The notes under the pieces were generated by a model. It searched no databases. It was not told where the DNA came from and worked only from the letters and a program-made list of their open reading frames with translations. A stretch of DNA of 38,416 bases, taken from a virus. Within the stretch, counting starts at the first letter, position 1. Each line of letters opens with the position of its first letter. The stretch spans positions 1-38,416 of IMG/VR virus record IMGVR_UViG_3300042569_002692; one strand, given 5' to 3'. Below are positions 1-38,416 of this stretch, piece after piece. A program made the position numbers and the translations under genes.

Positions 1-127
1 CGCCCGCTCCGGTGGCAACGCCCCCCCCGGTGGCGGCGGTTGATCAAGATCCGACCGATCGGTCAGATCCGACCGATCCGACCGATCTTTCCAGCGCCCC
101 GGCACCCGCGCCGCAACCCGCACCCCC
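1..127. repeat. Terminal overlap, left copy
   Basis: Bases 1-127 are identical to bases 38290-38416, and the reading frame of the giant ejection gene continues through both copies. This shows the contig is a closed circle (or circularly permuted) with 38,289 unique bases. The overlap is exactly 127 bases, a common maximum k-mer size of short-read assemblers. It is therefore more likely an assembly artefact of a circular graph than a packaged direct terminal repeat. Confidence 0.95.
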
Positions 128-3100
128 GCCCCCACCGCGCAAACCCACCCAAGCCGAGCTGGCCGAGGCCGCCTACCGTGCCGAGCTCCAAGCCGAGCTC
201 GACGCCGTCAACGAAGAGCACACCGTCGGCCTCGCCGACGCCCTGCGCCGCATCGGCGGTCTCCCCTCCAAGAAAAGCCGCCACTTCGGCGAATGGTCCG
301 GCGAACTCGCCATGCTCATCGAGGAACGCCAAGGCGCACGCAAACGCTTCGGCAACAAACGCCTCTTCGAGAACCTCTTCGACGACGAAGCCCGTTCCAT
401 GGACACTGTCGCCGAGGGCCTGCGCGAAGAAGGCTTCGACGTGGCCGGGGCCGACGACGTGTTCCGCCTAGTGGATCAGTGGATGCGGACCAACAAAGAA
501 CCCCGAGCAGCCCTCACCAACATCGGCGCCGAGGAATCCATGGCCGGGATGCCCTTCTCCAAACAGACCGGCACGGCCGACACCCCGGCGCTCCCGCCCG
601 GCGTGCTCACCCAAGCCAAGGCCGCAGTCAAAACCCTCTTTTCCCGGGCGGGCATGAACCCCTCGACCGTCTGGCACGCCAGCCCCGACGCCATTCCCGC
701 CGGGGTGGGCGGCGACCTGGTCCGCGCCGAAGCCGCCGCCGGTCGCGCCGTGGAAGGCTTCTTCCTCGGTGGCCGCGTGCATCTCGTGGCGTCCGGCATC
801 GCCCAGGGTGCCGCCCAGTTTGGCATCCCGTTTGAAACCCGGGCCCAACAGGTGGCGCTTCACGAAACCGTGGGCCACGCCGGACTCGGGGCCGTGCTCG
901 CCGCCAAAAGCCGCCGCGTTTTCAACTCGATCGTGGATGGCGTTTACACCCGGATCCCCAAAGCCGAGCTTTCCCAGATCGCCCGCGACTACCAAGCCAA
1001 CCTTGCCACCCCGCAAGGCCGTGCCGACGTGGTCACCGAATATCTCGCACGCCAAACCGAGCAAGACACCCCGCGACAAGGGGTAGTCGCCCGCGCCATT
1101 GCCAAGATCCGCGAGCTCCTGCGCGAGGTGTTCCCCAAGCTCCGCATGACGGACGGCGACATTGTCGCGTTGCTCAACGCCGCCCGCCGCCGGGTCGCCC
1201 AACGTTCGCAGCCTGCCGGCACCGCCGAGCCGATCCGGTTTTCAAAGGTGCCCACCCAGGAGCAGGCCGAAGCCGCCGCCGCGTCCCCGGAGAAACGCCG
1301 GGGCCATGTGGAGACGGTGCGCCGCATGCTGGATGTGACGCCATCCGTCTCCGACAACGTGGAGAGTTTCTACCGGGCAACCACCGCCCCGGAAGTCAAC
1401 GCCAAGGCCAACAAGACGATCGACACCGTCGGTGTGGACGAGGCCAGGGATCAGTTCATGGACAGCAAAAAGGACGACGTGGACACGCTCGCGTTGGGGC
1501 ATCACGTCGCGCTCCGGCTCCAAGCCATGGACCGCCACGCCGAAGCCACCCAGGTGCGGATCAAGATGGCGGAAAGCCTGACGTCCCCCGGCCGTATGCT
1601 GTGGTATATCTCCACCATCGCCAAGACCAGCCCGGAGGGCATCCGCCGATACGCGGAGAAGCTGACGGCAAAAGGCGCTGCCGACATGGGCCCGGAACTC
1701 AAGGCCGCTTACGAGAACATCGCCGCGCTCCAGGCCGAGCTGGCCAAGGTCAAGCGCAAGCTCGGCGCGGAGACGGTGCTGGAAATTCAAGACTACCTCC
1801 GATCCCTCAAGCTCACCCCGGAACGGCTCACCGAACTGAACACCAAACTTCGCGACGCGCTGGTGCTCAGCCCGGAGAACCCCGGGACCGCCCGGAACAA
1901 GATCGTGGGCATGCTGGTCAACTTCGGGATGGAGAACAAGCAGGCCACCAAGCTGGCCGAACAGGCGATCCGGCAGTTCACCGCCAAGGCCAAGAAAGTG
2001 CGCGAGAGCCTCATCAAGAAGATGTTGGCCGGGGTCAAAGCCCGCAAGGAACGGGTGCCCAAGAGCGTGCTGGAGAAGCTGATGCTCCTCAACAACGAGG
2101 GCAAGCTCACCGATGAGACCCTGCACGCGCAGATCGCCAAGGCGCTGGGCGTGCCGGTGTTCACGAAGGAAGCGGCGGACAAAGTCGCCAAGCTCCAGAA
2201 AGATTACGAGTCCGCGCCCGAGGGCACGATGAAGATGGTCAAGGGCGCGCAGATGCTCGAAGCCGTGCACGAGCTGGTGCCGAGTGAGTTGGCGAGCAAA
2301 GTCCGGGCGATCCAGAACATCGCGATGTTGTTCTCGGGCAAGACGTTCCTGCGCAACCCGATCGGCAACCTCGGGATGTTCCTGCTCAACTCCACGGCCG
2401 ATGCCGTGGGCGCAGTGATCGTGGACCCGGCGACAAGAATCTTTACGGGCCGCCGCTCCACCACCTCCCCGCAGTTGCTTGCCAGGATTCGCGGACTCGG
2501 GGAACCCATCCGGGTAGGCAAAGCCGGGTGGCAATGGGCCGCAGACCAAGGGTTGCCCGTGCGACAACGGTTGTCCGAGGCGCTCCGCACGGTGATCGAT
2601 ACCAGCCGGATGCTCAGTTCCCAGGTGACCGATCCAAAGCAACTCACCCAGCAGTTCCGGCACACGTTTTCCTCCCGGTTCGGCCGGATGCTGGAGGACG
2701 GGCTGGCGATTGGACTGGGCCCCGCCGACTTGGCTTTCTGGGGGAGCGCCTACCAGGCCAGCATCGCCCGGAGCATGGCGGCGGCGAAGGCCAACGGTCA
2801 GCCGCAAATCGCACCCACGGAGGCGATGGTGGAACAGGCCCTCTGGGACGCGCAACGCGCCATCTTCCAGAATGAAAACATGGTCAGCTTCACCTTCAAA
2901 AAGTTGGAGAAGCTGCTCAATCTCCCGCGGGTGGATGCCGACGGAAATTTGAAGTTGGATCGTAAATACGGATTTGGAACCGCAACGATTGCGTTCTCTC
3001 AAGTGCCAGGATCGATCCTGATGCAGGGGCTTGAGGCGTCCCCGTTAGGCGTGGTCAATGCCGTGAGAAAGATGCACGATCTCTACAATGTTCTCCACAG

Positions 3101-4271
3101 CGACAAGGCCGGGCCTGACGCAAAGATGATTTCGCAACGCCGGTTTGTGGAGGCCGCTTCAAAGGTTTTCGTGGGCACGGGTACATTCATTCTGGGAGCA
3201 ATGCTCTTGAAGCTCGGGATTATTTCCGGCGCGCCCGATGAGGACAAAGATGTGGAAGCGATGCGCCGAAACATGGGCATCGGCGGGTATTCGTTCAACT
3301 TTTCAGAGTTTAAACGCCGAATGTTGTCGGGAGATTTTACCACTCCGGCAAAGCTCCACGAAGCGTATCAAGACGGGGATGTCATGTTCACTTACGATTG
3401 GTTCCAGCCGGCCGCGTTGTCGGTCATGTTTGGGGCGGAGTGGGCGAAAAAGGAGGAGAAAATCGCAGGGATAAAAGCCAAGGGAGAAAGCGTGGTTCTG
3501 GCTTACGCCAAGACCATTTCCGACTCCGTGACTCGCCAACCCATGATGTCTGGGGTCAACCAGTTGATTCGTGACACGGCGGCTTACGGTGGGGGCGAGG
3601 CGGTGATGCGGAAGCTGATCCAGATCCCGGGCAACTTTGTGCCCGCTGTGGTGCGTCAGACCCAGCAAACCATGAATGAGACCGTCGCAGAGACCCGTGG
3701 AGGTTCGTTTGTGGACCAGGAATTGAACAAGCTGCAAGCCAAGATCCCGTTCCTCGGGGACAAATTCCCCGCCAAGCTCGATGCGTTCGGGCAAGCGGTG
3801 GAGCGTTACAACTACGGCGGAAACGGGTTCCTGAACGTGTGGCTTAACCCGTTCACAATCGCCGAAGCCAAGCGCAACCCGGCCGCGACCGAGATGATGC
3901 GGCTCTATGATGCCACCGGGAAAAAGGCTGTCGTGGCACCGATTCAGCAGCCGACGGTGCAGGTCAACGGTCAACCGTTGACACTCACGAACGAGCAGAT
4001 CGTGCAAATGCAGAACTACACGGGGAAACTCGCCAGTGAATCGATGATCCGGCTGATGAGTAGCCCGCAGTTCGCGGCGCTGCCCGATGAATACAAAGCC
4101 AAGGTGATTACAGGGGTGCTCGAAGATATTCAGAGCGCCGCGAAGATCGAGTTGCTCGGGCAACAGCCGGTGAAGGTGGACCGCTACACAGGCAACGTGT
4201 CCCGCCCGGACGATGGCACGCTCTTTATGGTGCTCCTGGGTCGGTCCCGAGGGCTCGTGCCTAGGCGGTAA
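1..4271 (+). CDS. Giant polyvalent ejection protein, C-terminal part (continues from 36672)
   Basis: This is the continuation of the gene that starts at 36672. Joined across the circle it has 1962 codons, and the last 1422 or so lie here. After a Pro/Ala-rich, PTD-repeat linker (to about residue 590 of the joined protein) there is a domain with a GRVHLVA strand and the motif HETVGH (joined residues 827-832, base 861), followed by a conserved EYLA. This is the HExxGH arrangement of zincin-like domains seen in phage polyvalent proteins. A long helical coiled region follows. The C-terminal part (about base 2300-3500) has hydrophobic stretches and TFLRNPIGN, FSQVPGSIL and TYDWFQPAA motifs that I recognise from large internal virion/ejection proteins of podophages. 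Probable role: capsid-internal protein that crosses the cell envelope during DNA entry. The protease activity is inferred only. The gene ends in TAA before a hairpin. Confidence 0.85.
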   Translation, partial: PAPVATPPPVAAVDQDPTDRSDPTDPTDLSSAPAPAPQPAPPPPPRKPTQAELAEAAYRAELQAELDAVNEEHTVGLADALRRIGGLPSKKSRHFGEWSGELAMLIEERQGARKRFGNKRLFENLFDDEARSMDTVAEGLREEGFDVAGADDVFRLVDQWMRTNKEPRAALTNIGAEESMAGMPFSKQTGTADTPALPPGVLTQAKAAVKTLFSRAGMNPSTVWHASPDAIPAGVGGDLVRAEAAAGRAVEGFFLGGRVHLVASGIAQGAAQFGIPFETRAQQVALHETVGHAGLGAVLAAKSRRVFNSIVDGVYTRIPKAELSQIARDYQANLATPQGRADVVTEYLARQTEQDTPRQGVVARAIAKIRELLREVFPKLRMTDGDIVALLNAARRRVAQRSQPAGTAEPIRFSKVPTQEQAEAAAASPEKRRGHVETVRRMLDVTPSVSDNVESFYRATTAPEVNAKANKTIDTVGVDEARDQFMDSKKDDVDTLALGHHVALRLQAMDRHAEATQVRIKMAESLTSPGRMLWYISTIAKTSPEGIRRYAEKLTAKGAADMGPELKAAYENIAALQAELAKVKRKLGAETVLEIQDYLRSLKLTPERLTELNTKLRDALVLSPENPGTARNKIVGMLVNFGMENKQATKLAEQAIRQFTAKAKKVRESLIKKMLAGVKARKERVPKSVLEKLMLLNNEGKLTDETLHAQIAKALGVPVFTKEAADKVAKLQKDYESAPEGTMKMVKGAQMLEAVHELVPSELASKVRAIQNIAMLFSGKTFLRNPIGNLGMFLLNSTADAVGAVIVDPATRIFTGRRSTTSPQLLARIRGLGEPIRVGKAGWQWAADQGLPVRQRLSEALRTVIDTSRMLSSQVTDPKQLTQQFRHTFSSRFGRMLEDGLAIGLGPADLAFWGSAYQASIARSMAAAKANGQPQIAPTEAMVEQALWDAQRAIFQNENMVSFTFKKLEKLLNLPRVDADGNLKLDRKYGFGTATIAFSQVPGSILMQGLEASPLGVVNAVRKMHDLYNVLHSDKAGPDAKMISQRRFVEAASKVFVGTGTFILGAMLLKLGIISGAPDEDKDVEAMRRNMGIGGYSFNFSEFKRRMLSGDFTTPAKLHEAYQDGDVMFTYDWFQPAALSVMFGAEWAKKEEKIAGIKAKGESVVLAYAKTISDSVTRQPMMSGVNQLIRDTAAYGGGEAVMRKLIQIPGNFVPAVVRQTQQTMNETVAETRGGSFVDQELNKLQAKIPFLGDKFPAKLDAFGQAVERYNYGGNGFLNVWLNPFTIAEAKRNPAATEMMRLYDATGKKAVVAPIQQPTVQVNGQPLTLTNEQIVQMQNYTGKLASESMIRLMSSPQFAALPDEYKAKVITGVLEDIQSAAKIELLGQQPVKVDRYTGNVSRPDDGTLFMVLLGRSRGLVPRR

Positions 4272-4314
4272 TTCAACGATTCCAAATGGATCGGGAGAGC
4301 CCGGTCGGCGTCAC

Positions 4315-4342
4315 GGCCTCGGTGAGTTTCACCGGGGCCTTT
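4315..4342 (+). terminator. Intrinsic terminator between convergent genes
   Basis: A 10-bp stem (4315-4324 with 4330-4339, one G-T wobble) has a 5-base loop and is followed by TTT then C. It sits 43 bases after the stop of the giant late gene and just before the 3' end of the oppositely oriented integrase. It therefore fits a late-operon terminator that also protects the integrase gene. The T tail is short. Confidence 0.55.
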
Positions 4343-4353
4343 CGCTGTGGCCG

Positions 4354-5526
4354 TCACAGGTCCGCCGCGCTGATGGAGGGCAGTTCCCGGAGCCGGTACG
4401 CATACCACTTTTGCGTTGTCATGACGTCCGCGTGCCGGAGGAAATCCCGAACCGCCATGATATCCCCGTTGGTCAGCTTGAGGATGAGGCTTCCCGCGTA
4501 TCGGCGCAGTTCATAGGACGTCTTGGAGCGGTCCTTGATCCAGCGACCGATCCAAGCGGAGTGCCGCCGGTCCACGATCTCGGCCCGCTCCGACTTGTGC
4601 CGGGCCGGGACGATGTGCCCGTCCGTGCTCAACGCCCGGAACTCCTCAAGCTCCGCCAGGGTATCGGCAGAGATAGGCACCCGGCCCTCATTGCCCTTGG
4701 GAGAGAAATCTTCCTCGGGCCGTTCGATGATCGCCATCACCGCGCCGCGTTCGGTGCGTTCGATCCAGTCCCACCGGGCCGCTTCGATCTCCACATTGCG
4801 CATGCCCAGCCTGGAGAACAGGAGGAACGCCACGTAACACGCGGGATCTTCCCGCTTGAGCTCCGGCGCCGCCGCCATGATCGAGCGAATCACGCCCTCA
4901 TCCAAGGCCCGAGGCAACCGGCGGTCGGGTTGCTCCACCTGCGCCCCGAGGAAACTCTTCAGATCCGGGATCTTCAGCCCCGCATCCTCATAGTGGGGGA
5001 AAAATTTCTTCCCCAGCACACACTTCGCCTTCACCCAGTTCGACGCCAGGCTGTGCGCGCTGATCTGATCCTTGCGCTCCCGGACCCATTCCCGGACGAG
5101 CGACCCCGTCAGGACCGTGAGCCGTTGTTTGTCTGGATCCCCGCCCTTGACCGACACCACCGACCGCAACGCCGCCGCGTTCTCTCGCGGGGTCCGTGTG
5201 GGCCCGCCGTGTTTGGCGTAGATCTCGAGGAGTTGCCCCACCGTCCCGTATTCCGACCGGCTTTTAGACGCCGCATCCGCCTGATGATCCCCCGACAGGA
5301 TATTGCGCACGATGACCTTGGCCCGGCTGGTGGCGATGGCCCGCACCGTGGTGCGCAGGCTGCGCAGGTAGGCCTTGCCCTTAAGCTTGAACCTCAGATA
5401 GTAACAAGACCGTTCCGGGGGATTGAATACCCGGTATGTGAGGCCCTCAACCGTGACCTGGAAACCATCCGCGTCCTCGGTTTCAGGCGTCACACTGTTC
5501 TTTGAGTCGGTTTCGAGAGAGTTCAT
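4354..5526 (-). CDS. int: Tyrosine recombinase integrase
   Basis: This 390-residue protein is the expected size for a phage integrase of the tyrosine recombinase family, which integrates and (with an excisionase) excises phage DNA at attP/attB. The N-terminal third is an arm-binding/SAM-like region. The catalytic domain shows the first arginine in GMRNVE (R243), the beta-turn lysine in FSPKG (K277), the second arginine in YELRRYAG (R341, with Tyr where His of HxxR is usual), a histidine in LRHADV (H365) and the nucleophile tyrosine in QKWYAY (Y375 or Y377). The gene is transcribed leftward and starts only 10 bases from the first arm-type repeat of the attP region. No good Shine-Dalgarno sequence precedes the ATG. 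The His-to-Tyr change in HxxR occurs in other active integrases. Confidence 0.93.
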   Translation of the reverse strand: MNSLETDSKNSVTPETEDADGFQVTVEGLTYRVFNPPERSCYYLRFKLKGKAYLRSLRTTVRAIATSRAKVIVRNILSGDHQADAASKSRSEYGTVGQLLEIYAKHGGPTRTPRENAAALRSVVSVKGGDPDKQRLTVLTGSLVREWVRERKDQISAHSLASNWVKAKCVLGKKFFPHYEDAGLKIPDLKSFLGAQVEQPDRRLPRALDEGVIRSIMAAAPELKREDPACYVAFLLFSRLGMRNVEIEAARWDWIERTERGAVMAIIERPEEDFSPKGNEGRVPISADTLAELEEFRALSTDGHIVPARHKSERAEIVDRRHSAWIGRWIKDRSKTSYELRRYAGSLILKLTNGDIMAVRDFLRHADVMTTQKWYAYRLRELPSISAADL

Positions 5527-5535
5527 TGTTTTAGC

Positions 5536-5561
5536 TGATACGCTTTTTGATACACCTTGCG
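5536..5561 (+). repeat. Integrase arm-type repeat, outer P arm
   Basis: It contains TGATACGCTTT, then TGATAC after two bases, then CTTGCG. It matches the copies at 5751-5776 and 10253-10278. It lies directly in front of the int start codon, so integrase binding here could also repress int. Confidence 0.65.
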
Positions 5562-5615
5562 TGTGTCACTTGATGTCCAAAGGCACCCTACAGCGCCCGA
5601 CAAGGTGCGCAAGGG

Positions 5616-5646
5616 AAAGCGTATCAATCAGCGGATTCTACTCTGT
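5616..5646 (-). repeat. Inverted arm-type repeat of attP
   Basis: Read on the minus strand, ACAGAGTAGA (5646 to 5637) is followed by GATACGCTTT starting at 5625 and then by CTTGCG. The order is the same as in the plus-strand arm at 5733-5776. The spacing from CAGAGTAG to GATACG is 20 bases here and 19 bases there, so the two arms form a near mirror image around the core. Confidence 0.6.
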
Positions 5647-5681
5647 AAACTGACCAAAAAGCAGGCGCTCACAGAGAAAAT

Positions 5682-5721
5682 GCCGGTATAGCTCAGTTGG
5701 TAGAGCAGCTGATTTGTAATC
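5682..5721 (+). other. 5' half of tRNA-Thr(TGU), attP core
   Basis: Bases 5682-5721 read as the acceptor 5' strand, D arm and 5' anticodon arm of a tRNA-Thr, with anticodon TGT at 5715-5717. Identity to a tRNA ends just after the anticodon loop, and no variable loop, T arm or 3' acceptor strand follows, so this is not a functional gene. It is the expected footprint of integration into a host tRNA-Thr gene near the anticodon loop. Phages more often carry the 3' part of the target tRNA, so carrying the 5' half is unusual. Confidence 0.85.
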
Positions 5722-5732
5722 CAAGCCCCCAA

Positions 5733-5776
5733 CAGAGTAGAGATGGGCTTAGATACGCTTTATGATACGACTTGCG
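5733..5776 (+). repeat. Integrase arm-type repeat, P' arm
   Basis: CAGAGTAGAG (5733-5742) is followed after 9 bases by GATACGCTTT, then TGATACG and CTTGCG. The same order and exact spacing recur at 10235-10278 inside another gene. The inverted counterpart is at 5616-5646. Confidence 0.65.
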
Positions 5777-5779
5777 TTT

Positions 5780-6124
5780 TCAACCGCCGTGGCCGTCCGA
5801 GCCGGTTGTGGGTCGGCGGTAGCGAATCCATTCGGTGCCGCGCCGGGTCGTTTCTGGGGATTTTAAAGGTTTTCCGCCGTTCTCAGCCCGCTCCAGGAGC
5901 AGGCCGAGAACGTTCAAGGCAGCCGCCGAGGGTGGGCGGTTGAGCTCCCAGCCCTGCACGGTTCGCGGGGAACAGTCGCACAAGGCGCCCACGTCGCCCA
6001 CGGAGAGCCCGAGCCGGGCCCGGATCGCCCGGAACCCGTCAGGGTAGGAGAGGACGTTGCCCGCGTCGTCCAAGATGACCGGGACGCCGTAAAGGGACGC
6101 GGGGTGGTGTAGGGTGATTTTCAT
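5780..6124 (-). CDS. Small helix-turn-helix regulator
   Basis: This 114-residue protein has a clear helix-turn-helix segment at about residues 30-75: GFRAIRARLGLSVGDV, then CDCSPRTVQGWE, then ALNVLGLLLE. It resembles the XRE-like domains of small phage and toxin-antitoxin regulators. It lies between the DUF932 gene and attP on the leftward strand, so it probably belongs to the lysogeny/integration operon and may control int or its own operon. There is no ligand or dimerisation domain beyond a short basic tail. The start is the only good ATG, and no Shine-Dalgarno sequence is visible. Excisionase/recombination directionality is an alternative role, given its position beside attP. Confidence 0.7.
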   Translation of the reverse strand: MKITLHHPASLYGVPVILDDAGNVLSYPDGFRAIRARLGLSVGDVGALCDCSPRTVQGWELNRPPSAAALNVLGLLLERAENGGKPLKSPETTRRGTEWIRYRRPTTGSDGHGG

Positions 6125-6167
6125 GGGTTTTTAGCGGTGTTTTTGCGTCCGGCTTTCCCGGCTCCCT

Positions 6168-6194
6168 ACTGCCCCCGGGGATTCCGGGGGCAGT
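6168..6194. other. Perfect GC-rich stem-loop between DUF932 and HTH genes
   Basis: An 11-bp perfect stem (6168-6178 with 6184-6194) has a 5-base loop. It lies 12 bases beyond the 3' end of the DUF932 gene and 44 bases before the start of the next leftward gene. No T-run follows on either strand. It may be an mRNA-stabilising or processing hairpin rather than a standard terminator. Confidence 0.5.
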
Positions 6195-6205
6195 GTGGGA
6201 ACCGA

Positions 6206-7126
6206 TTAGGCGGTTTTTAGTTTGGCCATTTCCTGAGCCAGGACCCAGAGGCCCCGGTTCAGTCGCACGTTTTGGTCGATCCCGGAGATTTCACGGGTCC
6301 GGCGCATTTGTTTGCGGCGCCCGTTTTCGTCGCGGAGAACGTAACTTACCCCGCCCCGGATGACGTTTTCCTGAACGGTGTTCAGGGTGGCCCAGAGGTT
6401 GGGCTCTGCGTCCGCGAACCGGCGGACTGTGAGGAGTTTTTCGGCGCTGAACGGGGGTTCCTCGGTCTCGTCGTAACGGAGAGTCAGGGCGGCCGCACCA
6501 AACGCCGCCCGCTCGCCCTCGGTGAGGCGCAGGGAGCTCCATTCGCGGACGCTCTCGCTCGCCTCGGGGAGCCGTCCGAGGATTTCAATGCAGCCGTCGA
6601 TCACTTGGGGGATGACGTCCCCGGAATGTTTGATCCGGATCTCGTTGAGGTTGTCCGCGACCACCATGCCGTTGGAGCAGACGAGGCGGAAAATGCCGCT
6701 CATGATTTGGTAACTGCTGGTGCCGTCGTGGGAGTTGACCAGGACAATCTCGTGGTGGTGGTCGCCCACTTGGGCCGTTTGGCTGGCGTGCCGGAGGCGG
6801 ATCAGGTGTTTGGTGAACGCCCGCTTTTCTTCGTCGCGGGTGCCGCCTTGCCGGACCTCAAAAGGCTCGAAGCCCTCCCGCCGGAGCGAGGCGAGAACGG
6901 TTGAGGTGGGGATGTAGGAGTATTTCTGCGAACGGGACCCGTGGGCGGTTTCCGCGAAGATGCTGGGCGCAACGGCCCGGATTTCTGAGTCGCTCAGCGG
7001 GGAGCGGGACCGGAGAACGTTTTGATTGCGGCCGAAGCGGTTGATCGAGGTGCGGGAAACGGTGGAGTTGAGGAGCGAGTGCATTTGAGTTTGCGTTTTT
7101 TTGGTTTTGGTTTTGGGTTTGTGCAT
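6206..7126 (-). CDS. DUF932 family protein
   Basis: This 306-residue protein matches the DUF932 family: LSDSEIRAVAPSIFAE, then SRSQKYSYIPT, then a REGFEPFEVRQGGTRDE region and a FTKHLIRLR segment. The family is found on plasmids, conjugative elements and phages. Its biochemical role is unknown, although it is often near recombination or replication genes. The first 30 residues are basic and low in complexity (KPKTKTKKTQTQ). The ATG at 7126 is preceded by GAGGGA very close to the codon. An internal ATG at codon 15 has no ribosome site, so I keep the longer form. It heads the leftward operon that continues to the HTH gene and integrase. The plus-strand reading frames inside it are shadows. Confidence 0.85.
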   Translation of the reverse strand: MHKPKTKTKKTQTQMHSLLNSTVSRTSINRFGRNQNVLRSRSPLSDSEIRAVAPSIFAETAHGSRSQKYSYIPTSTVLASLRREGFEPFEVRQGGTRDEEKRAFTKHLIRLRHASQTAQVGDHHHEIVLVNSHDGTSSYQIMSGIFRLVCSNGMVVADNLNEIRIKHSGDVIPQVIDGCIEILGRLPEASESVREWSSLRLTEGERAAFGAAALTLRYDETEEPPFSAEKLLTVRRFADAEPNLWATLNTVQENVIRGGVSYVLRDENGRRKQMRRTREISGIDQNVRLNRGLWVLAQEMAKLKTA

Positions 7127-7155
7127 TCCCTCGGCGTTTCGCCTTGGGTTTGCGT

Positions 7156-7195
7156 CCCCCGGTCAGCCGTTCGAGCGGCTGGCCGGGGGTTTTTT
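7156..7195 (+). terminator. Strong intrinsic terminator, rightward, without an obvious upstream gene
   Basis: A 14-bp stem (7156-7169 with 7176-7189, one G-T wobble), a 6-base loop and six T residues make a textbook rho-independent terminator for rightward transcription. The only gene upstream of it is DUF932 on the other strand. It would therefore stop antisense transcripts coming through DUF932. For leftward mRNA it is a hairpin in the 5' leader. Confidence 0.85.
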
Positions 7196-7198
7196 GTC

Positions 7199-7382
7199 GG
7201 TTGCTTTTGGCTAGTGTCTCCCGCCGGAGCGGAGAGGTTTTGCACAGCGGACTTGCTATCGACAGGGCACACTCTACGCAAAAAGGCGCAACAGGCAAGC
7301 GGAATGTTGCGTTTTTTTGCGCAATGCCCGCGAATGCTGATTGGAGCTTGATTTGCGGGCGATGGTTTGCGCATTGAAAACC
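7199..7382. promoter_or_regulatory. Control region between DUF932 and the membrane protein gene
   Basis: This 184-bp stretch has no gene. A possible leftward promoter reads TTGCCT, 16 bases, TAGAGT on the minus strand (7298 to 7271) and would give a leader of about 140 bases before DUF932. Motifs of the type GCGCAA/TTGCG recur at about 7286, 7303 and 7314, including TTGCG-N8-CGCAA. The same motifs occur in the repressor switch at 8220-8301, suggesting a shared regulator. The promoter call is weak. Confidence 0.4.
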
Positions 7383-7787
7383 ATGCGAACGATCCGTTTT
7401 TGCGCTGTTTTGGTGGCGGTCTGCGCGGTTTTTGCCGTGGGTGTCGCGGTAGGTGGAGCCGGGCAGGTGTTCCAGCGGTTCCAGATCGTGACTCACTCGG
7501 GGCAGGCGGCGGGGATTTCGCACCGGCTCGACCGTTGGACGGGGGAAACGTGGGTGTGCATGCCTGCAGTACACCCGGGGAGCCGTTGGCAGTGGCATCC
7601 CATGCCCGTGGCCGGATACCCGTGGGAGGCGGCGCAACCCGTCGCGGCGCAGCCTGTGCCCCAGGCTTTTCCGCAGCCATCTGGAAACGTGCAGTTTTTG
7701 CCGACACCGCCGCCGGTGGATGGGGCAATCCGGATCCAAAACGGCCACAGCTACCGATACAACGCCCAAACGCAGCAATGGGAGTAA
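7383..7787 (+). CDS. Membrane-anchored protein with GHxYxYNAxTxxWE tail
   Basis: This protein of 134 residues starts at ATG 7383. Alternative starts lie at 7362 or TTG 7341, and none has a clear ribosome site. Residues 1-27 form a single hydrophobic N-terminal segment (signal anchor). It is followed by a small domain with RLDRWTGETWVC and W..HP, a pattern seen in short hypothetical proteins, then a Pro-rich stretch. The end reads GHSYRYNAQTQQWE, which matches the end of the internal virion protein at 35901-36668. It is the only plus-strand gene among leftward lysogeny genes, and its stop codon directly abuts the stop of the repressor gene. I infer a prophage-expressed envelope protein, for example a superinfection-exclusion factor. 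The function is not established. Confidence 0.7.
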   Translation: MRTIRFCAVLVAVCAVFAVGVAVGGAGQVFQRFQIVTHSGQAAGISHRLDRWTGETWVCMPAVHPGSRWQWHPMPVAGYPWEAAQPVAAQPVPQAFPQPSGNVQFLPTPPPVDGAIRIQNGHSYRYNAQTQQWE

Positions 7788-8219
7788 CTACGCCTTGCGG
7801 ATAACCGCCAATATGCTGCGGATCGCCTGCCACACGCCGGGATCCGTGGCAATGTGCTCGCAGAGCCACTCAATCGCCGCAGACTGCTCGCGCGTGCATT
7901 TGGTGGAATAAGGCGGGGGCTCCTCGGAAACGAGCATTTGAGAGGACTTTCTCGCGGCAACCAAATCGACCACGCGCACCAAATCCGCCGCGTTGGTGGG
8001 GAGTTCGTCGCGCAGATGAGCGGCGGCCAACGCCGCTTTGTCTTGGGGCTCTTCTAGGGCAGCAATCAGCTTTTGGAGGTGCTCGAATCGTGGCCGGTGC
8101 TGGCCGGTGAAATAGCGGTGGATGTTGGAGGGCTCCAGCCCGGCCATCCGTGCGAGATGAGCCTGCGGCCAGTTGTGGCGGTCCAGGATGAGTTGCAGGG
8201 CGTTGGAAAATTGGCTCAT
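7788..8219 (-). CDS. XRE-family repressor (CI-like)
   Basis: This 143-residue protein has an N-terminal Cro/CI-type helix-turn-helix at about residues 5-55: ALQLILDRHNWPQAHLARMAGLEPSNIHRYF, then RPRFEHLQKLI. A helical C-terminal half could dimerise. There is no LexA-like protease domain, so induction would not follow the RecA-cleavage route. Its location, divergent from the early rightward genes with a short control region between them, makes it the best candidate for the lysogeny repressor. I place the start at ATG 8219. The upstream TTG at 8237 would add six residues. No Shine-Dalgarno sequence precedes either, so the mRNA may be leaderless, as for lambda cI from its maintenance promoter. 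Confidence 0.85.
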   Translation of the reverse strand: MSQFSNALQLILDRHNWPQAHLARMAGLEPSNIHRYFTGQHRPRFEHLQKLIAALEEPQDKAALAAAHLRDELPTNAADLVRVVDLVAARKSSQMLVSEEPPPYSTKCTREQSAAIEWLCEHIATDPGVWQAIRSILAVIRKA

Positions 8220-8301
8220 GCATTGAAGAAAACGCAATAACGCTCAGCGCGCAACTTTTCTCTTGCGCGGTTGCGGTGTGCGCTTTATTGCAATTTCCGC
8301 A
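8220..8301. promoter_or_regulatory. Divergent repressor/early switch region
   Basis: This 82-bp region separates the repressor gene from the first rightward early gene. It contains the 7-bp inverted repeat CGCGCAA-N8-TTGCGCG (8248-8254, 8263-8269) and further TTGCG/CGCAA copies at about 8233 and 8271, which are good operator candidates. A possible rightward promoter is TTGCGC (8263-8268) with TTTATT (8284-8289), spacer 15. It would start transcription almost at the ATG at 8302. The operators are inferred from position and symmetry. Confidence 0.55.
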
Positions 8302-8481
8302 ATGAGCGACACCAAACTTGACCTAATGACAAAGCTGCGAGACCTGGTGCAGGGCCTCGCTCACGCCCAAGGATGCTCCGCTGAGCAGCGACTGCTCCTC
8401 GCTAAAGAGGAAATCCGCTACACCCGCCAAATCGCCAAATTAGAGCGGCCTAAAGCCGCTCGTCAGGAGGCCGTGAAATGA
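8302..8481 (+). CDS. Small early protein (59 aa)
   Basis: This is the first rightward gene after the switch region. It is charged and helical (DLMTKLRDLVQGLAHA, then EQRLLLAKEEIRYTRQIAKLE) and probably a coiled coil. I do not recognise a family. By position it corresponds to a cro-like or early regulatory gene, but no helix-turn-helix is visible. The start at 8302 has no Shine-Dalgarno sequence and lies within a few bases of the predicted transcription start. Its TGA overlaps the ATG of the next gene (ATGA). Confidence 0.6.
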   Translation: MSDTKLDLMTKLRDLVQGLAHAQGCSAEQRLLLAKEEIRYTRQIAKLERPKAARQEAVK

Positions 8482-8660
8482 GCGGCGGGGATGTTTTTCT
8501 GGCGGTGTTCCTGCTCGGGGCGATCACGTCGCTGCTGCGGTGGAGGCTGGATGTCGCGTGGAGAGAGGGGAACCGGCAGGGGTTGGCCACCGGCTATCTC
8601 GACGGGCGGCGCGCAGAGCGGGCCGACCAGGAGCGCATCCGGCAGGAGGTGGCCCGATGA
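8478..8660 (+). CDS. Small membrane protein (60 aa)
   Basis: It has one N-terminal membrane segment (about residues 5-20, VFLAVFLLGAITSLL) followed by a basic, Arg-rich helix. It is preceded by AGGAGG and overlaps both neighbours through ATGA, so it is translationally coupled in the early operon. Function unknown. Confidence 0.6.
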   Translation: MSGGDVFLAVFLLGAITSLLRWRLDVAWREGNRQGLATGYLDGRRAERADQERIRQEVAR

Positions 8661-8935
8661 GATACGCTGTTTTTTCCATGCTGGCTGCGGATGCTCCGTG
8701 GGCCATGTGTGTGGGCATGGCCATGCTCGTGAACGACGCGGAGGCCATGGCCGCTCGATCACTGGCCGAGGGGCGTGTGGTCTCGATACGCAGCATCTCA
8801 CATGCAGAGGCGCAGCAACTGGCCTCGCTGGACACCTGGTGCGCATGGGTGCGGGCCAACGAATTGCCGGGGATCGAGTTTTTGCCCGTCCTCAATCGTC
8901 ACGGATGGCCGCTGGACGAGGAGGGCGAGCGATGA
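8657..8935 (+). CDS. Hypothetical early protein (92 aa)
   Basis: I start this at ATG 8657, which follows a good AGGAGG site and overlaps the preceding stop, rather than at upstream in-frame starts. The protein is compact, with MRYAVFSML at the N-terminus, an Ala/Met-rich helix and LPVLNRHGWPLDEE near the end. No family is recognised. The stop overlaps the next gene. Confidence 0.55.
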   Translation: MRYAVFSMLAADAPWAMCVGMAMLVNDAEAMAARSLAEGRVVSIRSISHAEAQQLASLDTWCAWVRANELPGIEFLPVLNRHGWPLDEEGER

Positions 8936-9168
8936 TGTTTCTCCTTTTTGCCTCTTACGGGGGCGACACGGGTTTTTTTGTGGGGTCGTTTTTCGACCGA
9001 GCCGACGCGTTGACGGTGGCCCAGAGTCGGAAATCAGCCGGTGAGGCCGTGTCTCTGCGGTCTCTGGAGGCAATGGACGCCCGGCAGCGGCTCTCGACGA
9101 TGGCCGGAGCGGCACGGGCATTTTTTTCGCCCATGGCAACCCTCCCAGGTGAGGAGGTGCCGTTATGA
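8932..9168 (+). CDS. Hypothetical early protein (78 aa)
   Basis: It begins at ATGATG (8932 or 8935). The N-terminus is hydrophobic and aromatic (FLLFASYGGDTGFFVGSFFD), followed by a helical region. The C-terminal codons form the GAGGAGG ribosome site of the next gene, and its TGA overlaps that gene's ATG. No family recognised. Codon use fits the neighbours. Confidence 0.5.
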   Translation: MMFLLFASYGGDTGFFVGSFFDRADALTVAQSRKSAGEAVSLRSLEAMDARQRLSTMAGAARAFFSPMATLPGEEVPL

Positions 9169-9368
9169 GCCGGGCACCCGCCATCGACGGACTGGAGATG
9201 ATGTATACGCCCGCGCAGATCGCGGCGGTGTACCAACTCCACCCGCGCACGATCTCCCGAGAGATCCAGCGGGGCAACCTCAGGGCCGAGAGCATCGGCG
9301 GAGAGCTCCGCATACCGGCCAGCGCGCTGGTTGCCTGGAGGCGCAGCAACAACCCGCTGCCAAACTAG
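9165..9368 (+). CDS. Excisionase-like MerR-type helix-turn-helix protein
   Basis: This 67-residue protein consists almost entirely of an HTH_17/excisionase-type winged helix: MYTPAQIAAVYQLHPRTISR, then EIQRGNLRAESIGGELRI, then PASALVAWRR. Proteins of this type act as excisionases (Xis) with tyrosine integrases or as small regulators. It is far (about 3.4 kb) from attP but within the early rightward operon, which suits expression after induction. A second protein of related fold lies at 18656-18853, so which one serves int is uncertain. A GAGGAGG ribosome site precedes it. Confidence 0.75.
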   Translation: MSRAPAIDGLEMMYTPAQIAAVYQLHPRTISREIQRGNLRAESIGGELRIPASALVAWRRSNNPLPN

Positions 9369-9373
9369 CACCC

Positions 9374-9490
9374 GTGCGGATTCTGACCACCCCTCCGCAC
9401 CGCCTGACACTGGCGCAGCTCCAGACGCTGCGCTCCCGGCCTGCCATGGCCGACGCATACGCCGCCCGTTGGCGCGTCTGCCTTTTTTAG
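9374..9490 (+). CDS. Possible 38-aa ORF in the 9369-9539 gap
   Basis: The 171-bp gap contains one GTG-initiated frame of 38 codons (MRILTTPPHRLTLAQ onward, ending WRVCLF) with no ribosome site. Its end overlaps an imperfect hairpin (GACGC at 9452 pairing with GCGTC at 9474) followed by CCTTTTTTAG, which could instead be a weak rightward terminator. I see no other feature in the gap apart from a T-run near 9515. Confidence 0.22.
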   Translation: MRILTTPPHRLTLAQLQTLRSRPAMADAYAARWRVCLF

Positions 9491-9539
9491 CGGCTCGCCC
9501 GCCGCCGTTCATTTTTTTTTGCCCATTTCCGGCCCCCTT

Positions 9540-10373
9540 ATGTCTCGACCAGAGGACAGCCTTATTGCACGACGCGCCGAGCAGGTTGCTTCCGCGCCCC
9601 CTCTTTTTTCGGAGGAGGTTTTGGATGCGCTGGCGAGTGCAGAGGCTCGGGGAGAGTTTACGGGCGAGCGCCTTTTTTCGCAGCGCCCGGACATATACAG
9701 AGCCGTTGTCGAGCTGCTGGGGCAGGGCGTCGGCGTTCGCCAGATCGCCCGCACGCTGAGAGTCTCGCACAACACTATTGCAGCCGTCCGTCACAGAGAG
9801 GGCCAGACTGTAGACACGCTTAAAGAGCAGACCATTGCCACGCTGGCGCGGTTTGTCGGCGCCGCATCCGAGCGCCTGCTTGAGGAGGTCCAGACGATCA
9901 AACTAGAGAGCCTGCCCGTCGCCCTCGGCATTGCAGCGGAGAAGCTGCTCCTCCTCTCCGGACAGGCAACGCAGCGCATCGCCCACGTTGACGAGGCCCC
10001 ACAGGTCCCAGCGTTCGCGGCCTGGTTGCAGGAGAAAAAGGCGGATGCCGTCGAGATCGAGTCCGAGACCGTTTCAATGGGTTTCTCTGGGGGAGTTCGC
10101 GCACAAAGGGCGAGCGCCGCGGCTGAGGCTGGCGCCGGATCGGAGCGGGCAGAGACGGCGGTTGACCAGGCAGCGCCGACGGACGGCGTAGAGCGGGCCG
10201 CTGATTCTGAATCAGCTGCTTTTGGTGACTTGTCCAGAGTAGAGGCCTCGACTGATACGCTTTGTGATACGCCTTGCGCCTCGGAAACGGGCACGGCAGG
10301 CCCGGAAACGGCACCTTCTCGGCGGCGGAAACGGCAGGCCTCAGAGGGGGGGCGGGGGTCGAGCGTTTCGTGA
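9540..10373 (+). CDS. Helix-turn-helix phage protein (277 aa)
   Basis: Start chosen at ATG 9540. Residues about 55-90 (IYRAVVELLGQGVGVRQIARTLRVSHNTIAAVRHREG) form a clear helix-turn-helix of the Hin/IS21-like type. A helical region with LPVALGIAAEKLLLLSGQATQRI follows, which I have seen in other phage HTH proteins of this size. The last 90 residues are low-complexity and probably disordered (Ala, Glu, Ser). The protein could be a transcription regulator of the replication block or a terminase small subunit, since no other small terminase candidate stands out. The disordered tail is encoded by the att-like element at 10200-10278. Confidence 0.7.
   Translation: MSRPEDSLIARRAEQVASAPPLFSEEVLDALASAEARGEFTGERLFSQRPDIYRAVVELLGQGVGVRQIARTLRVSHNTIAAVRHREGQTVDTLKEQTIATLARFVGAASERLLEEVQTIKLESLPVALGIAAEKLLLLSGQATQRIAHVDEAPQVPAFAAWLQEKKADAVEIESETVSMGFSGGVRAQRASAAAEAGAGSERAETAVDQAAPTDGVERAADSESAAFGDLSRVEASTDTLCDTPCASETGTAGPETAPSRRRKRQASEGGRGSSVS
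10200..10278 (+). repeat. Second att-like element inside the HTH gene
   Basis: Bases 10200-10216 form a perfect 5-bp stem with a 7-base loop (GCTGA, TTCTGAA, TCAGC) resembling a tRNA anticodon arm and the attP core. From 10235, CAGAGTAGAG is followed after 9 bases by GATACGCTTT, then TGATACG and CTTGCG. This is the same order and exact spacing as the P' arm at 5733-5776. Core-like and arm parts are 35 bases apart here and 25 in attP. No mirror-image P arm is visible on the left. Confidence 0.6.
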
Positions 10374-10428
10374 CCCCCCCCATCCTTAGCAACCATCACC
10401 CCTTTCGGAATTTCTGACAAAGACACCC

Positions 10429-10920
10429 ATGATTACCACCCTACTCGAACGCGACTTCGCAGAGGCCCTCGGGCTGCGCGAGGAACACATCCGCGCCCTC
10501 CGAAAGGCGCATCTCACCGAAGGCCTCCACTGGAAAAAGGAGGGGCGGGACATTGTGTTGTCCGAGGCAGGGCAGGAAAAAATCCGCGCCGTTCTGGAGC
10601 TTGAAAAAACGCCCCAAAAAAAAGACGGCGCGGAGGGGTCGCCAGTGGCGCAGGGGGACGCACAGGGCGTGTCTGACCCCGTGCCCGCTGTGGTGACCCT
10701 CTGGGTGGTGTCCAAGCCGCAGAATCCCCGCGTCCTGTGGTGCAGCGACGTCGAGCCGACGCTGTGGGTGGAAAAAAAACCGCCCGCCCTGCTCACCGTG
10801 CGGGTGAGGTCGTCTGAGAATTTCCGGCCCCGGATGGCGCTCCGGGCCCGGCCGTGTCCCGTGCGCCCCAACACATTTGACCTTGAGGGCCGGTGCCCTC
10901 GCTTCCCTGGGAGATACTGA
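10429..10920 (+). CDS. Phage protein with N-terminal helix-turn-helix-like region (163 aa)
   Basis: The N-terminal 60 residues (RDFAEALGLREEHIRALRKAHLTEG, then HWKKEGRDIVLSEAGQEKI) look like a small DNA-binding fold. A linker and a C-terminal part follow, with TVRVRSSENFRPRMALRAR and the ending LEGRCPRFPGRY, a small beta domain pattern found at the end of several phage proteins upstream of replication genes. I do not know its function. Its stop overlaps the ATG of the replication initiator gene, so the two are coupled and may cooperate at the origin. Confidence 0.6.
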   Translation: MITTLLERDFAEALGLREEHIRALRKAHLTEGLHWKKEGRDIVLSEAGQEKIRAVLELEKTPQKKDGAEGSPVAQGDAQGVSDPVPAVVTLWVVSKPQNPRVLWCSDVEPTLWVEKKPPALLTVRVRSSENFRPRMALRARPCPVRPNTFDLEGRCPRFPGRY

Positions 10921-12155
10921 TGCAAACGAAAATCGACCCTGAAATCTGGACCACTTGGCGGCCCTATCCCGTCGAAACGCGGATGGCCATGATTTGGATG
11001 CAGACCAACCCACGTCTCACGACCGCTGGTTACTGCCTGGCTGAGAAAGACCTGTTCGAATTTGAGACCAAGCTGGATTGGAGCGACTTCGAGCGCGCTT
11101 GCGAGGCATTCGGAGACGAAATCTTCATCATCCCCGAAAAATCAAAAGCCGCATCTATGCCGGATGCATGCGGTATGCATGCCGCATCTATGCCGGATGC
11201 ATGCGGTATGCATGCCGCATCTATGCCGGATGCATCCGGTATGCATGCCGCATCCATTCCGAGAGCATCCGAGAAGCCTGCTCCCCTCATTTCACGGCGG
11301 TATTGGATCAAGAGTTTCATCCGGAAACAATACGCTCAAGACGGTCCTTCCCTCTGTAAAAGCAAGGTTTCAGGGGCGATTGTGAGGGCTGTGGTCGCGG
11401 CTCACAGCGAGCCATTGAAAGCCGCCGTTCTCGCCGAATACCCGTCTCTCAAGCCTCTTTTCTCTTCTTCCTCCGACGAAAAAACCACCACCTCCGGATG
11501 CGGTATGCATGCGGTATCCATACCGCATGCATACCCCAGGAGAGGAGAGGAGAGGAGTGGAGAGGAGAGGCATGGAGAAGAGGGATTCCAAAGGGAGAGC
11601 CAAGAACCTCACGAACCCTCTTCTCCCGAAAATAAAAAACCCGGGGCGCCGGAGGACATCGCCACCGCCCAGGAAGTCCTTGCCCGACTCGGATCGCTTT
11701 TGGGCCGCAAAAAAAATCAGCGGGCTACCAACATTGAGGAAGTCCACGCCATGAAGGCCCACGTCTCCTTTGAGGATCTGAGTCTGGTCGAGGCCTGGTT
11801 CATGGCAAACGCGGACGATTCGAAGTTTTACCCGCCGCAGACCCTCGTTTCGTTCATCCAGAACTTTCAAGGGCAGGTCGATCGGGCTCGGAAGTTCTTC
11901 GCCCAGAACCCGGAGTCGATGCCCTCCGAAAGCACGGGAAAAAAATTCGGGCGCGCCGAGGAACCCCTCAACTGGCGGGAAGCCCTGCTCGAAAAATATC
12001 CCGGCGCCCTCACCGGCCATTGGCGGTCGTGGTGGGACGTGGACAAGGAGCTCCGCCGGGAGTTCCCGCAATTCCCTCTGCACGAGACCGTCGTGAAAAA
12101 AAACAACGCGGCCCCGGAACCCGCCGTCCGCGACCTCACCCCTGCCGAGGCCTAA
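10920..12155 (+). CDS. Replication initiator (lambda O / DnaD-like winged-helix protein) carrying the putative origin
   Basis: This 411-residue protein starts at ATG 10920 with GGGAG upstream. Residues about 15-75 (TRMAMIWMQTNPRLTTAGYCLAE, then WSDFERACEAFG) and 128-160 (RYWIKSFIRKQYAQ, then VSGAIVRAVVAAH) match the two parts of the winged-helix domain of phage replication initiators. Between them lies an 11-residue tandem repeat (residues 77-109). A second DNA repeat and a Gly/Glu/Arg-rich stretch occur at residues 195-225. The C-terminal part (about 235-411) has helical segments and would contact or load the helicase. The DnaB gene follows after one small gene, the classic order initiator then helicase. 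Binding to the internal repeats is inferred from the lambda O precedent. Confidence 0.75.
   Translation: MQTKIDPEIWTTWRPYPVETRMAMIWMQTNPRLTTAGYCLAEKDLFEFETKLDWSDFERACEAFGDEIFIIPEKSKAASMPDACGMHAASMPDACGMHAASMPDASGMHAASIPRASEKPAPLISRRYWIKSFIRKQYAQDGPSLCKSKVSGAIVRAVVAAHSEPLKAAVLAEYPSLKPLFSSSSDEKTTTSGCGMHAVSIPHAYPRRGEERSGEERHGEEGFQRESQEPHEPSSPENKKPGAPEDIATAQEVLARLGSLLGRKKNQRATNIEEVHAMKAHVSFEDLSLVEAWFMANADDSKFYPPQTLVSFIQNFQGQVDRARKFFAQNPESMPSESTGKKFGRAEEPLNWREALLEKYPGALTGHWRSWWDVDKELRREFPQFPLHETVVKKNNAAPEPAVRDLTPAEA
11148..11246. repeat. ori: Origin-like iterons, three 33-bp tandem units
   Basis: Units at 11148-11180, 11181-11213 and 11214-11246 are identical except for one base in the third. A degenerate fourth begins at 11247. 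Each holds the palindromic GGATGCATGC/GGTATGCAT core. In protein they encode AASMPDACGMH. Iterons inside the initiator gene are the arrangement of lambdoid origins. There are no unique spacers, so this is not a CRISPR array. Confidence 0.7.
11502..11535. repeat. 34-bp palindrome related to the iterons
   Basis: Bases 11502-11517 and 11520-11535 are perfect 16-bp inverted repeats separated by CC. They share the GGTATGCATGC motif with the iterons 250 bp upstream. They lie directly in front of a purine-only-strand tract, as expected for an origin structure or a second initiator-binding site. Confidence 0.65.
11538..11587 (+). repeat. Strand-asymmetric GGAGA tract
   Basis: An almost pure purine stretch of GGAGA repeats encodes the RGEERSGEERHGEEG segment of the initiator. 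Purine tracts beside iterons are seen in lambdoid origins, where they help unwinding. The same low-complexity coding pattern occurs in other phage replication proteins, so the function is uncertain. Confidence 0.5.
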
Positions 12156-12194
12156 GGCGAAGCCCCAGGCCCCGCTGCTTTCAAAAGCCACCCT

Positions 12195-12446
12195 ATGCAA
12201 AACACCATCACCCAACTCATCGCCGACCGGCTCAACCACGCCTCCCTCAACGAAAAACCCGAGGTCGCATTGGCCATGGCCGAACTCCTCGACCGGATCA
12301 ACGCGCTCGCACCCGCCCCGGACACCCGCGTTTTCCGCATTCTGGCCAACGGCCAAACCACCCTCGCCGCCGGGGACGATGTGTTGGCCCGTCTCGCCGC
12401 CGCCATGCGCGAACCACGGCCGACGTTCTTCCTCATCACCGCATGA
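12195..12446 (+). CDS. Small protein between initiator and helicase (83 aa)
   Basis: This acidic, helical protein (LIADRLNHASLNEKPEVALAMAELLDRINALAP) ends in a short beta-like segment. No family is recognised. It lies between the initiator and DnaB genes and overlaps the helicase start by ATGA, a position often held by a helicase loader or accessory factor. At 83 residues, with no AAA+ motif, it cannot be a DnaC-type loader. Confidence 0.6.
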   Translation: MQNTITQLIADRLNHASLNEKPEVALAMAELLDRINALAPAPDTRVFRILANGQTTLAAGDDVLARLAAAMREPRPTFFLITA

Positions 12447-13897
12447 GCCAACGTCTGCTCCCATCCAGTCCGGACGCCGAGAAAGCCCTGCTCGGGTGTA
12501 TGCTCATCGGCGGGCCGGAGATCATCGAGGAAGTCGGCGCGGCGATCCAGGTCGAGCACTTCCACACCCCGGCCAACGCCCTGGTGTTCCAGGCCATCAT
12601 CGACATGACCGCCGCAAAAAAGCCGGTCGAGCTCATCGCGCTCACCCAGCATCTGCGGGACAAGAACGAGCTGGAATCGGCGGGCGGCCCCGGGGTCGTC
12701 ACCGAGCTGCAACTCTTCATGCCTACTGCGGCAGACTGGCGCGAATACGTGCGGATCGTGCGTGAAAAACGGATCTTGCGGCGGATCATCAACCTCGGCA
12801 CGTCGTTCGCCTCCCGGTGTTACGAGGAACAGGACAACACGGAGAACCTGCTGGAAGAATTTCAGGGCGAGGCGATCGACATCGGCGCCATGACGGCCGA
12901 CGCGGAAAGCCTCCGTCCGGTGAGCAAACAGGAGGTGCTCGACGCCGTGGACCGGATCCAAGCGCGGTACAACCAGCGGGGCAAGCCGGTGGGGTTGGTC
13001 ACGGGATTCGACGCCCTGGACAACATGCTCGACGGGCTGAAGCCCAAATACATTTACGTGTTCGCGGGGCGACCGGCCATGGGCAAGAGCGCCGCCGGGA
13101 TCAACATCGCTGAGAACATCGCACTCGGGATCGAGGCGGCAGCGACCACGCTGGAGAACGACAAGCGGGCCGCCGTGGCGTTGTTCGCCGTGGAAATGAC
13201 GCGGGACCAGATCGTGGACCGGATCCTGTGCGGCCGCGCCCGAATCAACATCGGCCGGCTGCGGGACGGCTACCTCTCCGACGCGCAGTTTCCCAAGCTC
13301 ACCGCAGCGGCCTCCTCCATGATCGGGAACCGGATCGTTCTGGACGACACGGCGGGGCTCACCATCGCGCAGTTCCGTGCGCGTGCGCGGCGTGCGGTGG
13401 TGCTGCACAAGGCCAAGCTCATCATCATCGACTACGTGCAGATCATGAAAGGCAGCTCGAAGCGGGCCCGGGACAACCGGAACCTAGAGATTGCGGAGAT
13501 CATGCAGGGGATCCGGGAAACGGCGAAACAGCTCAACGTGCCGATCATCGTTCTGGCGCAGCTCAACCGCGGCGCCGAGGAGCGCAAGGAGAGCCGACCG
13601 ACCATGGCGGACCTGAAGGAGTGCGGGGCGATCGAGGAGGAAGCGCACGTTGTGGGCCTGCTGTACCGCCCGATCTACTACGCGAAGAGCAAGGAGCAAC
13701 GGGAAAAGATGCTGGAGAAATACCAGGCCGATCCCGACGCGCACGTCACCACCATGGACGACCTAGAGAACTACGCGGAGATCATCATCGACAAGCAACG
13801 CGACGGGCGGACGGGCACGGTGCGGCTGAACTTTGTCGGCGAACTGACCCGGTTCGAAAACCGGCCCGAATCGGCGACCTCAAACAACGAATACTGA
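12443..13897 (+). CDS. dnaB: Replicative DNA helicase, DnaB family
   Basis: This 484-residue protein is the usual size for DnaB. The N-terminal helical domain (residues 1-110: SPDAEKALLGCML, then FHTPANALVFQAI) mediates hexamer and primase contacts. The RecA-like domain has Walker A GRPAMGKS (209-216), a catalytic Glu in VEMTRDQ (251), Walker B LIIIDYVQ (D330), then AQLNRGAEER and a DLKECGAIEEEAH sensor region, all typical of DnaB H motifs. It unwinds duplex DNA 5' to 3' at the fork. The ATG at 12443 is chosen because it fits the family N-terminus. A longer in-frame extension upstream reads through the initiator gene in another frame and is not real. No primase or polymerase gene is present, so host enzymes must join it. 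Confidence 0.97.
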   Translation: MSQRLLPSSPDAEKALLGCMLIGGPEIIEEVGAAIQVEHFHTPANALVFQAIIDMTAAKKPVELIALTQHLRDKNELESAGGPGVVTELQLFMPTAADWREYVRIVREKRILRRIINLGTSFASRCYEEQDNTENLLEEFQGEAIDIGAMTADAESLRPVSKQEVLDAVDRIQARYNQRGKPVGLVTGFDALDNMLDGLKPKYIYVFAGRPAMGKSAAGINIAENIALGIEAAATTLENDKRAAVALFAVEMTRDQIVDRILCGRARINIGRLRDGYLSDAQFPKLTAAASSMIGNRIVLDDTAGLTIAQFRARARRAVVLHKAKLIIIDYVQIMKGSSKRARDNRNLEIAEIMQGIRETAKQLNVPIIVLAQLNRGAEERKESRPTMADLKECGAIEEEAHVVGLLYRPIYYAKSKEQREKMLEKYQADPDAHVTTMDDLENYAEIIIDKQRDGRTGTVRLNFVGELTRFENRPESATSNNEY

Positions 13898-13923
13898 CCC
13901 ATGCCTCACCACCCCATCACCCT

Positions 13924-14139
13924 ATGACACCCGAACATCCCGAGCACCCCATTGTCACCCAGTCCGCTCTCGAATGGCGCACGAAAGCGTTGCTCAGAGC
14001 GGAAAACAAAAACACGAGCGAGGAGCAATTCGAGGCGGCGCTGATGCTCAAGTCGTTTGCCATGCCGATCCTCGAAACCGCAACCAGGCTCGAACGCGAG
14101 GTGCTCCATTTCCTGAACGTCCAACGGAAAACAGAATGA
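13924..14139 (+). CDS. Small helical protein (71 aa)
   Basis: It is polar and helical (QSALEWRTKALLRAENKNTSEEQFEAALMLKSF, then LEREVLHFL). No family is recognised. It follows the helicase by 26 bases and starts a run of genes coupled by ATGA overlaps. The ATG at 13924 is the only start with the right frame. A nearby ATG at 13901 runs into a stop after eight codons. Confidence 0.6.
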   Translation: MTPEHPEHPIVTQSALEWRTKALLRAENKNTSEEQFEAALMLKSFAMPILETATRLEREVLHFLNVQRKTE

Positions 14140-14321
14140 GCCGCCACCCCATCATCCGACGGATGGCGCACGACCTGCAAAAACAAGTGCGCGACACGCT
14201 CGGCGCCCAGGAGACCGACATCCTCAAGCAGATCACCGAGGAGCTCCAAGAGAGCCGCGAGACCGGCGAACCCGTCACCATGGAAATTACCATCACCCTG
14301 CAAATCCACCCCAACCCATGA
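14136..14321 (+). CDS. Small protein (61 aa)
   Basis: The N-terminal two thirds is a charged helix (RMAHDLQKQVRDTLGAQETDILKQITEELQ) and the end is a hydrophobic strand (TMEITITLQIHP). It overlaps the preceding and following genes through ATGA. No family recognised. Confidence 0.55.
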   Translation: MSRHPIIRRMAHDLQKQVRDTLGAQETDILKQITEELQESRETGEPVTMEITITLQIHPNP

Positions 14322-14521
14322 CCTCCGAAGCAATCGAAAGAATCTGGCTCGCCCGCGAGCGCCAGTTGTCGGCAGCATTGGATGCCGCAAACGCAGAGCT
14401 GAAATTGTGGCGGGAGGGCGGAGTGACCGAGGAGCTTCTCCGCAAGAACAACGGGTTCATCCGCCTTGGAAAAGGCTGCGCCATTGTGCGAGCCAATGAG
14501 GTGGAAGGAGGCGCGCAATGA
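14318..14521 (+). CDS. Small protein (67 aa) ending in EGGAQ
   Basis: A helical N-terminus (ERIWLARERQLSAALDAANAELKLWREGG) is followed by a short hydrophobic segment. The last codons (VEGGAQ) spell the GGAAGGAGG ribosome site of the next gene. The two genes after it end the same way. Unknown function, but the junction shows tight translational coupling. Confidence 0.55.
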   Translation: MTSEAIERIWLARERQLSAALDAANAELKLWREGGVTEELLRKNNGFIRLGKGCAIVRANEVEGGAQ

Positions 14522-14829
14522 GCGACCAAGACACCGACGAATTCGACTTGATCGAGGTGGAGCTTATCCTAGAGCGAGCGGGGGTGATCCTGATGAAAGT
14601 CCCAAAAGGGTATAACGGGCCTTTGCCCGGCGTTTCCTGCGAACGGGCCACGCGCTTTCTCTATGCCCCCGCAGCTCAGGAGTTTTTCGGCACCGTTGGC
14701 GTGCTGTGGTATGTTGACAGTTTGAAGGCTTCTGTCTGGGGCGAGCCTATAAGAACCGGCGAGCCTGTTAGAACCGGCGAGCCTGTTTTCGACGCCCGCC
14801 AGTTGATTGAGGAAGGGGGCGCGCAATGA
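14518..14829 (+). CDS. Hypothetical protein (103 aa) with GEPVRT repeats
   Basis: It starts with an acidic segment (DQDTDEFDLIEVELILERAGVILMKVPKG), continues with a compact middle and then a tandem GEPIRTGEPVRTGEPV stretch encoded by 18-bp DNA repeats (14740-14786). The end, EEGGAQ, overlaps the ribosome site of the next gene. No family recognised. Confidence 0.55.
   Translation: MSDQDTDEFDLIEVELILERAGVILMKVPKGYNGPLPGVSCERATRFLYAPAAQEFFGTVGVLWYVDSLKASVWGEPIRTGEPVRTGEPVFDARQLIEEGGAQ
14740..14786 (+). repeat. 18-bp tandem repeat in the 103-aa gene
   Basis: Two full units (14740-14757, 14758-14775) and a partial third unit of GGCGAGCCTRTWAGAACC encode (G)EP(I/V)RT. The unit is a multiple of three, so copy-number change would keep the frame. 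Confidence 0.6.
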
Positions 14830-15251
14830 GCGAGGAGTTGACTCAAGCGAACGTCAGTAAAAGTTTTCGCGGGCGCATCCGCGGGAGCGAGGCAAGAAGA
14901 CACCCAGATTATATTTACAGGGTTGCGGAAGAACCCAGTTGGACCAAGTCACCTTGGTTGGAGGACCGCATTATTTATCCAGAGGGACGCCTCCCAAGGC
15001 CGGAGTTGCCGTATTTAAAGACAGTCGAACTTGCGGATTATTTAATCCAAGTGGGCAAAATGGATGCAACCGGGACGCAGACCATCGAAGTTTTCCTGAC
15101 TCCGAACCCGCTTGCCTCGGCAACCGCGCCGCAGCTTGTTTTCCGGGTCCATTGCTCCGCTTGCGAGCGGATGGAAGAAAGCGCGCTTTTGGATTGGGTC
15201 TTGGGGGAAACATTTAAGCGGATGCTGCGCGAGGAAGGGGGCCAGCAATGA
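14826..15251 (+). CDS. Hypothetical protein (141 aa)
   Basis: It opens with a basic region (SFRGRIRGSEARRH) and has several aromatic/charged strands. A C-terminal helical part contains HCSACERMEESALLDWVLGE, with two cysteines that might bind metal. It ends in EEGGQQ, the third member of the series of genes with an embedded ribosome site at the 3' end. AT content is slightly higher than in neighbours. No family recognised. Confidence 0.55.
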   Translation: MSEELTQANVSKSFRGRIRGSEARRHPDYIYRVAEEPSWTKSPWLEDRIIYPEGRLPRPELPYLKTVELADYLIQVGKMDATGTQTIEVFLTPNPLASATAPQLVFRVHCSACERMEESALLDWVLGETFKRMLREEGGQQ

Positions 15252-15331
15252 GCCCGGAAACAATCGACTTGCTCACCATCCCGGCGGCTCTTTTGGCCTT
15301 GGCCTACTTGTTCGCCTTTCACGCCGACTAA
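15248..15331 (+). CDS. 27-aa membrane peptide
   Basis: The ATG overlaps the preceding TGA (ATGA) and follows GGAAGGGGG. It encodes SPETIDLLTIPAALLALAYLFAF with one membrane-spanning segment and a short tail. Because of its good ribosome site and coupling I treat it as a real small gene. The 115 bp after it (15332-15446) hold no gene or clear signal that I can see. Confidence 0.45.
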   Translation: MSPETIDLLTIPAALLALAYLFAFHAD

Positions 15332-15446
15332 CCCCTTTACCTCTGCGGGCAAAACGCCGGGCGCGTGCTCCCTACGAGCTGTGAAGCGCGTCTTCCGAGC
15401 CGACCGGCTTGGACGCAGAGACCCCTTTCCAAACAACACCAACACC

Positions 15447-15902
15447 ATGCCAAATCTCAACAAAGTCATGCTCATTGGGAACCTCACACGGGACCCTGAA
15501 CTTCGCCGCACGCCCCGCGGCACCGCCGTCACCCAGATCGGGCTGGCGGTCAATCGCTCGTGGAAAAACGACGCGGGCGAGCAACAGGAGGAAACCACGT
15601 TTGTGGACGTCGAGTTCTTCGGACGCACCGCCGAGGTTGCCAAGGAATACCTCGCCAAAGGCCGGAGCGTTTACGTCGAAGGCCGGCTCAAGCTGGATCA
15701 ATGGGACGACAAGGACACCGGCCAGAAACGCCAGAAAATGCGGGTCATCGGCGAGACGCTCCAGATGCTCGGGGGCAAACCGGCAAACGCGGGCGGTCAA
15801 GCCGCCCCGGCGCCCGCGCCTGGATCTGCGGCCCGTCCGGCAAGGCCCGCCTACAAGGCTCCACTCGACGAGCTAGACGACCAATCCGACATCCCGTTTT
15901 AA
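15447..15902 (+). CDS. ssb: Single-stranded DNA-binding protein
   Basis: This 151-residue protein begins NKVMLIGNLTRDPELRRTPRGT, the conserved OB-fold start of bacterial SSB. It continues with TFVDVEFFGRTAEVAKEYLAKG and VEGRLKLDQWDDKDTGQ, then a Pro/Ala-rich linker. It ends in the acidic tip DDQSDIPF that recruits replication and repair partners. It coats single-stranded DNA during replication and probably works with the helicase upstream. The canonical tip suggests it can use host partners. Start at ATG 15447. In-frame upstream codons do not match the family. Confidence 0.97.
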   Translation: MPNLNKVMLIGNLTRDPELRRTPRGTAVTQIGLAVNRSWKNDAGEQQEETTFVDVEFFGRTAEVAKEYLAKGRSVYVEGRLKLDQWDDKDTGQKRQKMRVIGETLQMLGGKPANAGGQAAPAPAPGSAARPARPAYKAPLDELDDQSDIPF

Positions 15903-15903
15903 C

Positions 15904-16671
15904 ATGGAAACAACAATGATTTCACCCCTGGCAGTCAGAGAATTGCTGTTGAACAGCGGTTGGACGTATCACCCGGAACACAGGGTTTTCACCCAATGCC
16001 TCGACCTAGAACTGTCACCCAAGTTTTGGGACTCGGACCGGGCACTTCCGAGCGATGACTGCAACTTCGATCGGCTTGCCCGACACATGGGAATCCCGCG
16101 TGACACCCTCATCGAGGATCTCGAACAACGGACGCAGCGGATGCATGACGAGAAACTCGACCCCCAGAAAGCTACAAAAATCAATTCAGAGAAGATCATT
16201 TTCCCGGAAGCGCTCAATATCTGGATGGTGCGTCACGGATTTTCGTATGACGCCAATCAACTGACTTACTCAAGACGCACGCATGAGGGGAGACATTCGC
16301 AACTGCTGCGGGCGCTGCATGTTCCATTACCCGCTTCCGACCCATATTTCGTGAGGCTTGCAAACGATGTTGGGATGTCTCACGCGGAGCTAATGGATAT
16401 TCTCCACGAGTGGACGCAAGAGTTCCTCAAACACAACCCAGCGGCGGAGGAAAAGGAAAGTGCGCCCGACGAGATCGAGAGTGAAGCGGCCGCCGTCCCT
16501 CGCCTGCTAGGCGAGACACTCGCGGCATCGATTAGGGCTGGATTATGCTATGCCCAAGAATGCCGGCATGACGCAGACACCCGGCATGGACCGAATCCAT
16601 GGGCTGAGCAAATCGACTGCGACATCCGCATGATGAGGTGCGCTTTGAAAATGCTGCGATTCATAGCATGA
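15904..16671 (+). CDS. Hypothetical protein (255 aa) with two duplicated modules
   Basis: Two halves share a pattern: a short segment with an aromatic/Cys or Tyr-rich start, then FDRLARHMGIPRDTLIEDLEQRTQ in the first half and FVRLANDVGMSHAELMDILHEWTQ in the second. This indicates an internal duplication of a helical unit that may bind nucleic acid. The C-terminal part is helical with several Cys residues. ATG 15904 or 15916 could be used. AT content is somewhat higher than in the flanks. It sits between ssb and the zinc-ribbon gene, but no function can be named. Confidence 0.6.
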   Translation: METTMISPLAVRELLLNSGWTYHPEHRVFTQCLDLELSPKFWDSDRALPSDDCNFDRLARHMGIPRDTLIEDLEQRTQRMHDEKLDPQKATKINSEKIIFPEALNIWMVRHGFSYDANQLTYSRRTHEGRHSQLLRALHVPLPASDPYFVRLANDVGMSHAELMDILHEWTQEFLKHNPAAEEKESAPDEIESEAAAVPRLLGETLAASIRAGLCYAQECRHDADTRHGPNPWAEQIDCDIRMMRCALKMLRFIA

Positions 16672-16943
16672 ACACCTGTCCCACATGTTCCGGGCCGATC
16701 CGGCCCGGGCGCACCTACTGTTCAGCGGCGTGTTACAACCGCCGGGCCCCGGTCCAAATGGAATCCGTGGAGTGCCCCGAATGCCGCGGCCAGTTCCTCC
16801 GCAACAAGAAGAGGCCGACGGTTTACTGCTCGACCGCGTGCAGCATCGCCGCCGTCGCACGGATGAACAAGGGCCGCACGGCCAAGAAACTCCACCAACA
16901 AACAGTCGGACGCGGACGCGGCAGCGTGTTTGAACCCCTATGA
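16668..16943 (+). CDS. Double zinc-ribbon protein (91 aa)
   Basis: Two metal-binding sets are visible: C4, C7, C18, C22 and C36, C39, C54, C58 (CPTC, YCSAAC, CPEC, YCSTAC). The C-terminus is basic (MNKGRTAKKLHQQTVGRGRG). The protein overlaps the large terminase gene by ATGA and lies directly upstream of it. It could bind DNA as a packaging or late-expression factor, but it does not resemble known small terminases. The start at 16668 is favoured by the overlap with the upstream stop. Confidence 0.7.
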   Translation: MNTCPTCSGPIRPGRTYCSAACYNRRAPVQMESVECPECRGQFLRNKKRPTVYCSTACSIAAVARMNKGRTAKKLHQQTVGRGRGSVFEPL

Positions 16944-18652
16944 TCCCGCCCTTTAAACCTCACCCCATGGTGCCCATCCCGGCAGAGGCCGAGATCGACG
17001 CGCTCATCAAACGCGTCGGCATCGACCGGGCCGCCGTGATGCTGGCCGAATACGAGGCCACCCGGTTGGAGCGGATCCGCAAATCCGTCGAGGACCCGTT
17101 CCATCACGGCTTTGTCATCGAGCCTTCTTGGCGGGACGCCGACCGGCTCCTGTCCGAGGGGGCCGGGTTGCTGTGCATCTTCGGCGGGAACCGCGCAGGC
17201 AAGACCGAGTATTGCGTGCGCAAAGCCGTGCAGACGTTGGTGAACGGATTCGACAAGCGGGTGCTCATCCTTCACGAGGCCGAGCCCACCAGCATCGAGC
17301 TCCATCACAAGGGCGTTTACAAATATCTCCCCAACGAATGGCGCGGGCTCAAGCGGTCTCAGACGGCGAACATCAAATATGACGACAAGAACGGCTTCTC
17401 GAACAACAAGTTCACCACCCCCAACGGCGGGGTGTGCATGTTCGGGTGTTACTACCAGGACCCGCGCATTTACGAGGGGCTCGCGTTCGATCTCATCATC
17501 GGGGACGAGAACATGCCGCTGCGCTGGTTGGAAGGGCTCAAGCGCGGGTTGGCCGACCGGAACGGGAAATTCCTCTGGCCCTACACCGCGATTGACGGGA
17601 TGACGCCCGCGATCAAGGACGTGACAGCCGGGGCCGTCACGATGCAGAGTCTGCCGGTCGATCCCGCCGTGTTGTCGCCGGAAGAGATCCACGTCGAGGA
17701 CTGTCCGCCGGGCCACATGCCCTACATTCAAAAAGGCGCGGGCGCGAACAACTGGATCATCTACTTCCATTCCAAGCTCAATCCGTTCTGCAACTACACG
17801 CGCCTGGTCCAGGACTACGGGCACAAGGAGAAGGTCGTGCGGGAACGCCGGTTCTACGGGTATGCGCGGAACACGATCCGCACGACGTTCCCCAAATTCG
17901 GCGCGCACAACATCATCGACGAACGGCTCGTCCCGCAGAAGGATGTGAGCCGCTACTTGATCCTCGACCCCGCGGGGGCCCGGAACTTCTTCCTGATCTG
18001 GGTGGCGGTGGACAACGCCGGGCGGCACTTCGTTTATCGGGAATGGCCGGACATGCCCAGGCACGGCGAATGGGCGTTGCCCAGCGAGGATTCGCGGAAA
18101 TGGGACGGCGCGCCCGGTCCGGCTCAGCCCGCGCTCGGGCACGGGGTGAAGGAATACAAGCGGCTCATCCTGGAGGAGGAAGGCAACCGCTGGACGGGCA
18201 CGGCGTGGGACGAGAAAGGCGAATGGATCGACACCCGATACATCGATCCCCGGTCTGGCTCCGCGCAATCGGTGGCGGAAGACAGCGGCGGCACCTCGCT
18301 GATCGACCGGTTCGCCGATGAGCAGACCGACGCGAAGGGCGCGGTGGACGGGCCCGCGCTGTATTTCCTCCCGGCTCCAGGCTTGCGGGAGGAGGAGGGA
18401 CTGGCGGCGATCAACAGCCTCCTGGACTTCGACCGAACGGCGCCCATCACGGCGCTGGTGAACGAGCCCAAGCTCTACGTGTCGCGCCGGTGCGCGAACG
18501 TGATCTGGGCGATGCAGAACTACACAGGGCACGACGGCGAGAAAGCCGCGTGCAAAGACCCGATCGATTGCCTGCGCTACATGGCGACGGCCGATCTTCA
18601 ACACACCCCGGCAGATCAACTCAAAGGCTTCGGTTCCCGAGGCTCGTACTGA
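16940..18652 (+). CDS. terL: Terminase large subunit
   Basis: This 570-residue protein has the two TerL domains. The ATPase has Walker A GGNRAGKT (82-89) and Walker B LIIGDE (D189, E190). The RNase H-like nuclease has YLILDPAG (D343) and a late acidic residue in KDPIDCLRYM. TerL pumps DNA into the procapsid and cuts concatemers, docking on the portal. The length and motif spacing fit podovirus terminases. Next comes a run of small genes rather than the portal gene, which is about 9.3 kb downstream. Confidence 0.96.
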   Translation: MIPPFKPHPMVPIPAEAEIDALIKRVGIDRAAVMLAEYEATRLERIRKSVEDPFHHGFVIEPSWRDADRLLSEGAGLLCIFGGNRAGKTEYCVRKAVQTLVNGFDKRVLILHEAEPTSIELHHKGVYKYLPNEWRGLKRSQTANIKYDDKNGFSNNKFTTPNGGVCMFGCYYQDPRIYEGLAFDLIIGDENMPLRWLEGLKRGLADRNGKFLWPYTAIDGMTPAIKDVTAGAVTMQSLPVDPAVLSPEEIHVEDCPPGHMPYIQKGAGANNWIIYFHSKLNPFCNYTRLVQDYGHKEKVVRERRFYGYARNTIRTTFPKFGAHNIIDERLVPQKDVSRYLILDPAGARNFFLIWVAVDNAGRHFVYREWPDMPRHGEWALPSEDSRKWDGAPGPAQPALGHGVKEYKRLILEEEGNRWTGTAWDEKGEWIDTRYIDPRSGSAQSVAEDSGGTSLIDRFADEQTDAKGAVDGPALYFLPAPGLREEEGLAAINSLLDFDRTAPITALVNEPKLYVSRRCANVIWAMQNYTGHDGEKAACKDPIDCLRYMATADLQHTPADQLKGFGSRGSY

Positions 18653-18655
18653 AAA

Positions 18656-18853
18656 ATGAACACACCCGAACTCATGCGCCGGCGCGACGTCATCGCGCTG
18701 ATGGAACGCTCCGGATTCCCCAATGCGGAGTATGTGATCGAACGCCTGATCGCCACCGGGGCGTTGCCTCGCAAAACATTGCCCATCCCCGGCACCCGCG
18801 GATGGTATCTCAAAACCGACGTTCTGCGCGTTCTTGGAATCAACCCACAATGA
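18656..18853 (+). CDS. Small winged-helix DNA-binding protein (65 aa)
   Basis: The sequence MRRRDVIALMERSGFPN, then VIERLIATGALPRK, then TRGWYLKTDVLRVLG fits a MerR/excisionase-like fold. It is the second such protein after 9165-9368. It follows terL by three bases and overlaps the next gene by ATGA. Possible roles are excisionase or late regulator. Position argues for the latter. Confidence 0.65.
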   Translation: MNTPELMRRRDVIALMERSGFPNAEYVIERLIATGALPRKTLPIPGTRGWYLKTDVLRVLGINPQ

Positions 18854-19215
18854 AAACAACCACCCGTAAAAAACCCATGCGTAAACCCGGGACCAAACCC
18901 GGGACCAAACCCGGCCGGCCGGTGATCCGGCTGACCGGCGAACAGCGGCTCTCGGATGAGGAACTCCACGATGCGCTCTGCCAACTGCACGAGGGGCATC
19001 CGGTGCTGCTCGCGGTGCGGCAGATCCTGACGGAACACGTTGAGAACGCCATGAGCCAGGTGAGCCGTCCGGAGCTGGCGGAGTCGCCCGGGGCGCTGGC
19101 GCACACGGCGGGCGGGTTGGAATGGCTGCGGTTTTTGGCGCAGGATTTCGAGGATGTGCGAGCGGGCCTGCGCGCCACCCGCCGCAGCGCGGCGCAACCG
19201 GAGGAGGGGGTATGA
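18850..19215 (+). CDS. Hypothetical protein (121 aa) with basic N-terminus
   Basis: The first 25 residues are basic with KPGTKPGTKPGRP repeats, typical of a DNA-contacting tail. The rest is helical (DEELHDALCQLHEGHPVLLAVRQIL, then GLEWLRFLAQDFEDVRAGL). It ends in PEEGV, whose codons form the ribosome site of the next gene. It may associate with DNA or virion assembly, but no family is recognised. Confidence 0.6.
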   Translation: MKTTTRKKPMRKPGTKPGTKPGRPVIRLTGEQRLSDEELHDALCQLHEGHPVLLAVRQILTEHVENAMSQVSRPELAESPGALAHTAGGLEWLRFLAQDFEDVRAGLRATRRSAAQPEEGV

Positions 19216-19216
19216 G
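19195..19216 (+). repeat. Intercistronic ribosome-site cassette, copy 1
   Basis: CAACCGGAGGAGGGGGTATG recurs at 19536-19557 and, with one change in the first bases, at 19874-19895. Each copy ends one gene with the codons for PEEGV and provides the Shine-Dalgarno sequence and ATG of the next. Confidence 0.8.
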
Positions 19217-19556
19217 CGTTTGGCTGCCGCTGATTAAACCCAGAAAATCCCGAGCCAAGTGGCGAAAGGTCAACAGCAAGCGAAACAGCTCGTGCGCGTT
19301 TCCTCTGGAGCGGCTCAACTGGTCGCACTGGTGGACGAACCCCATGAAAATCGATCTGCTTGACGAATACCAAGACGACTTTTCGACAACGCATCACCAC
19401 AGGGTGAAGAGTTACATGTATCTTCTGGTCGAGGCGGATGATGGAACGGTGCAGAGAGTGTATTGCAAACACGCCGATGTCCCTCGCGTTGGAGTGCGAA
19501 GGGGCACATTGTGCTGGCTCATCGACTGCACCGTGCAACCGGAGGAGGGGGTATGA
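19212..19556 (+). CDS. Hypothetical protein (114 aa)
   Basis: The N-terminus is basic (IKPRKSRAKWRKVNSKRNSS), followed by WSHWW and a beta-rich part (SYMYLLVEADDGTVQRVYCKHADVP). It may be a small nucleic-acid-binding or regulatory protein. It starts on the GGAGGAGGGGG cassette and ends with the same cassette. No family recognised. Confidence 0.55.
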   Translation: MSVWLPLIKPRKSRAKWRKVNSKRNSSCAFPLERLNWSHWWTNPMKIDLLDEYQDDFSTTHHHRVKSYMYLLVEADDGTVQRVYCKHADVPRVGVRRGTLCWLIDCTVQPEEGV

Positions 19557-19557
19557 G
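19536..19557 (+). repeat. Intercistronic ribosome-site cassette, copy 2
   Basis: Identical to 19195-19216, overlapping the end of one small gene and the start of the next. Confidence 0.8.
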
Positions 19558-19894
19558 CGAGGCCATCCCAGGCAGTGCCATTTCCGAGCTCACTGAGGAA
19601 AGCCTCCATGCCCTCTTGCAACGAGTGTATGAGCAGACAGAAGGCAGCCCCCTGTATGATCCGAAGGCAATAGCCGAGCTGGTCGCCGGGAGGGCGTTGC
19701 AGGACGCGGAGCGAGCTCGGACAGCAGCAGCCGTGGCCGCCGAGCGCGAGTGGTGCGCTAAGGTGGCAGACGGCGCACATGCAGCAACCAAGTGCGTGGA
19801 CGACTGGAACAACGGCTGGTCCGCTGCGGCGCTCCAGATCGCGCAGGCCATTCGCATGCGCGGCGGGCCTAACCACCCGGAGGAGGGGGTATGA
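19553..19894 (+). CDS. Hypothetical helical protein (113 aa)
   Basis: It is predominantly alpha-helical (LTEESLHALLQRVYEQTEG, then ALQDAERARTAAAVAAEREWCAKVADG), with a terminal WNNGWSAAALQIAQAIRM segment. It ends in PEEGV. It is the last gene before the hairpin and terminator that close the middle operon. Function unknown. Confidence 0.55.
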   Translation: MSEAIPGSAISELTEESLHALLQRVYEQTEGSPLYDPKAIAELVAGRALQDAERARTAAAVAAEREWCAKVADGAHAATKCVDDWNNGWSAAALQIAQAIRMRGGPNHPEEGV

Positions 19895-19895
19895 T
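19874..19895 (+). repeat. Intercistronic ribosome-site cassette, copy 3
   Basis: Third copy of the PEEGV/GGAGGAGGGGG junction. The ATG that follows opens only a 13-codon frame and lies within a stem-loop, so this copy appears to have lost its downstream gene. Confidence 0.75.
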
Positions 19896-19918
19896 CCCGA
19901 AACAGATTTCGGGATCAT
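19891..19918. other. Perfect 12-bp stem-loop after the third cassette
   Basis: ATGATCCCGAAA (19891-19902) pairs fully with 19907-19918 around the loop CAGA. No T-run follows. The stem traps an ATG with a strong ribosome site that would encode only 13 residues. It could be an mRNA-end or processing structure ahead of the terminator. Confidence 0.6.
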
Positions 19919-19970
19919 CCTCGCCGCCATGAGCTGACAAGGATTCCTTTACAACTGACCATTCCCGCCA

Positions 19971-20006
19971 AAGGCGCAGGGCTTTGATGCTCTGCGCCTT
20001 TTGTCG
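19971..20006 (+). terminator. Intrinsic terminator closing the middle operon
   Basis: A 12-bp stem (19971-19982 with 19989-20000, one G-T wobble), a 6-base loop and the tail TTGTCG preceded by CCTT make a good rightward terminator. It separates the terminase/small-gene block from the capsid block. Confidence 0.8.
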
Positions 20007-20198
20007 TTCCAGGGGCTAACGAGCATTGTTTTCCCGGTTTTCCGTTGTTCTCAGGGCGGCGGCTTGAAGGGGCCTCGGGCAATCCCCCATTGCTCCCCTC
20101 ATGCCGAAGTTTCTGCGCGCACTTCCCATTGCTTCCCGCCTTCACGGCCGGGTCGCCCCAAGCGCGTTGACCCACTCAACCCCTTGGAGGGTTTCTCC
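20007..20198 (+). promoter_or_regulatory. Leader region of the late operon
   Basis: This 192-bp non-coding stretch between the terminator and the scaffold gene should hold the late promoter. I see no clear sigma-70 hexamers. A pyrimidine-rich motif at 20030-20052 (TTTCCCG, G, TTTTCCGT) matches 19 of 23 bases at 30127-30149, which precedes another block of late genes. A GGAGG ribosome site lies 8 bases before the scaffold ATG. Confidence 0.4.
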
Positions 20199-21287
20199 AT
20201 GACCAACGATCTCATCGCTTTGCTCGACCCGCAGGAACGCGAGTTTCTCGGCCAGCAAACCACCGCAGCAAATCCGACTGATCCGACTGATCCGACCGAT
20301 CCGACCGATCCGACCGATCCGACCGATCCGACCGATCCGACCGATCCGACTGATCTTCAAGATCCGACCGATCCGACGGAGCAGCCCGATCCGACCGATC
20401 TTCAGGACCAAACCCCGGAAGCCGAGCCAGAACAGAAGGCCCAGCCCGAGGAGGAAGACGAAATCGCCGAGAACGATCCGCGCGCCATCGCCAAGATGCT
20501 CAAGCGGATCAACAAACTCACGGCCCGCGCTAAGACTGCCGAGGAGACCTCCGCGAAAGCGGTGTCCGATGCGGTGGCGGAACGCGAGGCCCGCATCGCC
20601 GAGCTGGAAGCCAAGCTCACCCAAACCACCCCGGCCTCTCCTGCCGAGGCGCCCGTGCCGACGTCTGCGGAAACCCCGCTGGCCCACGTCGAGAACGCCG
20701 CGCAACTCCAGGAAGAAATCGCCCGAGCCAAACGCATCCGCGCCTGGGCCATCACGCACTGGGACGGTGTCGACCCGGAAACGGGCGATCCCGTGGAAGT
20801 GCCCGACGGCAACGGCGGCACCCGAGTAGCCACGGCGGCGGAGATCCGCAGCCATTTCTCGCGGTGCGACGAGGTGCTCAGCGAACACGCCCCGGCGCGA
20901 GCGGAGTTTCTCCGGCAACGCACCGAACAAATCGAGCTGGCGCGCACGGAGTATCCGGCGCTCTTCGACACGAAGAGCGACGAACACCGGCTCTTCCAGC
21001 AAGTGCTCCAGGCGTTGCCCGAGATTCGGCGCTTCGCCGATCCCGAGGTGTTCGTGGGCGAATGGCTCGAAGGTCACCGGGCCCGGATGCAGCGCGGCGA
21101 AACGCCCAAGCCCACACCCATCAAACAACCCGAGCGCGCACCTGCTGCGCCGGTCACCAAAACGCCCGTGCCCAAAGTCGCCACCGACAAACTGGTGAGG
21201 ACCAAGGCCCTTGAAGAAGTGTTCCAGAGCGGCGGCAGCGCCGACGCGATCGAGCGGTTCTTCATGGCCACAGCGAGCCGGGCATAA
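20199..21287 (+). CDS. Scaffolding protein (probable)
   Basis: This acidic protein of 362 residues lies directly before the major capsid gene, the standard position of a scaffold. After a short start (TNDLIALLDPQEREFLGQQ) comes a run of nine PTD triplets and related DPTDLQD units. A charged coiled coil follows (ENDPRAIAKMLKRINKLTARAKTAEE, then AEREARIAELEAKL), then a mixed C-terminal region ending with a short helical segment. The composition and length fit podovirus scaffolds, which guide capsid assembly and leave before or during packaging. There is no sequence motif for a scaffold, so the call rests on position and character. Start at ATG 20199 with GGAGG upstream. Confidence 0.75.
   Translation: MTNDLIALLDPQEREFLGQQTTAANPTDPTDPTDPTDPTDPTDPTDPTDPTDLQDPTDPTEQPDPTDLQDQTPEAEPEQKAQPEEEDEIAENDPRAIAKMLKRINKLTARAKTAEETSAKAVSDAVAEREARIAELEAKLTQTTPASPAEAPVPTSAETPLAHVENAAQLQEEIARAKRIRAWAITHWDGVDPETGDPVEVPDGNGGTRVATAAEIRSHFSRCDEVLSEHAPARAEFLRQRTEQIELARTEYPALFDTKSDEHRLFQQVLQALPEIRRFADPEVFVGEWLEGHRARMQRGETPKPTPIKQPERAPAAPVTKTPVPKVATDKLVRTKALEEVFQSGGSADAIERFFMATASRA
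20274..20354 (+). repeat. Nine tandem 9-bp units (PTD repeat)
   Basis: Nine copies of CCGACYGAT encode PTD. Further degenerate units follow to about 20400. The same 9-bp unit occurs in the giant ejection gene (about 48-92). Frame is kept by any change in copy number. Confidence 0.9.
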
Positions 21288-21302
21288 CCAGACCCTGTTT
21301 CT

Positions 21303-22304
21303 ATGCCTTACACCAACCAAGTCGCCCAAGTCGGCGCACGCGAGGATCTCTCCGACATCCTCGCCGTGGCCGATGCCAAGCAAATGCCTTTCATGTCGAA
21401 GCTGCCGAAAGGCGACACTCCGACCAACATCATCTACTCCTTCCAGGTGGACCGCTACGCGGACCCGAAGGCGGGCGGGGTGCCCGACGGCAAAGACGTC
21501 GACACCTTCTCCAACGCCGCCGAACGCCGGGCCCGTCTCAGCGCCCGGTGCGAGGTGTACCGTGAAGCGCCCATGGTGGGCTTCATCGCCGAGAACGTGC
21601 AGACCGTCGCGGGAGTTCCCGAGCGCGAGTTTGCCCGAGCCAAGCGCAAGAGCATGTACGAGATCAAGCGCAACATGGAGATTGCGATGCTCTCCAACCA
21701 GGAGTCCGCCGAGGACAACGGGCAGGACGGCAGCAAACAGCGCGGCTTCCAGAAATGGGTGCAGTCCGCCGTGCAGACCGATCTGCCCATCACCGACGAG
21801 GCTTATCGCACCCCGGCGGCGAGCATCTACAGCGGCGCAATGACGGACTTCGACGAGGACGATTTCCGCGCCATTCTCCAGAGCCGTTACGAGAAGACCG
21901 GCGTTGCCAAGGAACTCGTGTTGTTCGCGGGCACCCAGGTCAAAAACGCCATCACCGACTTCGGTCGGTATGCGCCGAACAAGGCGAGCAACACCGTGAT
22001 CCGCCAATTCAACGGCGAGCTCAAGGACCGCGCCTTTGTGACGGCGATCGACCTCTACGAAGGCGACTACGGGGTGGTTGAAATCATCCCCGACCTGTTC
22101 GTCGGCGCCACCACGGGGGGCGGCACGCCCAACATGAAACACGCGGCCCTGGTGGACATGGAGTTCATCGAGCTGCGCACCCACACCGCGCCTTACTTCC
22201 GGCCCTTGCCCGACGCTGGCGGCGGCCCTCGCGGCGTCATCGACGCCATCGTGTCCCTCTGCGTCACCAGCCCTCTTGCCCACGGTAAAATCGCCGCTTC
22301 CTAA
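21303..22304 (+). CDS. Major capsid protein
   Basis: This 333-residue protein follows the scaffold gene. Its sequence (REDLSDILAVADAKQMPFMSKL, then an SFQVDRYADP region, then VAGVPEREFARAKRKSMYEIKRNMEIAML) matches the SU10/DUF5309-type major capsid proteins of podophages, which adopt the HK97 fold. The early helix followed by ERRARLSARCEVYREAP and the long central region with FGRYAPNKASNTVIRQF is typical. It forms the icosahedral shell. The gene lacks a visible ribosome site upstream despite an expected high expression, like most late genes here. A hairpin after the next gene may end the capsid transcript. Confidence 0.9.
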   Translation: MPYTNQVAQVGAREDLSDILAVADAKQMPFMSKLPKGDTPTNIIYSFQVDRYADPKAGGVPDGKDVDTFSNAAERRARLSARCEVYREAPMVGFIAENVQTVAGVPEREFARAKRKSMYEIKRNMEIAMLSNQESAEDNGQDGSKQRGFQKWVQSAVQTDLPITDEAYRTPAASIYSGAMTDFDEDDFRAILQSRYEKTGVAKELVLFAGTQVKNAITDFGRYAPNKASNTVIRQFNGELKDRAFVTAIDLYEGDYGVVEIIPDLFVGATTGGGTPNMKHAALVDMEFIELRTHTAPYFRPLPDAGGGPRGVIDAIVSLCVTSPLAHGKIAAS

Positions 22305-22307
22305 GTT

Positions 22308-22760
22308 ATGAGCCAAGTCATCGAACTTCCCATCGAAGAGAAAGTGTCCACCGGGTGCAGTCACCTCATCAAGGTGGACCACACCGACCTGACCGAGACC
22401 ACCGCAAACACCGCGCAGGCGATCAACATCCCCCTGGCCGCCGGGTATGCCGTGGGCGACTTGGGCCTGTTCAAGCTCAAGACCCCGTTCCGCAACAGCG
22501 CGGACGCGGCCCACAACACCACCACGCTGAGCATCGGCGACAACGCATCGGCCACGACCTGGCGGACTGCGGCCGAGCTCAACGCCAACGGGAGCAAAGT
22601 GGATTTCGGCGTGTTCACCGCGACGACCGGCAAAGCCTACACGGCGGCCGACACGTTCAAGCTCACGTTCGGGTCCATGTCCGCAAAGAACCTCGCGGCA
22701 CTCAATGAGGGCGAGGTGCACCTGTTCGTGCAGCTCATCAACCTCAACAAGGCGTCCTAA
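22308..22760 (+). CDS. Capsid decoration-like protein (probable)
   Basis: This 150-residue protein, three bases after the capsid gene, is rich in Thr, Ala and Asn, with beta-strand pattern (YAVGDLGLFKLKTPFRNS, then NTTTLSIGDNASATTW) and no membrane segment. Small beta-rich proteins at this position are usually head decoration or capsid-stabilising proteins. I found no family-specific motif, so this is an inference from context and composition. Confidence 0.55.
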   Translation: MSQVIELPIEEKVSTGCSHLIKVDHTDLTETTANTAQAINIPLAAGYAVGDLGLFKLKTPFRNSADAAHNTTTLSIGDNASATTWRTAAELNANGSKVDFGVFTATTGKAYTAADTFKLTFGSMSAKNLAALNEGEVHLFVQLINLNKAS

Positions 22761-22778
22761 CCGCTTCCGCGACCCAAA

Positions 22779-22817
22779 GCCGTCCGGGGTGAGATCCACC
22801 CCGGGCGGCCCCTCTTT
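22779..22817 (+). terminator. Hairpin after the capsid genes
   Basis: A 13-bp GC-rich stem (22779-22791 with 22797-22809, one G-T wobble) has a 5-base loop and is followed by CCCTCTTT. It lies between the decoration-like gene and the next ORF. A leaky terminator that sets a high capsid-to-tail transcript ratio is likely. Confidence 0.6.
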
Positions 22818-23147
22818 ATGATCCAACAGATCGACTGGAACGAGGAGCTTGCCCCGCTTGCGGCGGAGTTTCGCGCTGGCTGGAACGCACGGGCCGCCAT
22901 GGCCGAGGTGCAACAGGCGCAGATCGCCGCCGCCAACGAACGGCTCCAGCGGGCACACGTCGAGGGGTTGGGTCAATGCACGCTCTCCGTGCATCCGGAC
23001 ATTTATTTCGGGCTCGAAGCGCTGCACGGCAAAGGGTGCTGGGCGGACAAAGATTTCCGCAAACGGTATCTGCGCGACAACCCGCATCTGCGGGTGAAGA
23101 GCCAGTCGGCAAAAACCACGCTGCGGGTGAACGGACTCCGAGCATGA
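22818..23147 (+). CDS. Head-tail region protein (109 aa), unknown
   Basis: The N-terminal half is helical (LAPLAAEFRAGWNARAAMAEVQQAQIAAANERL). The C-terminal half contains VHPDIYFGLEALHGKGCWADKDFRKRYLRDNP, a pattern I recall in small podophage proteins next to head-tail genes. Its function is unknown. It overlaps the next gene by ATGA and belongs to the connector block. Confidence 0.6.
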   Translation: MIQQIDWNEELAPLAAEFRAGWNARAAMAEVQQAQIAAANERLQRAHVEGLGQCTLSVHPDIYFGLEALHGKGCWADKDFRKRYLRDNPHLRVKSQSAKTTLRVNGLRA

Positions 23148-23332
23148 CGTCGCCGAGTCCCCAACAATGCAAAGCCATGAGCGTGCTCGGGTTCCTCCAG
23201 GTGCCCGCGCCCGAAGGCAAATGCGCGTGGGAACTCGAAGGGCACATCATTGAGCTCGAACCCGACGCCGAGCCGAGGCTCCGGCACATCGTGGCCGAAC
23301 TGCTCAAACGCGAGAAAGCCCTGCGCCGATGA
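23144..23332 (+). CDS. Small protein (62 aa)
   Basis: It has a short beta part (VLGFLQVPAPEGKCAWELEGHIIELE) and a C-terminal helix (RLRHIVAELLKREKALRR). It overlaps both neighbours. No family recognised. It may be a cofactor of the adaptor gene that follows. Confidence 0.5.
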   Translation: MTSPSPQQCKAMSVLGFLQVPAPEGKCAWELEGHIIELEPDAEPRLRHIVAELLKREKALRR

Positions 23333-24162
23333 GGACCGTCACGTTCAAGAGTGTGCTGCACGGGGTCGCCAGTTCGCTGGGGCTGGATCCCGCAACCAAT
23401 TTCACCTCGGCCCAAGCCGAGGGTCTCACCCGGTATATCAACAAACATCTGCGCCGGGCTTGGGAGATTTATCCGTGGCCGGATCTGAGCCGGAGCGAAC
23501 AACGCTTCTTCCGGGACGCTTACTCGGCCGCGACCACCTACGCGCTCGGCGCAGAGGTGTATGGGAACGGCGGCTATTACCAGAGCCTCCAGGCGGCGAA
23601 CCTCAACCACGCCCTCACCGAAACCGCCTGGTGGACGCCGCTGACGGATCTTGATCGGTCGATCCCGCTGGAACAAACCGGCAAGACGGTGATGGGCGAG
23701 GTGTTCAACGTGTTCACGGGCAACCCCGCCAAGACCGGCCAACCCATCCCGTTCCGGATCGTCGACGACGCCGTGACGATCGATCTCGGGCTGGTTTCCG
23801 TGTGGGTGGAATATCGGATCCGCCCCAGTGAGATGAGCGCCACCACGCATTCCACGCTTACCACGTATGCCGCCGGGGATCGTGTGTATCTCGCCGCCAC
23901 GGGCCAGACATACAGGGCTCTTGCGACCAACACCAACCAGGTGCCGAACGTCGCGCCGACTTTCTGGGCGGTGGAACCTTTCCCGTATGTGCTCGCCCCG
24001 CATGTGACGCACGCCGCGTATGCCGACGCCCTGCGCGAGGACGGGCAACACGACAAAGCCCGCATCGAACGCAGCGAGGCCGAGAGCCTGCTCGACGATG
24101 AGATGGACAAAGTAAACCAGCAGCAACGTCAAACCGCCCGCGCATTTGCGCGTCTGGCCTGA
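23329..24162 (+). CDS. Head-tail adaptor, T7 gp11-like, with inserted carbohydrate-binding-like modules
   Basis: The helical framework (LHGVASSLGLDPATNFTSAQAEGLTRYINKHLRRAWEIYPWP at the start, ADALREDGQHDKARIERSEAESLLDDEMDKV at the end) matches the T7 gp11-type adaptor that joins portal to tail. Two similar units of the type YxxGxxVYxxGxYYxxLxxxNxNxxP are inserted, at about residues 65-100 and 180-215. They resemble small carbohydrate-binding or chitin-binding modules with paired tryptophans. They may bind host surface sugars. The protein has 277 residues, longer than T7 gp11 (about 196) because of the inserts. No ribosome site is visible. Confidence 0.75.
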   Translation: MRTVTFKSVLHGVASSLGLDPATNFTSAQAEGLTRYINKHLRRAWEIYPWPDLSRSEQRFFRDAYSAATTYALGAEVYGNGGYYQSLQAANLNHALTETAWWTPLTDLDRSIPLEQTGKTVMGEVFNVFTGNPAKTGQPIPFRIVDDAVTIDLGLVSVWVEYRIRPSEMSATTHSTLTTYAAGDRVYLAATGQTYRALATNTNQVPNVAPTFWAVEPFPYVLAPHVTHAAYADALREDGQHDKARIERSEAESLLDDEMDKVNQQQRQTARAFARLA

Positions 24163-24174
24163 GCCACCCATTTT

Positions 24175-26334
24175 ATGAAAAGCCTCTGTTACGGTCACAC
24201 CTCCGAGGGCAAAGCCCTTCCCATCAAACTCGGCGACAACGGGGCCGTGGCCACGTCCAACGTCACCACGCGGTACCGGGAAAGCTTCGAGACGTGGGCC
24301 CCGAACACGCCCGACTCGCCCTGGATCCAAGTCCTCGGAAACGGCGACATCGCCCGAGCCGAAGGAAACGCGCTGGCGTGCAGCCACCTGACCATTTCCA
24401 AAAGCCCGCTTTTTGCGGGGACCGAGACGGTCATTGAAAACCTGGAACGGTTTGCGATGCCGCTCGAGGTGTCGATCGGCGCGCATATGTCGCAGCGGAC
24501 GCTCGGGCAGGAGTTCGCGGTGGAGATCGTGTCGCTCGACGCGTTGCCCGCACAACCCGACATTGAAATCTCCAGCATTTCGCAGGCGACCACCACGCTC
24601 ACCGTTGTCACCACAACTCCGCACGGACTTGTTCCCGGGAAACGCATCGGAATCACGGGCTGCTCAAACCCGCTCGCCAATTATCCCGCGCTTGTTGTCG
24701 CCACGATTCCGACGCCCACCAGTTTCACCGCCACGGCTGGCCCCGGCGGGACGATCCCTTCGCAAACAATCGCCAACCCGGCGGGCGCAAAAGGCTTGGT
24801 GTATTTCCGCCCCGCGCTGGGATACGCGAAGGACGGAACCAGCCTCATTTTCGAGAACGCCACGGCGACCAACGCCAGCGCCTACATTCGCAGTGACGCA
24901 GGCGACTCGCTGCCCAGCGGCACCGCAGCGGGCAACCACTCGGCGACGATCCTCACCACGGCCAGTGTCCAGGCGATCAACACGCCCGGAACCTACGCTT
25001 TCCAGCCGACCAACGAATATCGGCTCACCCTCATGGCCGACCGCGTCCAGTGGGCTTCGACTCCGGTAGACTCCACCGCCGCTTTGACCGCGTTCGTGAA
25101 CCGCACCCAAGTGGTGCCGAACAACTCGAAGCCCTACAAGTTCCGGATCCGAGCGGCCAACAACAAGTCGCTCACGGTCCCGAGCGCGCAGATTGTTTCG
25201 GCAGTAAAAAGCGGGACGACCACGGCCACCATTACCACGGCGACCGACCACGGTCTTGTGGCCGGCGACGTTGTGGTCGTTTACGGCATCCGCGATCAGG
25301 CGGCAGCGAGCTTCCCGAACCTTGTGACGGCCACGGCGGTTGCCACAGTGCCCACGTCCAACACGTTCACAATCGTGATTGGCACGGCCTCCACCGTGAC
25401 CAGTTACGGGGGATACGTGGCCAAGGTCCAAGGCGGCAACCTGATGTCGGCGCTCGGCGCGCTGACCATGGCCGTACAATCCGCCACCATTGCATCCGGC
25501 GTGCTCACGCTTGTGGGGAGTGTGGCGTGGGCCGGCTTGCTCAACGGCGATTTCGTGGAGCTTGTGGGCGTGCGCGACATAGCCACCGGAGCCAGCCTCG
25601 GCATTGACGGCGCATGGAAAGTGCGCGAAGTGGCCACCACCAACCTGTTGCTCGAATCCATCGAGAACGTCCCGGTGCCTTCCACGCTGGCCACCACCAA
25701 CTGCGGCGGCGGTGTGATCAAGCGCACGGACTACCGCGTTTCGCTTCTGCGCGTGTTCGACTTTGAACGCGAGCGAGTGGAGATGATGACGCGCCCCACG
25801 GGAGACATTGCGAACGCCGTGCCCGTCGTGCTCCAAGGCGGCGCTCTGACCAGCGGCACCGTCGCCGCAGCGGGCACCGTGGCGGTGGACGCCGCGATCG
25901 GTAACCCCGTCACAGCCGGTCTGCGGGCATCCAACGCGAACATCGCCGCCATGTCGGCCGCTGGTGACAGCGTGGGCTGGATGGGCACGATGATCGGCGC
26001 GGGAGTCGTGAAGCCTTACGCATTGGCAGAAGCGACGTTCGACGCATCGCTCGCGCTCACGACCACCACGGCCGCGCCCATCGCGGCGGCTGCGGGCGCT
26101 GGGCTCAAACGCCACCTTGTCGCCGGGCAGGTCATCAATACCGGAGCCGCCACGGTGGATCTCATCATTCTCGACGGGGCCACCGAACGGTGGAGGTTGC
26201 CTTTGCCGGTCAACGTGCCGCTGGACCTTGAATGGCCCATTCACATCCCGGTCACGGCCGCCACCGCTCTCAACGCCAACCTTTCCGCAGCCGGAACCGT
26301 GCGTGCGAACTTCCAAGGCTACACCGCTCCCTAA
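24175..26334 (+). CDS. Large virion structural/fibre protein (719 aa)
   Basis: The N-terminal part contains RYRESFETWAPNTPDSPWIQVL and a GHTSEGKALPIKLGDNG segment, seen in phage structural proteins. Two related beta modules have TTPHGLVPGKRIGITG and TATDHGLVAGDVVVVYGI, a HGLxxGDxVxVxG pattern found in tail and capsid appendages. The C-terminal part (TGAATVDLIILDGATERWRLPLP, then AATALNANLSAAGTVRANFQGYTA) resembles a terminal domain common to fibres and head appendages. Thr/Ala-rich composition fits beta structure. It most likely decorates the virion and contacts the host. Whether it is a head fibre or a tail part cannot be decided. Confidence 0.65.
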   Translation: MKSLCYGHTSEGKALPIKLGDNGAVATSNVTTRYRESFETWAPNTPDSPWIQVLGNGDIARAEGNALACSHLTISKSPLFAGTETVIENLERFAMPLEVSIGAHMSQRTLGQEFAVEIVSLDALPAQPDIEISSISQATTTLTVVTTTPHGLVPGKRIGITGCSNPLANYPALVVATIPTPTSFTATAGPGGTIPSQTIANPAGAKGLVYFRPALGYAKDGTSLIFENATATNASAYIRSDAGDSLPSGTAAGNHSATILTTASVQAINTPGTYAFQPTNEYRLTLMADRVQWASTPVDSTAALTAFVNRTQVVPNNSKPYKFRIRAANNKSLTVPSAQIVSAVKSGTTTATITTATDHGLVAGDVVVVYGIRDQAAASFPNLVTATAVATVPTSNTFTIVIGTASTVTSYGGYVAKVQGGNLMSALGALTMAVQSATIASGVLTLVGSVAWAGLLNGDFVELVGVRDIATGASLGIDGAWKVREVATTNLLLESIENVPVPSTLATTNCGGGVIKRTDYRVSLLRVFDFERERVEMMTRPTGDIANAVPVVLQGGALTSGTVAAAGTVAVDAAIGNPVTAGLRASNANIAAMSAAGDSVGWMGTMIGAGVVKPYALAEATFDASLALTTTTAAPIAAAAGAGLKRHLVAGQVINTGAATVDLIILDGATERWRLPLPVNVPLDLEWPIHIPVTAATALNANLSAAGTVRANFQGYTAP

Positions 26335-26342
26335 CATTCATT

Positions 26343-26555
26343 ATGAAACTCATCTCCATCGCCATTTCGTATCCCGCCGGAACCGTCACCTGCCAGTGTA
26401 TGCTCCTGGTCCAAGACAACCCGGTTGTGGTCCCGTTCACCGTGGCCGAGTCGGCGCTTTACGAAGCCGCCGCCGCGCGCGGGGCAGACACATGGGAAAA
26501 CGAAGACGTGTGCCTCGTGGGTTCGCACATCGTCGGTCAACCCATCAGCCTCTAA
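26343..26555 (+). CDS. Small protein (70 aa)
   Basis: It starts with KLISIAISYPAGTVTCQCMLLVQDN and ends with VCLVGSHIVGQPISL, suggesting a small beta domain. It sits between the fibre-like gene and the lysis genes. The end overlaps the next gene by one base. No family recognised. Confidence 0.5.
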   Translation: MKLISIAISYPAGTVTCQCMLLVQDNPVVVPFTVAESALYEAAAARGADTWENEDVCLVGSHIVGQPISL

Positions 26556-26824
26556 TGTCCGCCGACCCGGATCTCCTCACGCTCCTCCCGGAAGCGGGCC
26601 CCACGGTGCTCTTGGCCGTGGCGGTGCTGGCCCTCTGGAAACGGGACGAGAAACGCGACAAGGAACGCTTGGAGATCGGCACCCGGCGCGATGAACGCAT
26701 CTCGGCGCTGGAGGCCAAGCAGGATCTGCACGCTTCCCAATACCGGGAGCTGGCCGAGCGCATGGCCGATGTGGTGTCGGAAACCAAACACGTCATGGAG
26801 AAGGTGCTCCAAAAGCTGGGATGA
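26555..26824 (+). CDS. Holin- or spanin-like membrane protein (89 aa)
   Basis: It has one N-terminal membrane segment (about residues 15-29, PTVLLAVAVLALWKRD) followed by a long charged coiled coil (EKRDKERLEIGTRRDERISALEAKQDL, onward). It lies two genes upstream of DUF1353 and three upstream of the endolysin. This topology is found in single-span holins and inner-membrane spanin subunits. The next gene encodes a secreted protein, which could be a partner. The role in lysis is inferred from context. Confidence 0.6.
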   Translation: MSADPDLLTLLPEAGPTVLLAVAVLALWKRDEKRDKERLEIGTRRDERISALEAKQDLHASQYRELAERMADVVSETKHVMEKVLQKLG

Positions 26825-27033
26825 ACCGGTGGCTGGTGCCGTGGCTCGTGGCTGCGGCCCTCGCAATCCCCGGCGCCCGGGCCGGTCGGCAATGTTACCG
26901 CGAGCTCACCGGCACCCATTGGATTTCCAGCAGCGGGATCCGACACAACAAAGAGTGCCGTTATTTCAAAAACTGCCGGGGCCGACTCGGTCCATCCAAC
27001 GAATGCAAACCATGCAACCTTTGCGGCGGATAA
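26821..27033 (+). CDS. Secreted cysteine-rich protein (70 aa)
   Basis: Residues 1-22 form a signal peptide (WLVPWLVAAALAIPGARA). The mature part contains THWISSSGIRHNKECRYFKN and ends in CKPCNLCGG, with five or six cysteines. The same RHN..C..Y...CG..CGG pattern occurs in secreted proteins of several bacterial phyla. It is not a lipoprotein and so not a classical outer spanin. Being coupled by ATGA to the membrane gene, it may be a periplasmic lysis accessory. Its reading frame overlaps the next gene by 31 bases. Confidence 0.65.
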   Translation: MNRWLVPWLVAAALAIPGARAGRQCYRELTGTHWISSSGIRHNKECRYFKNCRGRLGPSNECKPCNLCGG

Positions 27034-27467
27034 CCCGGTTCTCGGGAAGCGCGTTCACCCGGCAACTCGCACGCCGGGAGATCCTCGACCGTGGGCTCTC
27101 TCTCAAGTGGTGGAGCGAGTTCCAGCAGGATCTCCCCGTTTACACCGTGGCAGCCGCCGGGTTTGTGATTCCGGCGGGGTTCATGACCGACGGCGCCAGC
27201 GTGCCCCGGGCCGTGTGGGCCGTGTTGGCCAGCTCGGACCCCGATATTCTCTACCCGGCGTTTGCGCACGATTACCTGTACGCCGTTTGGGGCAAGATCC
27301 CCAACGGGCTCACGCTCACCCGGCAACAATGCGACGAGACCCTGCGCGAGCTGATGCTCGCCATCGGCGCACCCGCGTGGAAAACCGCCCTCGTGTATGC
27401 CGCCGTTCGGGCCGGGGGGAAATCCGCTTGGGACCGGGACGACACCAAGAAACTCATTTTCACCTGA
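27003..27467 (+). CDS. DUF1353 family phage protein (154 aa)
   Basis: It contains GFMTDGASVPRAVWAVLASSDPDILYPAFAHDYLYA, the hallmark of DUF1353, and WKTALVYAAVRAGGKSAWDR at the end. The family is common in phages close to lysis genes and is of unknown function. ATG at 27003 or 27012 may be used. It overlaps the preceding gene. Confidence 0.85.
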   Translation: MQTMQPLRRITRFSGSAFTRQLARREILDRGLSLKWWSEFQQDLPVYTVAAAGFVIPAGFMTDGASVPRAVWAVLASSDPDILYPAFAHDYLYAVWGKIPNGLTLTRQQCDETLRELMLAIGAPAWKTALVYAAVRAGGKSAWDRDDTKKLIFT

Positions 27468-27469
27468 TA

Positions 27470-27970
27470 ATGAGCAACCCGCGTTCTCTCATCGCCGACA
27501 TCGCAGCGAAACACATCGGGCTTCGGGAGACCACGCCCAACCGTTTCGAGGGGATCGATCAATTCTGGGCTGCCACCACCTACCCCGACGGCGGCAAAAA
27601 CCGCGAACCGTGGTGTTCTGCGTTCGCAAGTTACTGCGTCCAGGAGGCCGACCGCCAAAGCGCCGAGATCCGTTTGCGGGTCCCGCCCCGGTTTGCCGCC
27701 GTTCGCGACTGGCTCCCGTGGGCGAGGAAGGCCGGGTGCATCGTGTTTCCCAGCAGTTCGACGACCTACACACCAGAGCGCGGTGACATCGTGGTGTTCC
27801 TCCCGCGCCTCTCGCACATCGGCCTTGTCTCCGGTATCGCTGGGCGCGGCATCGTGGCAACCATCGAGGGAAACACCAACGCCGCAGGCTCCCGCGAGGG
27901 CGACGGCTGTTACGAGAAATTCCGCAGTCTCTCCTTCTGCGGCTCATTCATTCGCATTCCTACGCTCTGA
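27470..27970 (+). CDS. Endolysin, CHAP/NlpC-P60-type cell wall hydrolase
   Basis: The 166-residue protein has the catalytic cysteine in NREPWCSAFASY (C49), the histidine in LSHIGLVSG (H116) and a third polar residue in TIEGNTN (about 133-135). This is the order of a papain-like amidase/peptidase. EPWCSAF and GDIVVF motifs match the CHAP-type lysins. It cleaves peptidoglycan at the end of infection. There is no signal peptide or membrane segment, so it depends on a holin to reach the wall. It lies at the end of the lysis cluster and upstream of the portal gene. Confidence 0.85.
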   Translation: MSNPRSLIADIAAKHIGLRETTPNRFEGIDQFWAATTYPDGGKNREPWCSAFASYCVQEADRQSAEIRLRVPPRFAAVRDWLPWARKAGCIVFPSSSTTYTPERGDIVVFLPRLSHIGLVSGIAGRGIVATIEGNTNAAGSREGDGCYEKFRSLSFCGSFIRIPTL

Positions 27971-27998
27971 GCAACAATCAGCACACGATCCCCGTCGC

Positions 27999-30116
27999 AT
28001 GAACGATTTCCTGACCTCCGCCGATCCCGCAGTGTCCGACATTTTGAAGGAACTCCAGGATTGCCTCACCAACTCCAGCGGGTTGACCAATCAGCAGGAG
28101 GCCGACTGGCGGACCCGGATGTGCCTATGGTCCGGGCAGAGCGACGATGGGAGGAAATGGAAGGATCGCCTCGGGGTGGACCCCATGCCGTGGAACGGCG
28201 CGAGCGATCAGAGGGTGCGCGCCGTGGACGAGGTGATTAACGAACAGGTCGCCCTCATGCTGGAGGCGTTCTCGCGTTCCATGGTGCAGGTCACTTCCAG
28301 CCGGGGCGATAGCATGGGCGCGTCCCAGCTCGTGAACCATATCCTCACATGGCTGTTCAAGGTCCATCTCCGGAGCGACCTGGAACGCGAGCTGGAGCTC
28401 TATGCCAATTACCGCCAGCAATACGGCATGGCCGTGATGGGCGTGTGGTGGGAGCAACGCCGCCAACTGGAGAACGAGGAGATCGACCTGGAGAAGACCT
28501 ATGCGGACGCCCAGGAAGATCCCGAGAAACTCACCAGCCTCGCCCTGCTCGTGGAGAAACTCCAAGACCCGCTGGCCGAGGAGGAAATGCTGGCGTTCAT
28601 CCGGGGATATTCCGAGAGCATCTCGAAGAAACAGGCCCGGGTGATCCTCAACGAACTGCGCGAGACCGGCCGCAGCCTGGTGCCCCGCGAGACAATGCTT
28701 TCCTCGCTCCCGTGCTGGGAGGCGCTCCGCCCGTTTGTGGACGTGTTCTTTCCCGTGGCCACCAAGAGCATGCAGGCGGCCCGCTGGATCGCGAAGATCG
28801 AATGGGTGACCGCCACCGAACTGGCCGACCGCGCCACCACGGACGATTACGACGAGGAGTTCATCGACGCCGCGCTCAAAACCAAGGGCAAAGATTGGGA
28901 GGGCAACATCCTCCAGACCGCCACCGACTGGACCCGGGCCCGCCGGGGGTCCACCAGCCCGTTCCTTGAGGATGTGGAGGATCTCATCCAAATCTTTCAC
29001 GTTTACCGCCGGGGCACGGACACCGACACGGGTGTGCCCGCGATTTATTGCACGGTCATCTCGCCGCATGTGCCCAAGCTGGCGGCCAAACATGAGTTGC
29101 TCCCCTACAAACACGGCCGGTTCCCGTTCGTGGCCGGGGTGCGCGAATACGTGGGCCGCTCCATGAGCGAAAGCCGGAGCGTGCCGGAGCTGGGGAAATC
29201 CCTCCAGGACAGCATCAAAGCCCAGAGCGATGCGCGGACGGACTACACCAGCATCGCCACCATCCCGCCCGTGATCGTCCCTCCCAACCGGGGCAAAACC
29301 CGGCTGGAGTTCGGGCCCGGGGTGCAACACACCGAACGCCGCTCGGGGGAACTGCGCTGGATGGCCCCTCCGCCGGGCAACCTCGGGGCGTCGGTGGAGG
29401 TGGAACGCAGCAGCCAGGAACGGCTCGACCGGTATTTCGGACGGAACACCCAGACGGTGAACCCGGTGCTCTCGCAGCTTTTGCAAACCCGCTTGGTGAA
29501 CAAGTTCCTGAGCGAGGTGCAGGAGATGGCGACCCAGACCGTGCAGCTTGCCCAGCAGTATCTGCCGGAAACCACCGTGGAACGCATCACGGGCGGGCAA
29601 CGGGTGCCGTTCACCGTGAGCCGGGACGAGATCCAAGGGCAGTTCGATATCCGGATCGCGTTCGACGTGGCCAACCTCGACCGGGAATTGCTCAAGCAAA
29701 AGCTGGAGTTTCTCCAGGGGGTCATGGGCATGGATCAAACCGGGCAGGTGGACCGGGCCGGGGCGGTCAACTGGGCGATGGGTTCGTTCGATCCGCTGCT
29801 TGCGCAGCAGCTCGTGGGCGATCCCCAGGCGGTGGCCGCCAACGAGACCGAGGACGAGCAGAAGAACTTCGCGCTCATCACCAGCGGCGTGGAACCGCCC
29901 ATGCGGGCCTCGGGCCAGAACTATCAGCTCCGGTTGCAGACCCTCTTGGGCATCGTCCAGCAGAACCCGGAAGCCGCGCAGAGCCTGGAAATGCGGGCGG
30001 ATCGCAAGGCGCTGTTCGAGAACCGGGTGAAACATCTCCAGTTCATGATCCAGCAGCAGACCAACGCCAACACGGGACGCACCGGGGCGGAGCCGCTCAT
30101 GGAGCCGACCGCCTGA
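27999..30116 (+). CDS. Portal (head-tail connector) protein
   Basis: This 705-residue protein is of podovirus portal size and character. It is mixed alpha/beta, with a long helix region (LERELELYANYRQQYGMAVMGVWWEQRR, then EEEMLAFIRGYSESISKK), a CRISPR-unrelated wing with FVDVFFPVATKSMQAARWI, and a C-terminal helical barrel-like region ending at about residue 690. Motifs such as MPWNGASDQRVRAVDEVINEQVALML and LPYKHGRFPFVAGVREY are similar to portals of phages in this group. It forms the 12-mer vertex through which DNA is packaged and ejected. Its position after the lysis genes and far from terL is not the usual order. Confidence 0.85.
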   Translation: MNDFLTSADPAVSDILKELQDCLTNSSGLTNQQEADWRTRMCLWSGQSDDGRKWKDRLGVDPMPWNGASDQRVRAVDEVINEQVALMLEAFSRSMVQVTSSRGDSMGASQLVNHILTWLFKVHLRSDLERELELYANYRQQYGMAVMGVWWEQRRQLENEEIDLEKTYADAQEDPEKLTSLALLVEKLQDPLAEEEMLAFIRGYSESISKKQARVILNELRETGRSLVPRETMLSSLPCWEALRPFVDVFFPVATKSMQAARWIAKIEWVTATELADRATTDDYDEEFIDAALKTKGKDWEGNILQTATDWTRARRGSTSPFLEDVEDLIQIFHVYRRGTDTDTGVPAIYCTVISPHVPKLAAKHELLPYKHGRFPFVAGVREYVGRSMSESRSVPELGKSLQDSIKAQSDARTDYTSIATIPPVIVPPNRGKTRLEFGPGVQHTERRSGELRWMAPPPGNLGASVEVERSSQERLDRYFGRNTQTVNPVLSQLLQTRLVNKFLSEVQEMATQTVQLAQQYLPETTVERITGGQRVPFTVSRDEIQGQFDIRIAFDVANLDRELLKQKLEFLQGVMGMDQTGQVDRAGAVNWAMGSFDPLLAQQLVGDPQAVAANETEDEQKNFALITSGVEPPMRASGQNYQLRLQTLLGIVQQNPEAAQSLEMRADRKALFENRVKHLQFMIQQQTNANTGRTGAEPLMEPTA

Positions 30117-30197
30117 CGAGCCTTCATTTCCCGCTTTTCCGTGGTTTCCGCACCGCAGCTTTGCCAGCGGTGCCGCCCCGCTTTCACTGTCTTTCCC
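30117..30197 (+). promoter_or_regulatory. 81-bp gap with a repeated leader motif
   Basis: Bases 30127-30149 match 19 of 23 bases of the motif at 20030-20052 (TTTCCCG, then TTTTCCGT). It may be a promoter or regulatory element of a second late transcript beginning with the propeller gene. No clear hexamers are visible. Confidence 0.35.
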
Positions 30198-31916
30198 GTG
30201 CGTTACGAACGAGCCACACAGAACGATGCCGAGAGCCGCGTGGACGGCGATTCTGTGTTCCTCGGCGTGAACACAAAGCTCCGCAGGGAATTGCTGGAAC
30301 CGGGCTGGTGCGCGGGGGCGACAAACAAGGTGTTCGCCACGGGCGCAGCCGACACACGGCCCGGGTTCCGGATGCCGGTGAGTCACCGGATCGAAACGGC
30401 GGCGCTCCCGGCCAACACGTTCATTCGCGGCTCGGGGGTTTACTCCGACCCGGACGGCGTGGAATACATCGTTCACGCGGCCAGCGACCGGGCGTATTTC
30501 ACCCGGGAAAACAGCTCGGGGTTCAGCATCGCTTACACGGGACTCTCGACCGCCGACCCCATCGAGGTGGTGCAGGCGTTCAACCAGGTGCTCCTGTTCC
30601 GGGGTCCGGGCAAGGTGCCTTGGGTGTGGGATGGCGACATCAACACGACGTTTGTGCAGGCATCTCAGGTGGACCCGGGCGCCGGGCTCAGCCCGATCCC
30701 GGGCGCGACGACGGCGGAGCTCATGGCGAACCGGCTTTTCATCCCCTACAGCCGGGACCAAATCGCCGTTTCCGACCTGCTCGACTACACGGCTTACGAC
30801 GCGGCGCTCAATGATTTCAACGTGAACTCCGGGAGCGACGACGCGATTGTGCGCGTGTTCCCGTTCACGAACAATTCGCTCTTGGTGTTCAAGGACCAGA
30901 GCACGCATCTCATTTCCAACATTTACGGCGACCTCTCCGAGGTGCGGCTGGACCAGATCAACGCGGAGATCGGGTGCGCGGCCCGGCGTTCGGTGGCGAT
31001 GGTGGGCGGGGACGTTTTCTTTCTGGCGTCGGACGGGGTGTATCGGGTGCAACAGATCATCCAGGGCCGGTTGCAAACGGGGGCCACTCCGGTGTCCGAC
31101 CCCATCACCCCGTTGATCCGGCGGATCAACGAGAACGCCCGGGGCCTGTGCACGGGGGCGGTGTTGGGGCGCTACTACTACCTTGCGGTGCCGCTCGACA
31201 CGGCGACCCGGCCCAATGCGCTCCTAGTGTACGACACCGTGACGGACGCCTGGCAGGGCATCCACAAAGGGCCCGTGCCGCAGTCGGCCACGGACGCCGG
31301 GTTGTTCTTCGATAACCTGCTGATCTCGGATTGGGGCGGGGAGAAACGGCTTTACGGGATGTATCACGGACCGGCCGGGGGGTCGGACAATGCGCAGTCC
31401 GGGGCGTTCCTGCTTTACGACGGGGTGACGGATCAATGGAACGGGGTGGAGTATCCCGTGGCGGACCAGATCGAGACCCGGGGTTACACGTTCAAGGATC
31501 ATCAGCCGAAGGTGTTGCGCCGGATCAGTTTCAACCTGGAGACATGGGCGCCGAGTGTGACGGTGGATCTGCTCACGGACGGTTACAACGAGACGACGAG
31601 CACGGGCCCGGCCATCACCAAAAGCCGGACCCGCTACTACACGCACGGGGTGCCCGACTGGAACCCGAGCAACGCCGCGCTCGATCACGCCACGCCGCGC
31701 CGGGAGGATTACTCCGTGGATCTGGCCGTGCCGATTCTGCTCGACCCGCCCGGGGTGGATTTCGACGCCCGGCAAACGCTCCTTGAGAAACGGGCGGTGT
31801 CGGCCACGGCGCGGTCCGTGTCGATGCGGATCAGCAACACGCAAGGCGTCTGCGCGGTGACGGCCACCACGGTGGAGGCCACCAACCCGCAGCGCACCCT
31901 GAAACCACTCGCATGA
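30198..31916 (+). CDS. Beta-propeller tail protein
   Basis: Start chosen at GTG 30198 (RYERATQNDAES), because the upstream in-frame codons look non-coding. This gives 572 residues. The sequence shows repeated beta blades: ANRLFIPYSRDQIAVSDLLDYTAYDAALNDF, then AIVRVFPFTNNSLLVFKDQSTHLI, then EIGCAARRSVAMVGGDVFFLASDGVYRV, followed by VLGRYYYLAVPLD. This pattern is typical of podovirus tail-hub or nozzle proteins (T7 gp12-like or P22 gp10-like beta-propellers). It would form the distal tail tube or stopper. It overlaps the fibre gene by ATGA. Confidence 0.75.
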   Translation: MRYERATQNDAESRVDGDSVFLGVNTKLRRELLEPGWCAGATNKVFATGAADTRPGFRMPVSHRIETAALPANTFIRGSGVYSDPDGVEYIVHAASDRAYFTRENSSGFSIAYTGLSTADPIEVVQAFNQVLLFRGPGKVPWVWDGDINTTFVQASQVDPGAGLSPIPGATTAELMANRLFIPYSRDQIAVSDLLDYTAYDAALNDFNVNSGSDDAIVRVFPFTNNSLLVFKDQSTHLISNIYGDLSEVRLDQINAEIGCAARRSVAMVGGDVFFLASDGVYRVQQIIQGRLQTGATPVSDPITPLIRRINENARGLCTGAVLGRYYYLAVPLDTATRPNALLVYDTVTDAWQGIHKGPVPQSATDAGLFFDNLLISDWGGEKRLYGMYHGPAGGSDNAQSGAFLLYDGVTDQWNGVEYPVADQIETRGYTFKDHQPKVLRRISFNLETWAPSVTVDLLTDGYNETTSTGPAITKSRTRYYTHGVPDWNPSNAALDHATPRREDYSVDLAVPILLDPPGVDFDARQTLLEKRAVSATARSVSMRISNTQGVCAVTATTVEATNPQRTLKPLA

Positions 31917-33085
31917 TTCTCACAGTCACACCAGGCATCAATCTTTCGAGCGTCTCCGGGCCTATCAGCAAGGCGCAGCTCAACCAACTGGGGCAGCCCA
32001 CGGTGGCGCTTTCGCCGGGGAGCGTGGTGGCGTCGGATACGAATTTCAGTTCGCTGCGGATCACGGACGGCGTTTACCCGTATTTGCAGCTCACCAACAC
32101 GGGCGCGCCGACCGATAAAAAGATAGTGCGCGGCTATGTCGAGCTTGGCGGCAAGGTCGAGTTTTCGCGGCTCAACGACGCGGAGACCGTCGGGACCAAC
32201 CTCATCGCGTGGGACGTTAACAACAATTGCGGGATCGGAACGGGCTTGCCGCAGGCCAAGCTTCACGTCGGCGGCGGTGTGGTCGCTTCTCCAGCCTTTT
32301 CCACCGCTGAGATTTTCCGCGCAGAGTGGAGCAACGGGAACAACTCGACGCTCCGCCTTTTACAGGTGCGGAACTCCACGGGGACAAACTGGGAAACCAC
32401 CACCACGCGCTTGCAGCAGTTCACCGACGCAACGCCCCAAGGGTTTATCGAGTTCAACCCGGCGGGGCTGAATTACGGCGTGGCGCTGGGCGCAACAAAC
32501 GGAAGCAACGTCAACGCGCCAATGCTTTTCCTTACAGGATCAGCAGGCGGGAATAACGTGGGAATCGGGACGCCCTCCACCACGCACAAGCTCACCGTGG
32601 CTGGGGATGTGCGGCTGTTGAATAACACCAACGCTATTCTGTTCACGGATCAATCAGGAACGACGCCTTACCTACAAGCTCAAGCGGACGGTCAGTTTTG
32701 GTTTTATTCTACTACAGCAGCCGGTGCTGCGCGCCCTGTTTGGAACTGCGCGATGCGCAGCGACACTTCTCCGCTCCAGGTCAACGTGCCGCTGAAGATC
32801 GGCGCGTCGGGTGTTCCGTTAAAAAGCGTGCTCAAGTCGACCGTCACGCAGACGCCTAACGGGGGGCTGCTGAACCCGGGCGTCCTTTATAACGTGGCAT
32901 CCACTGTTACCGGGGCGTTGCCCGGGGCGACAATTATCGTTCCACAGAGCGCAAATCGGCCGAACATTCAAATCGCCGCGGATTGCTTCACGGCTGACAC
33001 GGTGACCGTCTACTACCTCAACGCAGGCACTTCTTCGTACAACATCGGAACGGTGGTCCATGACCTCTTAGTCTTCAACACATGA
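31913..33085 (+). CDS. Tail fibre/spike protein
   Basis: This 390-residue protein is Asn/Thr/Gly-rich with repeated fibre-type segments: NNCGIGTGLPQAKLHVGGGV and NNVGIGTPSTTHKLTVAGDV. These are the trimeric GIGT...KL.V.GDV repeats of fibres and spikes. The N-terminus (LTVTPGINLSSVSGPISKAQLNQL) may attach to the tail. The end has VTVYYLNAGTSSYNIGTVVHDLLVF. It is likely responsible for host recognition. No intramolecular chaperone domain is visible. Its slightly lower GC suggests exchange between phages. Confidence 0.8.
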   Translation: MILTVTPGINLSSVSGPISKAQLNQLGQPTVALSPGSVVASDTNFSSLRITDGVYPYLQLTNTGAPTDKKIVRGYVELGGKVEFSRLNDAETVGTNLIAWDVNNNCGIGTGLPQAKLHVGGGVVASPAFSTAEIFRAEWSNGNNSTLRLLQVRNSTGTNWETTTTRLQQFTDATPQGFIEFNPAGLNYGVALGATNGSNVNAPMLFLTGSAGGNNVGIGTPSTTHKLTVAGDVRLLNNTNAILFTDQSGTTPYLQAQADGQFWFYSTTAAGAARPVWNCAMRSDTSPLQVNVPLKIGASGVPLKSVLKSTVTQTPNGGLLNPGVLYNVASTVTGALPGATIIVPQSANRPNIQIAADCFTADTVTVYYLNAGTSSYNIGTVVHDLLVFNT

Positions 33086-33546
33086 TCAACATCGAATCCC
33101 CGCACAGCGTCCTGGTCAACGGCAGCCATTACGGCGCCGTTTGCGACACCATCGCCAACAACCCGCAGCTTGCCTCAGACATCCAGCGGGCGCTGGTCGC
33201 CTACGACGAAGCGCTCCGGGCCGAACACGCCGCGCAGATCGCCGCGCTCAAACAAACCCACGCCGACGCGCTCGCCGTGGAGGCCGACAAAGCCGCAGCG
33301 CTCAAGGCCGAACAGGCCGGGCTCCAGGCCGAGCTCGACGCGAATCTCGCTTATCAAGCCCAGGTGCTGGAGAAGGCGGCGACGGTCGTGCCCGAGGCGG
33401 TGGAGTCCGGCAAGTTCCAGCCCGTGCTGGATCTGCTCGCGTTCGCCGCCAAACCGCTCGCCGATAAACGCCGGGCGGAGGAAGCCGAGAAGATCCGCGC
33501 CCTGGAGGCCGAGATCCTCGAACGCCGCGCCAAACTCGGCCTCTAA
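33082..33546 (+). CDS. Coiled-coil protein after the fibre gene (154 aa)
   Basis: A long Ala/Glu/Leu coiled coil (AYDEALRAEHAAQIAALKQTHADALAVEADKAAALKAEQAGLQAEL, onward) lies between a short N-terminal domain and a C-terminal helix. It overlaps the fibre gene by ATGA, so a fibre-assembly or fibre-attachment role is plausible. No family recognised. Confidence 0.6.
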   Translation: MINIESPHSVLVNGSHYGAVCDTIANNPQLASDIQRALVAYDEALRAEHAAQIAALKQTHADALAVEADKAAALKAEQAGLQAELDANLAYQAQVLEKAATVVPEAVESGKFQPVLDLLAFAAKPLADKRRAEEAEKIRALEAEILERRAKLGL

Positions 33547-33550
33547 CTTT

Positions 33551-34639
33551 ATGTCGCGCTCCTACACGCTTTCGCCCAAGAAGAAGAAGAAAAGTGCGCC
33601 CTCTTACAAAGACAGGCGCAACCAGCAGAGCGCGCAGGATTACGCCAACAACCTGCTCGACTCGTTCCAGCAACGGCAGGAACAAACGCTGAGCTCCGCG
33701 ATCAAGCAGACGCCCAAGACGATCGCCGCCACGGCCGACGCGATGGAGAAGGCCGATAGAACCTCGCGCACGAACCGGATCGGGTTCCTGGAGGAGTTCG
33801 GGCCACGCGCCCGGGCCGCTGCGTTCAAGGCCAACCCGGAGCTGCGCAGTGCGCTGGACCGTTACAACTCGGGCACGACCGACGCCGCCGATGCGCTGGG
33901 CGATGCCGCCACGGGCCGCAGTGCGTTGCTCGCTGCGCTGAACGAGGACGCGCTGGCCGCGGGGCCGAGCGCGATCTCCCAAGCGCTCCAGCAAAATGCG
34001 CTCGATGAACTCTCCCTCGGCGGCAGGCTCTCGGCGGATGAAGCGCGCAACGTGGATCAGACCAGCCGAGCCGCGTTTGCGGATCGCGGGTTGGTCCGGT
34101 CCAACCCGGCCATCGTGGCCGAGGTGATGAACCGCGACGCAGCGCAACGCGCCCGGATGCGGGAACGCCAGGGGTTTGCGGGATCGGTGAATCAGCAGTT
34201 GCTCGGGGAACAGGCGCAGAACCGGGACTTTGGGACGAACGTGGAACAGCTCAACCGAGCCGACGCGGCGCAACGGGCCGGGTTCCAAACCCAACGGGCC
34301 GGGCTGCTTTCCAACGCGGTGACGATCAACCAGGCGATCGATCCGGCGCAGCAGATTCTGGCCGGGCCGACCAACGCAGGCGGCGCCACGCAGAGCGGGC
34401 TCAGTCTGCTCAACATGAGCCAGAGCACGCCGACGATGCTCACGGGGCTGCAAGATCAGGCTTACGGGGCGTTCCTCAACCGGGACGAAAGCCGATACAA
34501 CGCGGCGCTCAACGCGGCCACGGCGCAGGACGCGGCCCGGCAGCAGGCCGGGGCGGCCCGGTCCGCCGGGCAAAGCGCCATGAAAGGTTCGCTCATCGGG
34601 GCCGGTGGCGCAATCGCGGGCGGGCTCATCGTTTTCTAG
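33551..34639 (+). CDS. Internal virion/ejection protein
   Basis: This 362-residue helical protein begins with a basic segment (SPKKKKKSAPSYKDRRN) and is rich in Ala, Gln, Asn and Arg. It ends in a Gly/Ala hydrophobic segment (SLIGAGGAIAGGLIVF) that could insert into a membrane. This is the make-up of podovirus ejection proteins (T7 gp14/gp15, P22 gp7/gp20), and the position before the giant protein supports it. Which one it corresponds to cannot be decided. Confidence 0.75.
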   Translation: MSRSYTLSPKKKKKSAPSYKDRRNQQSAQDYANNLLDSFQQRQEQTLSSAIKQTPKTIAATADAMEKADRTSRTNRIGFLEEFGPRARAAAFKANPELRSALDRYNSGTTDAADALGDAATGRSALLAALNEDALAAGPSAISQALQQNALDELSLGGRLSADEARNVDQTSRAAFADRGLVRSNPAIVAEVMNRDAAQRARMRERQGFAGSVNQQLLGEQAQNRDFGTNVEQLNRADAAQRAGFQTQRAGLLSNAVTINQAIDPAQQILAGPTNAGGATQSGLSLLNMSQSTPTMLTGLQDQAYGAFLNRDESRYNAALNAATAQDAARQQAGAARSAGQSAMKGSLIGAGGAIAGGLIVF

Positions 34640-34641
34640 CC

Positions 34642-35505
34642 ATGCCGCGACTCGACGATTTGATTGAGGCCAGCCGGGCGCAGATCCGCGAGGCGTTGGA
34701 ACAGTCCACCGCCCCCGTTTTGCTCTGCTCGTTTGGCAAGGACTCGATGGTGCTGCTCCATCTCCTGCGCTCGATGGGGCTGGACCTGCCCGTTGTGTTC
34801 CATCGCGACCCGTGGTTTCCCCACAAATACGCGTTCGCGGATCGGATGATCCGGGAATGGAACCTCACCGTTTGGGATTGGCAGCCGGTGGCGGTGAGCC
34901 TCTGGCACGGGAAAGGCATCGTGGCGTTCACGAACCATTACCAGATCGGCCAGAAGCCCACGGGTGAACCGGTGACATGCTCGGTGCCGAAGAACATTTT
35001 GCCGCCCGTGGAGGGGAAACCTTACCTGTGCGGGTTGGCGGATCTCATGCACCGGCCGACGGGCACGTTCCAATATCCTTGGGACATGGCGTTCATCGGG
35101 CACAAGTCCAGCGACCAAGATCAGATCGCGGGGCGGGTGCCGTTGCACACGGACCTTGTCCGGGTGGACCACGGGCCGACCGGGGCGTTCCCGCTCCGGC
35201 ACTGGACGGACGATGACATCTGGGACTACACGGACCGGTTTGCCGTGCCGGTGCAGACGGATCGGTATTATCTGGATGATCTCGGCTGGGATGAGTTGCC
35301 GGACAAGACGGCCAACTCGGATTATTGGACGGCCTGCATGGCGTGTATCGACCGGCGCAACGGGCCGACGGTCCATTGCCCGAAGCTGAACCGGCAGGTG
35401 CGCAATGTGTCCGGGACGGTGGCGCATATTGAACTCCGGGCATCGTATTTCGGGGAGGAGGCGCCGACGTGCTCCTCGAATTTCGGGGAGGCCACATGCT
35501 CTTAG
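34642..35505 (+). CDS. PAPS-reductase-family (N-type ATP pyrophosphatase) protein
   Basis: This 287-residue protein has the PP-loop variant SFGKDS (residues 30-35) in VLLCSFGKDSMVLLHLLRSMGLDLPVVFHRD. It continues with a PWDMAFIGHKSSDQDQ region and RVDHGPTGAFPLRHWTDDDIWDY, matching the CysH/PAPS-reductase family (PF01507). Cysteines C232 and C235 (ACMACID) may bind a metal. The family reduces adenylylated sulfate or, in DndC-like members, activates sulfur for DNA modification. CysH-like genes are widespread in phages, and their role there is unclear. It lies among ejection protein genes and overlaps the SET gene, so co-expression late in infection is expected. Confidence 0.85.
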   Translation: MPRLDDLIEASRAQIREALEQSTAPVLLCSFGKDSMVLLHLLRSMGLDLPVVFHRDPWFPHKYAFADRMIREWNLTVWDWQPVAVSLWHGKGIVAFTNHYQIGQKPTGEPVTCSVPKNILPPVEGKPYLCGLADLMHRPTGTFQYPWDMAFIGHKSSDQDQIAGRVPLHTDLVRVDHGPTGAFPLRHWTDDDIWDYTDRFAVPVQTDRYYLDDLGWDELPDKTANSDYWTACMACIDRRNGPTVHCPKLNRQVRNVSGTVAHIELRASYFGEEAPTCSSNFGEATCS

Positions 35506-35894
35506 TGCCCACGTTCATCGCGGCCTCCACGATTCACGGGATCGGGCTCTTTGCCGCCCGCGACATTGCCCGGGGGGAACCGCTCTGGGAGTTCACCCGG
35601 GGGATCGATACGCGGTTTGAGTTCGAGGACGTCGGCCGGTTCCCGCTCCATGTGCAACGGCGGATCCGGCATTACTGCTATGTGAACCCGGCCCGGCCCG
35701 GCGCCCTGGTGCTGTGCGGGGATGACGCACGGTTCTGGAATTTCGCCGCCGACCCCAACGCGATCGAGGACGCGCCGCCCCGGCACGACCGGGAAAGTGT
35801 GCTCGTGGCCGCCCGCCCGATTGCGGCCGGGGAAGAGCTCACTGTGGGGCTGGAGACCGATGCCGACGCGGCCCGAAAACTTTCTCACCGATAA
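35496..35894 (+). CDS. SET-domain protein (protein lysine methyltransferase-like)
   Basis: The 132-residue protein shows the SET motif order: STIHGIGLFAARDIARGEPLWEF (GxG loop), then DARFWNFAADPNAIE in place of the usual RFINHSCDPN, and VAARPIAAGEELTVGL (residues 102-119). SET enzymes methylate lysines in proteins with S-adenosylmethionine. The NHS triad is altered to NFA, so activity is uncertain. ATG 35496 is supported by GGGGAGG upstream. It overlaps the reductase gene by ten bases. Its target in a phage is unknown, perhaps a virion or host ribosomal protein. Confidence 0.8.
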   Translation: MLLVPTFIAASTIHGIGLFAARDIARGEPLWEFTRGIDTRFEFEDVGRFPLHVQRRIRHYCYVNPARPGALVLCGDDARFWNFAADPNAIEDAPPRHDRESVLVAARPIAAGEELTVGLETDADAARKLSHR

Positions 35895-35900
35895 CACGCC

Positions 35901-36668
35901 ATGCAATACAACCCTTCTGTCAACGACAACCGCGGGAACATCATCGCCAATTCCGCCGACAACGTCGCCCGCACGACTTTGGCCGGGTACCAATCCATGG
36001 CCGACGGGATCTCCCAAGCGGGGCGGTCGGTGGCCGGGGGGATTATGGGGTACGGTCAGGAGCGGGATCGGCTGGAGAAGGAGTCGGCGCTCATCGACGG
36101 GAAGACCCGGGCTTACGCGCAGATGGGGGTGCTATCGGATGCGGATTACGCGGCGATGGCCAAGGGGAATCTGGCGAAGAAGAGGGAGATCCTTTCCCAG
36201 GCGGATGCGATTTATTTAGATCAGGTGCAACGGCAGAATCAGGGGTTGCAGGAGCGGAAACTGAATGAGGATATCCGGCAGTTTGATGTGAATCATCCGG
36301 CGGGGTGGGAGCCAACGGCGAAGATCATGCAAAAGAATGGGGCGACTGTGGTGATGCAGCAGACCAGCCCGTTCCAAGGGTCGGTGCGGGTGCTCGATGA
36401 ACCGGCGATGCCTGAACCTGTCATTGATCCGACTACGGGGAAACCCATGGCCGGGTGGTTGAAGATGGGGAACCGATTGGTGAACACGAACGCGCCGCAG
36501 GGAGGCTTGTGGGGTCAGGCATTTCCCGGCACTACAGGTTCAGGAACGACTGCGCCCGGGTCCGCGACTCCGGCACCCACAGCAAAGGGCAAGCCAACGC
36601 ACGGGCAGGTGCAATACCAAGGCGGTCACCGTTACGTTTACAACGCGAACACCGGCACCTGGGAGTAA
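35901..36668 (+). CDS. Internal virion protein with GHxYxYNAxTxxWE C-terminus
   Basis: This 255-residue protein starts MQYNPSVNDNRGNIIANSADNVART, a pattern of podophage internal proteins, followed by a helical middle (EKESALIDGKTRAYAQMGVLSD, then QVQRQNQGLQERKLNEDIRQF). A Pro/Gly/Thr-rich linker leads to the end GHRYVYNANTGTWE, which also ends the membrane protein at 7383-7787. It is followed after three bases by the giant ejection gene and is likely a component of the same complex. The terminal motif may dock it to a partner. Confidence 0.75.
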   Translation: MQYNPSVNDNRGNIIANSADNVARTTLAGYQSMADGISQAGRSVAGGIMGYGQERDRLEKESALIDGKTRAYAQMGVLSDADYAAMAKGNLAKKREILSQADAIYLDQVQRQNQGLQERKLNEDIRQFDVNHPAGWEPTAKIMQKNGATVVMQQTSPFQGSVRVLDEPAMPEPVIDPTTGKPMAGWLKMGNRLVNTNAPQGGLWGQAFPGTTGSGTTAPGSATPAPTAKGKPTHGQVQYQGGHRYVYNANTGTWE

Positions 36669-36671
36669 ACC

Positions 36672-38416
36672 ATGTCAAAGCCTCCCTACGATCCGAGTCG
36701 GCCGTTTGACGAGAAACCGCCGTTCGATCCAAGCCTGCCTACATCGGACAAGCCGCCGTTTGATCCCAGCCAACCGACGACGTTCGGCGGTGGCCAGGCA
36801 CGGGTGACGGTTTACAACAACCACGAAGATCAATACGGCTCGGAGTCCGCCCGGAAGAACCCGCTCACCGGCAAGCGGCAGTCGCAGGAAGGCGTGACGA
36901 TCGCGGTCGATCCCAAGGTCATTCCCTACGGGAGCCGGGTGAAGATCCCGGCGCTGGCCGAGATGAGCGCGAACAAGGACGGGGTGTTCATCGCCCATGA
37001 CACGGGCGGCGCGGTGAAGAGCCGCAAGGCGTCCGGCGGGAAGGAGCCGGTGATCGATGTGTATGTGGCCGGGCAGAACCGCCCAGAGGCGAATGCCCGC
37101 ATGGCGGCGCTGGATTCCGCGATCGCGCAGATGAGCAACGGCTCAGGAAATTTGGACTTTGAGTTGCTCGACCCGGCGCCCGCTCAGAAACTCGACGGGG
37201 ACACGGGCACGGGCCGGATCCGATCGGGCCTCTCGACTTTCGCGCAGACGGCCGAGGCCGGGCTGGGCAAGGCGGTGGAAGGGCTCGGGACGCTGGGCGC
37301 TCAGGTGGTGTCGGCTGTGCAAGGCACGGGCACGCCGCAGGAGGCGGCGGCGGAGGAGCGCAGTTTGCGCCAGATCATCGCCAAGGCGAAGGCCGCGCCG
37401 GACTTTCCCCAGAAAGACGCCCGGCTCGCTGAACTGGAGCAACGGCTGGCCACGCTCGGTTCTTCCAAAGACATTCTCCAGGTGCCGGATGCGATCCGGT
37501 CCGCAGGCCGTGCGGTGGTGGCCGATGCGGAGGATCGGTTCACGCCCAACCCGGCTTATGCAGGGGAGTTTTTCGCGGAGACGGTGCCGCAAGTGGCCGG
37601 GAGCGCGGTGCAGTCGGTCGCGCCGTTCCTTGTGCCCGGGGTGGGCCCCGCGCTCGGGACTGCGCAGATGTTCGCGCAGACTTACCAAGACACTTACGAG
37701 AAGAACCGAGCCAAAGGTGTGGATGAGGAGGAGGCGATCCGGAGAGGGTTGCTCAACGGGATTGTGTCCGGTGGCCTGGAGCCGATCGGCGGCGGGATTG
37801 TGGCGGGTGCGATGAAGAAGCTCGCCGCTGGAAAGGCCGCGCAAGGGGTGGGCCGGGCGATCGTGCAAGGCTCGGCTGGCGAAGGGGTGACGGGTTCGTT
37901 GCAGGAGACGGCTTCGCAGGTGATCAACCGGGAGCAGCTCGACCCGGCGCAGATCGCGAAGGCCGGGGCCCTGGAGTTTCTCGGCGGTTTGATGATGACG
38001 GGCGGGGCCGCCGGTGTGGGCAGGGTGGCGCAACGGTTTGCCACGCCGCAGCCAGGCGACCAAGCCGCCGCGCCCGCGACCGCAAACCTCGCTTCGCTTT
38101 CGGTGGGTGCCACGGAGCTCACGCCCGAGGAAGCCGCGCTCTTTGCCGCGGCACCCGCAGCGCAGGCGGCGCCCGCAGCGCAGGCCGCCCCGGTGGCGGC
38201 GCCTGCTCCGGTGGCAACGCCCGCTCCGGTGGCAACGCCCGCCCCGGTGGCAACGCCCGCCCCGGTGGCAACGCCCGCCCCGGTGGCAACGCCCGCTCCG
38301 GTGGCAACGCCCCCCCCGGTGGCGGCGGTTGATCAAGATCCGACCGATCGGTCAGATCCGACCGATCCGACCGATCTTTCCAGCGCCCCGGCACCCGCGC
38401 CGCAACCCGCACCCCC
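36672..38416 (+). CDS. Giant polyvalent ejection protein, N-terminal part (continues at 1)
   Basis: First 540 or so codons of the 1962-codon gene, which runs off this end and continues from base 3 at the start of the window in the same frame. It opens with three repeats of the type KPPFDPS (residues 4-33). A 3D domain of the MltA-type lytic transglycosylase family follows (about 45-140). It shows VTIAVDPKVIPYGSRVKIP (D80), FIAHDTGGAVKS (D110) and VIDVYV (D129), the three aspartates that name the domain. A helical, partly hydrophobic region follows (FFAETVPQVAGSAVQSVAPFLVPGVGPALG). The end is a VATPAP repeat. It should open the peptidoglycan during ejection. Confidence 0.85.
   Translation, partial: MSKPPYDPSRPFDEKPPFDPSLPTSDKPPFDPSQPTTFGGGQARVTVYNNHEDQYGSESARKNPLTGKRQSQEGVTIAVDPKVIPYGSRVKIPALAEMSANKDGVFIAHDTGGAVKSRKASGGKEPVIDVYVAGQNRPEANARMAALDSAIAQMSNGSGNLDFELLDPAPAQKLDGDTGTGRIRSGLSTFAQTAEAGLGKAVEGLGTLGAQVVSAVQGTGTPQEAAAEERSLRQIIAKAKAAPDFPQKDARLAELEQRLATLGSSKDILQVPDAIRSAGRAVVADAEDRFTPNPAYAGEFFAETVPQVAGSAVQSVAPFLVPGVGPALGTAQMFAQTYQDTYEKNRAKGVDEEEAIRRGLLNGIVSGGLEPIGGGIVAGAMKKLAAGKAAQGVGRAIVQGSAGEGVTGSLQETASQVINREQLDPAQIAKAGALEFLGGLMMTGGAAGVGRVAQRFATPQPGDQAAAPATANLASLSVGATELTPEEAALFAAAPAAQAAPAAQAAPVAAPAPVATPAPVATPAPVATPAPVATPAPVATPAPVATPPPVAAVDQDPTDRSDPTDPTDLSSAPAPAPQPAP
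38210..38310 (+). repeat. 18-bp tandem repeat (VATPAP)
   Basis: Six copies of GGTGGCAACG spaced exactly 18 bases apart (38210, 38228, 38246, 38264, 38282, 38300) encode VATPAP in the linker of the giant protein. The contig ends within this region, so the true copy number may differ from what is assembled. Confidence 0.85.
38290..38416. repeat. Terminal overlap, right copy
   Basis: Identical to bases 1-127. It includes the last two VATPAP units and 90 or so bases of non-repeat sequence, so the closure is not caused by the tandem repeat alone. Confidence 0.95.

Follow-up and report, generated by a model that had tools for sequence, protein, structure and literature searches.

A predicted recombination-blocked integrase-binding half-att site within an early gene of uncultured phages

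Introduction

Phage integrases (Int) are usually viewed as acting at attP, attB and the products of these sites, with regulation limited to promoters that overlap att. For IntS of the prophage KplE1 and for P4 int/Vis, integrase on core and arm sites represses transcription (PMC2951348). The directionality factor Apl of phage 186 acts as a regulator at the early control region (PMC7498355). For tyrosine integrases acting on the anticodon arm of a tRNA, the overlap normally corresponds to the anticodon loop (PMC8371274). Identity of the overlap is normally required for recombination, yet some tyrosine integrases tolerate mismatches (PMC10865867).

We analyzed the full 38,416-nt stretch of IMG/VR record IMGVR_UViG_3300042569_002692, referred to here as the window; L-numbers are labels of related records or loci. 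A preliminary description of this DNA had reported two att-like elements in direct orientation around the repressor and excisionase-like genes. The second element, called site 2 below, is in our view reasonably likely to be an Int-binding half-att site that is blocked for recombination, selected as DNA inside an early gene, and regulating the early operon or excision.

Results

The integrase and attP of the window

The contig carries a 127-base direct terminal repeat, so that the window probably represents an entire phage genome, about 38.3 kb long. When a genome set of 84,980 species was scanned, the integrase of the window had a single homologue, from a Chthoniobacterales MAG (46% over part of the protein). 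The exact 40-mer of the attP core, together with the rest of an intact tRNA-Thr(TGT), was present in 7 of 213 Chthoniobacterales genomes. Based on these two findings, the host of the window is probably a verrucomicrobium of this order. The family of uncultured viruses that carries site 2 probably also has verrucomicrobial hosts. The synteny of this family was broad (large gene, int, attP, HTHb, DnaB, terminase), and the Int of distant members was 25-29% identical to that of the window. A tblastn search with Int and HTHb gave no matches among 50,697 phage records. The features of the integration region are as follows.

4354..5526, minus strand: int, tyrosine integrase of 390 aa (phrog_1 integrase, E 9.9e-18; phrog_216, E 1.3e-13)
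5535..5561, plus strand: outer P-arm pair CTGATACGCTTTTTGATACACCTTGCG, immediately upstream of int; direct repeat family D1, kept in relatives
5616..5645, minus strand (both words): inner P-arm unit, with TGATACGCTTT at 5616-5626 and CAGAGTAGA at 5637-5645
5682..5721, plus strand: attP core, 40 bp, identical to the 5' half of the host tRNA-Thr(TGT) and ending just beyond the anticodon loop
5733..5776, plus strand: P' arm, consisting of the CAGAGTAGAG box and the arm pair GATACGCTTT/TGATACG

A structure prediction for Int from four near-identical sequences reached a pLDDT of 38 and was left unused.

A second att-like site within the HTHb gene

Site 2 and the genes next to it have the following features.

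9165..9368, plus strand: excisionase-like HTH_17 gene (PF12728, E 2.3e-9; phrog_66 excisionase, E 1.3e-6)
9540..10373, plus strand: HTHb gene, with a conserved HTH/helical N-terminal part and a hypervariable tail that holds site 2
10200..10216, plus strand: site 2 core, GCTGATT-CTG-AATCAGC; both half-sites are those of the tRNA-Thr anticodon stem, and the center is different
10235..10244, plus strand: site 2 CAGAGTAGAG box
10254..10278, plus strand: site 2 arm pair, GATACGCTTT-G-TGATACG-C-CTTGCG

The P' arm had been described as recurring at 10235-10278, and the coordinates, block order and direct orientation of this repeat were confirmed. Both 5733-5776 and 10235-10278 have the layout CAGAGTAGAG-N9-GATACGCTTT-N-TGATACG-N-CTTGCG. 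In an ungapped scan of both strands with the 44-mer of the P' arm, 10235-10278 was identical at 33 of 44 positions, compared with 26 for the next best place in the window and a background mean of 10.7 (sd, 2.8). These values, together with the cognate-matching scores given below, led us to reject a chance recurrence. The anticodon-arm-like hairpin at 10200-10216 was likewise found as reported; its arms are those of the tRNA-Thr(TGT) anticodon stem, so that it represents a core-type site (GCTGATT-TGT-AATCAGC in the target tRNA versus GCTGATT-CTG-AATCAGC in site 2). The likeness to attP held for the block order within the arm but not for the distance between core and arm, since 36 bases separate the core from GATACGCTTT in attP and 46 in site 2. 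The 10 extra bases correspond to about one helical turn.

Site 2 thus consists of a core and a P' arm, with the P arm absent, and this layout is that of one prophage end. Compared with a complete attP, it has the cognate core inverted repeat, does not have arms on both sides, and has an overlap unlike that of the partner site. We also considered whether site 2 mimics another tRNA (e.g., tRNA-Gln, with the loop TTCTGAA); we rejected this reading, since close relatives have T, G or A as the central base.

The location of the second site inside an HTH gene was correct as described, although the Pfam matches of the HTHb product are weak. The predicted structure of its core (pLDDT, 68) gave generic HTH matches only, none of them with an E value of ≤0.001. 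The genes between attP and site 2 also agreed with the preliminary description, encoding an HTH protein, DUF932, a short protein, a Cro/C1-type repressor and the HTH_17/excisionase-like protein. The genes here run rightward; site 2 follows the excisionase-like gene and precedes the replication genes, and the rightward genes around it may form one operon. A scan with the sigma-70 consensus, from which host promoters may differ, found no promoter at 10190-10280.

Site 2 in related phages

Comparing relatives for the second site had been suggested earlier. Among the close relatives, L007, L008 and L010 span the whole of site 2, and L009 breaks off inside it; the copy in L010 is degraded by point changes in the core and arms. 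A search with the HTHb alignment yielded 37 loci. A half-att site, i.e., a core palindrome with a P'-type arm pair to its right, was present in the HTHb tail of 24 phage records, a number that includes the window and some records near-identical to each other. The tails of the Thr class have GCTGATT-N3-AATCAGC with TGATACG repeats, those of the Arg classes have TCTGAT-N5-ATCAGA with GCCACTTTG or GGGGACAACTT, and those of the Lys class have TTGAT-N5-ATCAA with GCCACTT(TG); L149 and L156 are of the Arg type (TCTGATTTGCAATCAGA). The pairings of tRNA and arm word that define the att classes are Thr/TGATACGCTTT, Arg/GCCACTTTG, Arg/GGGGACAACTT and Lys/GCCACTT.

The half-sites and arm words of the tail agreed with those of the phage's own attP in all 12 phages whose attP is readable. 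The cognate-matching score was 18 to 21 of 21 in each of these phages, compared with maxima of 15 to 18 when the seven carrier tails tested were dinucleotide-shuffled. After permutation of the pairings among the 12 phages, the observed total was reached in 0 of 200,000 trials, and when each of the four att classes was reduced to a single phage, the score was 83 for the true pairing and 76 for the best other one; because the phages are related, the permutation figures are not strict probabilities. The spacing between core and arm in the tail was equal to that in the phage's own attP in L147, L156 and L159 (45/45) and in L155 and L157 (49/49). It differed by +2 in L153 and L154 (49/47), by -8 in L132, L151 and L152 (40/48) and by +10 in the window and L010 (46/36). 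An attL-like arrangement, in which core and cognate P' arm are spaced as in the phage's own attP, was therefore found strictly in 5 of the 12 phages and approximately in the rest. Arm words were almost restricted to attP and the HTHb tail, and in the tail they were found only to the right of the core.

The HTHb genes of L134 and L149 are 98% identical just before the tail but differ in their cassette, which is of the Lys type in L134 and of the Arg/GGGGACAACTT type in L149; the cassette has therefore been exchanged inside a conserved gene. The site was absent from about one-third of the HTHb relatives (L106, L107, L128, L130, L131, L135 to L139, L142, L143 and L145), several of which have a different palindrome, GTTAT-N7-ATAAC, in the tail. 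Three of these, L131, L135 and L139, have an Arg attP with arm words identical to those of carriers. Therefore, the site is dispensable in these three and in L106, L137, L138, L142, L143 and L145, and is not essential to this type of integrase.

Sequence constraint on site 2

Between L007 and the window, 22 differences were found at 10226-10320, none of them in the 32 motif positions (hypergeometric P, 2.6e-5), and several of those outside the motif alter the protein. The core palindrome was in one codon frame in 24 of 24 records. The Ser codon of the right half-site was TCA in all 24, and TCA accounts for 2 of the 71 Ser codons in the 30 preceding codons and for about 7% of the Ser codons in the window. 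Other codons of the motif are also rare in this 63% G+C genome (GCT, 7%; TCT, 7%; AGA, 4%; GTA, 2%; ACT, 5%); the codon table takes in one wrong-frame ORF (7870-8223, 117 codons) and some unchecked ORFs, whose effect on these fractions should be small. Because the differences avoid the motif positions and the motif uses rare codons, the DNA of site 2, rather than the encoded peptide, appears to be under selection.

Recombination at site 2 and alternative explanations

The central letters of site 2 differed from the attP/tRNA overlap in 12 of the 12 phages in which both are readable. Site 2 is thus predicted not to be competent for recombination with attP or attB; strand exchange should fail because its overlap is scrambled relative to both. 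This result bears on the excision switch put forward in the preliminary description, in which Int would recombine site 2 with attP (or a prophage end), thereby removing 4.5 kb, including the repressor and the excisionase-like gene. The direct orientation, the cognate core and arms and the immunity genes in between are all in line with such a switch, and mismatched overlaps would be no obstacle to an integrase of the tolerant kind (PMC10865867). However, because the center varies freely and is unlike attP in every phage, the 4.5-kb excision is unlikely. Relatives with int and HTHb on one contig have kept 4 to 6 kb between them, and the deletion form, with 4.5 kb missing, was found neither among the relatives nor by a search for the deletion junction in IMG/VR; the only match in that search was the attP of an unrelated phage, with the 5' half of tRNA-Thr(CGT). 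We therefore give the excision switch very little weight. In man-made recombinase-mediated cassette exchange, the cassette lies between two sites that serve one recombinase but have mismatched overlaps, and attP and site 2 likewise flank a module. A natural exchange, in which each of the two incompatible sites around the immunity module recombines exclusively with the corresponding site of another phage, would fit the mutually incompatible overlaps and the recurrence of identical centers in several phages (TTGCA, TCGTT, ACCGA and ATAGG). It would also fit the identity of the window, which switches from L007 on the left to L008 on the right at about 10190-10231, around the core of site 2, and which stops for L006 at 5785, adjoining the P' arm. 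However, over 154 phage pairs, identity jumps peaked about 100 bp on either side of the core and dipped at the core itself. A recombination hotspot at the core was thus rejected despite the joint in the window, and we do not rely on that joint. In addition, such joints are common all along these genomes, the joint with L006 is beyond the P' arm and away from the core, and the central base is a different one in each of the window, L007 and L008. We found no evidence of such an exchange here and consider this explanation improbable. A site recombining for another purpose, e.g., site 2 with site 2 in the resolution of phage dimers or concatemers, could have a center that varies between phages, since two copies of one genome share the overlap. 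We rate this slightly lower still, as attP itself could serve, the arms of site 2 are one-sided and nothing in the data suggests it.

Two further explanations do not involve recombination today. Site 2 could be the decaying leftover of an old attP duplication or of aberrant recombination, as the degraded copy in L010 and the many relatives without the site might suggest. However, the half-sites are intact in nearly all of the 24 records and the arms match each current attP, and this matching persists despite Int proteins of 25-29% identity and a changed target tRNA. A relic would not track its integrase, and this explanation, the least probable of those considered, is therefore largely refuted. 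The earlier suggestion that the repeat is the trace of how a lysogeny cassette was gained is similarly contradicted, since the site has been retained and re-tuned across the family. Alternatively, the palindrome could act as an RNA hairpin, or the repeats could be bound by the excisionase-like or HTH protein instead of Int; directionality factors such as Apl of 186 do bind direct repeats at att and at early promoters (PMC7498355). The palindrome is able to fold as RNA, but its fold was no better than that of shuffles (z, -0.5). Its arms follow the target tRNA (Thr, Arg or Lys), as integrase core sites do, and the spacing between core and arm follows attP, so that we assign a low probability to this explanation as well.

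Discussion

Integrase binding for regulation, which the preliminary description had offered as an alternative to excision, is the reading favored by the evidence, all of which comes from comparing sequences, mostly those of metagenomic contigs; the binding itself is a step that we infer. Int would bind site 2 without productive recombination. Strong binding is expected because both half-sites are perfect copies of the anticodon stem and are accompanied by a cognate arm pair. Int as the binder is better supported by the core half-sites; the arm words may bind either Int or the excisionase-like protein. Int at this place, with the excisionase-like gene on one side and the replication genes on the other, could tune the lysis/lysogeny decision. 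Plentiful Int at site 2 might hinder transcription into the replication genes, or site 2 might draw Int away from the prophage end that bears P' and thereby damp excision; the sequence data do not separate these two options. More tentatively, Int may itself be a regulator of lysis and lysogeny, acting through a recombination-proof half-att site that is re-tuned when the integrase or its target tRNA changes. In a less likely form of this idea, attP and site 2 are an incompatible pair for exchange of the immunity module.

If Int does regulate through such a half-att site, its level would be sensed elsewhere in the genome, across phages whose Int proteins share about one-fourth of their residues. 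Such sites can be sought from sequence alone in other temperate phages, as P'-arm words that occur outside attP. An integrase half-site of this kind was not found in a literature search limited largely to journals open without subscription, so that its novelty is not established.

Among known systems, a lambda-type attL of heterobivalent tyrosine integrases (core plus P' arm) resembles site 2 in having a core inverted repeat over a short overlap and one-sided arm repeats at a set distance, recognized by its own Int, as would be the case for site 2. Unlike this attL, site 2 is inside an early gene, 4 to 6 kb from attP and not at a prophage end, and has two perfect half-sites with an overlap matching neither attP nor attB. 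Helper-embedded PICI attachment sites in phage late genes (PMC10111431) are, like site 2, integrase targets inside a phage gene, but they are targets of a satellite integrase, whereas in site 2 the arm repeats are those of the attP of the phage itself. Site 2 is thus also distinct from a satellite attB, which would be a bare core without resident arm sites; the resident attP arm words are present. Apl of phage 186 and P2-type directionality factors (PMC7498355) share with this locus the occurrence of recognition sequences in the early control region as well as at att. However, the second set for Apl serves a directionality factor and is located between the lytic and lysogenic promoters, whereas site 2 has an integrase core with arms and is inside a gene. 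Instead of several direct repeats at a spacing of 10 to 11 bp between early promoters, as in an Apl-type operator array, it has one pair at 12 bp and a core palindrome. For KplE1 IntS and P4 (PMC2951348), the site of repression is att itself, overlapping the int promoter, whereas site 2 is a second site far from int.

Palindromes and hairpin in HTHb

In five loci of the HTHb family, the hypervariable tail of this early HTH gene carries a GTTAT[C/G]-N5-[G/A]ATAAC palindrome in place of the att-like half site (site 2). It occurs once per locus, with GGAA before it:

L131, 7825
L135, 8674
L137, 8686
L142, 6631
L106, 10760

This palindrome was not found in the attP (phage attachment site) of these site-less loci. 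The HTHb tail of L129, a family locus on a contig with no recognisable int (tyrosine integrase gene), holds the palindrome GCAGATT-CGG-AATCTGC (5736-5752), which may represent site 2 of a phage targeting another tRNA.

A G-run/C-run hairpin lies at the 3' end of HTHb family-wide, listed here with RNA fold z-scores:

Window, 10341-10386, -0.7
L147, 8725-8765, -2.5
L155, 8675-8712, -0.8

It could act as a terminator or as a slippery run, or could reflect a coding coincidence.

Mosaicism and the tRNA half in attP

The window genome is strongly mosaic when compared with its relatives, as seen over the following segments:

1-5785, against L006
8638-10225, against L007
10232-10924, against L008

Near-100% identity to a single relative breaks off abruptly at positions 5785 and ~10225, and further joints, common to several relatives, lie at 6124, 10924 and 13917.

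A tRNA-Thr gene is represented in the window attP (5682-5721) by its 5' half, whereas the attP of relatives targeting tRNA-Arg or tRNA-Lys contains the 3' half. With a 5' half in attP, the tRNA promoter would have to come from the phage once it is integrated. An unrelated IMG/VR phage, L162, likewise holds a tRNA 5' half, that of tRNA-Thr(CGT), at 8845-8905.
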